Assembly: GCA_003152695.1 (NCBI GenBank)
Contig: PMAT01000051.1
Location: forward strand, 1-53,554
DNA from: Acidobacteriaceae bacterium
GTDB taxonomy: Bacteria; Acidobacteriota; Terriglobia; Terriglobales; Acidobacteriaceae
Direction of reading: 5' to 3'
Length of the DNA stretch: 53,554 nucleotides
Made by a program: the position numbers and the translations under genes
Notes under the pieces: generated by a model
What the model saw: only the letters and a program-made list of their open reading frames with translations
Told to the model about the DNA's origin: nothing
Databases searched by the model: none
Shown here: one piece after another, positions 1-53,554 of the stretch
Position numbering within the stretch: the stretch's first letter is position 1
Layout of the letters: every line of letters starts with the position of its first letter

Positions 1-1626
1 GACTGCACCGGCGACAACGCGGGCGATTCAGTTGGTCCCAGCGCGGACGGCTTCGAAACTTACGGCGTCACCGGCGTGGCGCTGATCACGTTCATCCTGC
101 TGGCGGTGAGGGACCCCAAGGTCCAGGTGCAGTTGCTGGTTTGGATCTTCATCATGCGCATCATGATGCTGGTCTCCAGCACCGTGGCCTACTTCCTGAA
201 CGAAGCGGTTGCCAAGGCCCGTTACGGCAACTCCGACCAAATGAATTTCGAAGCGCCACTTACCTCGCTGGTGTGGCTCACTTCGATCATCTCGATCGTT
301 CTGACTTACATCGTGTCGTATCTCATCGTGCCTATATTGGGCGGTGATCAGACACAGTGGTGGAAGCTGGCGACCATCATCTCCTGCGGAACGCTGGCCG
401 GCGCCGTGATCCCGGAACTGGTGAAGGTATTCACCTCAACCGAATCGCGACACGTAAGAGAAGTGGTGACTTCAGCCGACGAAGGCGGCGCGTCGCTCGG
501 CATCCTGTCGGGCTTCGTGGCCGGCAATTTCTCCTGCTACTACCTTGGCTTCACCATCGTGTCCTTGATGGCAATAGGGTCTTACGTCAGCCAGTTCGGG
601 CTGGGTGAGCTGATGCTGGCTCCCGCGGTATTCGCCTTCGGGCTGGTCGCCTTCGGCTTCCTCGGCATGGGACCGGTAACCATCGCCGTGGATTCCTACG
701 GTCCGGTAACCGACAACGCGCAATCGGTGTACGAACTCTCTCTGATTGAAATAATTCCGAACATTAAGGGCGAGTTGCAGAAAGACTACAACATGAGCGT
801 GAACTTCGAACGCGCCAAGCACCTTCTGGAAGAGAACGACGGCGCCGGCAACACATTCAAGGCCACCGCAAAACCGGTGCTCATCGGAACGGCTGTCGTC
901 GGTGCGACCACCATGATCTTCTCCATCATCATGGCGCTCACTCATGGCCTATCGGAAAATGTGAACAAGCTATCGCTGCTGCACGCTCCGTTTGTGCTCG
1001 GCCTGATCAGCGGTGGCGCCATCATCTACTGGTTTACCGGCGCTTCCACGCAGGCGGTCACCACCGGCGCTTATCGCGCGGTGGAGTTCATCAAGGCCAA
1101 CATCAAGCTGGAAGGATCGGATAAGGCCTCGGTGAGCGACAGCAAGAAGGTGGTTGAGATCTGCACCAAGTATGCGCAGAAAGGCATGTTCAACATCTTC
1201 ATTGCGGTATTCTTCGTGACCTTGTCTTTTGCGTTCATCGAGCCGTTCTTCTTCATCGGTTATCTCATTTCCATCGCGGCATTCGGTTTGTACCAGGCGA
1301 TGTTCATGGCCAATGCCGGCGCTGCCTGGGACAATGCCAAGAAGATTGTGGAAGTCGAACTGAAGCAGAAAGGCACCGCGCTGCACGATGCCACTGTGAT
1401 CGGCGACACCGTAGGCGATCCGTTCAAGGACACGTCCTCAGTCGCCATGAACCCGATCATCAAGTTCACCACCTTGTTCGGGTTGCTGGCGGTGGAGCTG
1501 GCAGTGCAATTGACCGCGACGCAGGGAGCGGTGCTAAGCCACATACTGGCAGTCGTTTTCTTCCTGGTGTCGTTTACCTTCGTGTGGAGGTCGTTCTACG
1601 CCATGCGGATCGTCAAGGCTGTTTGA
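1..1626 (+). CDS. hppA: Membrane-bound proton/sodium-translocating pyrophosphatase, 3' part
   Basis: Integral membrane pump that couples hydrolysis of pyrophosphate to ion export. The frame is open from base 1 and begins inside the conserved substrate-binding motif DCTGDNAGDSVGP followed by ADGFETYG, so the N-terminal half lies outside the window; a GTG at 76 is not the start. The C-terminal active-site motif GDTVGDPFKDTS is present, surrounded by several hydrophobic helices. The ion/K+ specificity segment reads GNTFKATAKP, with Lys at the position that is usually Ala in K+-dependent enzymes, which by family rules points to a K+-independent enzyme. The tail after PFKDTS (SSVAMNPIIKF instead of the common SGPSLNILIKL) marks a divergent branch of the family. 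Whether it moves H+ or Na+ cannot be read from this fragment. Confidence 0.95.
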   Translation, partial: DCTGDNAGDSVGPSADGFETYGVTGVALITFILLAVRDPKVQVQLLVWIFIMRIMMLVSSTVAYFLNEAVAKARYGNSDQMNFEAPLTSLVWLTSIISIVLTYIVSYLIVPILGGDQTQWWKLATIISCGTLAGAVIPELVKVFTSTESRHVREVVTSADEGGASLGILSGFVAGNFSCYYLGFTIVSLMAIGSYVSQFGLGELMLAPAVFAFGLVAFGFLGMGPVTIAVDSYGPVTDNAQSVYELSLIEIIPNIKGELQKDYNMSVNFERAKHLLEENDGAGNTFKATAKPVLIGTAVVGATTMIFSIIMALTHGLSENVNKLSLLHAPFVLGLISGGAIIYWFTGASTQAVTTGAYRAVEFIKANIKLEGSDKASVSDSKKVVEICTKYAQKGMFNIFIAVFFVTLSFAFIEPFFFIGYLISIAAFGLYQAMFMANAGAAWDNAKKIVEVELKQKGTALHDATVIGDTVGDPFKDTSSVAMNPIIKFTTLFGLLAVELAVQLTATQGAVLSHILAVVFFLVSFTFVWRSFYAMRIVKAV

Positions 1627-1645
1627 TTTCAATCCAGCCCACCGC

Positions 1646-1671
1646 AAACGCCATCCCACGGGATGGCGTTT
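1646..1671 (+). terminator. Probable intrinsic terminator after hppA
   Basis: A perfect 12-bp inverted repeat (AAACGCCATCCC / GGGATGGCGTTT) with a 2-nt centre lies 20 bases after the pyrophosphatase stop codon and is followed by a short T-containing stretch. The T tract is weak, so termination efficiency is uncertain, but position and stem are typical. Confidence 0.7.
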
Positions 1672-1715
1672 TGCATTTGCATTGTCGTGCACTGGAGCGG
1701 GCGGCAGCTAACGGT

Positions 1716-1721
1716 TATACT
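1716..1721 (+). promoter_or_regulatory. Candidate -10 box of dapD (near-leaderless)
   Basis: TATACT matches a housekeeping -10 box and ends 7 bases before the ATG chosen for dapD, so a transcript starting at the usual distance would have almost no 5' leader. No clear Shine-Dalgarno precedes that ATG and no good -35 box is seen. Confidence 0.4.
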
Positions 1722-1728
1722 GCCCGCC

Positions 1729-2565
1729 ATGCGCGAACTGCAGCGTCAAATCGAGTCTTACTATGCAAGGGGAGTGGAGGCAGTCGGACTTCCTGAGGCC
1801 GGCGAAGCCTTTTTGCGGTTCCGCGATGCCCTGACGGCGGGCACAATTCGTGCTGCCGAAAAAGTTGACGGCCGCTGGCGTACCAATGAATGGGTGAAGC
1901 AAGGGATTCTGCTGGGCTTTCGCATCGGCAAACTGGCGGAGAGCGGAGACCCGCGCGTGCTCTCGTTTGTTGACAAGGATACCTACCCGATTCGCCACTT
2001 CGTGGCCAGCGATCTGGTGCGTGTCGTCCCCGGAGGCTCGTCGGTACGCGCTGGAGCCTACGTAGCGCCCTCGGTCATTTGTATGCCGCCGATGTTCATC
2101 AACGTCGGCGCGTACGTGGACGAAGGCGCAATGATCGATTCGCACGCGCTGGTCGGTTCCTGCGCCCAGATCGGCAAGCGAGTCCACATCAGCGCGGCGG
2201 CGCAGGTCGGCGGCGTGCTGGAACCAATCAACGCGTCGCCCGTGATTATCGAAGACGACGTACTGATCGGCGGAAACTGCGGCATCTATGAGGGCACGCA
2301 GGTCGGCGCGCGCGCCGTCCTCGGGGCTGGCGTGATCCTGACGCGGTCCACGCCCTTGTTTGACACAGTGCACGGCGAAATCTATCGGGCGACCCCGACA
2401 GAACCGCTGCGCGTGCCTGCGGGAGCAGTCGTCGTGCCGGGCTCGCGCGCCATCACCAAGGGAAAAGCCGCGGAGTGGGGACTGTCGCTCTACACTCCGG
2501 TGATTGTGAAGTATCGCGATGAACGTACCGACCGGGGCGTGGAACTGGAAGATATTTTGCGCTAG
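1729..2565 (+). CDS. dapD: 2,3,4,5-tetrahydropyridine-2,6-dicarboxylate N-succinyltransferase
   Basis: Cytosolic enzyme of the succinylase branch of lysine/diaminopimelate synthesis; it transfers succinyl from succinyl-CoA to tetrahydrodipicolinate. The 278-residue product matches the family's usual length. It has an N-terminal helical part and then a left-handed beta-helix of hexapeptide repeats, with family stretches such as NVGAYVDEGAMIDSHALVG and GVLEPINASPVIIEDD. An open frame extends 22 codons upstream into the terminator hairpin, but similarity starts at the ATG used here. The downstream symporter starts only 12 bases after the stop, so the two are probably co-transcribed. No other dap genes are in the window. 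Confidence 0.95.
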   Translation: MRELQRQIESYYARGVEAVGLPEAGEAFLRFRDALTAGTIRAAEKVDGRWRTNEWVKQGILLGFRIGKLAESGDPRVLSFVDKDTYPIRHFVASDLVRVVPGGSSVRAGAYVAPSVICMPPMFINVGAYVDEGAMIDSHALVGSCAQIGKRVHISAAAQVGGVLEPINASPVIIEDDVLIGGNCGIYEGTQVGARAVLGAGVILTRSTPLFDTVHGEIYRATPTEPLRVPAGAVVVPGSRAITKGKAAEWGLSLYTPVIVKYRDERTDRGVELEDILR

Positions 2566-2577
2566 GAAGAGCGGACC

Positions 2578-4005
2578 ATGATGTCCGCTTTTCCCGTGTC
2601 TTACGACTCTATGGTTCAATCCACTAAACAACGAGAGAACATCGTGCTGCTGACCGCAGCCATCGTTGCGCTGGCTGCTCTGTTGTGCTGGCGCTTCGCT
2701 GGACAGGCGACGATACTCGTCGCCGTGCTGCGCTGGACCGCGCTTGCCGCTCTCGTGGTCTATGGCTGCTTCAGGCGCACCCTGACCGCGTGGATCTTCA
2801 TCGCCATGCTGGTGGGTGCGACTGTCGGGCACGATTTCCCCAACGCCGCCACCAACCTGCGAGTGCTGGCGCTCATCTTTCTTCGGCTCATCAAAACCAT
2901 CATCGCGCCCCTGATCTTTGGCACGCTGGTGTTGGGCATCGCTGGCCACTCCAACTTGCGGCAGGTCGGCCGGCTTGGCCTGCGCTCGATCATCTATTTC
3001 GAGATCGTCACTACCATCGCGATCTTCCTCGGGCTGGCAGCCATCAACATCAGCAAAGCCGGAGTCGGGGTGCAACTTCCGCCTTCCACGAGTGCCGAGT
3101 CGGTGCCGCCAGTCAACAAGCTGAACGCGCAAGACGCTATCCTGCACATCTTCCCCGAAAACATTGCGAAGTCGGTGGCTGACGGCGCGGTGCTGGAGGT
3201 CGTCGTCTTCAGCCTGATTTTCGCCGTTGCCCTGGCCCTGATCGGCGAGCAAAAGCGCCGTCCCATGCTGGCGTTCTGCGAGAGCCTAAGCGAGGTGATG
3301 TTTAAGTTCACCAACCTCGTTATGTACATGGCGCCGCTCGGCGTCGGCGCCGCCGTGGCCTACACGGTGGGACACACCGGGATTGCCGCGCTCGGCAGCT
3401 TGGTGAAACTTCTTCTGACGTTTTATGCCGCCCTCATCGTATTCATTCTCGGTGTCCTGCTACCGGTCGCAATGATGTTCCGGGTCCCCTTACGTGCATT
3501 CGTCCGGGCCGTGACGGAGCCGGTCACCATTGCTTTTGCCACGACCAGTTCTGAGGCCGCCCTGCCACGCGCCATCGAGGCAATGGAGGCCCTCGGCGTT
3601 CCGCGACAAATCGTCGCTTTCGTCATCCCCACCGGCTACAGCTTCAACATGGATGGAGGTTCGCTGTATCTTTCTGTGGCGACGATCTTCGTTGCCCAAG
3701 TCGCGGGCATTCATCTTTCATTGGGGCAGCAACTCATGATGATGCTGACGCTTATGCTTACCAGCAAAGGGATTGCGGGCGTCTCACGCGGCGGATTTGT
3801 GGTCCTGATGGCGACGGCTGCTTCCATCGGTCTGCCCAGTGAGCCGGTGTTTCTACTTCTCGGGATCGATCCAATTCTCGACATGGGCCGCACCGCCGTC
3901 AACGTCCTGGGCAACTGCCTGGCGTCGGTGGCGATGGCCAAGTGGGAAGGCGAATTCGGCACCGAAGCGCCGTCTCCCGCCGTCAAGGAAGCGGTATTGC
4001 AGTAA
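2578..4005 (+). CDS. Dicarboxylate/amino acid:cation symporter (DAACS, SLC1-like)
   Basis: Inner-membrane secondary transporter for C4-dicarboxylates or acidic amino acids. The 475-residue protein has about eight hydrophobic segments plus the two re-entrant hairpins of the family: HP1 reads TTSSEAALP, TM7 carries NMDGG (family NMDGT), HP2 reads GVSRGG, and TM8 carries DMGRTAVNVLGN, keeping the Asp, Arg, Thr and Asn that bind substrate and cation in GltPh-type carriers. The Arg in TM8 favours acidic substrates. An AGGAAGAG sequence six bases before the ATG supports the start. The extracellular stretch near residues 160-180 is longer than in the archaeal prototype. Confidence 0.92.
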   Translation: MMSAFPVSYDSMVQSTKQRENIVLLTAAIVALAALLCWRFAGQATILVAVLRWTALAALVVYGCFRRTLTAWIFIAMLVGATVGHDFPNAATNLRVLALIFLRLIKTIIAPLIFGTLVLGIAGHSNLRQVGRLGLRSIIYFEIVTTIAIFLGLAAINISKAGVGVQLPPSTSAESVPPVNKLNAQDAILHIFPENIAKSVADGAVLEVVVFSLIFAVALALIGEQKRRPMLAFCESLSEVMFKFTNLVMYMAPLGVGAAVAYTVGHTGIAALGSLVKLLLTFYAALIVFILGVLLPVAMMFRVPLRAFVRAVTEPVTIAFATTSSEAALPRAIEAMEALGVPRQIVAFVIPTGYSFNMDGGSLYLSVATIFVAQVAGIHLSLGQQLMMMLTLMLTSKGIAGVSRGGFVVLMATAASIGLPSEPVFLLLGIDPILDMGRTAVNVLGNCLASVAMAKWEGEFGTEAPSPAVKEAVLQ

Positions 4006-4045
4006 GGCGTGGTGTGGCGAAGATTAGCAGCGCCGCTGGCTGACG

Positions 4046-4732
4046 CTAACCCGCTGGAAGAGCCGGGGGCCTGACTGCCCTGTTGCTCTGCTGTGCCCGC
4101 ATTTGCAGGTGCTTCTCGCGGAAATGTCCGATGGCGCGCTCGCCCCAGAGCTTCACAAAGTAATGATTCAGACCGGCCCCGATCACGGCGCTGACCAGCG
4201 GAATGAGGCGCGCTGTCCACTTCTCCACGATTTCCGCGCTGGCGCTTACCGCGATCCGCTGAATGACCCGGGGGACGAACTTCGACACCAACTGCTTCTC
4301 CAGTATTTCGCGGCTGATGTCCACGCCCGCCGCACTGGCCGCGGCCACCCACAATTCCGCTTCTTCTTCCTCGGTGTTGTAGGGGAAGCCGTAAATCAGG
4401 CTGAGCTTCTGGATCATGCGCAGAGTGATTGCCGCCAGAATGCCCAGATCGGGCAGCATGGTGAACACGCCACCCATGCCGAGACCAGCGCCTTCGACGG
4501 TGGCCAGGCGCGTGTGAGCACGGACGGTCTGTGCCGCAATGTGGTCCAGCATGGCGGGATCGACCGAATACACACCTTGATACGTCAAGGCCGGCAGGTC
4601 ATACGCCATGCGCAGATGGTCGAGATACTTCTCGGGGTTGACCTTGACGGTTACATAGGCTTTCATGAAAGCGCTGCGCACGGCAGCTTCCACGCCGCGC
4701 CTCATCCACGATTTTCTTGTCCGGTCTGTCAT
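4046..4732 (-). CDS. EcsC family protein
   Basis: About 228 residues, matching the EcsC family by its overall pattern: an amphipathic N-terminal helix (RGVEAAVRSAFMKAY), a glycine-rich hydrophobic centre (GAGLGMGGVFTMLPDLGIL), and a C-terminal hydrophobic stretch (LIPLVSAVIGAGLNHYFV). The family is named for a protein next to the Bacillus EcsAB exporter; its biochemical role is not settled. The frame opens at a TTG 11 codons upstream, but the ATG at 4732 is preferred because a TATACT box lies just before it. The gene is isolated and divergent from the RNase J gene. Confidence 0.85.
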   Translation of the reverse strand: MTDRTRKSWMRRGVEAAVRSAFMKAYVTVKVNPEKYLDHLRMAYDLPALTYQGVYSVDPAMLDHIAAQTVRAHTRLATVEGAGLGMGGVFTMLPDLGILAAITLRMIQKLSLIYGFPYNTEEEEAELWVAAASAAGVDISREILEKQLVSKFVPRVIQRIAVSASAEIVEKWTARLIPLVSAVIGAGLNHYFVKLWGERAIGHFREKHLQMRAQQSNRAVRPPALPAG

Positions 4733-4826
4733 GCTCGCGTACTCAAGTATAGGCGTTTTGTCCAACTCGCAGCCTTTACGCGGTGAAACTTTCCCGGCAC
4801 TCCTGTGCTAGCATCGAAAGTTGCAG
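4733..4826. promoter_or_regulatory. Divergent promoter region, EcsC / RNase J
   Basis: About 90 bases separate the two divergent starts. On the minus strand TATACT (4746-4751) sits 13 bases from the EcsC ATG. On the plus strand TGCTAGCAT (TG at 4806, -10 hexamer 4809-4814) is an extended -10 box 12 bases from the RNase J ATG. Both predicted leaders are under about 10 bases. -35 boxes are not convincing. Confidence 0.45.
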
Positions 4827-6497
4827 ATGCCAATAGGAAAACTCCAGGTTGTACCCCTCGGTGGGCTCGGCGAATTCGGCATGAATTGCATGGCGATTCG
4901 CTGGGGCGACGACATCATCGTCATCGACGCGGGACTGATGTTCCCGGAAGCCGAGTTGCTAGGCGTGGACATCGTTGTCCCAGATATTACCTACCTGATC
5001 GAGAATCGCGCTCATGTGCGCGCGATCGTTCTCACCCACGGCCACGAAGACCATATCGGCGCGCTGCCCTGGATTCTGTCGGAATTGAACGTCCCGGTTT
5101 ACGGCACCGAATTCACTCTGGCCTATGTGGAAGGCAAGTTGGAAGAGCATGGTCAATTGGACAATGCCGTGCTCAACGAGATCAGAGCTGGCGAGCGCTT
5201 TAAGGTGGGCCCGTTCACCATCAATCCCATCCAGGTCACGCACAGCCTGGTGGACTGCGTCGCGTTGGCCATTCATACGCCGCTCGGCACCATAATCCAC
5301 ACCGGCGACTTCAAAGTCGATCCCACACCGACGGACAATCGGCTCTTCGATCTGCATTCCTTCGCGGAATACGGCAAGGAGGGAGTGCTGGCGCTCTTTC
5401 AGGATTCCACCAACGTGGAGCGCCGCGGTTACACGCCGAGCGAACGCGCCGTGCGCGCCCGGTTCCAGGAGATTTTCTCCCGCGCCGAGCGGCGCCTGTT
5501 CATAACCTGTTTCTCCTCTTCCATCCACCGCATTAAGCTGACGATGGAGCAGGCCTTCGAAAATGGGCGCAAGCTGGCGCTGGTCGGCCGCTCCATGATG
5601 GAGTCGGCGGAGATCGCGCAGGACCTCGGCTACATCGAGGCGCCCGAGGGATTGCTGATTCATCCCGCCCAGATTCGCGATTTTCCGCCGGACAAAGTTT
5701 GTGTGCTTATCAGCGGCACGCAAGGCGAGCCCATGTCGGCCCTGTCGCGGGCGGCGGTTGACAATCACAAGCACGCGCGCATTCAGCCGGGTGACACGGT
5801 GGTGCTCTCGTCACGCATCATTCCCGGCAATGAGAAAGCAATCTACCGTGTGGTGGACCACCTGTTCCGCCGCGATGCCCACGTCATCTACGACGATGGT
5901 TCGTCGCCGCCGGTGCACGTCAGCGGGCACGCCAGCCAGGAAGAGCTGAAGCTCATCATCAATCTGGTAAAGCCGCAATATTTTATTCCCATCCATGGCG
6001 AGTATCGCCAGCTCAAGTTGCACGCCGAAATGGCCGGCGCCATGCACAACTCGGTCGGCAAGGTGCTCATGATCGAGAGCGGCGACATTCTAGAATTCGA
6101 CGAAATGGGTGCGCGCAAAGCGGGACGCGTTGCCGTAGGCCGCGTCTGCATCGATTCCAATTCCATGGGCGACGTCGTGGAAGACCTGGTCATTCGCGAT
6201 CGCCGTCACCTCAGCGAAGACGGCATTGTGTTGCCCATCATCGCCATCAACAAGCTGACGGGCAAGGTCGAGGCACCCCCCGAAATCGTGATGCGCGGCT
6301 TCTCCGGTAACACCGACGAGGATGGTTTCCTCGATCAGGCGCGGCAATCGGTGATGAACACCCTGGAGTCGTCCAGCGATGAAGAAAAGGGCGACTACGG
6401 CATGATCAAGGAAAAAATTCGCCAGGACCTGAAGCGCTTCATCGTAAAAAACACTTCGCGGCGGCCATTAATTATGCCGGTGATCCTGGAAATTTGA
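4827..6497 (+). CDS. rnj: Ribonuclease J
   Basis: Metallo-beta-lactamase/beta-CASP ribonuclease that degrades and matures RNA with endo- and 5'-exonuclease activity. At 556 residues it has the standard length. The metal-binding motif HGHEDHIG is at residues 71-78, followed by HTGDFKVDPTP, the beta-CASP stretch SGTQGEPMSALSR, the conserved GHASQEELK and the HGEYRQLKLHAEMA motif; a C-terminal domain of roughly 100 residues follows. A TTG two codons upstream is an alternative start. It heads a run of same-strand genes with short gaps (19 bases to the hydrolase). Confidence 0.96.
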   Translation: MPIGKLQVVPLGGLGEFGMNCMAIRWGDDIIVIDAGLMFPEAELLGVDIVVPDITYLIENRAHVRAIVLTHGHEDHIGALPWILSELNVPVYGTEFTLAYVEGKLEEHGQLDNAVLNEIRAGERFKVGPFTINPIQVTHSLVDCVALAIHTPLGTIIHTGDFKVDPTPTDNRLFDLHSFAEYGKEGVLALFQDSTNVERRGYTPSERAVRARFQEIFSRAERRLFITCFSSSIHRIKLTMEQAFENGRKLALVGRSMMESAEIAQDLGYIEAPEGLLIHPAQIRDFPPDKVCVLISGTQGEPMSALSRAAVDNHKHARIQPGDTVVLSSRIIPGNEKAIYRVVDHLFRRDAHVIYDDGSSPPVHVSGHASQEELKLIINLVKPQYFIPIHGEYRQLKLHAEMAGAMHNSVGKVLMIESGDILEFDEMGARKAGRVAVGRVCIDSNSMGDVVEDLVIRDRRHLSEDGIVLPIIAINKLTGKVEAPPEIVMRGFSGNTDEDGFLDQARQSVMNTLESSSDEEKGDYGMIKEKIRQDLKRFIVKNTSRRPLIMPVILEI

Positions 6498-6516
6498 TCC
6501 AGCGCAGCGCTTTCCC

Positions 6517-7755
6517 ATGACCACCGTCCCCTGGCAAGGCCGCAATCCATCGCACAAGGCGCGCCTCCTCGCCTGGCTTCTGCTGTTGCTTCCGATTGCT
6601 GTCATTCTGCTTTATCCGCTGGCCAACGACTATCTGCAGGCGGCTTCTCTGCTAGAGCGCATTTCTGATCCGAAGGCCACGGGATGGCTGGCCAACTACG
6701 AAGTGCATCCGGTTGACGTGCGCGACACCATTTTCACCTTCCGAGGCAAGCCGGTCCCGGCGCACGTGTACACGCCACGCGGAGTAAGCTTCGCGCCCGG
6801 CATTGTCATTATTCACGGCATGCACCGGCTCGGGATCGACGACCCTCGGCTGGTGAATTCCGCGCGCGCGGTGGCGGCGAGCGGGTTCTTTGTGATGACG
6901 CCGCTGGTTCCGGGTATCGCCGATTATCGCGTGGAGGGCGAGTCGGCTGAACTTATTGGCGCGGCCGCGCGCAGTTTCGCGCACGAGCTCAACGTGCCGA
7001 AGGTGGGCATCCTGGCGATCAGTTTTTCCGGAGGCTTGTCGTTGCTGGCTGCCAGCGATCGGCAATTCTCGCCGTCGATCGCATGGGTGGCCTCGGTGGG
7101 CGGATACTACGATCTTGCCCATGTTCTGCGCTTCTTTGCCACCGGCGAAGCGGTCCGTCCCGATGGTTCAATCGAGCACATGCAGCCACACGAGTACGGT
7201 CCGCTGATCGTGGTCTATGACGAGCCGCAGGATTTCTTCGCTCCGCAGGATGTCCAAGCGGGACATGAGGCCCTCAAGCTGCTGCTCGCCGAAAACGGAA
7301 AGGCTTCCGAAGCGGTGACCACGACCATGACTCCCGCCGATCAGGACATTATGCAGCGCATCTATCACAAGCAGCGCGCCAACTTCGCGCCTGCGATTCT
7401 TGCCGAAGTCGACAAGCGCCGGGAGGAGTTGGCTGCGGCCTCTCCGGCTGGTCACCTCCAGTCCCTGCAGGTTCCCGTGTTATTGTTGCACGGCTCCGAC
7501 GACGCGATCATTCCGCCGACGGAAATGTTGTGGCTGCAGCGTGACATCCCGAAAAAGTATTTGCTGAGCGCGCTGATCAGCCCGGCGATCGGTCACGTGG
7601 ACTTCGGCGCCACAGCCAACTTGCGCGATCGACTGGCACTTGTACACTGGATGGCATTGATGATCCACGAAGCGCGGACCGCCGGCGATGGCCAGGACTC
7701 GATGCACCTGCCCGCCGGGCTGTGGCTTGCGTTCGTGGCGAAGATGGTGCGCTGA
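6517..7755 (+). CDS. Membrane-anchored alpha/beta hydrolase
   Basis: A 412-residue protein with one N-terminal hydrophobic segment (about residues 16-36) that looks like a signal anchor, then an alpha/beta-hydrolase fold. The oxyanion region HGMHRL follows strand 3, the nucleophile elbow is SFSGG (Ser in the middle), the acid is likely the Asp in HGSDDAIIPP, and the C-terminal His is in GHVDFG, giving a full catalytic triad. Substrate unknown; dienelactone-hydrolase-like or esterase are both possible. No Shine-Dalgarno stands out. It lies 7 bases upstream of the dehydratase gene, so the two should be co-expressed. Confidence 0.8.
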   Translation: MTTVPWQGRNPSHKARLLAWLLLLLPIAVILLYPLANDYLQAASLLERISDPKATGWLANYEVHPVDVRDTIFTFRGKPVPAHVYTPRGVSFAPGIVIIHGMHRLGIDDPRLVNSARAVAASGFFVMTPLVPGIADYRVEGESAELIGAAARSFAHELNVPKVGILAISFSGGLSLLAASDRQFSPSIAWVASVGGYYDLAHVLRFFATGEAVRPDGSIEHMQPHEYGPLIVVYDEPQDFFAPQDVQAGHEALKLLLAENGKASEAVTTTMTPADQDIMQRIYHKQRANFAPAILAEVDKRREELAAASPAGHLQSLQVPVLLLHGSDDAIIPPTEMLWLQRDIPKKYLLSALISPAIGHVDFGATANLRDRLALVHWMALMIHEARTAGDGQDSMHLPAGLWLAFVAKMVR

Positions 7756-7762
7756 CCCAGCC

Positions 7763-8767
7763 ATGGTGAGTCTCGAACAGATCCAACTGGCGCAGAAGAG
7801 GCTGCGGGGCATAGCGGCCCGCACTCCGCTTATTCGCTACTTTCCGCCAGCCCGCGGGCAGAGCGCGACTGCCGACGCGAAAGAACCCACGCGCGGGCAC
7901 TTGTGGCTGAAAGCCGAGAGTCTTCAGCCCATCGGCTCGTTTAAGCTGCGCGGGGCTTATAACAAGATCGCGTCGTTCACAGAACAAGAACGGCAGCGCG
8001 GGGTTATCTCGTATTCCAGCGGCAATCACGCGCAGGGAGTTGCCTACGCGGCGCGCGCGCTGGGCGTAAAAGCGATCATTGTCATGCCGCGCAATGCGCC
8101 CAAAATCAAGATGGACAGCACCGCCGCGCTGGGGGCGGAGATTGTCACTGTCGGCCCGGCCAGCGCCGAGCGCCTGCAGAAGGCCGAGGAACTGGCGCAT
8201 CAGCACGGCTACATGATCGTGCCTCCGTACAATGATGAGCAGATCATCGCCGGACAAGGCACAGTCGGGATCGAGATCCTGGAAGACTGCCCCGATGTTG
8301 ACCTGGTGCTGGCGCCGGTCGGCGGCGGTGGGCTGATCAGTGGCGTTTCTGCCGCCCTCAAGCTGAGCGGCTCCAAGGCGAGGGTGATTGGCGTGGAGCC
8401 TGAGCTGGCCAATGATGCGCAGCAAAGCTTCCGCAAGGGCGAGATCGTGGAGCTGGCGGCCGAGCGCGTCTCCAGCACGCTGGCCGACGGACTGCGCACG
8501 CAATCGGTCGGGCGGCTGAACTTCGAGCACATGCGGCAATTCGTCGATGACATAATCAGCGTGACGGAAGATGAAATCCGCATTGCGATGCGGCGGATCA
8601 TCCTGAACGGGCGCATCATTGCCGAGCCCAGTGGCGCGGTCACGTTTGCGGCCTGGCTTTTTCACGGCGACGAGCTGCCCGAGTCGAAGCAAGCGGTCGC
8701 CGTTGTCAGCGGTGGCAATGTAGAGCCGCAACTGCTGGCCCAAGTGCTGATGGAAGATAGCAACTAG
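7763..8767 (+). CDS. Threonine/serine dehydratase (PLP-dependent)
   Basis: Cytosolic fold-type II PLP enzyme that deaminates L-threonine to 2-oxobutanoate (or serine to pyruvate). The PLP lysine is in SFKLRGAYNK, the substrate loop is SSGNHAQGVAYAA, and the phosphate-binding glycine loop is VGGGGLISG. At 334 residues it lacks the C-terminal ACT-type regulatory domain of biosynthetic IlvA, so it resembles the short catabolic TdcB form or the related serine racemases. The ORF is open 25 codons upstream within the hydrolase gene, but similarity begins at the ATG used here. Confidence 0.92.
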   Translation: MVSLEQIQLAQKRLRGIAARTPLIRYFPPARGQSATADAKEPTRGHLWLKAESLQPIGSFKLRGAYNKIASFTEQERQRGVISYSSGNHAQGVAYAARALGVKAIIVMPRNAPKIKMDSTAALGAEIVTVGPASAERLQKAEELAHQHGYMIVPPYNDEQIIAGQGTVGIEILEDCPDVDLVLAPVGGGGLISGVSAALKLSGSKARVIGVEPELANDAQQSFRKGEIVELAAERVSSTLADGLRTQSVGRLNFEHMRQFVDDIISVTEDEIRIAMRRIILNGRIIAEPSGAVTFAAWLFHGDELPESKQAVAVVSGGNVEPQLLAQVLMEDSN

Positions 8768-8794
8768 CAATTAAGCCGCTAGCGACCAGCAATT
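8759..8794. repeat. Short imperfect direct repeat
   Basis: AGCAACTAGCAATT (8759-8772) is repeated as AGCGACCAGCAATT (8781-8794), 12 of 14 bases equal, 22 bases apart. The first copy overlaps the dehydratase stop codon. It may be replication slippage; no function is evident. Confidence 0.5.
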
Positions 8795-8818
8795 GGCATG
8801 GCGTGCAGGAGTAATAAA

Positions 8819-9796
8819 GTGCCTCACAAACTTTCACGGTGTTGGTATTTCGTTCTGGGGTTCATGGCGTTCTTATCTCCCGCTCTGTTCGCCGCCGAAC
8901 GCGGCGTCATGCTGCGCGAAGGCATCATCTACATTTCCCCGGACACCTCCTCGGCAAAGTTATCGAACATCGGCCGTGGCCGTGAGGTTACCGTTATCGA
9001 GCGCACCCCGGGTTGGGTCCACGCGGTGGGCACAGTGGATGTGATTACCGGCGTCGAGTTCGATGCTGAGGAGGAGGAGAACAACCGCAATGTTACCGGC
9101 TGGATTCTGGACAAGGGAGTGATCACGACGGCTACTCCCGATGGCGACAAGGTCCTATTCGGCGAGGCTTTCGATTCCGAGATGGAAGCCAGCCGGCGTG
9201 GCGGCCGGCGCGGAGCGGCGCAGGACGCCATGCGAATCTACGCACGCATCGCCGAATATTTCCCAACTTCCCCGCTGGCCGGAGAATCGCTTTATCGCAG
9301 CGCCGACATCCGCTGGCAGATCGAGGCGGAAGACCGGGCCACCCGTCCCTCGGCGAAAATGCGCGATCCTGCACTGCACATCCCGATCGACGAAGAGCAC
9401 ATGAAGCAGGTCATCAAGAAGTTTCCGCGCACCAAGTGGGCCGATTTGGCTTCCTATCACCTGATCGGCAACAAACTCTGTGGCGAATGGGAGGCGCAAG
9501 CTAAGTGTCCCGAAAAGGAAGCCGAGATGTATCTGAAGTACGCCGACGAGCATCCCCAGTCGCCCAAGGCCTCGGAGGCCCTTTACAAGGCGGCGTGGCG
9601 TTATTCTGCCCTGATCGTGATCTACCAGACAGGCAATCAGCCGAAGAAGGCCGATGACTCCGGCGCGCGCGCCATCAGTGTCGCCAAGAAACTAATCACG
9701 CAATACCCCAGCGACGAAGATTGGTCCGGCCGCGCCGCGCGTCTGATATACATGGTGCAGAACAAAATCCCCACATTTGGGAACACGGTGGAATAG
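8819..9796 (+). CDS. Exported SH3-like / TPR-like protein
   Basis: About 325 residues with an N-terminal signal peptide ending near SPALFA-AE, a bacterial SH3-like segment (about residues 25-90: REGIIYISPDTSSAKL through VTVIERTPGWVHAVG), and a helical C-terminal part with TPR-like helices (IYARIAEYFPTSPLAGESLYR; EMYLKYADEHPQSPKASEAL), reminiscent of BamD/YbgF-type scaffolds. The start is set by an AGGAG at 8807-8811 seven bases before the GTG at 8819; an ATG seven codons earlier lacks such a site. The product probably works in the periplasm. Its stop is one base from the uppP start, which hints at a cell-envelope role. Confidence 0.72.
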   Translation: MPHKLSRCWYFVLGFMAFLSPALFAAERGVMLREGIIYISPDTSSAKLSNIGRGREVTVIERTPGWVHAVGTVDVITGVEFDAEEEENNRNVTGWILDKGVITTATPDGDKVLFGEAFDSEMEASRRGGRRGAAQDAMRIYARIAEYFPTSPLAGESLYRSADIRWQIEAEDRATRPSAKMRDPALHIPIDEEHMKQVIKKFPRTKWADLASYHLIGNKLCGEWEAQAKCPEKEAEMYLKYADEHPQSPKASEALYKAAWRYSALIVIYQTGNQPKKADDSGARAISVAKKLITQYPSDEDWSGRAARLIYMVQNKIPTFGNTVE

Positions 9797-9797
9797 T

Positions 9798-10688
9798 TTG
9801 CCTATTCTTGAAGCGATTATCCTGGGCATCGTGCAGGGACTCACGGAATTCCTTCCTGTCTCCAGCACTGCACATCTGGCACTCATACCCTGGCTGGTCA
9901 CCCGGCTGGGACTGGCGAACTGGAGCGATCCCGGGCTCACTTTTGACGTGGCGCTGCACGCGGGCACACTGTTTGCGATTCTGTTTTACTTTTGGCGCAC
10001 CTGGATACAGATCCTGCGCGCGGCCTTTGGCGGAACAGTCGTCCGCTTTTCCGAAACCAGCGACAACGTGCGCGACTTGACGCCGGAAGAGCAGCGCCGC
10101 GAACGGCAACTGCTGTGGTACATGATCGCGGCGACCATACCTGCCGCCCTCGCCGGTGCGCTGCTGGAGAAGCGCATTGAAACCACTTTTCGCGCGCCCG
10201 TGCTGGTGGCTTCCATGCTCATCCTTGTTGCCCTGGTCATGTGGCTGGCCGAGCGCGCCAGCCGCTTCCAGAAGCCCCTGCCGCAGATCACCTTGGGCGA
10301 CGCCATGACGGTCGGCGTTTTGCAGGCTTTTGCCGTCATTCCTGGCGTCTCGCGCTCCGGTATCACGATCACCGGCGGGCTGTTTCGCAACTTCACGCGC
10401 GAAGCCGCGGCGCGTTTCAGCTTCCTGCTTTCCACTCCTATCATCGCGGGCGCCGCGCTCTTCAAGCTGCATCACGTGATGAAGCACGGCCTCCCACCTG
10501 GCGAGACTGCACCGGGAGCGGCCGCATTCGTCGCGGGAATCGTGATTTCAGCGCTGGTCGGCTATGCGACGATCGCGTTTTTCCTACGCTATCTGCAGAC
10601 AAGAACGCTGACCGTGTTCATCGTTTATCGCATCCTATTCGGCATCGCAGTACTGCTGCTGTGGCACTTCGGACGATACTCCGGATAG
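9798..10688 (+). CDS. uppP: Undecaprenyl-diphosphatase (BacA/UppP)
   Basis: Polytopic inner-membrane enzyme that recycles the lipid carrier undecaprenyl diphosphate for peptidoglycan and polysaccharide synthesis. Both signature motifs are present: the Glu-rich one near the N-terminus (QGLTEFLPVSSTAH) and the Arg/Ser one (PGVSRSGITITGG) near residue 190. About 296 residues, slightly longer than usual because of a cytoplasmic loop. The likely start is the TTG at 9798, one base after the preceding stop and preceded by GGTGGA; a TTG seven codons upstream overlaps the previous gene. Confidence 0.95.
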   Translation: MPILEAIILGIVQGLTEFLPVSSTAHLALIPWLVTRLGLANWSDPGLTFDVALHAGTLFAILFYFWRTWIQILRAAFGGTVVRFSETSDNVRDLTPEEQRRERQLLWYMIAATIPAALAGALLEKRIETTFRAPVLVASMLILVALVMWLAERASRFQKPLPQITLGDAMTVGVLQAFAVIPGVSRSGITITGGLFRNFTREAAARFSFLLSTPIIAGAALFKLHHVMKHGLPPGETAPGAAAFVAGIVISALVGYATIAFFLRYLQTRTLTVFIVYRILFGIAVLLLWHFGRYSG

Positions 10689-10898
10689 CTCGGCAACCGC
10701 AACAGCTTCTAAGTTTCCATTAATCCGGAATTCCGGGAATCCGACCCTTCGGAATCCAATCCAATCGCGAACATCCGCATTTGACACATCTGATCATGTC
10801 TTGGCCCTCGTCTTTTCAACGATGAACGTAGCGCCGAAGCCTTGTCAACCAGCCTGACCCGCGAGCCTCCTGTCGCACTCGCGAGACGGCAACGTCGG
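10689..10898. other. Convergent intergenic region with a perfect palindrome
   Basis: About 210 bases between uppP and the minus-strand island. It holds the perfect 12-bp palindrome CCGGAATTCCGG at 10725-10736, then further GGAATCC copies that can form a weak hairpin. It could act as a bidirectional terminator, but no T tract follows. No gene is seen. Confidence 0.4.
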
Positions 10899-11558
10899 TC
10901 ACTTCTCGACCTCTTTGATCTCGTGCGTAAACTCTGAAAGGAATTTCTCAATATCTCCAACAGCTTTCTCTAAGTAATCGTTGGGCAGTTTCAAGCCGTC
11001 ACCGCTGAGCGGCGTAATGAACTCACCATCAAACCAGTCCGCATGGCTTTTTTTCAACTTTTCGCAGTCTGGGCCGTCGCCGTGTTTTACGCAGTTCGCG
11101 ACCCTCCGAATTTCGTCGATGGCATCCCATGAAGATACGTTCTTCAGGTCGATATGCCAGGCACCTTTAATCTCTGTTATAACGTTATAAAGATGGGGCG
11201 GCTTCTCGTTGTCCATTTGTGTCGGCGTTTTTCCTAATTTCGTTCCGGCCTGACGATAAAAAAACGTAATCAAGTGCTGTTCTAGTATGTGGTATATCGC
11301 CACAGCGTAAAGATTCCGAAGCATTCGCTCAGTAGTATCAAGTACCGCCAGCTCCTCCGCCGCAAGGTCTTCCAAGTTATATCTTCGCGAATGTACACGC
11401 TCGCGTTCTTTCGTGATGGATGAAAGAAGCTGCTCGGTCCAACTAGACAAAATAGACTGCAATGCTGGCGATACGAACGACGTCAGAGCGCGGGCGCTGC
11501 GGGTCAGTGGTTGGTTCCTATATTTGAAACTCTTGTCCACCGCGTTTCTCCATCTCAT
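10899..11558 (-). CDS. Hypothetical protein with HEPN-like R-x6-H motif
   Basis: About 219 residues, mostly alpha-helical by sequence, no signal peptide and no membrane segment. I do not recognise it as a named family. Near residue 155 it reads RRVANCVKHGDG, in which Arg-x6-His with a polar Asn fits the R-x4-6-H catalytic signature of HEPN ribonucleases, in a helix context (DEIRRVANCVKH) typical of such domains. A family match is an inference from this motif. The ATG at 11558 is preferred to a TTG seven codons upstream. First of three minus-strand genes in a lower-GC patch between housekeeping genes, suggesting an acquired island. No nucleotidyltransferase partner of the HEPN-MNT type is next to it. 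Confidence 0.6.
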   Translation of the reverse strand: MRWRNAVDKSFKYRNQPLTRSARALTSFVSPALQSILSSWTEQLLSSITKERERVHSRRYNLEDLAAEELAVLDTTERMLRNLYAVAIYHILEQHLITFFYRQAGTKLGKTPTQMDNEKPPHLYNVITEIKGAWHIDLKNVSSWDAIDEIRRVANCVKHGDGPDCEKLKKSHADWFDGEFITPLSGDGLKLPNDYLEKAVGDIEKFLSEFTHEIKEVEK

Positions 11559-11655
11559 GACCCCAACAATGGACAACAAATGCAGGGGTTTGATTTCTCC
11601 ATCTTCCAGAAAACGTCTTCACCGCCCGGATGCGGAATTCCCCTGCCCCTGCGGC

Positions 11656-12099
11656 TCAGTGCAGTTCCTGCAACTCCTTTCGGAGTTTGGTGATTTCGTC
11701 TCTGTTCTCTTGTTTATGGTCTGACAGTGGCGTTAGTGTCGTCTTACCGCCCATCGTACGAATTTCCCGCTCGGTCTTTTGGGTGTTTTTCTCCAGCATA
11801 CAGTTGCGGTGATCTGCATCGAGGTTTATGACTCTCCAGCTTAGGCCGATTCGGAGTGCCGCAGTTGTGGCCGCATGTGACTCTGCACAAGCTTCTTCCA
11901 CTGCCAGCTTAGCTTGAACGGAGGCAGGAATGTAGGAGAGATCATCGTCGCAAACCTTGGTTGTGGCAATGTCCAGCGCATCAATAGCCAGTTCTGCTTT
12001 TTCCTTGAAATCTGTGCTGGCGTGATTTTGTTGGTAAACGAAGAAGCCGCCGATCCCCAAACCAGCCACGATGAGAACGATCACGACGAACAGTTTCAT
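11656..12099 (-). CDS. Hypothetical small membrane-anchored protein
   Basis: A 147-residue product with one N-terminal transmembrane segment (residues 3-23, rich in Val, Ile, Leu and Gly), a middle part with three Cys (including DDD and EEACAES stretches) and a charged C-terminal coiled-coil-like tail (ENRDEITKLRKELQELH). AAAGG lies six bases before the ATG. No family recognised. It is probably anchored in the inner membrane with its bulk outside. It is part of the three-gene minus-strand island. Confidence 0.55.
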   Translation of the reverse strand: MKLFVVIVLIVAGLGIGGFFVYQQNHASTDFKEKAELAIDALDIATTKVCDDDLSYIPASVQAKLAVEEACAESHAATTAALRIGLSWRVINLDADHRNCMLEKNTQKTEREIRTMGGKTTLTPLSDHKQENRDEITKLRKELQELH

Positions 12100-12197
12100 G
12101 ACTTACCTTTGCGCGTTAGCGTGCCGAACCGATTATGACGCTGAAACCGTTGAAAGCCTCGCCAAATTCGGAGCAGACCAGCTTTGGCATTGGTCCG

Positions 12198-12223
12198 CGA
12201 CTATACGAGCTCACGCAACGCCA
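12198..12223 (-). promoter_or_regulatory. Promoter-like element, copy A
   Basis: Read on the minus strand this 26-base stretch contains CTCGTATAGTCG, with TATAGT as a -10 candidate upstream of the 12099 gene. It closely resembles the stretch at 12644-12669 in front of the next minus-strand gene, so it looks like a duplicated promoter region. A -35 box is not clear. Confidence 0.35.
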
Positions 12224-12276
12224 AATGGCCGCCTTTGCTTCAGTGGGTTGGTTGGCGGGACTTGGGGCGAGCTTCA

Positions 12277-12579
12277 CTAATCCCCATAGTCAACCCGAAA
12301 CTTGGCGGCTTTACGTTCCTCCTCGGAAAACAGATCCCGGTATTTGGGCGAGCACACGTAGTGCTCGACGACCAGGTCGGGTCTCCTCAATCTTCTAGCT
12401 TCCTTGAACATCGGCCTTGTTGGGTTGCTTTTGAGTAGTTGGTGCGCGACATCAACCCCACGCTGCATCTCCAGCATTTCCCTGAATCGCGTCGAGCACC
12501 AGCCAAACTCTCGTTCTTTTTCCAGGATTTGCCACATGTCCGCGTTGAACTCATCCGCTAAACGGTCCATGTCAGTCAT
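12277..12579 (-). CDS. Conserved short hypothetical protein
   Basis: About 100 residues, soluble, rich in charged residues. The layout (GVDVAHQLLKSN, then a segment on LxRPDLVVEHYV, then FSEEERKAAKFRVDYGD at the end) matches a short conserved hypothetical type found scattered in many bacteria, often in mobile or defence-rich regions; its function is unknown to me. The start is decided by an unusually long GAGGAGGAGGAGG purine run nine bases before the ATG at 12579; an upstream in-frame start at 12624 has none. Confidence 0.6.
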   Translation of the reverse strand: MTDMDRLADEFNADMWQILEKEREFGWCSTRFREMLEMQRGVDVAHQLLKSNPTRPMFKEARRLRRPDLVVEHYVCSPKYRDLFSEEERKAAKFRVDYGD

Positions 12580-12643
12580 AAGCCTCAACCTCCTCCTCCT
12601 CAGCCAGCGACCAGATGGAGTCACCCTGGTCCAAAAGGGCAGA

Positions 12644-12669
12644 CGATTATACGAGGTGACTCTACGCCA
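12644..12669 (-). promoter_or_regulatory. Promoter-like element, copy B
   Basis: On the minus strand this reads with CTCGTATAATCG, a consensus -10 TATAAT, upstream of the 12579 gene. It shares most of 26 positions with copy A at 12198-12223, including the flanking TGGCGT and CTCG. Confidence 0.4.
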
Positions 12670-12997
12670 TTTGAGTTTCTTTGTCGCTTCTGCACGTGTT
12701 TCTTGCTGCGCACGGAGACCCAGCGCTTTCAGCTAACGTGTCATCCCGACCGAGGCCTGACACATTGCAAAATGCAACCCCGGACAACCGAACCTACTTA
12801 GCCACCCCCGCTCCTCCATTTCCACCCTCATCACCCTGCTTTCTTGGGATAATTATTTTGGCTCTGGCGTATCTGGTCCCCAATCGGCTGAAGGACGCCC
12901 ATTGGGGAGCCCGCATCGGTCGATTCCCGGCATCACGCTTTTTCGTTTGCGGCGGGTTGGACGTAAATGTGTGCCCGCGCTGGACGGAGCAGGCAGC
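12670..12997. other. Intergenic region upstream of ftsK
   Basis: About 330 bases between divergent genes. It contains a small inverted repeat GTGTCA/TGACAC around a GC-rich core near 12738-12763, which resembles a truncated intergenic repeat, and an AT-rich patch near 12845-12865 that could hold the ftsK promoter. No gene is supported; the open frame from 12902 is the untranslated lead-in to ftsK. Confidence 0.4.
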
Positions 12998-15478
12998 ATG
13001 AGTCCTGGCAAACGACGTGGTTCCGTGGCGCGCCCGAACGCCTACATGACAATCGCCTCGCGCGCTTTTACTCCGACGGGCAACCGGCGGCTCAATGAGC
13101 TGATCGGCTTCCTGATGTTGGTATTCGCGGTCCTCCTTGTCCTCGCGCTGGTATCGTATTCCCCGCTCGATCCGTCGCTGAATACCGCAGCAACTCCTCC
13201 CGCTTCCAGGCCGGCCCATAACTGGATCGGAGTGGTGGGGGCCATGGTCAGCGATCTTGGGCTCCAACTCTGTGGGGTCGCGGTATTTCTGATCCCGGTT
13301 TTTTTGGGGTTGTACTCGCTGCGATGGTTCCGTTCGCGGCCCATCACTGCCCCTTACGCCAAGGTGGTGGGTGCGGCTGGGTTGGTGACCTTCCTCTCCG
13401 GCTTCATTGGGCTGTTGCCCTTGAGCATTCGCTGGAAGGGAGTTGTCCCTTCCGAGGGACTTCTGGGCCGCATCGTCGCGGACGCGCTCATTCACTACTT
13501 CAACCTAGTTGGCGCCTATCTGCTTTGCCTGGCCGTAATCGCGGTGGCCCTGTATCTTTCCACGGCGTTTTCCTTTGGAGCTTTGCAGATATGGTCACAG
13601 ACGCGCTTCGCATTCGCCTATGCGGCGCTGGATCGGTTCGCCGACTGGCGACTCGAACGCGCCCGCAAGAAGGCAGCCAAGGAGCTTGAGAAGAAGCGCG
13701 CTGCCGCCGCCAATGCCAAGCCGGTGGTGACCGCCCAACTGATTCCCAAGCGATTCGCTGCGGCGGATGCCGAGGTTCCAGCAACGTCAACTCCCCAGGC
13801 AGGAATGGTTCCTCCGCTGCCGCAGACTGCGCATTCGACAAACGCAGCAAAGAGCGGCATTGAGCGTACATTCGGCGGCGAGGCGGTCCAACCAGACGGT
13901 GACGGCCGAGAGGCTTCCGGAGCCGCTGTCGCGGAAGACATTGCCGTCACCTCGCGCGCCGATAGCACACAGCACGGCAAGACCACCATGCCGCGCCTGG
14001 CCGGCAGCTACAAACTCCCTTCTACCGCCCTGCTGCACCGCCCGGACGAGCACAGCGACATCAACGAACTTGAGTTGAAGAACCTGGCGCAAGTGCTGGC
14101 GGAAAAATGCGGCGAGTTCGATGTCCGCGGGCAGGTGGTGCAGATCAATCCCGGCCCTGTGGTTACGACGTTTGAGTTCAAGCCGGAAGCCGGCATCAAG
14201 TATAGTCGCATCACCAGCCTTTGCGATGACCTCTGCCTGGCGCTGCGCGCCGAGAGCATCCTGATCGAACGCATGGCGGGAAAATCCACCGTAGGCATCC
14301 AGGTGCCAAACCACGAGCGCGAAACCATCTGGCTGCGCGAGGTGGTCGAAGCGCAGGAGTTTCTGGGGTCGAAGTCGAAGATCACCTTGGCGATGGGCAA
14401 GGACATCAATGGCCGCATCGTAACCGCCGAGTTGAACACCATGCCGCACCTGCTGATCGCTGGTTCCACCGGCTCGGGCAAGAGCGTGGCCATCAACGCG
14501 TTCATCATGTCCATGCTCTACAAGTCCACCCCCGAGCAGGTGCGCCTGATTCTGGTGGACCCGAAGCGGCTGGAGCTGGGCAACTATGAGGGTGTGCCGC
14601 ACCTGTACACGCCCATCATCACCGAGCCTAAGCTGGCGTCAAACGCCCTGCGCAATGCCGTTCGCGAAATGGAGCGGCGGCTGAAGGTGCTGGCCGAGAA
14701 GGGCGTCCGCAACATCGACCAGTACAACCGGCTCTTCGACAACAGCACTCCCAACCTGTTTGAAGATGGCAGCGAGGCGCATCCGTTGCCTTACATCGTC
14801 ATCATCATCGATGAGCTGGCCGACTTGATGATGCTCGACGGGCAAAACGTGGAAGCCTCCATCACGCGGCTGGCGCAGATGGCGCGCGCGGTCGGCATTC
14901 ATCTGATCCTGGCCACGCAACGGCCTTCGGTGGACGTCATCACCGGTTTGATCAAAGCCAATTTCCCCGCCCGCATGTCGTTCCGGGTGGCCACCAAGAT
15001 TGACTCGCGCACCATTCTTGACGCGAATGGCGCCGAAGCCCTGCTGGGCCGTGGCGATATGCTTTACCTGCCGAACGGATCAGCCCGGGTGCATCGCTTG
15101 CACGCGCCCCTGGTGACGGAGAAGGAAATTGCCGCGGTGGTGGAGTTCTGGCGCGCCCAGGGCGAAGCCCAGTATCAGGAGCACTTCCTGCAAGCTCCGC
15201 GCGAGGACGGCGAAAGCGGATTCGCGCCAAGCAGCGATGGTAGCGCCGAGGACGATAATGACGAGCTTTATCAGGACGCGGTGCGCATCGTGCTGGAATA
15301 CGGCAAGGCGTCCACTTCGCTGCTGCAGCGCCGCCTGCGCATCGGCTATGGACGCGCCGCTCATCTGATTGACCTGATGGAGCGGGATGGAATCGTGGGC
15401 GCAGCCGACGGTCCCAAGCCCCGCGAGGTGTTGAAGCGGCCTGACTGGTTGAGTGAAGTGGAAGACGCGATGCGCTAG
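12998..15478 (+). CDS. ftsK: DNA translocase FtsK/SpoIIIE
   Basis: Septum-located ATP-driven DNA pump that clears and aligns chromosome termini during division. About 826 residues. Four to five N-terminal membrane segments (residues about 30-220), a short Ala/Lys/Pro-rich linker, then the alpha/beta motor: Walker A GSTGSGKS near residue 488, Walker B IVIIIDELADL near 600, the ATQRPSVDVITGLIKANFPA stretch, and a C-terminal winged-helix gamma domain (about 755-826; QDAVRIVLEYGKASTSLLQR) that reads KOPS-type sites. GGAG eight bases before the ATG at 12998 decides the start over the upstream open frame. The linker is short compared with the E. coli protein, as in SpoIIIE. Confidence 0.96.
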   Translation: MSPGKRRGSVARPNAYMTIASRAFTPTGNRRLNELIGFLMLVFAVLLVLALVSYSPLDPSLNTAATPPASRPAHNWIGVVGAMVSDLGLQLCGVAVFLIPVFLGLYSLRWFRSRPITAPYAKVVGAAGLVTFLSGFIGLLPLSIRWKGVVPSEGLLGRIVADALIHYFNLVGAYLLCLAVIAVALYLSTAFSFGALQIWSQTRFAFAYAALDRFADWRLERARKKAAKELEKKRAAAANAKPVVTAQLIPKRFAAADAEVPATSTPQAGMVPPLPQTAHSTNAAKSGIERTFGGEAVQPDGDGREASGAAVAEDIAVTSRADSTQHGKTTMPRLAGSYKLPSTALLHRPDEHSDINELELKNLAQVLAEKCGEFDVRGQVVQINPGPVVTTFEFKPEAGIKYSRITSLCDDLCLALRAESILIERMAGKSTVGIQVPNHERETIWLREVVEAQEFLGSKSKITLAMGKDINGRIVTAELNTMPHLLIAGSTGSGKSVAINAFIMSMLYKSTPEQVRLILVDPKRLELGNYEGVPHLYTPIITEPKLASNALRNAVREMERRLKVLAEKGVRNIDQYNRLFDNSTPNLFEDGSEAHPLPYIVIIIDELADLMMLDGQNVEASITRLAQMARAVGIHLILATQRPSVDVITGLIKANFPARMSFRVATKIDSRTILDANGAEALLGRGDMLYLPNGSARVHRLHAPLVTEKEIAAVVEFWRAQGEAQYQEHFLQAPREDGESGFAPSSDGSAEDDNDELYQDAVRIVLEYGKASTSLLQRRLRIGYGRAAHLIDLMERDGIVGAADGPKPREVLKRPDWLSEVEDAMR

Positions 15479-15574
15479 AACGTCCGGCAGAAGAGCTGTC
15501 CACATTTCTCTAATTGCATTCAATCGAAGCCGTGGAGGATAATCGGCTGTTGCCGCCGCAGCCAGCGCCGTGGT

Positions 15575-16243
15575 GTGGCACTCTCTTTTGTGAACCTCCC
15601 GAACTACATCACGCTCACCCGGATCTTCAGCATCCCGGTCCTGATTTGGATCTTGTCCAGCAACCGCTTCAGCTCTACCAACGGCGAGCGCGAACTGCTG
15701 GCCTCGTTCGTGTTCATCGCGGCTTCGCTGACCGACGCCATTGACGGCTACCTCGCTCGCAAGCGCGCCCAGGTGACAACCATGGGCATGCTGCTCGACC
15801 CGGTGGCCGACAAGTTGCTGATTGCCGCGGCCTTCATCACCCTGGTGCAATTCAATCCCCGCACCGTACCCGCCTGGATGGCCGTCATCATCATTGGGCG
15901 CGAGTTCCTGGTGAGCGGCTTGCGATCCATTGCGGCTTCGGAGGGCTTCACCATCCAGGCCAGCGAGCTGGGCAAAACCAAGATGGTGGTGCAGATCGTC
16001 TCGGTGGTGGCGGCGATTATCGATCACCATTGGGCGCATCTTCCCTGGTACTTCCTGAGTTTGCCGGTGCATCCCATCGCACTGCTATCGATCTGGCTGA
16101 TGGTGGCGTTGTCGCTGCTGTCGGCCATCGACTACTTCGTTGGGTTCTGGAGGAAGATTGACCGCCATGCCGAAAAGCGCCGCAAGCGGCGTTCCTTTGT
16201 GCTGAGCCGGCGCAGAAAGCGCAACGATGTCCCCGTACTCTGA
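15575..16243 (+). CDS. pgsA: CDP-diacylglycerol-glycerol-3-phosphate 3-phosphatidyltransferase
   Basis: Inner-membrane enzyme making phosphatidylglycerol-phosphate from CDP-diacylglycerol. The CDP-alcohol phosphotransferase signature D-x2-D-G-x2-A-R-x8-G-x3-D-x3-D is complete (DAIDGYLARKRAQVTTMG then LLDPVADK, from residue about 54). Several hydrophobic helices and a basic C-terminal tail (AEKRRKRRSFVLSRRRKR) are visible. GTG at 15575 or GTG at 15590 may be the start; similarity begins at VNLPNYITLTR, favouring the second. Its 3' end overlaps the next gene by 17 bases. Confidence 0.9.
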   Translation: MALSFVNLPNYITLTRIFSIPVLIWILSSNRFSSTNGERELLASFVFIAASLTDAIDGYLARKRAQVTTMGMLLDPVADKLLIAAAFITLVQFNPRTVPAWMAVIIIGREFLVSGLRSIAASEGFTIQASELGKTKMVVQIVSVVAAIIDHHWAHLPWYFLSLPVHPIALLSIWLMVALSLLSAIDYFVGFWRKIDRHAEKRRKRRSFVLSRRRKRNDVPVL

Positions 16244-16811
16244 AGAGCCACGCACTGCGACTGCAGTGCAGTCGTGCGAGTATTCGCAGGAAGAACGCGA
16301 ACTGCTTCTGCGGCTCGCTCATCGCTCGATTGAGTTGGCGCTGGAAGGACGCGCTATCGACTCAAACGCGCCGACGGCCCACTTGGCCGAACCACGCGGC
16401 GCCTTCACCACTTTGCATCTGGAGGGTGAACTGCGCGGCTGCATCGGGTATGTGCTGCCCACCCAGTCCCTCTATGCGACGGTTGCGGAGACAGCCAGGG
16501 CTGCAGCCTTGGATGACCCGCGTTTTCCGCCAGTGACACCGGCGGAGGCGGCACACCTGAAGATTGAGATCAGCGTGCTGTCACCCTTGCAGCCGGTTCG
16601 GCCCGAAGAGGCGATCGTCGGCCAACATGGACTTGTCGTCACCCAAGGCAATCGCCGTGGATTGCTGCTGCCGCAGGTTCCCATCGAGTGGCAGTGGGAC
16701 CGCGAAACCTTTCTCGCACAGACCTGCTTGAAGGCGGGGCTCCCGCCGGACGCATGGCAGCATGGCGCACAATTGCAGGCCTTCACCGCCGAAGTGTTTG
16801 GCGAACTCTAA
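16227..16811 (+). CDS. AMMECR1 domain protein (AmmeMemoRadiSam system protein A-like)
   Basis: A 194-residue cytosolic AMMECR1-fold protein with the family core motif LRGCIGY (residues about 70-76), a following ETARAAALDDPRFPPVTPAE stretch and IEISVLSPL. In many prokaryotes such proteins occur with a MEMO1-like and a radical-SAM protein; neither partner is adjacent here. The biochemical function is not settled. It overlaps pgsA, so it is translationally coupled. Its last 144 bases occur again, mutated, at 17331-17475. Confidence 0.88.
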   Translation: MSPYSEEPRTATAVQSCEYSQEERELLLRLAHRSIELALEGRAIDSNAPTAHLAEPRGAFTTLHLEGELRGCIGYVLPTQSLYATVAETARAAALDDPRFPPVTPAEAAHLKIEISVLSPLQPVRPEEAIVGQHGLVVTQGNRRGLLLPQVPIEWQWDRETFLAQTCLKAGLPPDAWQHGAQLQAFTAEVFGEL

Positions 16812-16913
16812 GTCGGTCTGCGGCAGTTCCTCAGGGATGGCAGGACCAACAACACCCGAAAACCTGCCGTTAAGTACCCCCCTCCCCCCCGGCATTTATC
16901 AATCTTTGTTTTC
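16812..16913. other. Spacer with C-rich run after AMMECR1
   Basis: Noncoding. It contains a C-rich run (CCCCCCTCCCCCCC near 16877-16890), which is a G-run on the other strand, directly before the palindrome cluster. Confidence 0.5.
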
Positions 16914-17123
16914 AATACTTTGCCTGCAAAGTATTCATAACACGTAACTTATGTTAGGCGGTAAGTCCTTGTGGCTGAATACTTTGCACAATTCACGCCA
17001 AAGTATTCATAACACGCAACTTAGACGCTGCCATAAGTCATTGCTCCTCAATGCTTTGCGTGATTCCAGCCAAAGTATTCTATCTAAAATAGTTACACGC
17101 AAAGTATTGCGAACAAAATACTT
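16914..17123. repeat. Cluster of AATACTTTG/CAAAGTATT palindromic elements
   Basis: Four related inverted repeats. Element 1: AATACTTTGC-CT-GCAAAGTATT, perfect, 16914-16935. Element 2: AATACTTTG (16978-16986) with CAAAGTATT (16999-17007). Element 3: AATGCTTTG (17050-17058) with CAAAGTATT (17071-17079). Elements 2 and 3 have the same 12-base spacer length. Element 4 has the arms swapped (CAAAGTATT 17100-17108, AATACTT 17117-17123). The right arms of elements 1 and 2 continue into a shared CATAACACG-Y-AACTTA tail, giving a 25-base repeat with 24 equal positions, 72 bases apart. The period is about 72 bases. Confidence 0.85.
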
Positions 17124-17330
17124 ACCGAAGCACAAGCCAGTTGCCAGCTTGCTGTTTTTCAAAGATCCTGCCGCAGCGACCGTTCACCATCTGCCCAGCG
17201 AAGACGGGCATTCGCGACGCCGGAGACTGACTCTGGCCTTCCCATTTTATCTTGCGGATATGAGTGGGGCCGAGAAGAAAACGCATTCCGCAGAACGAAG
17301 GTAACCCCTGAAGAATGCGGGTGCCCCAGA

Positions 17331-17475
17331 CTGCCGCACGTTCCCATCGAATGGCAATGCGAATCGCGAAACCTTTCTGGCACAAACCTGCCTGAAGGCG
17401 GGACTGTCGCCGGACGCATGGCAGCATGGCGCACAATTGCAGGCGTTCACTGCCGAAGTGTTTGGCGAACTCTAA
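17331..17475 (+). pseudogene. Duplicated, frameshifted 3' fragment of the AMMECR1 gene
   Basis: This stretch copies 16668-16811, the last 144 bases of the AMMECR1 gene including its stop codon, with scattered substitutions and one extra base near 17360 (TGGCAATGCGAATCGCGAA against TGGCAGTGGGACCGCGAA) that breaks the frame. The last 60 bases are almost unchanged (GACGCATGGCAGCATGGCGC and CGAAGTGTTTGGCGAACTC). No start or promoter belongs to it. It is separated from its source by the palindrome cluster. Confidence 0.88.
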
Positions 17476-17521
17476 CGCCAAGCTTCTTGCCGAAACCAAA
17501 CCACAGGATCGCACACGGCAA

Positions 17522-19207
17522 TTACGGGCGCTCTCGCTGCGCCGCCTGCAAGCATTTCTGCGATTCTTCCTGGTTGCCGAGCGCGCGATAGGCCAGCCCC
17601 ATGGTGGTATATGCCTTGGATCGCAGCCTGGGGCTGGGCGAGCGGGTGAGAACGATGTTTGATCGGGCGATCGCCTGCTGCGGGTCGTCATGCTGTTGCG
17701 CGTAAATGGCGAGGTTCAGGTTGCTGAACGGGTCGAGAGGATAGATCTCCGCAGCCGCGCGGAAATGCTTCATAGCTTCCTCTAGTTGTCCTGAGTTCAG
17801 ATACGCTCCGCCCAAGTCATCCTGAGCGATGTAGTTGGGAGGGGTGACTTCGATGATGTGCGTCCACAAGACGACATTGTCGCCCCAGTAATTGAGCTGA
17901 CGATAAGCCACCACGCTGAGCGCCATCAGGACCACTACGCTGGCGCCGGCCAGCACGGCGATAGGAACCTTTCTTTGCTCGGCCCAGTCCTCTAGTCCCC
18001 AGCAGACCATGATGAATAGGCCAATGAAAGGCAGATACGCGTAACGATCGGCCATGGCCTGTTCACCCACTTGCACCAGGCCGATCATGGGCACCATGGT
18101 TCCCAGAAACCAGAACCAGCCCACCAGCAGATAGCGCCGGCGCCGCTCTCTCAGGACCAGAGCGGTTATGGCCAGTAAGAGAACCAACGCCGCGAGGACC
18201 TCCCAGGTTTTTAGAGATGTACCGGGATGCGGATAAATGAGCGCCAGATGCGACGGCCAGAACGCCTTTCCGAGGTAGCGGGCGTAGCAGACAATCGCGT
18301 TGCCCAGACGGATGGATAGCGGAAAGGTATTCTTCGCAGTGTGCATTGCGCCAGCGGCCTGCTGCGCTTTCATGGTGATGAAAGCGCTCGCTGCGCACAA
18401 GGCGAGCAAGGGAAGCTTCTCGGCTGCCAGCCAGGAAAAACTTTGCTGAGGGAGGGTATCCTCGTCTAGCCTGTTCTTGGCTCGGGTCGAGGAGTCATCT
18501 GGCGCGTCGAAAGCAGCCCGACGCCCTGCGATTAACATCCGCCGCAACGGCCAGTAATCCCAAAGCAGCAGCACGAACGGAAGGGTGATGACCTGGGGCT
18601 TGGCCATCAACCCGAGCGCGAAAAATCCGGCAACCACAGCATAGCGGCCGGTTCGAGGCTCGCGCACATACCAGCGATAAGCACCGAGGGCGAGCAGGAA
18701 AAACAACATGCTCAGCAGGTTCTTGCGTTCGGAAATCCACGCTACCGATTCGACGTTGACGGGATGCAAGGCAAACAGCGCGGCTACCATCCAACTGCGG
18801 CCGATGAAGCCAGTCGCCTGCCGCAACACCCAGAACAGCAGGAGTGCGTTTAAGACATGCAGCAGCAGGTTGGTATTGTGGTGGCCGGCGGGATCCGCCT
18901 GAAAAAGCTGATAGTCCAGGGTGTGCGACAGCCAGGTGAGGGGATGCCAGTTGCCCGCCTCGGTAGTAGTGAACGCCCACTGCAGCGTGTCCCAGTTCAG
19001 GCCGGACTTGACCTGCTCATTGTCGGTTACATATACGTTGTCATCGTAATTGACGAAAGGGTGACCGCTAACCGGGTAGTACAATGCAACCGTCGCAAGC
19101 ACGAGCAGAATTCCCAAGGCCCAGGTGTACTTCTCGCTCCCATGCCCCGCAGCCGCGCCGAGGTGGGCTGGTGTTGCCGGCTTCGGTGTCAAGCCAACGA
19201 AAGTCAC
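17522..19207 (-). CDS. TMTC-like polytopic TPR protein (putative GT-C glycosyltransferase), copy 1
   Basis: About 561 residues. After a short cytoplasmic N-terminus come roughly ten membrane segments with the acidic first outer loop HPFVNYDDNVYVTDN and HPLTWLSHTLDYQLF, then HPVNVESVAWISERKNLLS and AKPQVITLPFVLLLWDYWPL, all typical of the TMTC/DUF1736-type proteins related to protein O-mannosyltransferases. The C-terminal 110 residues form TPR-like repeats (YIAQDDLGGAYLNSGQLEEA, AYTTMGLAYRALGNQEESQK). An open frame reaches 19300, but the GTG at 19207 is chosen because it is preceded by GGGAG and aligns with the GTG-ACT start of the upstream paralogue. Substrate unknown; lipid-linked sugar transfer to exported protein is the usual idea. 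Confidence 0.8.
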   Translation of the reverse strand: MTFVGLTPKPATPAHLGAAAGHGSEKYTWALGILLVLATVALYYPVSGHPFVNYDDNVYVTDNEQVKSGLNWDTLQWAFTTTEAGNWHPLTWLSHTLDYQLFQADPAGHHNTNLLLHVLNALLLFWVLRQATGFIGRSWMVAALFALHPVNVESVAWISERKNLLSMLFFLLALGAYRWYVREPRTGRYAVVAGFFALGLMAKPQVITLPFVLLLWDYWPLRRMLIAGRRAAFDAPDDSSTRAKNRLDEDTLPQQSFSWLAAEKLPLLALCAASAFITMKAQQAAGAMHTAKNTFPLSIRLGNAIVCYARYLGKAFWPSHLALIYPHPGTSLKTWEVLAALVLLLAITALVLRERRRRYLLVGWFWFLGTMVPMIGLVQVGEQAMADRYAYLPFIGLFIMVCWGLEDWAEQRKVPIAVLAGASVVVLMALSVVAYRQLNYWGDNVVLWTHIIEVTPPNYIAQDDLGGAYLNSGQLEEAMKHFRAAAEIYPLDPFSNLNLAIYAQQHDDPQQAIARSNIVLTRSPSPRLRSKAYTTMGLAYRALGNQEESQKCLQAAQRERP

Positions 19208-19260
19208 TCTTCTCCCTGTCTCCTGCAGATTAAGTCCCAACAATGTTCGGCCCGACGGGC

Positions 19261-20904
19261 CTATTGTCCGCGCTGGATTTGTTGCACCTCTTGGAGGCAT
19301 TCCCGCTCATGGGCAGTATCTCCGAGTGCGTGATAGGCCAGGGCCATCTTTGCGTACGCTGCGGCTTTCTCTATCGACAACTGCGTCATGGCTGGCACTT
19401 TCTTGCAGCGCTCGATGCAGGCAAGCAAGTTCCCGTGCCCTCGGTCGTACTCAGCCAGGTTCAGGTTGCTGGCCGCATCGTCGGGTCTAATTGCCACCGC
19501 CGCTCGGACGTGAATGATGCCTTCCTCCGGTTTGCCCGCGCGCGCCAGAGCAATCCCGAGACTGTTCTCGGCGATGAAATTAGGTCCGGTGACCTGCACC
19601 GTGTGGGACCACAGGGATACATTGTCGGCCCAGTAGTCGAGCTGCACACGGGCCGTCACCGTCAGCGCTACCAACACCGCGATGCTGACAGTTGCCAGCC
19701 AGGCGGCGGAAATGTGCCGTTGTTCGGACCAGTCCGCCACGCCCCAGCAAATCATGATGAACAAGCCGACGAAAGGTAGATAGGCGTAGCGATCAGCCAT
19801 CGCCTGCACCCCCACCTGGATCAACCCGATCATGGGAACCATGGTCCCTAAAAACCAAAGCCACCCCACCGCGAGATAACGGCGGCACCGCTGACGGACG
19901 ACCAGCGCGGTGACCGCCAGCAATAAAATCAGCGCCGCGAGGACATGCGACATTTTGAGGGAGTAGCCGGGATGGGGATAAAAAAGCGCCAGACGCGACG
20001 GCCAAACCGCCTTCCCCACATACCGTGCGTAACAGATAATCGCGTTGCCTAGCCGGATAAAGCGGGGGAAATAATTCCTGGCGCCACCTCTGCCCTGCGC
20101 TTGCATGGTGATGAAAGCGTTGACGCCGGCAATAGCCAACAGGGGGAACTTTTCCTCTAACAGAGAGTAAAAGCTATTGGCCGGAACCATCGGCGGACCT
20201 TCGCCGGACGAACCCGCCAGAGCGGGCAGAGACATGCGTCGCAAGGGCCAATAGTCCCACAGCAGCAGCACGCACGGCAGGGTGATCACCTGCGGCTTGG
20301 CCATCAGCCCCAGGGCAAACAGCAAGGCGACGACGGCATAGCGCCCCACTCGAGGCTGGCGCACATACCATTGGTAGGCACCCAGCGCGAGCAGGAAAAA
20401 CAGCATGCTGAGGAGATTCTTGCGTTCGGCCACCCAAGCTACGGTCTGGACGTTGATGGGATGCAGGGCAAACAACGCGGCAACCATGAAGCTGCGCCCC
20501 GCAAAACCTGTGGCTTGCTTTAGCACCCAGAACAAGAGCAGGACATTCAGCACGTGCAAGAGCAGATTTACGTCGTGGTGTCCGGCGGGATTCAGCTCAA
20601 AAAGCTCGTAATCCAAGGTGTGCGAGAGCCAGGTCAGAGGATGCCAGTTTCCCGCATCATAGGTCGTGAACGCCCACTTAACGGTGTCCCAGTCTAAACC
20701 GGATTGCACGTGCGGGTTTTCAGTGACGTAAACGGAGTCGTCGTAGTTGACGAACGGATGATGATGCACCGGATAGTAAAGTGCGAGGGTCGCAACCACA
20801 AGGACAATGCTCAGGACCCATGTCCGCGTCTCGATCCAAACGAGCCAGCCCTGGCCGGGCCGGGACTGGGATCCCATCGTCGGTGTCGAAACAGCAGAAG
20901 TCAC
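19261..20904 (-). CDS. TMTC-like polytopic TPR protein (putative GT-C glycosyltransferase), copy 2
   Basis: A 547-residue paralogue of the gene just downstream, sharing almost every motif: HPFVNYDDSVYVTEN, GNWHPLTWLSHTLDYELF, HPINVQTVAWVAERKNLLS, AKPQVITLPCVLLLWDYWPL, and C-terminal TPRs (NFIAENSLGIALARAGKPEE, YAKMALAYHALGDTAHER). It starts at GTG with GGGAG a few bases upstream. The two genes lie head to tail, 53 bases apart, so they form a tandem duplication and probably an operon. Loop acidic residues are kept in both, so neither looks decayed. Confidence 0.8.
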   Translation of the reverse strand: MTSAVSTPTMGSQSRPGQGWLVWIETRTWVLSIVLVVATLALYYPVHHHPFVNYDDSVYVTENPHVQSGLDWDTVKWAFTTYDAGNWHPLTWLSHTLDYELFELNPAGHHDVNLLLHVLNVLLLFWVLKQATGFAGRSFMVAALFALHPINVQTVAWVAERKNLLSMLFFLLALGAYQWYVRQPRVGRYAVVALLFALGLMAKPQVITLPCVLLLWDYWPLRRMSLPALAGSSGEGPPMVPANSFYSLLEEKFPLLAIAGVNAFITMQAQGRGGARNYFPRFIRLGNAIICYARYVGKAVWPSRLALFYPHPGYSLKMSHVLAALILLLAVTALVVRQRCRRYLAVGWLWFLGTMVPMIGLIQVGVQAMADRYAYLPFVGLFIMICWGVADWSEQRHISAAWLATVSIAVLVALTVTARVQLDYWADNVSLWSHTVQVTGPNFIAENSLGIALARAGKPEEGIIHVRAAVAIRPDDAASNLNLAEYDRGHGNLLACIERCKKVPAMTQLSIEKAAAYAKMALAYHALGDTAHERECLQEVQQIQRGQ

Positions 20905-21142
20905 TCGTGCTCCCTAGTTTCGAGGATTATATCCGACCAACTTTCTCCAGCAGAAGGCGAACGGTTAACAGGCGGGCGAAAAAGCAACGCCTCGAGTAGC
21001 GGCGACGTGCAGGTACGCCTATGCGCCTTGCGTGCGCCGTAGTCGATTGCATATAGTCGTGATAAGTTGCGGGCGGCTAGATTGCCAGCATCAGTGTGCG
21101 AGTCTGCGAAATTGCAATTTTGTCCCCCAAGGTGAAGATCTT
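20905..21142. other. Divergent intergenic region before fkbH
   Basis: About 240 bases between divergent operons. The fkbH frame is open from 21032 but the translated lead-in (Cys/Arg-rich) has no family likeness. AAGGTG at 21130-21135 is the ribosome-binding site for the GTG at 21143. Promoter boxes are not clear. Confidence 0.4.
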
Positions 21143-22885
21143 GTGAAGATTACCGAGGCACTCAAAATCACCCAGAGCGCGCCCGCGAATGCGCGCCCGT
21201 TTTGCGTGGTTCTGGCCTGCGGCTTTACGCCTCTTCACCTGCAGACGTTTCTATCGGCGCACTTGCAGCAGTCGCTCCCCAATCGCAAGGTGGTAGTCAC
21301 GCCAGGCTTGTACGGAACCCTTGCCGAAGCCTTGGAGGGAACCAGCGATGCGGCCATCGACGGTATCGCGGTCGCGCTGGAATGGTCCGATTTGGATGCG
21401 AGGCTCGACTTCCGCAGCGCCGGCAGTTGGGGACGGAGCGCCGCCGCCGACATCGTAGCCAATGCGCAGGCCATGCTGGACCGCCTTGCCGCCGCGATCA
21501 GTCGCGTCCCTTCCGGCGTACGGGTCGCACTGGCGCTTCCCACTCTCCCGTTACCGCCGTTGTTCCACACACCGGGATGGCAGGCCTCGGAACACGAACT
21601 GCATCTGGAAAGTGAAATATTCGGCTTTGCGGCGGGCGTCACGCAATCCGCGCGGGCGACTGTAATTAATGTGCGGCGGTTGCTGGAAGCGCCGCCACCG
21701 GGCCCTAGCTTTGACCTGAAGAGTCACCTGCACACCGGCCTGCCCTACACCACACCGCACGCCGACAAAGTCGCGTCGCAACTGGCGTTGGCGCTGGTGC
21801 CCCCTGCTCCGAAGAAGGGCATCATTTCCGACCTGGACGACACGCTGTGGAACGGAATCGCCGGGGAGGTAGGTCCGGAAAATGTGTCTTGGGACCTCGC
21901 CAGCCACAGCCATCTGCATGGGCTGTACCAGAAACTGCTGGCTTCTCTTTCCGAACATGGCACCCTGGTTGGTATTGCCAGTAAAAACGATCCGAGAGTG
22001 GTAGCCCAGGTGTTCGAGAGGAAAGATATTCTGCTTCGCCCAGAACAAGTATTTCCCCTCGAGGTGAACTGGAACGCAAAGTCGGGCAGTGTGTCGCGGA
22101 TATTGGAGACATGGAACATCGCTGCCGATAGCGTCATCTTCGTAGATGACAGCCCGATGGAACTGGCCGAGGTAGCGGCTGTCCACCCAGGCATTGAATG
22201 CGTGCTGTTTCCCAAGAACGACTACGTGGCCGGCTTGGCGGTGTTGCGGCAGTTGCGCGACGCCTGTGGCAAGGAACGGGTTTCCTCCGACGACGCCCTG
22301 CGGCTTGAGAGTATCCGCCAGGGCGCGGCGTTCCGGGTGCGGGCCGCCGCAGCGGCCACTCCAGAAAGCTTCCTGGCCCTGGCAGAGGCGATAGTGACCT
22401 TTGATTTTGGCTGTGCCGCCGAGCCTCGGGTCCTGGAATTGGTAAACAAGACCAACCAATTCAATCTGAATGGAAGACGGTACACCGAAGCGGACTGGCG
22501 CAGTTTGACGTCTCAGCCTGATCCAATCGTCGTCTCGGTAAGCTACGAAGACAAATTCGGGCCGCTGGGAACCATCGCCGTGGTTGCCGGAGCGGTCCAC
22601 GGAAAACGTCTGGTGATCGAAACCTGGGTCATGAGTTGCCGCGCCTTTGCCCGCCGTATCGAACAGCAAACGCTTAAGATGTTGTTTGAAAGCACCGGCG
22701 CCGAGGAAATTGATTTCGACTTTGTGCCCACCACCAAGAACGGCCCTCTGCAGGAGTTTTTTGCAGCCGTCACTGGCGACCAACCTACGGCAGAGTTCCG
22801 CTTGCGGCGCGCACAATTCGATGAGTCGTGTCCTGACCTCTATCATGCGGTGCGCGAGTTGAGGAGAGCAGAAGCCCATGGATGA
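21143..22885 (+). CDS. fkbH: FkbH-like HAD-family protein
   Basis: About 580 residues with three regions: an N-terminal domain (1-220) with an alpha/beta pattern, a HAD phosphatase-like domain with the nucleophile motif DLDDTLW (Asp230, Asp232), the GIASKNDP motif II and IFVDDSPMELAEV motif IV, and a C-terminal GNAT-like domain (TFDFGCAAEPRVLELVNKTNQFNLNG style). Characterised FkbH enzymes take the glyceryl moiety of 1,3-bisphosphoglycerate, dephosphorylate it and load it on an acyl carrier protein. The gene overlaps the ACP gene by 8 bases, which supports that reaction here. The methoxymalonyl partners (FkbG, FkbI, FkbK) are absent. The start is the GTG preceded by AAGGTG. Confidence 0.9.
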   Translation: MKITEALKITQSAPANARPFCVVLACGFTPLHLQTFLSAHLQQSLPNRKVVVTPGLYGTLAEALEGTSDAAIDGIAVALEWSDLDARLDFRSAGSWGRSAAADIVANAQAMLDRLAAAISRVPSGVRVALALPTLPLPPLFHTPGWQASEHELHLESEIFGFAAGVTQSARATVINVRRLLEAPPPGPSFDLKSHLHTGLPYTTPHADKVASQLALALVPPAPKKGIISDLDDTLWNGIAGEVGPENVSWDLASHSHLHGLYQKLLASLSEHGTLVGIASKNDPRVVAQVFERKDILLRPEQVFPLEVNWNAKSGSVSRILETWNIAADSVIFVDDSPMELAEVAAVHPGIECVLFPKNDYVAGLAVLRQLRDACGKERVSSDDALRLESIRQGAAFRVRAAAAATPESFLALAEAIVTFDFGCAAEPRVLELVNKTNQFNLNGRRYTEADWRSLTSQPDPIVVSVSYEDKFGPLGTIAVVAGAVHGKRLVIETWVMSCRAFARRIEQQTLKMLFESTGAEEIDFDFVPTTKNGPLQEFFAAVTGDQPTAEFRLRRAQFDESCPDLYHAVRELRRAEAHG

Positions 22886-23120
22886 TACGGGAAAGCGGCT
22901 GGCCGGCTGCTTCCAAGTCGTATTTCCGAATTTGCGGGAAGCCGAAATTCCGTCAGCGTCGCAGCAGACGGTTGCTGCCTGGGACTCGGTTGCCGCCATC
23001 ACCATGATGACCGTGATCGAGGACGAGTTCGCCCTGCAAATGGATTTGGACGATTTGGCCGACTTGGATTCCTTCGCGAAGATCCACACTCATCTCCAGA
23101 AACGGCTGCAGGTGGCCTGA
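22878..23120 (+). CDS. Acyl carrier protein
   Basis: An 80-residue four-helix carrier. The phosphopantetheine attachment motif is WDSV with Ser37, followed by the typical acidic helix (VIEDEFALQMDLDDLADL). Its N-terminus overlaps the end of fkbH and its stop is two bases from the next gene, so it is the dedicated carrier of this operon and the probable acceptor of a glyceryl or related group. Confidence 0.88.
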   Translation: MDDTGKRLAGCFQVVFPNLREAEIPSASQQTVAAWDSVAAITMMTVIEDEFALQMDLDDLADLDSFAKIHTHLQKRLQVA

Positions 23121-23122
23121 CC

Positions 23123-23572
23123 TTGAACCCCTTGCGCCTGCACCATATCGGCTACGTGGTCGCCAGCATCGATGTCGCCATGCCCGGTTTCGTGCGTTCG
23201 CTGGGGGCAAACTGGAATGGACAGGTGTTCCACGATCCGCACCAGAAGGTCAAAGTGGCTTTTCTCACGACCCGGCCAGAAGATGCGCAAGTGGAATTAG
23301 TGGAACCGGTGGGCGACGATTCCCCGGTGCTGCGGTTTCTGCGCGAAAAGGGGGGCGGGCTCCACCATGCTTGCTACGAGGTGGCGGAGTTGGAAAACCA
23401 ATTGTCAGAGTTTCGCTCGCGCGGCGCAGTCATCGTAAAGCGGCCCAAGCCGGCAGTGGCCTTTAACGGACGACGCATCGCCTGGATCATGACAGCCGAA
23501 GGGGCCTTGATCGAATTACTCGAGCAATCCGTCAGTTCTGTTTCGCCATCCGGAGGAATCGTCCACAGATAA
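23123..23572 (+). CDS. VOC-family protein (methylmalonyl-CoA epimerase/glyoxalase-like)
   Basis: About 149 residues with two beta-alpha-beta-beta-beta modules. The metal ligands of the family are in place: His in LHHIGYVV, Glu in QVELVEPV, His in LHHACYEV and Glu in LIELLEQ. The closest recognisable type is methylmalonyl-CoA epimerase. It starts at TTG two bases after the ACP stop, so it is the third gene of the fkbH operon and may epimerise, isomerise or otherwise act on the ACP-bound acid; that role is inference. Confidence 0.82.
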   Translation: MNPLRLHHIGYVVASIDVAMPGFVRSLGANWNGQVFHDPHQKVKVAFLTTRPEDAQVELVEPVGDDSPVLRFLREKGGGLHHACYEVAELENQLSEFRSRGAVIVKRPKPAVAFNGRRIAWIMTAEGALIELLEQSVSSVSPSGGIVHR

Positions 23573-23601
23573 GGTCAGTCAGGCCCAAACACTGCGGCCG
23601 C

Positions 23602-25443
23602 TCAGGGTTTAATACGACCCCACGAGCCGGGAACGGCTCCAATGTCGGTACCGTCGGATCCTGCCCCGCGCAAGCTTACGTTGGTCGGCATCGCTCCTCG
23701 ACGGAGGTAGTCAACCAGGCTGGAAGGGTTGTAGCGGCTGTCATAGGCGCCTCCGAACCCGCTGCGCTTAGCAAGCTGTTGTACTAAGTGGACCACCGTG
23801 CCCGGGCCGCCTAGCGAACTATCGAAGCTCTCGGGAGTGAGTTGGAGAGCAAAAAACTCCGGATTGACCGTTAAGTCGCCATATAGCGAGTTGGGATGGT
23901 GTACGGTCCCGTTGTCGAATCCTGGGCTGCCGCCAAAGTTGCGCACATACGGTGTGGCGACGTTATAAGTAACGTTGTGGTGAGCACCCGCACCGTTATA
24001 GCTGTTAGCGGCTGACCATTGATCATTGGGGTTTCCATCAATGATGCCCCACGCACCGCCGGTTACGATGCTGTTCATGATATAGCCATCGTGAATCGCC
24101 AGGGCAGTGGTTGTGCCCTCCCCCAGAAAAGCACCCCGGCTATTGCCCAATCCGATAAATGTGTCGTGATTGTAGTGGGCGCACGTCGGGTAAACGCCCT
24201 CGCCGATGACCAGCGACATGATGTTGGTATTGTCGCTCTCCAAAACATGCACATTGTATACATCAGATGGACAATTAGCATTTCCATAGATGATCAAGTC
24301 TCCTTGACCTGGAGATGCCAATGCGCGTTCCGACATCCAGCCGTAGCTAACCGTGGGACTACCTCCGACGATGTCGATAGGTTGCAAAGCCCCGCGCGCG
24401 GCAAAATGATTGATCAGTGTACCCGTATCACTGGGAGTGCTCTGGAACTTTACGCACTGGTCGTTGCCCGTGAGAGGAATATTCGGATTGTCGCAATACC
24501 AATTCGTCAGCCGATAGGACGATCCGGAGCCACCGCTAAAAAACAACCCGCGCTGGACATTCGTCGAGTAGCCTTCAACCGCCGCGCCATCGATCGTGAG
24601 ATTGGTTGCACCATTAGGAAACCAGGCGAATTTTCCGGCCACTTGCGGACTAAGTTCCGTAATGTTCTGAATGGTCCAACTATCTGGTATGTTACCCGTC
24701 GAAAGCGAGAGCGTGTACTGGAATCTGGCATGCACACTAGTAAAGTTACCGATATAGTAATTCCCCGATGAGTTAGCGGCGCGATGGATGATTTGCCCCA
24801 TATGATCGGCCTGGACATTATTGATCGTGAGCATGTTGGGCAAGACAGTTCCGCCGCGCATGTCCCAGCTTATTCCCTCGAAATGCGCGACATTTATACC
24901 GAGGTTGCCGGTGAATTCAACCATGCCTAAATTCAGTTGGGCCCCCAAAACTACCGAATGCCCATTGCATTGGTTACTCGTGATCGTAGTGCAACCAATA
25001 TAGTCGTTGGCATCATGCTGAATATACAGGTCGCCCATGACCGTCAAAGGATATGGGCTGCTCAGGCTCAGTATGCCTCCTGCTACGAGGAAGCCGTTCA
25101 GCGTCGCGTCAAAGCCGGGGTTGTTCCACGTACCCGATCCAACGGGATCGGTACCACCCGCCGCAAACGTAAGGGTCATGGGGCCGTTCTGTGCGAGATT
25201 GAGCGATCCACCTTCGATGCGCCAGGTCTTCATGCCGCCGCAATTTGCTCCCGGATCTACGTCGAGTGTCATATGGTTGGTCACCACTGCGAACTGGCAA
25301 TAGGGAACAGTTCCTCCCCACCAATTGGAAGGGGTGCTGACATTTCCGTCGTGGATGGTATGGGGGACGGTTTGCTGCGCCCAAGTATAAAAACTAGACA
25401 AAAGTAAGAGTGAAAAGACACCAAGGAGGCGTCCGCATTTCAT
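23602..25443 (-). CDS. Exported protein, probable parallel beta-helix
   Basis: About 613 residues with a signal peptide (KCGRLLGVFSLLLLSSFYTWA, cut before QQ). The remainder is rich in Asn, Gly, Thr and Ser with repeated short strand-turn units (VEFTGNLGINVAHFEGISWD; LTINNVQADHMGQIIHRA), the look of a right-handed parallel beta-helix as in pectate-lyase-like or adhesin proteins. No catalytic motif can be assigned. The ATG at 25443 is preferred to one seven codons upstream since AGGAAGG precedes it. Probably secreted or surface-bound; it sits beside another large exported protein on the same strand. Confidence 0.65.
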   Translation of the reverse strand: MKCGRLLGVFSLLLLSSFYTWAQQTVPHTIHDGNVSTPSNWWGGTVPYCQFAVVTNHMTLDVDPGANCGGMKTWRIEGGSLNLAQNGPMTLTFAAGGTDPVGSGTWNNPGFDATLNGFLVAGGILSLSSPYPLTVMGDLYIQHDANDYIGCTTITSNQCNGHSVVLGAQLNLGMVEFTGNLGINVAHFEGISWDMRGGTVLPNMLTINNVQADHMGQIIHRAANSSGNYYIGNFTSVHARFQYTLSLSTGNIPDSWTIQNITELSPQVAGKFAWFPNGATNLTIDGAAVEGYSTNVQRGLFFSGGSGSSYRLTNWYCDNPNIPLTGNDQCVKFQSTPSDTGTLINHFAARGALQPIDIVGGSPTVSYGWMSERALASPGQGDLIIYGNANCPSDVYNVHVLESDNTNIMSLVIGEGVYPTCAHYNHDTFIGLGNSRGAFLGEGTTTALAIHDGYIMNSIVTGGAWGIIDGNPNDQWSAANSYNGAGAHHNVTYNVATPYVRNFGGSPGFDNGTVHHPNSLYGDLTVNPEFFALQLTPESFDSSLGGPGTVVHLVQQLAKRSGFGGAYDSRYNPSSLVDYLRRGAMPTNVSLRGAGSDGTDIGAVPGSWGRIKP

Positions 25444-25717
25444 GACTTTTAGTTCCTTCCTCATTTATGAAATTGTGCAAGTCTAAGCCGGAATATATAA
25501 CCCTTTAAGGGACTCCAGCGCATAATTGCGGGGCCAGGAATCTCTGACGGCAACAGTTCTTCCCAGTCCTCGGCACTGCGCACATTTCTGGGACGCAGCT
25601 TCGCCGCAAGACAGTCGCTCTCGCTGTCAAGCGGCCAGTCTGGTGATGGCAGGTGGACTCAGAGTGCCCGTTCCGGGCTGGATCCAGAGCCGCAGGTTAT
25701 TCCGCCGAAATACCCAG
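25444..25717. other. Intergenic region between two exported-protein genes
   Basis: About 270 bases. On the minus strand an AT-rich TTATATATTCC stretch near 25488-25498 could serve as a -10 region for the 25443 gene. No gene seen. Confidence 0.35.
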
Positions 25718-28700
25718 TCAATGCCTGACCGCCGCTTTCATTAGGATCGCAGCCTCGGCGCCGCGCAGGGCCAGACTGCTGGTTCCGGCATCGGTCGTGC
25801 CGTCGGGACGCAATCTGTAGTACACGCAAAACGGCGCGCATCTGGCCTCAAAGCTCGATAAGTCAATGGGTTTGCTGTAGGTTGCCCATTCTTCTGGCGC
25901 TGTCGGCAGGGTCCCGCCCATGCGCGTCGTCCGCATAAGGACGATCGCATTGGTGTAGTCACGCCGTGCCAGGGGCGAACAGTCCATGTTGACCGTACCA
26001 TGCGGGCTGCTGAATTTCCCCAACGTACTGCAGGCCAGCCCGGACCACAGATGAGCGGAAGTTGCAAAGGCCGTATTGCCTGAACCCCCGTAGAAAAGAT
26101 CGGGATCGCCCTTACTACATGGCGTAGTAGGCTGTATAAAAAAGCTGTGATTGATGTTATAGATGCAGTTGCCATTTGGCGGCTGCCAGCCATTCCCCGT
26201 ATCTGGAACGCCTATGTCTACCCGAAAAGCGGGCGCCAGACTGGCGTACACGTCCATGCTTTTCCACGATGGCATGTTGGCCGAACGGGTGAGCGCGGCA
26301 TGACCGTATTGCGCTATCTGTACCTTCTCGGTCCCTACGTAGCTGTTGGCAACGCCCACCAACTGAACAGAATTTTGCGTGATAGTGGTTGCCACATTAA
26401 CGGTCGTGGGCGCCATTTTTGAGGTGGTGACCAGGAATACATCGCCCTCTTCACAATTTCCCGCGGCAGGGCAGATGCGGACGATAGTGTCTCCTGGGTA
26501 CAAGTTGTCGGTACCGCAGCCAGGGGGAATGCACGATCCCAGCCCGCCCATGTTGTCTGTCATTTGTACCAGTGGCGTTGTGCTGGTGACCTGAAAAGTA
26601 AAGGGGCTGGGGTGTAGCCCGCTGGCGATAGGGGCGGTGAGGGTCGAACCGGAATCGACGAAGTAATAGTATTGGTCGCCAGCTGAGTACGATGTCATGG
26701 TGGTGATCGTGTAAGTCAGCGCCGTGCTGCTATTGCCAAAGATATATTGATGCGCCAGTGTAGTCATGGTCCCGCGCGTCGCCCGGTTCCAAACTACCGG
26801 CAAGCACGGTACGGTCTGGATGATGATGTCGCAGAACCCATAAGCGTAAATATGATCGGCTGTCCCGTTGGACACTACGAACCCACTGGCAACGTTGTAC
26901 TGATTTTCCGCCGTCTGTGAGTAGCTGTTAAAATATCCCGGCGAATAGGCGAGTCCAGATGCTTCTATCCACACCAGGTCAAACGATGGGCCTAACCGGG
27001 CTATCGTGCCTGCGGCTGAAAATGGACTACCGTTAAGCTCGCTCGATGTAGGATGACCGACCTGGACATTGCCGGTTATAAAGAATGGGTTGTAAGCTGC
27101 GTGCATACTCGCCGTGGTCTCTGCGAATGCCGTAGCCCAATAGCTTTCAAAGTTCGAGGTCTGGAGTGTGTCCAGACAATTTGGCGCGCAGGCCAGGTCG
27201 GTTTGATTTCCGGCGTTCCAGGCAGCACCATAGCCGTAGTTGGTGGTTGCGGCGTTATCGAACATCGTGCCGTTAGCCTGAAGACCGAAGGCCGCCTTGT
27301 CCGCCGCCCACAGATAGGGCAGGACTTTGCCCGCCAGGGTTTTGCCATCCGTGTCGAGCGCCGAGGGGTTGAGCCAAATTTCGTTGCCGTAGTCACCGTA
27401 CAGGCCACTACGCGCCTGATAGGTGAAACGCGCGCTGGATGCCGCAGGCGGGGCAGGGTTATATTGGTACGTTCCTGCAACCGTACAAGGAGAGCCGCCG
27501 CAGGCGGTGGACGCTGACCACGCCGTTTGCGACCATCCCCGTAGCAGGCAGCTATGCCCGGTCTGATATTGAACAACCGTTCCGCACTGAGAAACATTGT
27601 TATAGGCGGACAGCAAATTGTCGCTGCGCAGATTGAAGATGGCGGGTTGCCGGCTAGCTCCTGTTGGCGTAATTCTTACCCAGAACTTCGCTCTGGTTCC
27701 ATGCACGATGTCCGTTGCCCAGTCAGTAGGGGGGTAGAAACCAATTCGTGCTGAGGCCAGTCCAGAAGTGAGGCCAGCCGTGCCGTCACTCCAGTGCGGT
27801 GCAGTAGTGAGATTTCCCCACGCGCCACCACCCTTGCTGTACTGGTACGTCACCGAGCCGCCAGCCTGCGGCGTGGCCAGCCGAACATTGATCTGGTCGA
27901 ACGGCTCCATCAGGCCGACGTAGAGCGTGTCTCCCGCTGGAACGGCCTGCGCCTTTGCGATGTACCCTGTTTCGCTAGTGCCGGTACAGTTCGCTGAGCA
28001 GGTCAGGGCAAATGTCATGATCGGAGTGGTAGTACCCGTAGAAGTCTGCACGGTCGCGGTTTTGCCATTCAGGAAGGTGGCCCTGGTGAAGCCGGTGAGG
28101 GTAATGATGCTGCCCGCGGTGATGTTGGTGAAATTCTCTTCCGGCAGCCCAGTCAGGGTGAAGGTGCCTCCTGAATAGGCGACGGTGGTAATGGCCGCGC
28201 CGTACGCGTAGCCGGTTATGTCGGAGACGAACGACGATCCGTTGTAGAGCAATACGCCGTTGGCCGCTTCGTTGGGAACGTAGTAGTGGAAGCCCTCCGT
28301 CAGACCGTGGGGCTGCTCGTACCAATCGAATTGACCCACGCCAATCAGAGATGAAGCGTGCAGTCCTCCAGTGTCCTCGGTGTAGTGCAGAATGGAACTC
28401 TCGTACTTCGAGGCCCCGACCGCATCCCGAATCCAGTACAGGTTGCTGAGATAGGGGACGCTGGAGAAGTAGAGGATGCACCATGAGCCGGGATAGGCGG
28501 TAGTGCAGTCGAACCCTGCCGTAGCGTCATTGATCACATAGACGCTGGAACCCAGCCAGTTAACCAGGCATTGGTTGCCTGTCCTGACCGTCCCGTCGAA
28601 GCAAGCATAGCTGCCACTGCCTAGTCCCAGGGCATAGTCGTTCAGAGTGACCTTCAAGTTAGGGTTTTGCTGTGCGAACGCAGCCGAACTGACTAGCGCA

Positions 28701-28726
28701 CATGCCAATAAGAATGCAAATCGATT
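25718..28726 (-). CDS. Large exported protein of unknown function
   Basis: About 1000 residues with a signal peptide (NRFAFLLACALVSSAAFA, then QQ). The mature part is rich in Thr, Ser, Gly, Tyr and Asn with mostly beta-type sequence and a few Cys pairs (ALTCSANCTGTSETG; CAPNCLD; CGGSPC), which suits a large extracellular protein. The middle (about 450-650) has YGYGAAWNAGNQ and YWATAFAETTASMHAAYNPF, which may be a globular catalytic domain, but I cannot name a family. The GTG at 28726, after AAAGAAAGG, gives the signal peptide a proper start; the ATG 13 codons upstream does not. Co-directional with the 23602-25443 gene. Confidence 0.6.
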   Translation of the reverse strand, partial: NRFAFLLACALVSSAAFAQQNPNLKVTLNDYALGLGSGSYACFDGTVRTGNQCLVNWLGSSVYVINDATAGFDCTTAYPGSWCILYFSSVPYLSNLYWIRDAVGASKYESSILHYTEDTGGLHASSLIGVGQFDWYEQPHGLTEGFHYYVPNEAANGVLLYNGSSFVSDITGYAYGAAITTVAYSGGTFTLTGLPEENFTNITAGSIITLTGFTRATFLNGKTATVQTSTGTTTPIMTFALTCSANCTGTSETGYIAKAQAVPAGDTLYVGLMEPFDQINVRLATPQAGGSVTYQYSKGGGAWGNLTTAPHWSDGTAGLTSGLASARIGFYPPTDWATDIVHGTRAKFWVRITPTGASRQPAIFNLRSDNLLSAYNNVSQCGTVVQYQTGHSCLLRGWSQTAWSASTACGGSPCTVAGTYQYNPAPPAASSARFTYQARSGLYGDYGNEIWLNPSALDTDGKTLAGKVLPYLWAADKAAFGLQANGTMFDNAATTNYGYGAAWNAGNQTDLACAPNCLDTLQTSNFESYWATAFAETTASMHAAYNPFFITGNVQVGHPTSSELNGSPFSAAGTIARLGPSFDLVWIEASGLAYSPGYFNSYSQTAENQYNVASGFVVSNGTADHIYAYGFCDIIIQTVPCLPVVWNRATRGTMTTLAHQYIFGNSSTALTYTITTMTSYSAGDQYYYFVDSGSTLTAPIASGLHPSPFTFQVTSTTPLVQMTDNMGGLGSCIPPGCGTDNLYPGDTIVRICPAAGNCEEGDVFLVTTSKMAPTTVNVATTITQNSVQLVGVANSYVGTEKVQIAQYGHAALTRSANMPSWKSMDVYASLAPAFRVDIGVPDTGNGWQPPNGNCIYNINHSFFIQPTTPCSKGDPDLFYGGSGNTAFATSAHLWSGLACSTLGKFSSPHGTVNMDCSPLARRDYTNAIVLMRTTRMGGTLPTAPEEWATYSKPIDLSSFEARCAPFCVYYRLRPDGTTDAGTSSLALRGAEAAILMKAAVRH

Positions 28727-28765
28727 CACTGGAGGAAACCTTTCTTTGACTTGCACGAATCGCAA

Positions 28766-29292
28766 TTAGGTTTTTGCCCTAACGATACCGTGCGAGCCGT
28801 TGCTGAACCCGCGACGCTGCTACCTGACATCGACGTGTGTCTGGGTCGCCGTTCCAAGGTGGAGGTAGCGATCTCGCTTGGATATCTTGTGCCGGCGGAT
28901 GACCGTAGCATGAAGATGAAGATAATGGCCATGAAACCAGAGGGTCGAGCGCTATGCCGAGCAGTATAAAGAGCAACAGTGCGGCAAAATCTTCCTTTCA
29001 TTCAATCTCCAAGGAGGGCCTTCGCGTCGCTCCCCGATCGACCCGGTAAGCCAAGACTCGCTTCGTCACGCTCAACCGGCACGATCGTCTCGGGCGTTGC
29101 GCTGCCATTTTTCGGAGTAGCTCAACAAAATTACCCCTGTCTGGGTATGGAGCGAAAGTGCTAAGAGGAGATCACCAGCACTTTGGTAACCACTAGTAGA
29201 ATTACTGAGGTGGTCTATTGGAGGCCATCGATGAGTCTCTAAGGTGTTGTGGCTCTTTGGTCGCAGGGGGCGACCGAGTCTCGTTGCCTTGG
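28766..29292. other. Intergenic region, no convincing gene
   Basis: About 530 bases between same-strand genes. Short frames exist on both strands (one with a hydrophobic stretch near 28890-28930), but none has a ribosome-binding site and family likeness. A small hairpin TACCC-CTGTCT-GGGTA lies near 29131-29146. It may hold the promoter of the 28726 gene. Confidence 0.4.
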
Positions 29293-30951
29293 TTAAAACT
29301 GACGAGGAGGCGTCGGTTGACTCTCTGACGTTTGATAAATCAGGATGTGCGGGCTGCTTTCTTCGAGACGCAACCAATCCGGATACCGCCCCTCGGCCAA
29401 GTTCCTGAGGAAAACTGATTGCCGCTGCGCCAGGTCATCTGCAAACTGCGCGTGTGGATAGACTATAAGGTGCGAGGCACGGTAGGTCCGCATCAAATCG
29501 TGGACCCTGTTCGGGTCCCAGGCTTCAGCAGTGAATTCAGGGCTGGCCAGTGCGACTGTCGGCCGGCGCAGCAAGTATCCGGTACCCTGGCCTTCGGTGG
29601 CAACGATGGCAGTGTCCATTGGAAGGTGACGCTCCACCCATTCACTCACCCTGGTGCCTTGGTTCGTCCGTTCGTCGAAATACAAGGCCAGCTTCAGATG
29701 GGGCGGCGGATCCCCGTGTCTTCGTAGCACATTGAGGTTGCAGTACCCATAACCAAGGATGAACACGACCGCGAGAATTCGCACCCATGAAATGCGCCCT
29801 GAGCTGGAGACGGGCCATAGGCTGCTGCACAGCCGTCCAATGATTAGAATAAGAATTGGCAGCAAAGGCAGGAAATATCGAGGCGCCCCCACTTCCACAG
29901 GCAGGCGCCACTGGGTATACGCCACGGCTACGCAGTAACTGGCAAACATCAGCACCAGCATTGCGAGGGCAGAGTCCGTTGCGAGACCTCGCACCTTATG
30001 CCGATCAGCCAGGAGCAAGAGGAAGACAGCGACCGCCGAAGCTAAGCACGCCGCTTGGACGACAGCACCGTCTCGAGTTGAAAACACACCGAACGCCAGG
30101 TGATACCAAGCGACTGCAAACTGGTGGAGAACAAAACCGATTGGGCGTTCAATCTTGGGCAGCCTACCACCCGTCCAAGTGCCTGCGAATACGATATTAC
30201 GAACCACAATGCCGCCAACTATCACCACGGACCCTGCTAACGATGCCAGCCATACCCGTGTTCTTGGGCCTCTCTGAACCACTCGCACAAGAATGAAAAG
30301 GTATGCTGCCAGCACAAAAAATAATCCAGCATAGCGTATGCAGTAAGCAAAGGTAATAAGCAGCATACCCGCAGGAATAGCATAGTAGTGGTCCGAATGC
30401 CGGTTCTCGCCTACCAGAAGCAGCACGATTCCGGCAACTACGACACAAGCGAACAACAAATCGCTCATGATCGCTGTGCTATAGAAAATTGCGGTTCCGT
30501 TAAGGACCCAGGCGGCAACGCTAAGCCGCCGGACTCCCTTCGAACTACCTAAAAACCCGGCCCCAAACCATAGCAGTAACGCCACGCCTGTAAACCCGAC
30601 CACCGAGAGGACAAAGGCCACAGTCTCGGGAGCTAGGTGCGTCCAGGAAAGTAGATAGATAGCGATGGAATAGCCAGAAGCCTGCGTGGTTTCGCTAGCA
30701 GGGACTCTGGATTGCGAACGTTCGCTGTCGAAGTAGATGATGGAAGTGGCAAGCTGATGGTGCCGTAGGACATTGTCAGCAACACTGAGATACTGGTAGG
30801 AGTCATTGAAAAAACGCGGATGCAGTCCTCGGACGGACCCGATGCTGAGGACCAACGCAAGCATCGCCCACAGCCAGGGCTCGATCCCATGGAAGATCGG
30901 CAGTTGCCGGGGTACTGCAGTGTCGGACTTGCGTGGTCGACTGAGCGGCAT
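29293..30951 (-). CDS. Polytopic membrane protein, GT-C glycosyltransferase-like
   Basis: About 552 residues with ten or more membrane helices and a soluble C-terminus of roughly 130 residues (LKLALYFDERTNQGTRVSEW, RTYRASHLIVYPHAQFADDL). The first outer loop has the acidic FFNDSYQYLSVADN, which fits the Asp-containing loop of ArnT/PMT-type lipid-phosphate-sugar-dependent transferases. The exact family is not certain. The ORF is open 55 codons further upstream into the divergent gene; the ATG at 30951 is preferred since the upstream part looks random, though no Shine-Dalgarno is clear. Confidence 0.65.
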   Translation of the reverse strand: MPLSRPRKSDTAVPRQLPIFHGIEPWLWAMLALVLSIGSVRGLHPRFFNDSYQYLSVADNVLRHHQLATSIIYFDSERSQSRVPASETTQASGYSIAIYLLSWTHLAPETVAFVLSVVGFTGVALLLWFGAGFLGSSKGVRRLSVAAWVLNGTAIFYSTAIMSDLLFACVVVAGIVLLLVGENRHSDHYYAIPAGMLLITFAYCIRYAGLFFVLAAYLFILVRVVQRGPRTRVWLASLAGSVVIVGGIVVRNIVFAGTWTGGRLPKIERPIGFVLHQFAVAWYHLAFGVFSTRDGAVVQAACLASAVAVFLLLLADRHKVRGLATDSALAMLVLMFASYCVAVAYTQWRLPVEVGAPRYFLPLLPILILIIGRLCSSLWPVSSSGRISWVRILAVVFILGYGYCNLNVLRRHGDPPPHLKLALYFDERTNQGTRVSEWVERHLPMDTAIVATEGQGTGYLLRRPTVALASPEFTAEAWDPNRVHDLMRTYRASHLIVYPHAQFADDLAQRQSVFLRNLAEGRYPDWLRLEESSPHILIYQTSESQPTPPRQF

Positions 30952-31097
30952 GTGTGTTTTGGGTGATTTTACCAAAGCCACAGTGTCGCTGGAAGCGCGA
31001 GTACCATTTCTGCGATGAAGTGGGTATGATCGCTGCCATGGAGGGTTGTTGCCCTGCTCCCAACATGCCCCCCGGGACTGAGGCGTTGAAGGTGCGA
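30952..31097. promoter_or_regulatory. Divergent promoter region
   Basis: About 146 bases between two divergent starts. GAAGG (31088-31092) is the ribosome-binding site of the plus-strand gene. Promoter boxes cannot be placed with confidence. Confidence 0.35.
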
Positions 31098-33914
31098 ATG
31101 CGACTTTGTGTATCAATCCTGTTTCTGCTGGCGAGTTCCGCGGCGTTTGGTTCTATCGGCTCCGATCAGCCAAAACAAGTGCAGTGTGGTGATGTCGCGG
31201 ACGGCGCTTGGCAGAACCCATGTCCCGCAATGGGCCCCACCCCGGCAGTCACCGCGGGCGGCCTGGACACCTCCGGAACATCTGGCGCGTACGTGGATGT
31301 CAAGTGGACGACGGAGCATTGCAGTTCTTCCGTAGTCGTTCTGATGCGGGATGGCAATCTGGCCCCAGAGCGTCAGGTCTATGGTGACGGCTTAGGAAGC
31401 GACGATTGTGGTGCGGGCTTCGCCAAGAATCATCTGGTCCACGTCGACCATCTCTCTCCCAGCTATCAGGGCACACCCGCAGCGGGATTCGAGTTTGGCA
31501 GCAAAGGCTCCCATTTCTTCTATGTGGCTTCCCAGGACAAAAACTCAGGCAAGTGGTCTACCAGCGGTGGCCCAGCTATCGCCAGTGGAGGCTGCAAGGG
31601 GACCTGCAAGCCTTTTGTATTCACCTCTCCAGTGCCCAACCTTTCGGGCCATCCCAACTGGGCCATCTGGACGTATGGACCGCAAACGGTTTATCAGAAA
31701 CACGACTTAATGATTGGCCTGCAGCAGGTGCTTACCAGCGGTCCCATATCCAAATCTGTATACATGGCCTGGTCTAGCGTCCAATTCGCTGAGTTGAAAG
31801 ACGCGGCAGGCAATGCGTGCCAATCTAACTGCATAGACGGGCAGGATGGAACGTTGTTTAACATGGACGTGACACTTCTATGTACCCAGCAATACGTCGA
31901 CAATCCTGCGACCGAATATGCCAACTATATGGTTGACGGCAGGCATCGCCGTGACTGGTGCCATGGCGGAAATTTCGAGACCATAACGGGCCAGTCCACG
32001 ATTCGCATCAGGACAAACTGTAACGGTCATGGCCCAGATACCTGCGGTCGCAATACTACTCCTGCCGGCCAGTATCAGGTGTCGGCAACTTTCCAGCTGT
32101 TGGACGAGAATAATTCCGGGGAGAGTGTCGGCCAGCCGGTTACGGTCAGCTATGTTTTCACGGTGAGGCCGTCCGCAACCTTTACCGTGACCCATCCATC
32201 CTGCTTGATCTCAGGAACCTGCCAAGCAATTCCATGCTACCTGGCGAGCAGCAAGATCTGCCCTTCCGGAAAAGATTACACTTGGGAGAATCGAATTCAG
32301 TACTGGGGACCGATTGCTTGCACCGGTGGAGCACAGACCTTCATGGCCCGTCTCGGCGGAGAGTACCTGAACAACGCAGGTTATTTCGAGAATGGTGTTT
32401 ATGGGGGGGCGAGTGCCAATTCGAATTGCTACAATTATGACAACGGCAGAAACTTCCTGGCATTGTCCGACTATGCCGACCTAAAGGGTTGGTCAACACC
32501 CCCAGGTGCGAGTACTCAACCAAACGGCCAGCGATACTCCAGCGCACAAACTTACTACCAACACTGCGCGCTGGTATGTCAGCAGTCCTACTGGAATTTT
32601 TTCGCGGGCGTGGGCGCGGCAGGTACGGTTTGGCCGGGCGGACTACTGCGGGAATGGAATCTCTTCCCAAATGGGGCAGCAATGTATTACTTCCGCTCCG
32701 GGGATGAAGTCGCAAAGCAAGCGGCCATCAACTTCGGAAGTTATCAGCCTCCCGGAGGCGGTAAAGCCGGAGACACGCTCTATCAGTATTACTTTGTGGA
32801 CGCCTATGGCGGCGCTCGTGTGGGGGCTTACATGCTGGATGCCGCTGTCGCAAAGTGGCAGGTTGTAGGCAGCCAAATGCCACAAGACGCTCTACAGACT
32901 AAACGCTATGTCGACTCTCTGTTGGGAATTCTGGACCAGAACGTCAATTACGATCCTGCGGGACGCCACTACGACACGCCGACGCATCCCCAAACCTATC
33001 CCATGGGACCGATCTGGCGCAGTTTCATGCTAGGGCTCGACATGGAGGCATTGATCGAATACTACGATTGGCAGGGTGCAGTAGGGCAGCAACAGGATCA
33101 GCGGATTCCGATTGCCATAAAATCCACTCTCGACTTCATGTGGTCTACATTATGGGCCGCAAAGAGTTCGGGTTTTAACGCTTTCTACTACAACGGAGTG
33201 GACATCCCACATAACAGCGCTAATGGCAATGATAGTTATGCCGAGTTGAATAATTTGGTTTGTGGCGCCTACGCATGGTATTGGAGTATGTCCGGCGACA
33301 GTACTTACCTCAATGAGGGCGATACCTGCTTCGACGCTGGTATTTCCCCTGCGGCATCTGTCTATTTCACGGGGAAGGATTTCGGCCAGATATTCAAGTG
33401 GACTTTTGACTATATAGGGTGGCGCACTCAGGCAGGATATATCCCTAGCACCTTTCCTGAAAAGAATAGGCCGTCTGGAGCCCAGGCTTCCTTTCCCGAT
33501 ACGGTGCCGCCGGTCCCACGGCCGCAGGTCGGGAACAGTACGACCGTCGATCCCTATACCGGCGTGACCCCTGTGACGGTCAATGGAACGTCGGTTACCA
33601 TTGCCTGGAGCACTTACGAGCAGTTGTCCTCAGCCGAGGTCCTTTATGGGTTCTCGAACTCGTATGGATCGATTGCGAAGGGCGCCAGTAAGCCCTGCAG
33701 TAGTGTTTCAGCCTGCAACATGGGGTGCGCGAGTACGGTCAATCCGAAGGTTTGCCGGCTCTCCTACGTCAACACAGTTGTCATGACAGGGTTACGACCG
33801 AACGCTACTTACCATTTTGCCACGAAGGGCGTTGACCATGCCGGCAACGTTGCCCAGACTAACCGTGCCGGTGGCACGGCGCGTGACTGGACATTCACTA
33901 CCGGATCCCAGTAA
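31098..33914 (+). CDS. Secreted alpha-toroid plus FN3 protein (candidate glycan depolymerase)
   Basis: About 938 residues: signal peptide (RLCVSILFLLASSAAFG), a beta-rich N-terminal region with many Cys (about 20-370), a helical domain (about 400-790) with repeated Trp/Tyr-rich helices such as YGGARVGAYMLDAAV, GPIWRSFMLGLDMEALIEYY and LVCGAYAWYWSMSGD, and a C-terminal fibronectin type III domain (about 830-938; TIAWSTYEQLSSAEVLYG, GLRPNATYHFATKGVD). The helical part resembles (alpha/alpha) toroid glycosidases or lyases in style, but no catalytic residues can be assigned. A homologue lies at 52020-53554 at the other side of the polysaccharide genes. The upstream open frame from 30954 is not used. 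Confidence 0.68.
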   Translation: MRLCVSILFLLASSAAFGSIGSDQPKQVQCGDVADGAWQNPCPAMGPTPAVTAGGLDTSGTSGAYVDVKWTTEHCSSSVVVLMRDGNLAPERQVYGDGLGSDDCGAGFAKNHLVHVDHLSPSYQGTPAAGFEFGSKGSHFFYVASQDKNSGKWSTSGGPAIASGGCKGTCKPFVFTSPVPNLSGHPNWAIWTYGPQTVYQKHDLMIGLQQVLTSGPISKSVYMAWSSVQFAELKDAAGNACQSNCIDGQDGTLFNMDVTLLCTQQYVDNPATEYANYMVDGRHRRDWCHGGNFETITGQSTIRIRTNCNGHGPDTCGRNTTPAGQYQVSATFQLLDENNSGESVGQPVTVSYVFTVRPSATFTVTHPSCLISGTCQAIPCYLASSKICPSGKDYTWENRIQYWGPIACTGGAQTFMARLGGEYLNNAGYFENGVYGGASANSNCYNYDNGRNFLALSDYADLKGWSTPPGASTQPNGQRYSSAQTYYQHCALVCQQSYWNFFAGVGAAGTVWPGGLLREWNLFPNGAAMYYFRSGDEVAKQAAINFGSYQPPGGGKAGDTLYQYYFVDAYGGARVGAYMLDAAVAKWQVVGSQMPQDALQTKRYVDSLLGILDQNVNYDPAGRHYDTPTHPQTYPMGPIWRSFMLGLDMEALIEYYDWQGAVGQQQDQRIPIAIKSTLDFMWSTLWAAKSSGFNAFYYNGVDIPHNSANGNDSYAELNNLVCGAYAWYWSMSGDSTYLNEGDTCFDAGISPAASVYFTGKDFGQIFKWTFDYIGWRTQAGYIPSTFPEKNRPSGAQASFPDTVPPVPRPQVGNSTTVDPYTGVTPVTVNGTSVTIAWSTYEQLSSAEVLYGFSNSYGSIAKGASKPCSSVSACNMGCASTVNPKVCRLSYVNTVVMTGLRPNATYHFATKGVDHAGNVAQTNRAGGTARDWTFTTGSQ

Positions 33915-34008
33915 GACGTGCACTGGGTTGCGATCAGGCCGGTCGCTGGCAGGTTAGAGTAGTATTTGGTGCGGGACGAAGTTTCTGTAGTGGCAGGGAA
34001 CCTCAGCC

Positions 34009-34596
34009 ATGATCAAGCGATATCTCAAGTTATTCGCCATTGGAGTGGCGATGGTTTTTGCGTTTCCCTGGGCCCTGATCGCGGGGTTTGGCCGCTTTGG
34101 TGAGATGTTCTCACTCGCCGCACAGGCGTGCGCTACGGTCCCCGGTCTTCCGGGCGATTACCTGCGGATTGCATTCTACAAATTGACCCTGGAACAATGT
34201 TCGCTGGAAAGCCGAGTTTCGTTCGGCTCTTTTTTTGCGCATAGCAGCGCGATGCTTGGGAAAGCCGTCTACATCGGCTCTTATTGCGTCGTGGGTAACT
34301 GCAAAATTGGCGATCGCACGCAAATCGCATCGCACGTTCAGATCCTCAGCGGACGACGCCAGCACCCCAGAGATGCGTCTGGTCAGATAGGCGCGGCTTC
34401 CGTAGGCGAGTTCCAAATGATTGATATTGGGGCGGACTGTTGGATTGGCGCATCTGCGATCGTCATGGCTCCGGTCGGGGCGCGCAGCACGATAGGCGCT
34501 GGCACCGTTGTGGTTCGTCCTGTCGAAGGCGGAGTGATTGCGGTGGGTAATCCAGCGCGCGTTATTAACGCCCCTTCGGCAGTCTCGGTGAAGTAA
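34009..34596 (+). CDS. Hexapeptide-repeat acyltransferase (WbbJ/CysE-like)
   Basis: A 195-residue protein with one N-terminal hydrophobic segment (about 8-28) and a left-handed beta-helix (about 70-190: AVYIGSYCVVGNCKIGDRTQ, DIGADCWIGASAIVMAPVG, GVIAVGNPARVI). The HP in RRQHPRD is a likely catalytic His region. Such proteins O-acetylate sugars of surface polysaccharides using acetyl-CoA. AGGGAA precedes the ATG by eight bases. It converges with the GT4 gene 8 bases away. Confidence 0.8.
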   Translation: MIKRYLKLFAIGVAMVFAFPWALIAGFGRFGEMFSLAAQACATVPGLPGDYLRIAFYKLTLEQCSLESRVSFGSFFAHSSAMLGKAVYIGSYCVVGNCKIGDRTQIASHVQILSGRRQHPRDASGQIGAASVGEFQMIDIGADCWIGASAIVMAPVGARSTIGAGTVVVRPVEGGVIAVGNPARVINAPSAVSVK

Positions 34597-34604
34597 TTCC
34601 CAAC

Positions 34605-35786
34605 CTAGGAGTTTACCGCTGTCGGCGTACCGGGATTGTAAGTCGCAGCCACCCTTCGCTCGACCAACTGCTCATAGTACTGTTCCAGCCGGGCAACAAA
34701 ACCATCCATAGAAAACCGTTCCCGGGCGCGCATCAAAGAATTCGATCCCATCTGGCGCCGGAGATCTTCGTTTTGCAGCAAGCGGATGATCGGCGCGGCA
34801 AACGCCTCGGGTGTGCGTTCCCGCACGAGGTAGCCGGTTTGCCCGTCCACAATTGCCTCACCATTGCCCCCAACTGCCGTGGCGATCACGGGCAGACCGC
34901 AGGCCATGTATTCCAGAATCGCATTGGAAAACCCTTCGCTGACGGACGAAAGACAAGCAATGGACATGTTTGCGAGATGGTCCCGCACGTCGCCTTCTCC
35001 GTTGGTAAAGAAAACGGACTTGGCGATGTTCATCTCGCGCGCTAAATTCGTGAGTTCCGCCAACGATTCGCCTTTACCTACGAGGAGAAAGGCGGTGCGA
35101 GGAACGTTGTCGGCAACAATCTTTGCGGCGCGAAGAAACAGCGAGAGATCTTTGACTGGCCGATAATTGGCAACGATGCCGACCACCGCCGTGCCTTCGG
35201 GAATGCCCAGCCTTGCTGCGGAGCTATGGACCGATGGATTCTCGCCATAGGGAGTGAATCGGTTGGTGTCCACTCCCTGGTACATCACGTCAATCCGCGC
35301 TGGGTCGAGCGCCTCCATGCTTGAGGCAACTTGCTTAATGGCTTCGGAATTTGCCATCACGCGTGTGGTCCGAGGATTCAGATAGTACCGAAAGAGCTTG
35401 ATCTTGTAAGGCGTGTACCAGTCCATACTCATGCGGGTTGTGACCGTCGAGGTACAGCCGGAGCGATGACCGGCCGCCACAGCCAATATCGCGGTCCTCA
35501 CCATGAAAGAATGAGCAATGTCAATTTGTTCCGCCCGCAGATAGCGTCGCATGGCCACAATCTGTCGAATTCCGGAAGGCGTATGGAAGCTTTGGGCCGG
35601 GAAAAGCTTGGTATGGCAGTAATGGCTCATTTGCCGGAACCGTTCGCTGTCGAACAGGCAGCAAAGATGTACGTCGAAGCGATTGGAATTGATGCGTTTC
35701 GCGATCTCCGCGACCAGCCGTTCCGTACCCGCGTCGATACCGACAGTATCGACTAGCAAAGCGACCCCAATTTTCCCCGACTTCAT
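34605..35786 (-). CDS. Glycosyltransferase family 4 (GT-B fold)
   Basis: About 393 residues. The N-terminal Rossmann half starts IGVALLVDTVGIDAGTERLV with the glycine-rich acceptor loop; the C-terminal donor half has VVGIVANYRPVKDLSLFLRA, LLVGKGESLAELTNLA and the E-x7-E type motif at EGFSNAILEYMACGLPVIAT. It transfers a sugar from a nucleotide donor to a lipid-linked or glycan acceptor at the cytoplasmic membrane face. The ORF is open to 35864, but similarity begins at MKSGKIG. It is the last gene of a minus-strand pair with the polymerase. Confidence 0.88.
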   Translation of the reverse strand: MKSGKIGVALLVDTVGIDAGTERLVAEIAKRINSNRFDVHLCCLFDSERFRQMSHYCHTKLFPAQSFHTPSGIRQIVAMRRYLRAEQIDIAHSFMVRTAILAVAAGHRSGCTSTVTTRMSMDWYTPYKIKLFRYYLNPRTTRVMANSEAIKQVASSMEALDPARIDVMYQGVDTNRFTPYGENPSVHSSAARLGIPEGTAVVGIVANYRPVKDLSLFLRAAKIVADNVPRTAFLLVGKGESLAELTNLAREMNIAKSVFFTNGEGDVRDHLANMSIACLSSVSEGFSNAILEYMACGLPVIATAVGGNGEAIVDGQTGYLVRERTPEAFAAPIIRLLQNEDLRRQMGSNSLMRARERFSMDGFVARLEQYYEQLVERRVAATYNPGTPTAVNS

Positions 35787-35921
35787 TTCAGTTGAGCCCC
35801 GCTTGCGTCTCTTACTGTCCCTCTTTATCGTGGGGCGGGCCCTCTCGGGTGGTGATGCCACCACGCAGCGAGTGATGACGCCGAAGAGGGAGTGGCTTTG
35901 GCAAACTTAACGGAACGGCAG

Positions 35922-37292
35922 TCAGCCGACCTGGCTACCTTGGCGCGCTCGGACAAGCTTGGCCCGCCGAGCCACGGCTAGCTGGAAAGTGCCCGAAGCA
36001 CCAATTAATACCCAAATTAGCCCAGAGTAGCCGAGGGTCAAAAAGAAGGCACAGAGGGTCACGACGATGAGCGCCAGGTGCAGAAATAGCGCCATCCGGC
36101 GGGTGAGAAAATCGGGGCCATATTTCCGTATCCGCTGCAGTCCTACCTGGGCGCCAAAGAACGCCACGATGAACAAGATAAATCCTAGGATGCCGGTCTC
36201 GCTTGACGTTTCTGTATACGTGTTGTGAGGATACATCCACATAGCTTTCCGGTTTTGCGCGTGCGCGTGTTGGACGGCGGCTTGTATGAACTGGCCCGGG
36301 CCGACTCCAAACAATGGATTCTCGAAGGTGTACTGCACGCTCTCGAAAAACAGTTGGCGGCGTGCTAACGCGGAGTCCGCGGCTGCGACATCTTGCCGTG
36401 TGGCGCCCTCGCCCGGATGAAAGAGAATCATAAAACGTTCCTTTACGCTCTGCGGCAGCATGGGAGGGACCACAACAGCCAACAAGACACAACCAATCAT
36501 CAGATAGATCCTTTGCCGCATATTGCCGAAGACAAAGAACATCAGTACGCTCACGGCGAACGCGACCAGCCCCATTCTCGACCCCGACCGAGCGGCCGCG
36601 GCCAGGCAAAGAGCGATCAGTCCCATGGAAATTAGTCGCTGAAAGCCCTTATGCACGGAAACGCTTAACGACAGGAAACAAATTCCCACAAGAAGATACA
36701 GACAGAAAAAATTAGGGTCGCCCAGACTCGCCGATTCCCCCATTCCCAGACGCGCCGACGAACCGCCGCGTTTCAAAACCAGTCCCAGGATAGCGACCAG
36801 CCCCATGGAGAGACCGATGGTATACATGAGACGGAAGCTGTCACGGATCGTCCGAATGAACGCAGCCATCACGACGACAACCAACAGCGCTATAACATTG
36901 CCTCGCAGTATCCGCAGACTGTCCAAATGCCACAAACTGGTCGGGACACACGCCGCCACCCAGACGGTAAAGGCAATCAAGGCCTTCCCCGAACGGATGC
37001 CGAGTATGGCTTTGGTTCGCCCGCTGAGAAATAATCCAATCAGCAGGATGGGCAGAAGAACAATCGCGAAACGCATCCCGGAGATCAGTTCATTGATCCG
37101 GCTGCAGTAGAAAAACACGTACAGCAGCAACATATACTGAAAGAAGCGAAAACGGTCTTTGGGTTCAGAATACGAACGTGCGCGCGGGAGTGTTGCTCGG
37201 GAAGGCGCGGTGACAAGTGTTTCAGAGGGCGCGAAGTCAGGGTCGTTTGCGTACTCCGCCGGGGCCGAGGTCATATCCAGAAAACGGGACAT
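35922..37292 (-). CDS. O-antigen ligase/polymerase-like membrane protein (Wzy-like)
   Basis: A 456-residue protein with about eleven membrane helices and one large periplasmic loop. The Wzy_C/O-antigen ligase signature is visible in the loop: ENPLFGVGPGQFIQAAVQHA, then YPHNTYTETSSETGILGF. It would polymerise undecaprenyl-linked repeat units in the periplasm, or ligate glycan. The basic N-terminal 45 residues are probably cytoplasmic. Next to a GT4 gene downstream (135-base gap) and divergent from the epimerase gene. Confidence 0.85.
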   Translation of the reverse strand: MSRFLDMTSAPAEYANDPDFAPSETLVTAPSRATLPRARSYSEPKDRFRFFQYMLLLYVFFYCSRINELISGMRFAIVLLPILLIGLFLSGRTKAILGIRSGKALIAFTVWVAACVPTSLWHLDSLRILRGNVIALLVVVVMAAFIRTIRDSFRLMYTIGLSMGLVAILGLVLKRGGSSARLGMGESASLGDPNFFCLYLLVGICFLSLSVSVHKGFQRLISMGLIALCLAAAARSGSRMGLVAFAVSVLMFFVFGNMRQRIYLMIGCVLLAVVVPPMLPQSVKERFMILFHPGEGATRQDVAAADSALARRQLFFESVQYTFENPLFGVGPGQFIQAAVQHAHAQNRKAMWMYPHNTYTETSSETGILGFILFIVAFFGAQVGLQRIRKYGPDFLTRRMALFLHLALIVVTLCAFFLTLGYSGLIWVLIGASGTFQLAVARRAKLVRARQGSQVG

Positions 37293-37451
37293 TGGGTTAT
37301 CATATCAAGACTACGTCGGCAGATCGAGTAAAAATCCCGAGAACCATCGTCCCGTCTGATTAGATAGGCGCGATCGCCTGGATCGGTATCCGAGACCGCA
37401 CCGGTCCCGCGTCCTGCTGCGCGTGGTTCCATTACGAATGGGAGGAAAGGT
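37293..37451. promoter_or_regulatory. Divergent region, polymerase / epimerase
   Basis: About 160 bases with a small hairpin AGGCG-CGAT-CGCCT (37366-37379) and a strong GGAGG at 37441-37445 that fixes the TTG start of the epimerase at 37452. Confidence 0.4.
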
Positions 37452-38384
37452 TTGAAAATCCTTGTCACCGGCGGCGCCGGATTTATCGGTTCCAATTTTG
37501 TACGTCTGGCTCTCGCTTCCGGGCATGAGGTCAGCGTCCTCGACGATCTCAGTGTCGGAGATCGCCGCTACCTCGAGGATCTACCGCTACGATTCGTGCA
37601 AGGCAGCATCTTGGACGAGGATTTGGTGCGGAAAGAGGTACGTACGCATAATGCCATCGTCCACCTCGCCGCTCAGACCGGTGTGCCGAAATCGCTGGCC
37701 AATCCGCGCGGCGATTGCCAGCTCAATGTCCTGGGAACGTTGAATATGCTGGAAGCTTGTCGCGCCGCGCAGGATGGCTCAGAGGGGCCGCGATTCGTCT
37801 TCGCATCCTCCAATGCGCCCCTAGGCCGGCAACTGCCCCCCGCCACCGAAGACAAAGCTCCCCTGCCGGTGTCGCCTTACGGAGCGAGCAAGCTGGCCGG
37901 TGAAGCCTATTGCCTGGCCTATCACGGGTCTTGGGGTTTGGGTACGGTAGCTCTACGATTCGGCAACGTCTATGGACCGTTTTCCGCCCACAAGACGAGC
38001 GTCGTCGCCAAATTTCTGGATGACATTGAAACCAGCGGCTCGATCGTGATCGACGGAGATGGACTTCAGACCAGAGATTTCATTTACGTCGAAGATCTTG
38101 CCCGCGCTTTGTTGGCGGCACTCGAGAGTCCGGTCAAGGGGGAAGTCTTTCAGATTTCGGCTGGCATTGAGACTTCTATTCAAACCTTGAGCGAACTTAT
38201 TGAAGCCGTAGTCGGGCAGAAGGTCAACAGCACTCACATCGAGGCCCGCGCCGGGGACGTGCGGCGGAATTACTCCCTCATCGCCAAGGCCACGACGATG
38301 CTGGGCTGGAAACCACAGGTTTCTCTGGAAGACGGCTTGCGACGGACCTATGAATGGCGCGTAGACTGGAAGTCCAGGCAGTAA
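37452..38384 (+). CDS. NAD-dependent epimerase/dehydratase (UDP-glucose 4-epimerase-like)
   Basis: A 310-residue extended SDR. The NAD-binding loop is TGGAGFIGSN at residues about 6-15, the catalytic pair is in PYGASKLAGE (Tyr-x3-Lys), and DFIYVEDLARALLAAL is the usual C-terminal feature. The active-site Ser/Thr region reads FASSNAPLG. It interconverts nucleotide sugars for the glycan locus; the exact substrate cannot be read from sequence. The TTG start is supported by GGAGG seven to eleven bases upstream. Confidence 0.88.
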   Translation: MKILVTGGAGFIGSNFVRLALASGHEVSVLDDLSVGDRRYLEDLPLRFVQGSILDEDLVRKEVRTHNAIVHLAAQTGVPKSLANPRGDCQLNVLGTLNMLEACRAAQDGSEGPRFVFASSNAPLGRQLPPATEDKAPLPVSPYGASKLAGEAYCLAYHGSWGLGTVALRFGNVYGPFSAHKTSVVAKFLDDIETSGSIVIDGDGLQTRDFIYVEDLARALLAALESPVKGEVFQISAGIETSIQTLSELIEAVVGQKVNSTHIEARAGDVRRNYSLIAKATTMLGWKPQVSLEDGLRRTYEWRVDWKSRQ

Positions 38385-38421
38385 GTGCTTTGACCAGTCA
38401 ATCCGGAATGTCCGATTCGAT

Positions 38422-39660
38422 ATGCCGCTGAAATTCTTGTACGTCTTTCCTGGCCTGGTGCCCCCACCCGGGGACCCATCGAATGGCGAAATGTATCACG
38501 TGGGCGGCGATATAACGGTGGACGTCCTGCTTCCCACCTGGGAAGCCAAACCGGATTCGCTTCGAGCCAGTCTCGGCGAGAACTGCTTTCCCACCTATAA
38601 AGTGAATGAGAAGCTGACCTATCATCTTTTCCTGGCCGGCAGATACAAGCTGCTGTCGTTTCGCCAGAAGGCGGCCATTTTCTGGTTTCACGTAGGCCAG
38701 GGCCTGCGCGTCGGCCGCGAGAAACGCGTGGATTGCGTCATGGGCTACAGCACCGGCCTGGCGGGGGTGGCGGCGTGGGTCCTGTCGGTCTTATTGCGCG
38801 CCAAGTTCATCCTCAGGCTGCCTAACGTTCCCGAAAATGCATACCGCTTCAACGCGTTCGGCGGGAATGCCTTTCACTATTCCGCGAGAGTGGACGTTAA
38901 GACACGCCTTGCGAGAGTGGTATCGGACCTATTGTTGCGGTTCCTAGTGTTACGCTGCGATCGGCTTCACTTGATGTATCCCAACGAACTGCAAAAGTAC
39001 CCCAGGTTGCAAAAGGTCCCCGCTTGCGTGATTCACAGCTTCACAGCTATGTCCCGGATTCCACACACCGGGAAGAGCGATGGTTCGGTTCTGCTCATGG
39101 GTGCGCCATGGTTCTTGAAGGGGGCGGACATTCTGATCCGCGCATTTCAGAAGATCGAATCCGAGTTTCCAGACGCCAAGGTCCAGCTGCTGGGCCATTT
39201 CCCAGATGAACATCTGATCCGGGAGATGATCGGCGACAGCCGGCAAATAGAAATCCTGAAAGCCCGGCCCAACCTTCAAGCCTTGCAAGTCTTGGCCGAC
39301 TGTTCCATCTACGCCTTGTGCTCGCGGACCGACGCCGCTCCGCGAGTGGTGCTGGAAGCCATGGCTGCCGGCAAGCCGGTCATTGGCTCGCGGGTAGGCG
39401 GTGTTCCTTATTACATCCGGGAAGGGGAAACGGGGCTGATTTTCGAAAGCGAAAATATCGACGAACTGGCCGAGAAACTCCGCCTACTGCTGAGTTCTCC
39501 GGACCTGCGAGCACGCCTGGGGCAGAACGGACAGCGCATCGCTAGAGCTCAATACAACGAGGCAGAGTGGGGCCGGAAAATGAAAGAGCTCATCGAGTTG
39601 ACCGTTCTTGGCCAGATTAGCGAAGCCGAGAAAGAGCCGAGCGCGATGGTCACGTCCTAG
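38422..39660 (+). CDS. Glycosyltransferase family 4
   Basis: A 412-residue GT-B protein. The donor-binding half shows VLLMGAPWFLKGADILIRAF, AKVQLLGHFPDEHLI and the motif DAAPRVVLEAMAAGKPVIGS with the two conserved Glu region. The acceptor half lacks a strong glycine motif but has PPPGDPSNGEMYHVGG. It lies 37 bases after the epimerase gene and is probably in its operon. Its stop TAG shares CTAG with the stop of the convergent next gene. Confidence 0.87.
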   Translation: MPLKFLYVFPGLVPPPGDPSNGEMYHVGGDITVDVLLPTWEAKPDSLRASLGENCFPTYKVNEKLTYHLFLAGRYKLLSFRQKAAIFWFHVGQGLRVGREKRVDCVMGYSTGLAGVAAWVLSVLLRAKFILRLPNVPENAYRFNAFGGNAFHYSARVDVKTRLARVVSDLLLRFLVLRCDRLHLMYPNELQKYPRLQKVPACVIHSFTAMSRIPHTGKSDGSVLLMGAPWFLKGADILIRAFQKIESEFPDAKVQLLGHFPDEHLIREMIGDSRQIEILKARPNLQALQVLADCSIYALCSRTDAAPRVVLEAMAAGKPVIGSRVGGVPYYIREGETGLIFESENIDELAEKLRLLLSSPDLRARLGQNGQRIARAQYNEAEWGRKMKELIELTVLGQISEAEKEPSAMVTS

Positions 39661-40823
39661 GCGGCTGCGGATTTCGAAGCCGCTTCCAGCGTCGCCAGAT
39701 AAAATCCAGTCAGCGACCGGCGGTAGGCCTGAGGCGTGTACTTCGATTGCGCGCATGAGCGTGCCGCCGCTGCCAATCGAGATGCCAGGGCCTTGTCCCG
39801 GAGGATGCGCAAGATGACCTCGGCCATGGCTTGCGGATCGCCCGGCGGCACCATGAGAGCGGTTACACCATCTTCCAGGATTTCGGGAACGCCTCCCGCT
39901 GCCGTGGCCGCGATTGGAAGGCCGGCGGCCATCGCCTCCAGCACCACGTTCGGCGAGCCTTCCGAGTAGGAAGGCAACGCAAGCAGCGTGCTTAAGCAGT
40001 AATAGGGCCTTACGTCCGTCTGGAAGCCTGCCATCACGATCCGCTGCCCGATCCCCAAGCGGCCCGTCAGGCGGAGGAGGTTCTCCTGCTCGGGCCCGTC
40101 GCCTACCACCACGACTCGGAAATCGGGTACTTCGTTCATCTTCTCCAGTCGTGCGGCAGCCTGTAGCAGGATGGCGTGCCCTTTTTCAGACGAAAGGCGT
40201 CCTACGGCCAGGATCATAGCTTGGTTCTGCACGCCGAGGCTGCGTCGCAGCCGTTCAACGTCCTCCGTGGGCGCAGGTACGAAGGGCTTCACGAAATTGT
40301 GCAGGATGGTGATCTTACGCCGGTTAATTCCGCGACTTTCCAATGTTTGTGCGAAGGGACCACATACGGTTACGACTCGAAAGGCTGCTTGCAGAGACCA
40401 GCGGTCTAACTGGCTGTAGGCGCGGTCCAGCCAGTCGCGCTCGGTGTAGCCGTGGTTCCAAGCCACCCACGGATACCGCTTATGCAGCCCGAGCATGCGC
40501 ACCAGGAAATGCGACTTGATGTTACGGGATTCGAGGATGTCGGGCCGGTAGTCAGCGATAATTCGGCGCAATTGCGGGATGACCCCGGTGTCCCACCGGC
40601 GGCGCTCAAGGATCGTCGCTACTAACAGTCCGGCATTCCTGGCTGCCGCTGCGACAGGGCTCTCGCCGGCGCCCCGCCAGTACGTCACCACCATCGTTTC
40701 CACGGCCGGCAAACCGGCCTCAGCAACTAGTCCGAGCCTGCCGAACTCAATGATGTTGCGCGCGGGTCCGGTTACGGTCGGACTTTCAATCAGTGTGAGA
40801 ACCCGGATCGTCTGTCGCGTCAC
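39657..40823 (-). CDS. Glycosyltransferase family 4
   Basis: About 388 residues, GT-B fold: acceptor half RVLTLIESPTVTGPARNIIE, donor half AMILAVGRLSSEKGHAILLQ, VVVGDGPEQENLLRL and EGSPNVVLEAMAAGLPIAAT (E-x7-E). The start is set at the GTG 40823 because AGGAG at 40830-40834 is six bases away; two ATGs at 40829 and 40826 are too close to that site. The upstream gene of the same strand ends 37 bases away. Confidence 0.88.
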   Translation of the reverse strand: MTRQTIRVLTLIESPTVTGPARNIIEFGRLGLVAEAGLPAVETMVVTYWRGAGESPVAAAARNAGLLVATILERRRWDTGVIPQLRRIIADYRPDILESRNIKSHFLVRMLGLHKRYPWVAWNHGYTERDWLDRAYSQLDRWSLQAAFRVVTVCGPFAQTLESRGINRRKITILHNFVKPFVPAPTEDVERLRRSLGVQNQAMILAVGRLSSEKGHAILLQAAARLEKMNEVPDFRVVVVGDGPEQENLLRLTGRLGIGQRIVMAGFQTDVRPYYCLSTLLALPSYSEGSPNVVLEAMAAGLPIAATAAGGVPEILEDGVTALMVPPGDPQAMAEVILRILRDKALASRLAAAARSCAQSKYTPQAYRRSLTGFYLATLEAASKSAAA

Positions 40824-40860
40824 CATCATCTCCTAGGCAAGGACCGGGTTGATCGCCATT

Positions 40861-42123
40861 TCAACCTCTCGATTTCGTCGCGCCGACTCCGACCACATCC
40901 GCATCCGGGCGTTTGGCGAGCAGCTCCGTGTAAACACTTAGAAGCCTCTCTCCGACGACTGACCAGTCATACTGCGCCTGGACCAGGCGGAAAGCATTGG
41001 CCGCCAACTGTTGCCATGTCGTGGTGTCCCGGTGAAGCGCAGCCGCGGTAGCGATGGTCTCCGCCGGAGTTTCGGCGATGAGAATGTCTTTGCCGGGGGT
41101 GATTGCAAGGCCTTCGGCGCCTAAGGGAGTAGAAATCACCGGCACTCCAGCAGCCATTGCTTCCAGAACCTTCAGACGAGTGCCACTGGCGACGCGCACC
41201 GGCGCTACCACCATAACAGCACTGCCGTAGTGGGGCCGCAGGTCATCCACAGTTCCTGTAACCGTGATGCCGGGCTGGTTGGCAAGCTCCACAATTTCGG
41301 GGACCGGTCTGGAGCCTACAATCACGAACCGCAGGTCCGGCCTGCGCTCCCGCAAACCGGGCCAGATTGCTTTGGCAAAGAACAAGGCCGCGTCAATGTT
41401 GGCGTGATAATTCATTGACCCAACAAAAACCACGTTCTGCCGTAGTCCCTCGCCGGCGGCGCCGGCTGCAAAGAACGCCGTATCAACGCCGTTGGGAATT
41501 TCCGTGATGTTTGCCTGGGGCACCTCCTGCAGAAGCATCTGACGCTCGCGCTCGCTGCAAACCGTGTGCGCATTCGCCAGTTGCAGCACTTCCCGTTCGG
41601 CCCTTTTCAGCAACTGCGCCGTTCTGCGGGCATAGAGGCGCCGCGCTGGGCTCTCGCCGCTCTGGGCATAACGGCGCTGGACTTCCGACTCAACGTTGTG
41701 CCAGTCACAAATGAGCGGAACGTTGGGTGCGATCTGCCGTATGCGCCTGGCGTAAGCCAGTAAATGCACGCCCTCAAATTGAATTATGTCGAAGCGGTCC
41801 TCCGCCAGGACGCGTTCGATTTTGTCCATGACTTGCGGGGCGGTGAAATTCAGAATGCTGACCGGCGTGGGACCAATAATGCCGCGCACCAGGTCGATGC
41901 GCCCGTAACCTGCCGGGCGCCTGACACGCACCATTTCCGAATCAGGCAACACTTCCAAGCGCTCTCGCCGGGAACTCCCCACCGGCCCATCCATTTCGCG
42001 GTCTAAGCCCAGGTAGGTGAGGGTGTATTTGGCGGCGACCTGTCTCGCCAGGTAGAAATCACGCAAATGCGCACCCGAGATCGTGGGCCAGCAGAATCGG
42101 GTTGAGAGATAAAGCGCTCGCAT
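40861..42123 (-). CDS. Glycosyltransferase family 4
   Basis: A 420-residue GT-B protein starting RALYLSTRFCWPTISGAHLR, the pattern of the sugar transferases found in exosortase-type polysaccharide loci. The donor half contains NVVFVGSMNYHANIDAALFF, LRFVIVGSRPVPEIVELA and VASGTRLKVLEAMAAGVPVI with the conserved Glu residues. The DWHNVESEVQRRYA stretch is typical of this subgroup. It precedes the next GT4 gene on the minus strand, making a two-gene unit. Confidence 0.87.
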   Translation of the reverse strand: MRALYLSTRFCWPTISGAHLRDFYLARQVAAKYTLTYLGLDREMDGPVGSSRRERLEVLPDSEMVRVRRPAGYGRIDLVRGIIGPTPVSILNFTAPQVMDKIERVLAEDRFDIIQFEGVHLLAYARRIRQIAPNVPLICDWHNVESEVQRRYAQSGESPARRLYARRTAQLLKRAEREVLQLANAHTVCSERERQMLLQEVPQANITEIPNGVDTAFFAAGAAGEGLRQNVVFVGSMNYHANIDAALFFAKAIWPGLRERRPDLRFVIVGSRPVPEIVELANQPGITVTGTVDDLRPHYGSAVMVVAPVRVASGTRLKVLEAMAAGVPVISTPLGAEGLAITPGKDILIAETPAETIATAAALHRDTTTWQQLAANAFRLVQAQYDWSVVGERLLSVYTELLAKRPDADVVGVGATKSRG

Positions 42124-42329
42124 CGCTGTAAGACAGTTTACCGGATCAAGCGTCGCCGGTGCCCAAGGTACACCGAGGTGAATATGTCAAGAGAAGCGCG
42201 CTGATGAGTTGTGATTGCGTAGAATCTCGCAGCAACGCCTTGCTGGAAACCAGCTGTGAAGCTAAGCTAACCAAGCCAGACCTCTGTCACCTTTTGGTGT
42301 GCGAAAGCGGGCTCCGGAGGTCGAATGCG

Positions 42330-42998
42330 ATGTATACGATGCAACGGCTATCGGCTGCAATCCAGGATTTCTTGTCAGACTTGGTGCGAGGAAAGGACGT
42401 GCTTGACGTCGGCTGTGTGGACCACACGGCGACGCTCGAGGCCACGGATACCTGGCTGCACAAACATATCGTTCGCAGCGCGAACAGCGTGGTCGGGCTG
42501 GATCTCCTCGAACCCGAAGCTGCAAAGTTACGGGAGAAGGGATACGACATTCGAAGCGGCGATGCCTGCTCGGTATCTTTGGACCGGACCTTCGATGTGG
42601 TGGTCGCGGGCGAGATCATCGAGCATCTGGACAATCCCGCGGCCTTCGTATCTAACATGGCGCGTCACCTGAATGATGAGGGCCGCCTGGTGATCACCAC
42701 CCCTCACGCGTTCTTCGTTCTGCACTTTCTGGAATCGATTTTCTCGTCCGGAGAGCGACGCTGGAATCCTGAGCACGTTTGCTGGTACTGTCCGTTCACC
42801 CTGGAGAACCTGTTGCGCAGAAACAATCTGAAGATCGAATCCTGCTACTACTTCACACGTAGCCGCAAGCTTCGTCGTCTTTTGAATATTTTTCACATCC
42901 CGTGTTACGGGTTTCTGGCTTCCTCCATTCTGATCATCGCTCGTAAATCTGCTTCGTTTTCAAACCTGCCCGTTATGCAGGCAGAGATGAGCGCGTGA
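42330..42998 (+). CDS. Class I SAM-dependent methyltransferase
   Basis: About 222 residues. Motif I is DVLDVGCVD near residue 25, the acidic strand-2 end is GLDLLEPE, motif post-II is DVVVAGEIIEHLDNP and motif III is GRLVITTPHA. It probably methylates a sugar or a lipid-linked intermediate. The frame is open to 42159, with an ATG at 42204, but GGAGG at 42316-42320 nine bases before ATG 42330 is the best start. One base separates its stop from the flippase start, so the two are coupled. Confidence 0.8.
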   Translation: MYTMQRLSAAIQDFLSDLVRGKDVLDVGCVDHTATLEATDTWLHKHIVRSANSVVGLDLLEPEAAKLREKGYDIRSGDACSVSLDRTFDVVVAGEIIEHLDNPAAFVSNMARHLNDEGRLVITTPHAFFVLHFLESIFSSGERRWNPEHVCWYCPFTLENLLRRNNLKIESCYYFTRSRKLRRLLNIFHIPCYGFLASSILIIARKSASFSNLPVMQAEMSA

Positions 42999-42999
42999 G

Positions 43000-44529
43000 G
43001 TGACGGCCACGACTGCGGCGTTTCCGGAGACGAAACCACCCCGTCTAGCGATCCAGGCATTCTGGCTAACGGCGTCGAAGTTCATCGGGGTTGTTCTCAA
43101 CGTCGGGCTCCCGATACTGCTGGTTCGCATCCTGTCCCAGTCCCAGTATGGCCTTTACAAGCAGGCCTTCCTGGTGGTGGCCACGGTGCAGAGCATTGCG
43201 AACCTTGGGGTTGGGCTCAGCGCTTTTTACTATTTGCCGCGGCGTCCCGAAAAGGGCGGCCAGATCGCGCTGAACATCCTCATCTACAATTTTTTTGCCG
43301 GGCTGATTCCTCTCCTAGTGGCCGCGTTTCATCCCCAGGTACTCGATATCTTCAAATCTCATGAGCTGCAATCGTTTGCCATACTGCTCGGCATTCTTAG
43401 CCTGATTACACTCACTTCCAGCCTGCTGACGCTGATACCGACTGCGCTGCAAGACGTTAAGTATTCGACAATCTTCGTGGTTGGCTCCCAGGTAGTTAAA
43501 GTCATCATAACCTCGGTCGCGGCGCTGGTGTATCGCTCCGTCGAGGCGCTGCTGGTGGCCGCGGTCATCACCCAGGTGCTTTCGACGATTGCCCTCTTCT
43601 GGTACCTCTACAAACATTTCGGGCATTTCTGGGGACATTTCGACTGGAGCTTTTTCCGCGAGCAGCTTGCCTATGCCATCCCGATTGGCGCTTACGGATC
43701 GCTTTGGGTCGTTCAGAAGTACATGGACAACTACTTTGTTGGACATTATTTCGGTCCTTCTGACTTCGCCATCTATTCGGTCGGCTGGGTGGATTTTGCC
43801 TTGTTCTCGCTGGTTCTGGAGTCCATCGCGGCGGTGATGGTGGTGCGTGTCAGCGCGCTCCAGCACCAGGACCGCAAAGAGGAAATTCGCAGGTTGAGCG
43901 CGGCCGCGGTGAACCGTTTGGCCGCACTCCAATTTCCGACCTGCGCCCTGCTGCTGGTAGCTGGGCACGATCTTATTGTCGTGTTTTACACCAGGGCCTA
44001 CGAACGTAGCGCCCCCATCTTCTCCGTGGCAATCCTCTTGCTTGCGCTGAATGCATTCCTGATCGATCCGATCATCCGGGCCTATATCGGGCTGCGTAAG
44101 TTCATTTTGGTGACGCGAATCGCAATCCTAGTGTGTCTCTTTTTCGCGTTAACACCGGTCATTCAACATTTCGGAATGCTTGGAGCTGCCGTGGCCGCCG
44201 TCGCCGCTCAGTTTGTCGAGCGCATTGTGATGGGGTGGAAGGTCGCCCGAACCGTAGAGATGACTGCCAAAGATTTGCCCCTGTACAAGGACCTGGCAAA
44301 GGTCAGCGCGTTGACCGTCGTCGCCGGCCTGGCGGCCTATGCTGTTCGCAACCTCATCAGCCCTCATTTGCTGGTCCCGCGCATCGCCGCGGTAAGTGCG
44401 TCGGTTGCGGCGATCTATCTCCCCGGGATGTACCTGTTCCGCTTGCCGGGATGGGAGGTGCTTTCCAAGGAGCGGCTATTGGGCTTGATCAGGACGGCCC
44501 TGGGGAGAACGAGCGGCGCGAATGCTTGA
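43000..44529 (+). CDS. Polysaccharide flippase (Wzx/MATE-like, MOP superfamily)
   Basis: A 509-residue protein with about twelve to fourteen membrane helices and the usual MOP start: a helix at residues 20-40 (WLTASKFIGVVLNVGLPILL) followed by ILSQSQYGLYKQAF, a typical RxLGxxxxG-like position. It would move undecaprenyl-linked repeat units across the inner membrane, pairing with the Wzy-like polymerase at 35922-37292. GTG start immediately after the methyltransferase stop. Confidence 0.86.
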   Translation: MTATTAAFPETKPPRLAIQAFWLTASKFIGVVLNVGLPILLVRILSQSQYGLYKQAFLVVATVQSIANLGVGLSAFYYLPRRPEKGGQIALNILIYNFFAGLIPLLVAAFHPQVLDIFKSHELQSFAILLGILSLITLTSSLLTLIPTALQDVKYSTIFVVGSQVVKVIITSVAALVYRSVEALLVAAVITQVLSTIALFWYLYKHFGHFWGHFDWSFFREQLAYAIPIGAYGSLWVVQKYMDNYFVGHYFGPSDFAIYSVGWVDFALFSLVLESIAAVMVVRVSALQHQDRKEEIRRLSAAAVNRLAALQFPTCALLLVAGHDLIVVFYTRAYERSAPIFSVAILLLALNAFLIDPIIRAYIGLRKFILVTRIAILVCLFFALTPVIQHFGMLGAAVAAVAAQFVERIVMGWKVARTVEMTAKDLPLYKDLAKVSALTVVAGLAAYAVRNLISPHLLVPRIAAVSASVAAIYLPGMYLFRLPGWEVLSKERLLGLIRTALGRTSGANA

Positions 44530-44875
44530 AACCTCTTCGCACGCGTTGGAGCAATTTCAAGAACGAGCGTTGCCCATTTTGGGTTTCTTGGTTGCCAATA
44601 GCTGCCAAGTTGGACATTATCTCGTGGACACCGATCCTCGGAGATTGATATAGTTACCGCGCTCCTTTCGTGTGGCGGACACCCCAGTCTGACCATTCAA
44701 CCCCACTTTAGTGGGCCCGTAGCCGCACTCGCTATTGCGTAAAACGCAGAGGGCGGTCCAAAGGCGGTCGTCGCTTTGGATTCGGTTTTTCTCAGCCGAA
44801 GACTGGTCCACTGTGCGGGGACGAAAGTGCGTGTTCAGATTCTGTAAATCTTTCCAAGGAGCTGGAGAAAACTGT
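44530..44875 (+). other. Long leader region before sqdB
   Basis: About 346 bases without a gene. It contains the hairpin CCCAC-TTTA-GTGGG (44702-44715), an inverted CCAAAG...CTTTGG pair (about 44757-44780), and GGAG (44864-44867) eight bases before the ATG. The SQD1 frame is open to 44735 but the extra residues show no likeness. It may be a structured 5' leader or simply promoter space. Confidence 0.4.
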
Positions 44876-46078
44876 ATGCGTGTTTTTATCGCAGGGATGG
44901 ATGGGTACCTGGGTTGGTCGCTGGCGCAATATCTTGCGGCCCGGGGGCATCAAGTGGCGGGCGCGGATTTGTTTCTGCGGCGGCAATGGGTCGAAGAGAT
45001 GGGATCGTGCAGCGCAACCCCCATTGTGCCGATGAAGGAGCGGCTGGCGGCGCTCAAGGAGTCGCGTGGGCTGGAGGCAAAGTTTTGGGAAGCCGACCTT
45101 CGAGATTATTCGGTGGTGGAACGCATCTTTAAGGAGTTCCATCCGGACGCGGTGGTGCACCTGGGAGAATGCCCTTCAGCTCCTTACTCCATGGTAGATG
45201 TGCATCACGCTACGTTCGTGCAGGTAAACAACGTAGTTTCCACCTTCAACCTGATGTTCGCCATTCGCGACCTCCAGCCTGAGGCCCACCTGCTCAAGCT
45301 GGGCACTATGGGAGAATACGGTACGCCGAACGTCGACATTCCGGAAGGCTTCTTCGAGATTGAGTACCGCGGACGCCGCGACCGGATGCCGTTTCCGCGG
45401 CAGCCCGGCAGCTTTTATCACCTCTCCAAGGTGCACGGATCCAATAACATCATGTTCGCCTGCAAGGTGTGGAAGCTTCGCGCCACCGATGTGATGCAGG
45501 GGGTGGTGTTTGGCACCCGCATTGACGAGATGGGCAGCGACGAACGGCTGCTGACCCGGCTGGACTTTGACGAGTCGTTTGGCACTGCGATTAACCGCTT
45601 CTGTTGTCAGGCAGTGATTGGGCATCCCCTGACTCCGTTCGGCCGGGGACATCAAAAGCGGGGCTTCCTGCCGTTGCGTGACTCCATGCAGTGCCTGACC
45701 CTGGCGCTGGAAAATCCTGCCCAACCTGGTGAATACCGCGTTTTCAACCAGTTCGAAGAGGTTTACGACCTTACCGAACTGGCGGAAAAGGTCCGGCGAG
45801 TTGCGGAGCAGCTCGGGTTGAAGGTCGAGATTCACAACCTGGAAAACCCACGTAAGGAAATGGAAGAGCATTACTACAAGCCCGACCATCAGAATCTACG
45901 GGATTTGGGTTACAAGCCGACTCACGATGTCGAAGCTGAGATGAAGATCATGCTTGCCGACCTGATGAAGTACCGGGACCGGATCGAGGGGAAACGGGAA
46001 GTCTTGATCCCCAAGATTCGGTGGGACGGAACGAGCCACAAAGTAGAATATTTGAGTGGTCAGGCCGTGGGGGCGTAG
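44876..46078 (+). CDS. sqdB: UDP-sulfoquinovose synthase
   Basis: A 400-residue extended SDR of the SQD1/Agl3 type, which builds UDP-sulfoquinovose from UDP-glucose and sulfite with bound NAD+. The NAD loop is GMDGYLGWSL, the GECPSAPYSM stretch and TMGEYGTPNVDIPEG are family hallmarks, and the catalytic Tyr/Lys are in SFYHLSKVHGSNN. Length equals that of plant and archaeal members. ATG with GGAG eight bases upstream. No sulfolipid synthase is evident nearby; the adjacent GT2 and GT4 genes suggest a sulfonated glycan, or else a sulfolipid made elsewhere. Confidence 0.93.
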   Translation: MRVFIAGMDGYLGWSLAQYLAARGHQVAGADLFLRRQWVEEMGSCSATPIVPMKERLAALKESRGLEAKFWEADLRDYSVVERIFKEFHPDAVVHLGECPSAPYSMVDVHHATFVQVNNVVSTFNLMFAIRDLQPEAHLLKLGTMGEYGTPNVDIPEGFFEIEYRGRRDRMPFPRQPGSFYHLSKVHGSNNIMFACKVWKLRATDVMQGVVFGTRIDEMGSDERLLTRLDFDESFGTAINRFCCQAVIGHPLTPFGRGHQKRGFLPLRDSMQCLTLALENPAQPGEYRVFNQFEEVYDLTELAEKVRRVAEQLGLKVEIHNLENPRKEMEEHYYKPDHQNLRDLGYKPTHDVEAEMKIMLADLMKYRDRIEGKREVLIPKIRWDGTSHKVEYLSGQAVGA

Positions 46079-46368
46079 AGTCTCTTAACTTTATCGGGCG
46101 GCGCTCTTTCCCGAAAATGGGTTGGTTTGCAGCGCCATATCGAATGCCAGCGTTCTTGGGGCTGAGCGTCGCCCGAACTTACATCCGCTTCAGATCGGCT
46201 TGATCGCCGACCTTCGGCCAGGTTCCTTCCGGGCCGACTTTTCCAGGACACCGCCGACTTCCCAGACTGGGACGATCGGACATTTCGCCATTTGCATGTG
46301 GCCCTGTTGCGCCGTTAGGCGCTGTACCATCAACTGCGGGACCGGATTCTAAGGCTTTTGCACCAGCC
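46079..46368. other. Intergenic region
   Basis: About 290 bases between two plus-strand genes. No conserved gene seen; short frames only. Repeated GGCG/CGCC pairs may form small hairpins. Confidence 0.35.
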
Positions 46369-47541
46369 ATGGCGCTTACTTCCATTCAGGCGATTTGCAT
46401 CGGGGTGTTTGCGATCGCCGGTGCGACCGTTGTTTACACTCTGTTCGGCTATCCTCTTCTGCTCGGCTGGATGGCCAACCGTCACGAACAGCCGGTGCAC
46501 CGGGACGACATTCTGCGTTCCGTGTCCTTCGTGATCGCCGTCCACAACGGCGAGACCTTTCTGGAGCGAAAGCTGAACTCGATTCTGGCGCTGAACTACC
46601 CACGAGAACTCGTGGAGATGATCGTAGTCTCCGACGGGTCCGACGATCGCACCGACGAGATTGTACGCAGCTTTGCGCCGCACGGGGTCCGTCTGGTGCC
46701 AGTTCCCCGCGGAGGCAAGCCGGCTGCACTCAACGTCGCGGTGCCGATGGCAACGGGCGAGATCCTGGCACTCACCGATATTCGCCAGACGCTGCATCCC
46801 GATTGCCTGCGCAATGCGATCGCCTGCTTTGGCGACCCCAAAGTTGGCGCAGTTAGCGGCGAGTTGCAAGTCGCCCCGGGCGAGACCCAGGACGAAAACG
46901 ATTTTGGTGTCTACTGGCGTTATGAGGTCTGGATTCGCACTCAGATGGCGAGGATCGATTCCACCTTCGGTTGCAACGGCCCGTTTTACCTGATGCGCCG
47001 GTCCCTGTGGGTGCCGGTCTCTCCGGACACTCTGCTGGATGATGTTTACCTGCCGCTAACCGCCTTCTTCAAAGGCTACCGCCTGCTCCTGGAGCCGACG
47101 GCAATTGTCTATGAGCTGCCCATCGCGCTGCATTCGGAATTCAAGCGCAAGGTCCGGCTGCAGGCCGGCCTGTATCAAACGCTTCAGATCATGCCTGAGA
47201 TGCTCACCCGGCGCAACCGCATGCGTTTCCACTTCGTCTCGGGGAAGTATTTTCGCATCCTGCTGCCCTATTGCCTGATCGCCATGGCATTGGCCACTAT
47301 CGGCTTGCCTCCACCTTGGCGGACCCTGGCAATTGCAGCACAAGTTGCGTTTTATGGGCTGGCCGCTCTGGACGCGATTCTTCCTGCCAGATTCCCGCTA
47401 AAGCGACTGACGTCGCCGATTCGTACCTTTGTGGTGCTGATAAGCGCGACCTTGATCGCGCTCCGCGTGTTCTTCGTGCCCCCACAGAGTTTGTGGAAAG
47501 AGAAGACGGTGCGTGTCGCAGAAGCCCCGCACCCGAAGTAG
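46369..47541 (+). CDS. Glycosyltransferase family 2 (membrane-bound)
   Basis: A 390-residue processive-type GT2. One N-terminal helix (about 8-30), a GT-A domain with SFVIAVHNGETFLERKLNSI, VVSDGSDDRTDEIV, LALTDIRQTLHPD (in the DxD place), NGPFYLMRR and LLDDVYLPLTA, then three to four C-terminal helices. The QxxRW site of cellulose/hyaluronan-type enzymes reads LQAGLYQTL, so processivity is doubtful. Probably adds a sugar at the membrane. Convergent with the deacetylase gene. Confidence 0.86.
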   Translation: MALTSIQAICIGVFAIAGATVVYTLFGYPLLLGWMANRHEQPVHRDDILRSVSFVIAVHNGETFLERKLNSILALNYPRELVEMIVVSDGSDDRTDEIVRSFAPHGVRLVPVPRGGKPAALNVAVPMATGEILALTDIRQTLHPDCLRNAIACFGDPKVGAVSGELQVAPGETQDENDFGVYWRYEVWIRTQMARIDSTFGCNGPFYLMRRSLWVPVSPDTLLDDVYLPLTAFFKGYRLLLEPTAIVYELPIALHSEFKRKVRLQAGLYQTLQIMPEMLTRRNRMRFHFVSGKYFRILLPYCLIAMALATIGLPPPWRTLAIAAQVAFYGLAALDAILPARFPLKRLTSPIRTFVVLISATLIALRVFFVPPQSLWKEKTVRVAEAPHPK

Positions 47542-47576
47542 AGCAACTGGACCTAAGACCGATAGCGGTGCTTGAT

Positions 47577-48527
47577 CTAAATAGCTCGTTGCGCCAGCCT
47601 GTCGGCACCGGGTGGAACCCTCGCTCCCATCGGGACAATGTCGCCGTCCACGAGCTGGTAATCCGGGAGCGACTGCACACCCGCGAGAGTGTCGGTTACG
47701 GTCCCGAACCGGTACGTCTTCAGCAGGGTCCGTAGTTTCTCCTCCGTCGTGGCGATATTGACGTAATATTTGAATCCCTTCATTCGCGGCAGGTCAAGAC
47801 GAGGTTGCTGGGGGTCGATTTCGCGCGGATGTATGTACGTCATAACCGGCCGGCCGGCACGATGATTCTGGCGGAAACCATACTTGATAATTGGCATCGA
47901 AAACAGCCGCAGGTAGCCGCCTCCGGAGAAGGGCACACGTCTTCCCAGGGCGCTCAGAATGGATAGGGGAAACACTGTCAGCGCTCCGGCGTCGGTGTGC
48001 AGCAGAATGGGATCGCGGGAGAATCCGTCGATACCGCCGTGATCGCGTGGCGCTGGCACGACGGAGACGTCCACGGTAATACCGTTTTCCCGCAGAATAG
48101 GATAGGCCCAAAAGCATTCCCGCTTCATGGAAAATCCCGGGGCGCGAAACGACACTACGGCCTGGCCGCTCACCTGACGCAAGACCTCAAGCGAGCGCTT
48201 CAGGTCCTGCGCGAACTCCTCCGGCGTCAGCGTGTACACCAGGCGATGGAAGTGGGTGTGAGAGCCGACCTCATGGCCTGCATTGCTAAGCCGCCGAATC
48301 AACTCGGGATGACGCTCGGCCACCCAGCCGACGGTAAGAAAGGTGGCGTGCGCCTTGGCTTCATCCAGCAGGCGCAAAATCACTTCCGTGTCTTTCACGA
48401 CGTGGCTGGCCGCCGAGTCCCAGGTCTTCGGGTCGTCGTACGGGGTGCTGGCCTCGCAGACGTGAAACCACTCTTCGAGGTCGATACAAAAGGCGTTCAG
48501 GATCTGGCCGGTTTTTTCGGAGGACAT
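47577..48527 (-). CDS. Polysaccharide deacetylase (NodB homology, DUF3473-type)
   Basis: A 316-residue protein with the NodB core: the first Asp motif FCIDLEEWFH, the metal site SHTHFHR (His-x3-His) and RAPGFSMKRE. The C-terminal piece YIHPREIDPQQPRLDLPRMK is typical of the deacetylases of exosortase-type polysaccharide loci. It lacks a signal peptide, so it may act in the cytoplasm on lipid-linked sugars or be exported otherwise. It starts two bases after the stop of the hybrid acyltransferase, so it belongs to the E1-hybrid operon; a free amino group made here would be a logical acceptor for that enzyme. Confidence 0.88.
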   Translation of the reverse strand: MSSEKTGQILNAFCIDLEEWFHVCEASTPYDDPKTWDSAASHVVKDTEVILRLLDEAKAHATFLTVGWVAERHPELIRRLSNAGHEVGSHTHFHRLVYTLTPEEFAQDLKRSLEVLRQVSGQAVVSFRAPGFSMKRECFWAYPILRENGITVDVSVVPAPRDHGGIDGFSRDPILLHTDAGALTVFPLSILSALGRRVPFSGGGYLRLFSMPIIKYGFRQNHRAGRPVMTYIHPREIDPQQPRLDLPRMKGFKYYVNIATTEEKLRTLLKTYRFGTVTDTLAGVQSLPDYQLVDGDIVPMGARVPPGADRLAQRAI

Positions 48528-48528
48528 A

Positions 48529-49662
48529 CTAGGCTTCCTCTGGCGGCTTACGGAAGGTCTTCACCACCTTCGCAGGGTTGCCCGCAACCATAGTGTACGG
48601 CGGCACATTGGTTATCACCACCGCTCCACTAGCGACGACCGCAGCCTTGCCGACCGTCACTCCCGGCATGATGACAGAATTCACGCCGATAAAACAGTGG
48701 TCCTCCAGACGCACGGGCTTCAATACCACCGGCATAATACCCGTCTCACGCAAGTGGTGTGGAGCTTTGATGTGGGTCATGATGATGGCTCGCGCGGTGA
48801 CCCGAACGTCGTTGCCGATGGTGATGTTTTCCGGGTAAGCGGTCTCGATGATGGCATTGGGATCGATGTAGCAATCCTTGCCGATCTTCACTCCGCGAAG
48901 CCGATGGAGTGGAAGGATGATGCCACGGGGCGCCCAGCGCACAAGGTTTCCCAGAAACCAGTTCCGCCACAGATAATTGAACGCCAAGCCAGCCAGGCTG
49001 CGGCCTCCTCGTTCAGCGGCCGACACTCGGGCATCGCGCAGAAAGTCGCGCTTCTTCCAATGCGTTGAACCAGCAGCGGGGGGTTGAGGCTTGGCTGCGT
49101 CAGGCGCCTCGGCAGGCGCAGGGCTGGAATCCTCCCTGGCGGCGGGAACCTCGGTCATCGCCGTTGCCGCGGCATTTCCAGCCTTCTGCCGCTCAAGATA
49201 GGCGAGTACATCCGACTCGCGAACCAGTTCGATTCCCCCAAAAGCGCTGGCATCGATAGCGTATTGCTCGATCAATCCCTGCGCTTTCCTGGAGATTCGC
49301 AGCCCCGGAGCCCCGGCCGCTGCGGCAGGCGGTGTGCCGTTACCGCGGGAGGCCGGAGTGCCGCTGGAGGCGAGCGCCGCCGGGGCCGAAGCCGTCCCGG
49401 CGGAAAGCGGCTGGGCCTGAATGCGCCCGATCAGCGCGCCTACGGGAATCTCGGCGCCGGTAGGATGCAGAATCTCCAGGTAGCCTTCTACTTCGGCCTC
49501 GACATCGACGATGGCTTTTGAGGTTTCGATGGAAACCACCACTTGCTTGGGCGCGACCTTTGCGCCGTGCTCCGCCTCCCATGCGGCTATTAGAACCACA
49601 TCGTCGTTGACGATTTCCCGGGGAATCCTGATCTCAGTGAACGAGTTCACGGACGAATTCAC
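48529..49662 (-). CDS. Hybrid lipoyl / E3-binding-like / hexapeptide acyltransferase
   Basis: About 377 residues in an order I do not know from any described enzyme. Residues about 8-85 are a lipoyl domain with lipoyl-lysine Lys49 in IETSKA and the usual hairpin IRIPREIVNDDVVLIAAWEA. A Pro/Ala/Gly linker (86-120) leads to an E3/E1-binding-like helical pair (121-157: RISRKAQGLIEQYAI to ESDVLAYLE). After a second Ala/Pro linker comes a left-handed beta-helix (about 260-377: IGKDCYIDPNAIIE, NITIGNDVRVTARAIIMTH, FIGVNSVIMPGVTVGKA, YTMVAGNPAKVVK) as in sugar O-acetyltransferases. The 2-oxoacid acyltransferase catalytic core of true E2 is missing. It overlaps the E1 gene. GTG 49650 is an alternative start. 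Confidence 0.9.
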   Translation of the reverse strand: MNSSVNSFTEIRIPREIVNDDVVLIAAWEAEHGAKVAPKQVVVSIETSKAIVDVEAEVEGYLEILHPTGAEIPVGALIGRIQAQPLSAGTASAPAALASSGTPASRGNGTPPAAAAGAPGLRISRKAQGLIEQYAIDASAFGGIELVRESDVLAYLERQKAGNAAATAMTEVPAAREDSSPAPAEAPDAAKPQPPAAGSTHWKKRDFLRDARVSAAERGGRSLAGLAFNYLWRNWFLGNLVRWAPRGIILPLHRLRGVKIGKDCYIDPNAIIETAYPENITIGNDVRVTARAIIMTHIKAPHHLRETGIMPVVLKPVRLEDHCFIGVNSVIMPGVTVGKAAVVASGAVVITNVPPYTMVAGNPAKVVKTFRKPPEEA

Positions 49663-51619
49663 TCGCCTTTCGCACGATCGAGCCGGTATTGGGCAGGCAT
49701 TGTTCCTCCAGCGGCCGGGAGGAAGGGATAGGACAAGATTCGGCCGTGAGCCGGCGGCAGCGCACGTTGAGGTCGCCAAAGCGCTCTGCTACTTGCGCCA
49801 GAATTTCGCTGCTCAGCGACACGAATCCCTGCCCCTCTTCGATCACCAGCAGCTTGCGAGTCATCGCCAGGCTGTCCTCTAAAATCCCGCAGTCGAAGGG
49901 ATATAGGCGCGTTGGCAGGAACAAGTCCACGAGCAACTCCTCTTCATCGAACAACCGCAGCATGGCCTCTTCCGCTTCCACGGACATGCCGCCGATGGCT
50001 ACCATCGTCAGGTCGGGCGCCAGGTGCGGCTTCAGGCGCGCGGTTGGGAAGGTCTCGCGCGTAAAAAGCAAGGAATATCCCGGCGGAGGCTCGGGGTCGG
50101 TAAAGCGCGTGTAAAGAATTTTATTCTCGATCACCAACGTGGGTGTGGCGATGCTGGCGAAAAGATCGCCATAGAGTTGCGCCGGACTATAGCGGTGATG
50201 CAGGCACAAGACGTTAGTTCCGGGCACACCGAGGAAGTGCTTCTCGAGGCTTTGGCTGTGGGTTGGACCGTAGCCGCGCTTGCCTCCCATCGGGGTACGC
50301 ACGATGGTCGGGACCTGGACCTGCCCGTTGTACATCCAACTGAACTTGGCTGCACCGTTGATCCACTGGTCGGCCGCCAGCGCCAGGAAGTCACCAAACA
50401 TGATTTCGGCCACCGGGATAAGCTTTGCCAACGCCATGCCGTTGGCAACTCCGACGATGGCGGCTTCGCTGATGGGAGTATTTCGTACGCGGCCGGGAAA
50501 GCGCGCGCTAAGTCCCAAGGTGCACTTGAAGGCTCCGCCATAGGGTGACTCGATGTCTTCACCGATCAGCACCAGCTGCTGGTGCTGCGCCAAACCTTCT
50601 TCCAGACCGCGGCGAACGGAGTCAACCACCCGCTCCCTGGGGAAGGGGCGCGCTTCCCAGACACTCGCGCCACCCATAACAGGCACACCTGGAGCAGTAT
50701 CGTGGCTGAAAGGAGCGGCTTCGGCTTCGGCCACCGCCTCTTCAATCAATTGCTCGACCTCGCGGGCCATCTCCTGGAAGCGCGGGTCCGACGCGTATTG
50801 CTCGGCAAGCGTGGCGATGGGATCGCGCTCCCAGTAGGGCGCGACCTCGCTCTCCGGCCGGTTGTCGTCGCCCTTGGAGTGGGCCATCAATCGGTAGGTA
50901 TCGACCTGGTGGAATCGCGGCCTCGACGTCCTTCTGACCAGGTCCGCGCTGTCGGCTATGGCACTGAGGAGGGCGGGCCAGTTCCAGGTGTCGCTGTAGG
51001 CGGTTTCGATTCCGAAGGCCTCCGCCCGCGCGCGGATGCCTCCAGCCAGGGTCTGCGACTGGTGGGTCGATTGTGCGTAAAGATTGTTTTCGCAGACAAA
51101 CAGCACCGGCAGCTCCCACTTGGAGGCGATGTTCATCGCCTCATACACAGCGCCTTCTCCCAAGGTACCATCGCCGAGAAAGGCAACCGTGATACCGTTC
51201 GTGGCTTTGACCTTCTGGCTGTAGGCGAGTCCTGCGCAAACCGGCACAATCGAGCCTTGCACCCCGTTTGAGTAGAAGGTCCCCTGGTGCAAGTGCTGAC
51301 TGCCGCCACGTCCACCACAAACCCCAATGGACTTGCCCATGATTTCGCCGATCAGGCCAACCAGGTTCTGCCGGTAGGCGAGGAAATGGCCGTGACAACG
51401 GTGGTTGGAAAAGACATTATCCTGCGGGTGCAAGGCCCGGGCAACCGCGATGCCGACGAACTCCTGGCCGATGCAGGTATGCACCGTGCCAAATAGTTTG
51501 CCCTGCTTGAACAGTTCCAGCAGCCGTTGCTCGGTTTTGCGAATCAGCCAGCCCAGACGAATGACTTCCGCGTATTGCTCCAGCGAATCGGTCGAGGCTG
51601 GCTGAGTTTTGGATGTCAT
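49634..51619 (-). CDS. Fused alpha-beta E1 component of a 2-oxoacid dehydrogenase
   Basis: About 661 residues. The alpha half (1-330) has the entry segment SNHRCHGHFLAY, GGRGGSQHL and the thiamine diphosphate motif GDGTLGEGAVYEAMN to FVCENN (GDG at 149-151, NN near 178). The beta half (about 340-660) has LIGEDIESPYGGAFK, NTPISEAAIVGVANGMAL, RTPMGGKRGYGPTHSQSLEK and VIEEGQGF. Such enzymes decarboxylate a 2-oxo acid and acylate a lipoyl domain; the natural partner is the lipoyl domain of the gene overlapping its 3' end. No standard E2 or dihydrolipoamide dehydrogenase is present in the window. Substrate (pyruvate, branched-chain or other) not readable. ATG 51619 preferred to TTG 51664. Confidence 0.93.
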   Translation of the reverse strand: MTSKTQPASTDSLEQYAEVIRLGWLIRKTEQRLLELFKQGKLFGTVHTCIGQEFVGIAVARALHPQDNVFSNHRCHGHFLAYRQNLVGLIGEIMGKSIGVCGGRGGSQHLHQGTFYSNGVQGSIVPVCAGLAYSQKVKATNGITVAFLGDGTLGEGAVYEAMNIASKWELPVLFVCENNLYAQSTHQSQTLAGGIRARAEAFGIETAYSDTWNWPALLSAIADSADLVRRTSRPRFHQVDTYRLMAHSKGDDNRPESEVAPYWERDPIATLAEQYASDPRFQEMAREVEQLIEEAVAEAEAAPFSHDTAPGVPVMGGASVWEARPFPRERVVDSVRRGLEEGLAQHQQLVLIGEDIESPYGGAFKCTLGLSARFPGRVRNTPISEAAIVGVANGMALAKLIPVAEIMFGDFLALAADQWINGAAKFSWMYNGQVQVPTIVRTPMGGKRGYGPTHSQSLEKHFLGVPGTNVLCLHHRYSPAQLYGDLFASIATPTLVIENKILYTRFTDPEPPPGYSLLFTRETFPTARLKPHLAPDLTMVAIGGMSVEAEEAMLRLFDEEELLVDLFLPTRLYPFDCGILEDSLAMTRKLLVIEEGQGFVSLSSEILAQVAERFGDLNVRCRRLTAESCPIPSSRPLEEQCLPNTGSIVRKASEFVRELVH

Positions 51620-52019
51620 GAGAAGACCGGTTAGTAAGGGCAGTTTACCCTGATTATTACTCAAGCCGCAATACAGCCTACGCGTCCAGCAGATGGGTCA
51701 CATTTTCAACTCAAGCTTGCACGGAGCAGCGTCCGATGCTACGGAGGTTGGAGCAGTTTCTGCCATGTCTTGGCCGGTTGGCCGGAGCAGCCACAGCGAC
51801 TGCGAACACAGTGCTGGTTCATGGCTGGGAAAAACGTCTGTCCTGCAAGCACTCGTACGGCACGTTTCCTTGCGCATCCGCTCAGATAGTTCCCGCCGGT
51901 TTGCTTTTCGATTCTGAAGTGCGGGCGCGGTTCGAAGTTGACCAGGATCTCGATTCGTCTTCTCCGAACAGCGCCCGTTTGCCTGGCTGCTGGCAGTTGC
52001 GCCTGGCTGCTTTGCGTCC
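51620..52019. other. Intergenic region upstream of the E1 gene
   Basis: About 400 bases between two minus-strand genes. Open frames on the plus strand show no family likeness. It may hold the promoter of the E1 operon; TTGAGTAATAAT (51655-51666, minus strand) is AT-rich and could carry part of it. Confidence 0.35.
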
Positions 52020-53554
52020 TTACGGCGCAGTGGTTAAGGTTTGATCCGCCAGCGCCGCTATATTTTCTGCGGCGTCTACCGAAATCACTTGATAGTGGTA
52101 CAGAGTTGCGGGTAACAGCCCGATCAAGGTAACACTGTGACTCGTCACCAGCGATGGATTTAGTGACGAGGTCGAACCGTAACCCGACGTGATACCGTAC
52201 TTCACCTGGGTCGTGGCTGGCTCATAGGTGTTCCAAGTGATCGTCGCGCTGGTCGCAGCCGGAATGACCGTGACCCTGGTGTAGGCACCGCCTCCCATGA
52301 TCGGCGGCTCTGTGTCCGCATAAGGCCCACTGTACGGGTTGGCGCTGGGCATGACGGTTAGAACAGCATTAGGCTCGCTGCGTAGCCGCACATAATCAAA
52401 TGTCCATTGGTATATCTGGCTGTACTCCTTGCCACTCCAACCGGGGCTACCCAGGGGATCAAGCACATGTTGAAAAGCTAGATCTCCCCGACTCAGAGCG
52501 TTGGCGTCACCGGTCTTGCTCCAGTACCAAGCATAGGCGGTTGCTACCAGGCCATTCAAATCGGTCCAATCGATACTGTCGTTGCCTCCATGATAGAAGT
52601 CGTTACTGGGCAAGGAGGTGTTGTCGTAGGCAAACGAGAAATGGGTCGGGTTCCAGATTGTCCACAACGCATCCAGCGCTTGCTTGATCGCCACCGGAAT
52701 CCGGTTGTCCACTACGCCTCGGGAAGCGTTCCACTCATAGTAGTTAATGAGTGTCTGCATGGCGATTCCAACCATGAACGGGTGCACGGTATTGACGCCG
52801 CCGCCGTTGGCTACCTGGTCAAGGTCTCCCAACAACTTGTTGATCCCAATGTCCGTCAAAGGGCTGTGCGGATTGCCCAACATTTCCGATGCGATGCGGT
52901 TGTTGTTCATGTAGGAAGTTTCGCGGATAAGGTACCAATCCACCCAACCGCCATAGTTGGAACCGGAACCGCTGTTGGCCATTAGGAGCACAGCGTTTTT
53001 CATGTCCCCATTTCTGGTCCTGAAGTAGTTCATCGCCATGCCATAGGCAAACTGGCTATAGAGGGCAAATGCTCCATTATTGTGAAGGGCATACTGGCCA
53101 TATGGGTCGAGGTCGGTCAGGGCGCAGTGTTGCCACAAGGCGTGATTCGGCTGGCCTAGTTGGTTGGCTGTGTAGTCGTCTACCTGTTGGTATACTCGCC
53201 CTCCGTCATAGAACCAAGTCTCCTCTTGCCAACCCCAGCCCGTCAGAAATACGCCGGCTGCATTTCTGGAGTCGCGTGAGATGCCATTATGGTCGTCGCA
53301 CCATTTGTGGCCGAGGGTGACCATCTGCGTCTCCCAGTTGGCCCTGCCGGGAATCGGCGGGAATGCCGTGGGAGGGGTCGCGCCGAATGTGGGAGCAGCG
53401 ACGACATTGAACTGGTAGGTTCCGGTCGTAGGCACTACGCCGTTGATGTAGGTGAACGTCACCTGATAGGGGCCTGGAACGGTGTTGGCCGAGCTGCGTA
53501 GCCGGAAGTTTGCACCCGGCATCACATTGTGGCTGGTCACTGCTGTCCGGTTAA
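52020..53554 (-). CDS. Secreted alpha-toroid plus FN3 protein, partial
   Basis: The frame is open to the right edge, so the N-terminus and signal peptide are outside the window. Visible: the end of a beta-rich domain (PYQVTFTYINGVVPTTGTYQ), a helical domain with GWGWQEETWFYDGGRVYQQ, NNGAFALYSQFAYGMAMNYF and LNGLVATAYAWYWSKTGD to YSQIYQWTFDYVRLR, and a C-terminal FN3 domain (ATITWNTYEPATTQVKYGI, GLLPATLYHYQVISVDAAEN). It is homologous along this length to the gene at 31098-33914. Probably a secreted enzyme or matrix protein for the polysaccharide. Confidence 0.7.
   Translation of the reverse strand, partial: NRTAVTSHNVMPGANFRLRSSANTVPGPYQVTFTYINGVVPTTGTYQFNVVAAPTFGATPPTAFPPIPGRANWETQMVTLGHKWCDDHNGISRDSRNAAGVFLTGWGWQEETWFYDGGRVYQQVDDYTANQLGQPNHALWQHCALTDLDPYGQYALHNNGAFALYSQFAYGMAMNYFRTRNGDMKNAVLLMANSGSGSNYGGWVDWYLIRETSYMNNNRIASEMLGNPHSPLTDIGINKLLGDLDQVANGGGVNTVHPFMVGIAMQTLINYYEWNASRGVVDNRIPVAIKQALDALWTIWNPTHFSFAYDNTSLPSNDFYHGGNDSIDWTDLNGLVATAYAWYWSKTGDANALSRGDLAFQHVLDPLGSPGWSGKEYSQIYQWTFDYVRLRSEPNAVLTVMPSANPYSGPYADTEPPIMGGGAYTRVTVIPAATSATITWNTYEPATTQVKYGITSGYGSTSSLNPSLVTSHSVTLIGLLPATLYHYQVISVDAAENIAALADQTLTTAP

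Follow-up and report, generated by a model that had tools for sequence, protein, structure and literature searches.

A conserved three-gene cassette with a predicted lipoyl-to-sugar acyl relay in an acidobacterial polysaccharide locus

Three adjoining minus-strand genes in a 53,554-nucleotide stretch of Acidobacteriaceae DNA (contig PMAT01000051.1; hereafter the window) encode a fused alpha-beta E1, a hybrid protein that joins a lipoyl domain to a left-handed β-helix (LbH) acyltransferase domain, and a polysaccharide deacetylase (Table 1). The cassette is characterized by its gene content and order, its conservation, the domain structure of the hybrid, the clade of the E1, and a conserved lysine and histidine. 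We propose that the three genes carry out acyl exchange on a polysaccharide precursor, whereby an acyl group would pass from E1 to the lipoyl arm, to the LbH site and on to a sugar; taken as a whole, we regard this scheme as on balance probable.

Table 1 Features of the cassette in the window
Feature	Position	Strand	Evidence
Fused alpha-beta E1 (ThDP enzyme), RenH-like	49634..51619	-	Pfam/NCBIfam profiles, E1 tree, residue signatures
E1 signature RTPMGGKRGYGPTHSQSLEK around active-site His	50240..50299	-	Clade versus canonical E1 alignment
Hybrid lipoyl/LbH protein, 373 aa, GTG start	48529..49650	-	ORF, Pfam, alignment
Lipoyl domain, residues 5-80, VNDD in β1-β2 loop	49411..49638	-	Pfam, AF2, Foldseek, ND-loop scan
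Predicted lipoyl-lysine codon, Lys45 in IETSKA	49516..49518	-	Alignment
Peripheral-subunit-binding-like helix pair, residues ~117-152	49195..49302	-	Alignment, AF2
Conserved helices preceding LbH, NYLWRNWFLGNLVRWAPRG, amphipathic by eye	48898..49044	-	Alignment, models
LbH (hexapeptide) acyltransferase domain, residues 252-373	48532..48897	-	Pfam, AF2, Foldseek/VIA
Codon of His293 (MTH-IKAP), catalytic-type His	48772..48774	-	Alignment
Polysaccharide deacetylase (CE4 + DUF3473), cassette gene 3	47577..48527	-	Pfam, NCBIfam, neighbour comparison

The E1 open reading frame occupies 49634-51664 on the minus strand, with 661 codons from a likely ATG at 51619 or 676 from a TTG at 51664. The hybrid gene runs from a GTG at 49650 to a stop codon at 48529-48531 and shares 17 nt with the E1 frame; the ATG of the deacetylase gene, which lies just beyond the stretch covered by the preliminary description, is 1 nt from the hybrid stop codon. 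Reading frames and Pfam profiles on the minus strand bear out that description's account of a fused alpha-beta E1 overlapping a lipoyl/LbH gene, and its polysaccharide setting agrees with the polysaccharide genes that Pfam and NCBIfam profiles place around the hybrid in the window. A UDP-sulfoquinovose synthase-like gene is also present at the locus (NCBIfam). The genome encodes LipA, LipB and an E3, and its single 2-oxoacid_dh core is on a different contig (C45).

Pfam profiles and AF2 models agree that lipoyl and β-helix domains reside in a single polypeptide, as had been claimed. The lipoyl block matches Biotin_lipoyl (9.8e-9) and was modelled with a pLDDT of 84-97, its Foldseek matches being lipoyl domains. 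The predicted lipoyl-lysine is Lys in all 10 alignment rows having a lipoyl domain; the residue earlier placed in IETSKA is thus present, but it is Lys45 when counted from the GTG at 49650 and Lys49 only from the GTG at 49662, apparently the start chosen in that description. The β1-β2 loop reads ND in 18/18 clade partners versus 0/18 canonical lipoyl domains, in a scan that counts only lipoyl domains fitting the motif pattern and that missed L075 (ETDK), which is outside the 18. According to PMC6270654, this loop is a determinant of E1 recognition.

The order of lipoyl domain, linker and subunit-binding-like helices is that of the E2 of 2-oxo acid dehydrogenase complexes; unlike E2, the hybrid has no Pfam match to the 2-oxoacid_dh core (PF00198) or to E3_binding (PF02817). 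The core is likewise absent from the three homologues scanned (L020, L021 and L026). Of the E3-binding-like segment described earlier, what stands is a helix pair in the AF2 model, which has confident helices at residues 121-129 and 145-165; the segment itself is degenerate and by eye lacks the usual Gly-rich loop. A related E2 (L074) gives a weak PF02817 match of 17.5 bits versus a cut-off of 23.7.

The C-terminal domain matches Hexapep (3e-11) and, modelled alone by AF2, reached a pLDDT of 84.5; the full-length model is poor over this region (pLDDT ~50), probably because few alignment rows spanned it. Foldseek and VIA relate the LbH model to sugar O- and N-acyltransferases, VIA aligning it to 3fs8_A (Z 17.0, 111 residues, 3.5 Å) and 3igj_A (Z 16.2, 154 residues, 3.1 Å), in a tie with many others. 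The earlier concern that the β-helix might lack a catalytic His is answered by His293, which is kept in 12/12 hybrids and 24/24 LbH rows and which we take to be catalytic by analogy with galactoside and Vat acetyltransferases. Fold and histidine are thus those of the maltose and galactoside acetyltransferases, QdtC, AntD and WlbB; unlike those enzymes, which use free acyl-CoA, the hybrid has a lipoyl carrier domain within its own chain. LpxA and LpxD are LbH enzymes fed by a protein-bound thioester, acyl-ACP, and in this respect show that an LbH site can accept its donor from a carrier domain, although their ACP is separate and bears phosphopantetheine, in contrast to the fused lipoyl domain of the hybrid. 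Among the matches listed in a search of literature titles and abstracts, no description of a lipoyl-LbH fusion was found, which accords with the preliminary remark that no system with such architecture had been described.

Relatives of the hybrid are encoded at 11 further loci in MAGs named as Planctomycetota and Verrucomicrobiota; nine cover it in full, beginning at residues 1-6 and reaching 366-373, while contig ends truncate the other two. The E1 gene lies upstream in 9/9 loci with room for it and the deacetylase gene downstream in 10/10, with identities to the window proteins of 57-64% and 51-63%, respectively; the cassette genes abut or overlap in the window, L020 and L022. Both domains of the hybrid are under purifying selection (dN 0.109 and dS 0.731 for the L024/L025 pair; dN 0.083 and dS 0.579 for L023/L030). 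An assembly artefact, raised earlier as a join at the linker, is ruled out by the conserved architecture at these 11 loci together with the selection on both domains, and the fused homologues with E1 genes upstream likewise speak against separate lipoyl and acyltransferase genes without a link to E1. The flanking proteins tested in other loci numbered 10: seven sugar-related, one transporter, one helicase and one without a match. Nearer the window organism, a fusion of this type was found only in its own genome among 150 relatives (10 matched, own counted), 399 genomes of the class (6 matched, own counted) and 396 genomes of the phylum; these sets overlap, and up to 13, 4 and 4 candidates per genome were scored, respectively. 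Among the matches listed from other genomes, each was to the LbH part alone or the lipoyl part alone, and a plasmid search with the hybrid returned three matches, all LbH-only.

In the E1, matches to E1_dh (1.2e-47), Transket_pyr (8.2e-24) and Transketolase_C (1.7e-11) lie in one frame. Its best annotated relative among plasmid records is RenH of the renieramycin cluster (46% identity over 94%). We compared 19 RenH-type E1s with 31 canonical E1s, the latter being 25 of the top search matches plus six plasmid or phage records rather than a random sample, in a tree without NapB and QncN sequences; the two groups split at 100% SH-aLRT. The window E1 falls with RenH, L032, L033 (from an annotated NRPS/PKS cluster) and L034, apart from the pyruvate and branched-chain E1s. 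An ordinary PDH or BCKDH is ruled out by this tree and by the absence of an E2 core from the hybrid. The hybrid-linked E1s require two label changes in the tree, L026 being placed apart; they may nevertheless have a single origin.

Residue signatures follow the same division. Around His469 (676-aa numbering), presumably the active-site His, Arg463, Gly464, Tyr465 and Thr468 are present in 19/19 clade members, and Thr468 in 0/31 canonical E1s. Gln123 is found in 19/19 clade members versus 0/28 canonical E1s, all of which have Met; Gln136 is found in 19/19 versus 0/31, with Val in 28. We assume from PDH structures that these two positions line the ThDP site, where the glutamines would suit a polyol donor.

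Members of this clade occur with other partners. The RenH gene overlaps that of RenI, a lipoyl plus 2-oxoacid_dh protein; the window E1 and hybrid genes overlap likewise, and the window lipoyl domain has the ND loop of RenI, whereas an LbH acyltransferase takes the place of the RenI core. Four clade relatives retain an E2 core, so LbH is not required by the clade as a whole. In G150, the genes for an E1 and a lipoyl-E2 are followed in a row by one for a PPTase protein, part of which looks ACP-like by eye, and by a stand-alone LbH gene. Lipoyl-part matches in G001 and G142 adjoin clade E1s; that in G142, a distant relative, belongs to another, different lipoyl-LbH protein. As the G142 LbH is unplaced in the LbH tree, on a very long branch, this fusion is likely of separate origin; the E1 of G142 groups with RenH at a support of 92, not starred.

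What the E1 transfers is suggested by analogy. In the NapB/NapD study, two-carbon transfer reportedly runs through a lipoyl step with a glycolyl-lipoyl intermediate, and we presume such an intermediate here. Judging from their common tetrahydroisoquinoline pathway, RenH presumably belongs with NapB/NapD. The window E1, by grouping with RenH, would resemble NapB/NapD and QncN/QncL (presumably also RenH/RenI); its setting differs from those of NapB/NapD and QncN/QncL in being a polysaccharide locus with a deacetylase; at sequence level, the comparison is drawn through RenH and RenI. For dnacin, PMC7570522 takes the NapB/NapD homologues as support for a hydroxyethyl unit that is made from xylulose 5-phosphate and handed to DinT, an ACP. 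NapB/NapD reportedly deliver their group to an ACP, whereas the cassette has no ACP match among the neighbours searched (Pfam/NCBIfam). Because the E1 groups with RenH and L033 and not with canonical E1s, the group transferred is likely a two-carbon unit that derives from a ketose phosphate, a reading that proceeds in a chain from 46% identity with RenH to RenH as an inferred member of the NapB/NapD kind; substrate switching inside the clade is possible. The earlier proposal that E1 specificity sets the acyl group is thereby narrowed, on the E1 clade, from 2-oxo-acid acyl groups in general to this two-carbon unit.

The third gene product matches Polysacc_deac_1 (1.2e-21), and its Asp16, His90 and His94, which we take to be the Asp/His/His metal site of a CE4 deacetylase, are present in 11/11 rows; we assume that it is an N-deacetylase. 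It scores 257.3 bits against the XrtA-system family TIGR03006, below the NCBIfam cut-off of 276.2. A genome search for FemAB (TIGR03019), presumably encoded next to deacetylases of this type in XrtA loci, had no match. We give this absence no weight in the interpretation; a passage of PMC1569441 makes no mention of FemAB.

In the proposed relay, the E1, as a ThDP enzyme of the two-component-transketolase type, would take up the two-carbon dihydroxyethyl moiety of a ketose phosphate and move it reductively, as a glycolyl thioester, onto the lipoyl arm at Lys45. The arm would then swing into the LbH active site on the same polypeptide, where His293 would activate a sugar hydroxyl or amine and the acyl group would pass directly from the lipoyl thioester, without E2 core, CoA or ACP; the dihydrolipoyl group left behind would be reoxidised by the cell's dihydrolipoyl dehydrogenase. 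That a deacetylase is conserved as the third gene makes an exposed amine a possible acceptor, and since the deacetylase would act first, stripping an N-acetyl group, the freed amine would be the most economical one, giving an exchange of N-acetyl for N-glycolyl. In Nod factor synthesis, with NodB, NodA and NodF, the amine released by a deacetylase is likewise acylated by an acyltransferase that is supplied from a carrier; NodA differs from the hybrid in being no LbH enzyme and in using acyl-ACP. The steps are not equally secure: the lipoyl arm is very probably loaded by the E1 and the loaded arm is probably used directly by the LbH domain, whereas the chances that glycolyl is the group carried are about even, and those that the deacetylase-exposed amine accepts it somewhat poorer.

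Alternatives can be raised at each step. The E1 might use pyruvate or another 2-oxo acid, with acetyl or an ordinary acyl group relayed from lipoyl to sugar, which we consider unlikely. Pfam and NCBIfam do put it in the E1_dh/PDH superfamily, and the donor for its clade is established in few members only; yet the best NCBIfam match, PDH_E1_alph_y, at 217.8 bits is far under the cut-off of 393.85, and both the fully supported split from the canonical E1s and the changed residues argue against such a donor. Slightly less likely again is that the LbH domain uses ordinary acetyl-CoA, with lipoyl domain and E1 serving as a tethered supply, a scaffold or an acyl source for another enzyme. The nearest solved folds are acetyl-CoA enzymes, LbH relatives without a lipoyl domain exist at 34-44% identity, and the domain, which keeps the general fold and GNPAKVVK-type end of CoA-dependent enzymes, may use CoA as a donor. 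Against this stand the strict E1 linkage and the second lipoyl-LbH protein, which in G142 adjoins an E1 of this clade; moreover, with the genome's only 2-oxoacid_dh core on contig C45, acyl-lipoyl would be made here without an adjoining E2 core to direct it toward CoA.

It is quite improbable that the E1 instead carboligates in the manner of transketolase, building a branched or elongated sugar, with the lipoyl domain as a side or regulatory route: ThDP enzymes of the superfamily can carboligate and the locus, with its UDP-sulfoquinovose synthase-like gene, may make unusual sugars, but the lipoyl lysine and ND loop are conserved with the E1 and pure carboligation would need neither. We give almost no credence to a decayed or chimeric gene without function as a unit, which would fit the rarity of the hybrid in the window's phylum (1/396 genomes, its own) but not an architecture conserved in two named phyla or the purifying selection in both domains.

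If the proposed relay is correct, lipoyl arms would donate acyl groups straight to glycans, extending their chemistry beyond CoA, ACP and H-protein and adding a third class of carrier-bound donor to sugar acylation, alongside CoA and ACP, while polysaccharide decoration would be coupled to the pentose-phosphate pool. N-glycolyl sugars are made elsewhere by oxygenases, and the cassette would provide an oxygenase-free route to them that needs no oxygen. That the hybrid is the first lipoyl-fuelled glycan acyltransferase, re-acylating a deacetylated N-acetyl sugar with ketose-phosphate-derived glycolyl directly from its fused arm, is in this full form a tentative and rather doubtful proposition. 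The relatives, in which the partner is a lipoyl-E2 alone, a lipoyl-E2 with a PPTase protein (ACP-like in part) encoded after it, or a lipoyl-LbH fusion, would offer a testable picture of a metabolic complex rewired for surface-sugar chemistry.

The fused E1 gene overlapping a gene for a hybrid of lipoyl domain and left-handed β-helix (LbH) acyltransferase, as claimed in the preliminary description, was confirmed by its ORFs and Pfam domains; the domain search proposed there matched lipoyl and hexapeptide profiles in the hybrid and found no 2-oxoacid_dh core. The E1 reading frame ends within the opening codons of the hybrid gene (17-nt overlap), and the ATG of a deacetylase gene follows the hybrid's stop codon after 1 nt. 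The observation extends to a conserved three-gene cassette, with the deacetylase as third partner. The genome contains one copy of the hybrid and a single strong match to the deacetylase family, the cassette's own; it also encodes LipA, LipB, and dihydrolipoyl dehydrogenase, and its only 2-oxoacid_dh core is on another contig.

Coordinates of the cassette and of other features in the window and in other loci
Feature	Position	Strand	Remarks
E1, first of three	49634-51619	-	E1_dh, Transket_pyr, Transketolase_C in a single chain (Pfam)
Lipoyl/LbH hybrid, second of three	48529-49650	-	Biotin_lipoyl, Hexapep (Pfam)
Deacetylase, third of three	47577-48527	-	Polysacc_deac_1, DUF3473 (Pfam)
UDP-sulfoquinovose synthase-like	44735-46078	+	NF041015, 554.6 bits (cut-off 575)
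FkbH-domain protein	21032-22885	+	TIGR01686
Large flanking protein	30954-33914	+	Purple-acid-phosphatase N-terminal domain
Large flanking protein	52020-53552	-	Same domain, just below cut-off
Exosortase (same genome, outside window)	G000:C122:8136-8897
Second lipoyl-LbH fusion, G142, 540 aa	L072:9132-10754	-	Adjoins E1 of same clade
Phosphopantetheinyl transferase	L073:11485-12276	+	N-terminal stretch resembling an ACP (by eye); directly follows a lipoyl-E2 gene
Phosphopantetheinyl transferase	L074:14364-15206	-	N-terminal stretch resembling an ACP (by eye); directly follows a lipoyl-E2 gene

When the hybrid was used as the query in one scan of 84,980 species genomes, 11 of 63 pattern matches encoded a relative, a lower bound on the number of relatives since the scan was pattern-limited. 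The 11 relatives come exclusively from MAGs of Planctomycetota (9) and Verrucomicrobiota (2), and 9 of them span the whole hybrid with 49–54% identity in the best segment, the other two (L028 and L029) being truncated at contig ends. Genomes near the window's own (150 relatives, 399 class, and 396 phylum genomes, in overlapping sets) gave no further window-type hybrid. An E1 lies upstream in all nine loci with room, and the deacetylase lies downstream in 10/10, leaving out L026, which ends too soon. The same architecture beside E1 thus recurs in other genomes, contrary to the possibility that homologues have no link to E1. The lipoyl Lys is present in all 10 aligned rows containing the lipoyl domain and His293 in all 12 hybrid rows. 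An assembly error joining two genes is ruled out by the conserved architecture in further loci and by constraint on both domains (dN/dS ~0.15 over the hybrid gene in close pairs).

Among plasmid records, the top match to the window's E1, with 46% identity across 94%, was RenH from the renieramycin cluster, whose gene overlaps that of RenI, a lipoyl and 2-oxoacid_dh protein. The next matches were actinobacterial E1s from L033, annotated with PKS and condensation-domain genes, ACP, E1 alpha, E1 beta, and E2, and from the unannotated L032 and L034. In a tree of 50 sequences, a branch with 100% SH-aLRT support parted 10 cassette E1s, RenH, the L032-L034 E1s, and five others from 31 canonical E1s. 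An Arg-Gly-Tyr-x-x-Thr motif precedes the active-site His in 19/19 clade E1s (its Thr in 0/31 canonical), and Lys264 (19/19 versus 1/31), Gln123 (19/19 versus 0/28), and Gln136 (19/19 versus 0/31) distinguish the clade. L032 and L034 carry RenH/RenI-like E1 and lipoyl-E2 genes, with a KASIII-like ORF upstream in L032 (by eye), and possibly represent uncharacterised natural-product pathways using the unit proposed for these E1s. A phage-labelled Acinetobacter record (L040) with lipA and an acetoin dehydrogenase operon appears to be host DNA.

The abstract of a PNAS 2012 study of NapB/NapD, the two-component transketolase kind of tetrahydroisoquinoline pathways, reportedly describes a glycolyl-lipoyl intermediate. 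The dnacin genes homologous to NapB/NapD are stated to support the formation of a hydroxyethyl unit from xylulose 5-phosphate and its passage to DinT, an ACP (PMC7570522). Ketose phosphates are named as naphthyridinomycin precursors, and renieramycin is counted among the tetrahydroisoquinolines (PMC9268379). We infer that RenH is the counterpart of NapB and that the window's E1 probably uses a ketose phosphate. The earlier interpretation is partly supported; it is refined in its donor, with the deacetylase added as a partner.

The lipoyl domain of the hybrid appears matched to its E1. In its β1-β2 loop (residues 9–17 in the AF2 model), a region that helps to determine recognition by E1 (PMC6270654), ND occupies positions 15-16 in 18/18 partners of clade E1s versus 0/18 canonical lipoyl domains, counting only domains picked up by the motif scan; that of L075, which has ETDK and was missed, also reads NNNDD. 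For the LbH, a second AF2 model (residues 196–373; alignment of 24 rows) had a mean pLDDT of 84.5 and resembled maltose, galactoside, and sugar N-acyltransferases in structure searches: 4isx_B by Foldseek (E 3.1e-9), and QdtC 3fs8_A (Z 17.0, 111 residues, 3.5 Å) and 3igj_A (Z 16.2, 154 residues, 3.1 Å) by VIA, with many ties. A catalytic-type His is present: His293 is invariant in 24/24 LbH rows, fused or unfused. The modelled fold would fit O- as well as N-acylation and a lipoyl as well as a CoA donor; LpxA and LpxD are LbH enzymes with protein-bound donors.

In the related ARRANGEMENTS, the clade E1 of relative genome G142 overlaps a 540-aa protein that joins a lipoyl domain, a segment resembling a PSBD by eye, and a larger, different LbH with its own His338. 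Four other relatives (G001, G150, G300, and G117) pair a clade E1 with a lipoyl domain and E2 core. Two of them, G150 and G300, have next in line a gene for a phosphopantetheinyl transferase whose ACP-like stretch had no Pfam match; G150 then has an LbH gene, set among ORFs that look like glycosyltransferases by eye. E1/lipoyl and LbH so co-occur as the window-type fusion, the G142-type fusion, and neighbours, and the simplest account of these gene arrangements is that the LbH would be the user of the acyl group. The acyl route in G150 may run from lipoyl through E2 and ACP to LbH, while in the fusions it can pass directly from lipoyl to LbH. The two fusions may have arisen separately, judging by the E1 and LbH trees.

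Judged by profile searches, the cassette sits in a polysaccharide locus, as the preliminary description had held: its neighbours include glycosyltransferases, a flippase-like Polysacc_synt protein, a methyltransferase, and the UDP-sulfoquinovose synthase-like protein. One window protein weakly resembles an exosortase-associated O-glycosylation ligase, with 65 bits against a cut-off of 188. The sugar setting is common, though not in evidence at every locus, because 7/10 flanking proteins tested in other loci belong to sugar-related families (glycosyltransferases, epimerases, UDP-glucose dehydrogenase-type, heparinase-type), the others being a transporter, a helicase, and one without a match. 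The UDP-sulfoquinovose synthase-like gene makes sulfoquinovose in the glycan possible. The deacetylase and some of the glycosyltransferases in the window are similar to XrtA-system families, yet an exosortase gene lies elsewhere in the genome, outside the window. Another unusual acyl source in the window is the FkbH-domain protein, of a family linked to glyceryl-ACP formation, and the two large proteins flank the glycosyltransferase genes on either side.

In the mechanism we propose, a ketose phosphate would yield a ThDP-bound two-carbon unit on E1, which would reductively acylate lipoyl-Lys45; at His293 the acyl group would pass from the arm to a sugar nucleophile, possibly an amine freed by the deacetylase, and E3 would reoxidise the lipoyl arm. 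Because the deacetylase has no signal-like N-terminus (by eye), its substrate is suggested to be a cytosolic precursor. The cassette would be of the two-component transketolase kind, with a sugar acyltransferase in place of the E2 core; in the boldest reading, if true, glycans would here be acylated from a donor of a new class.
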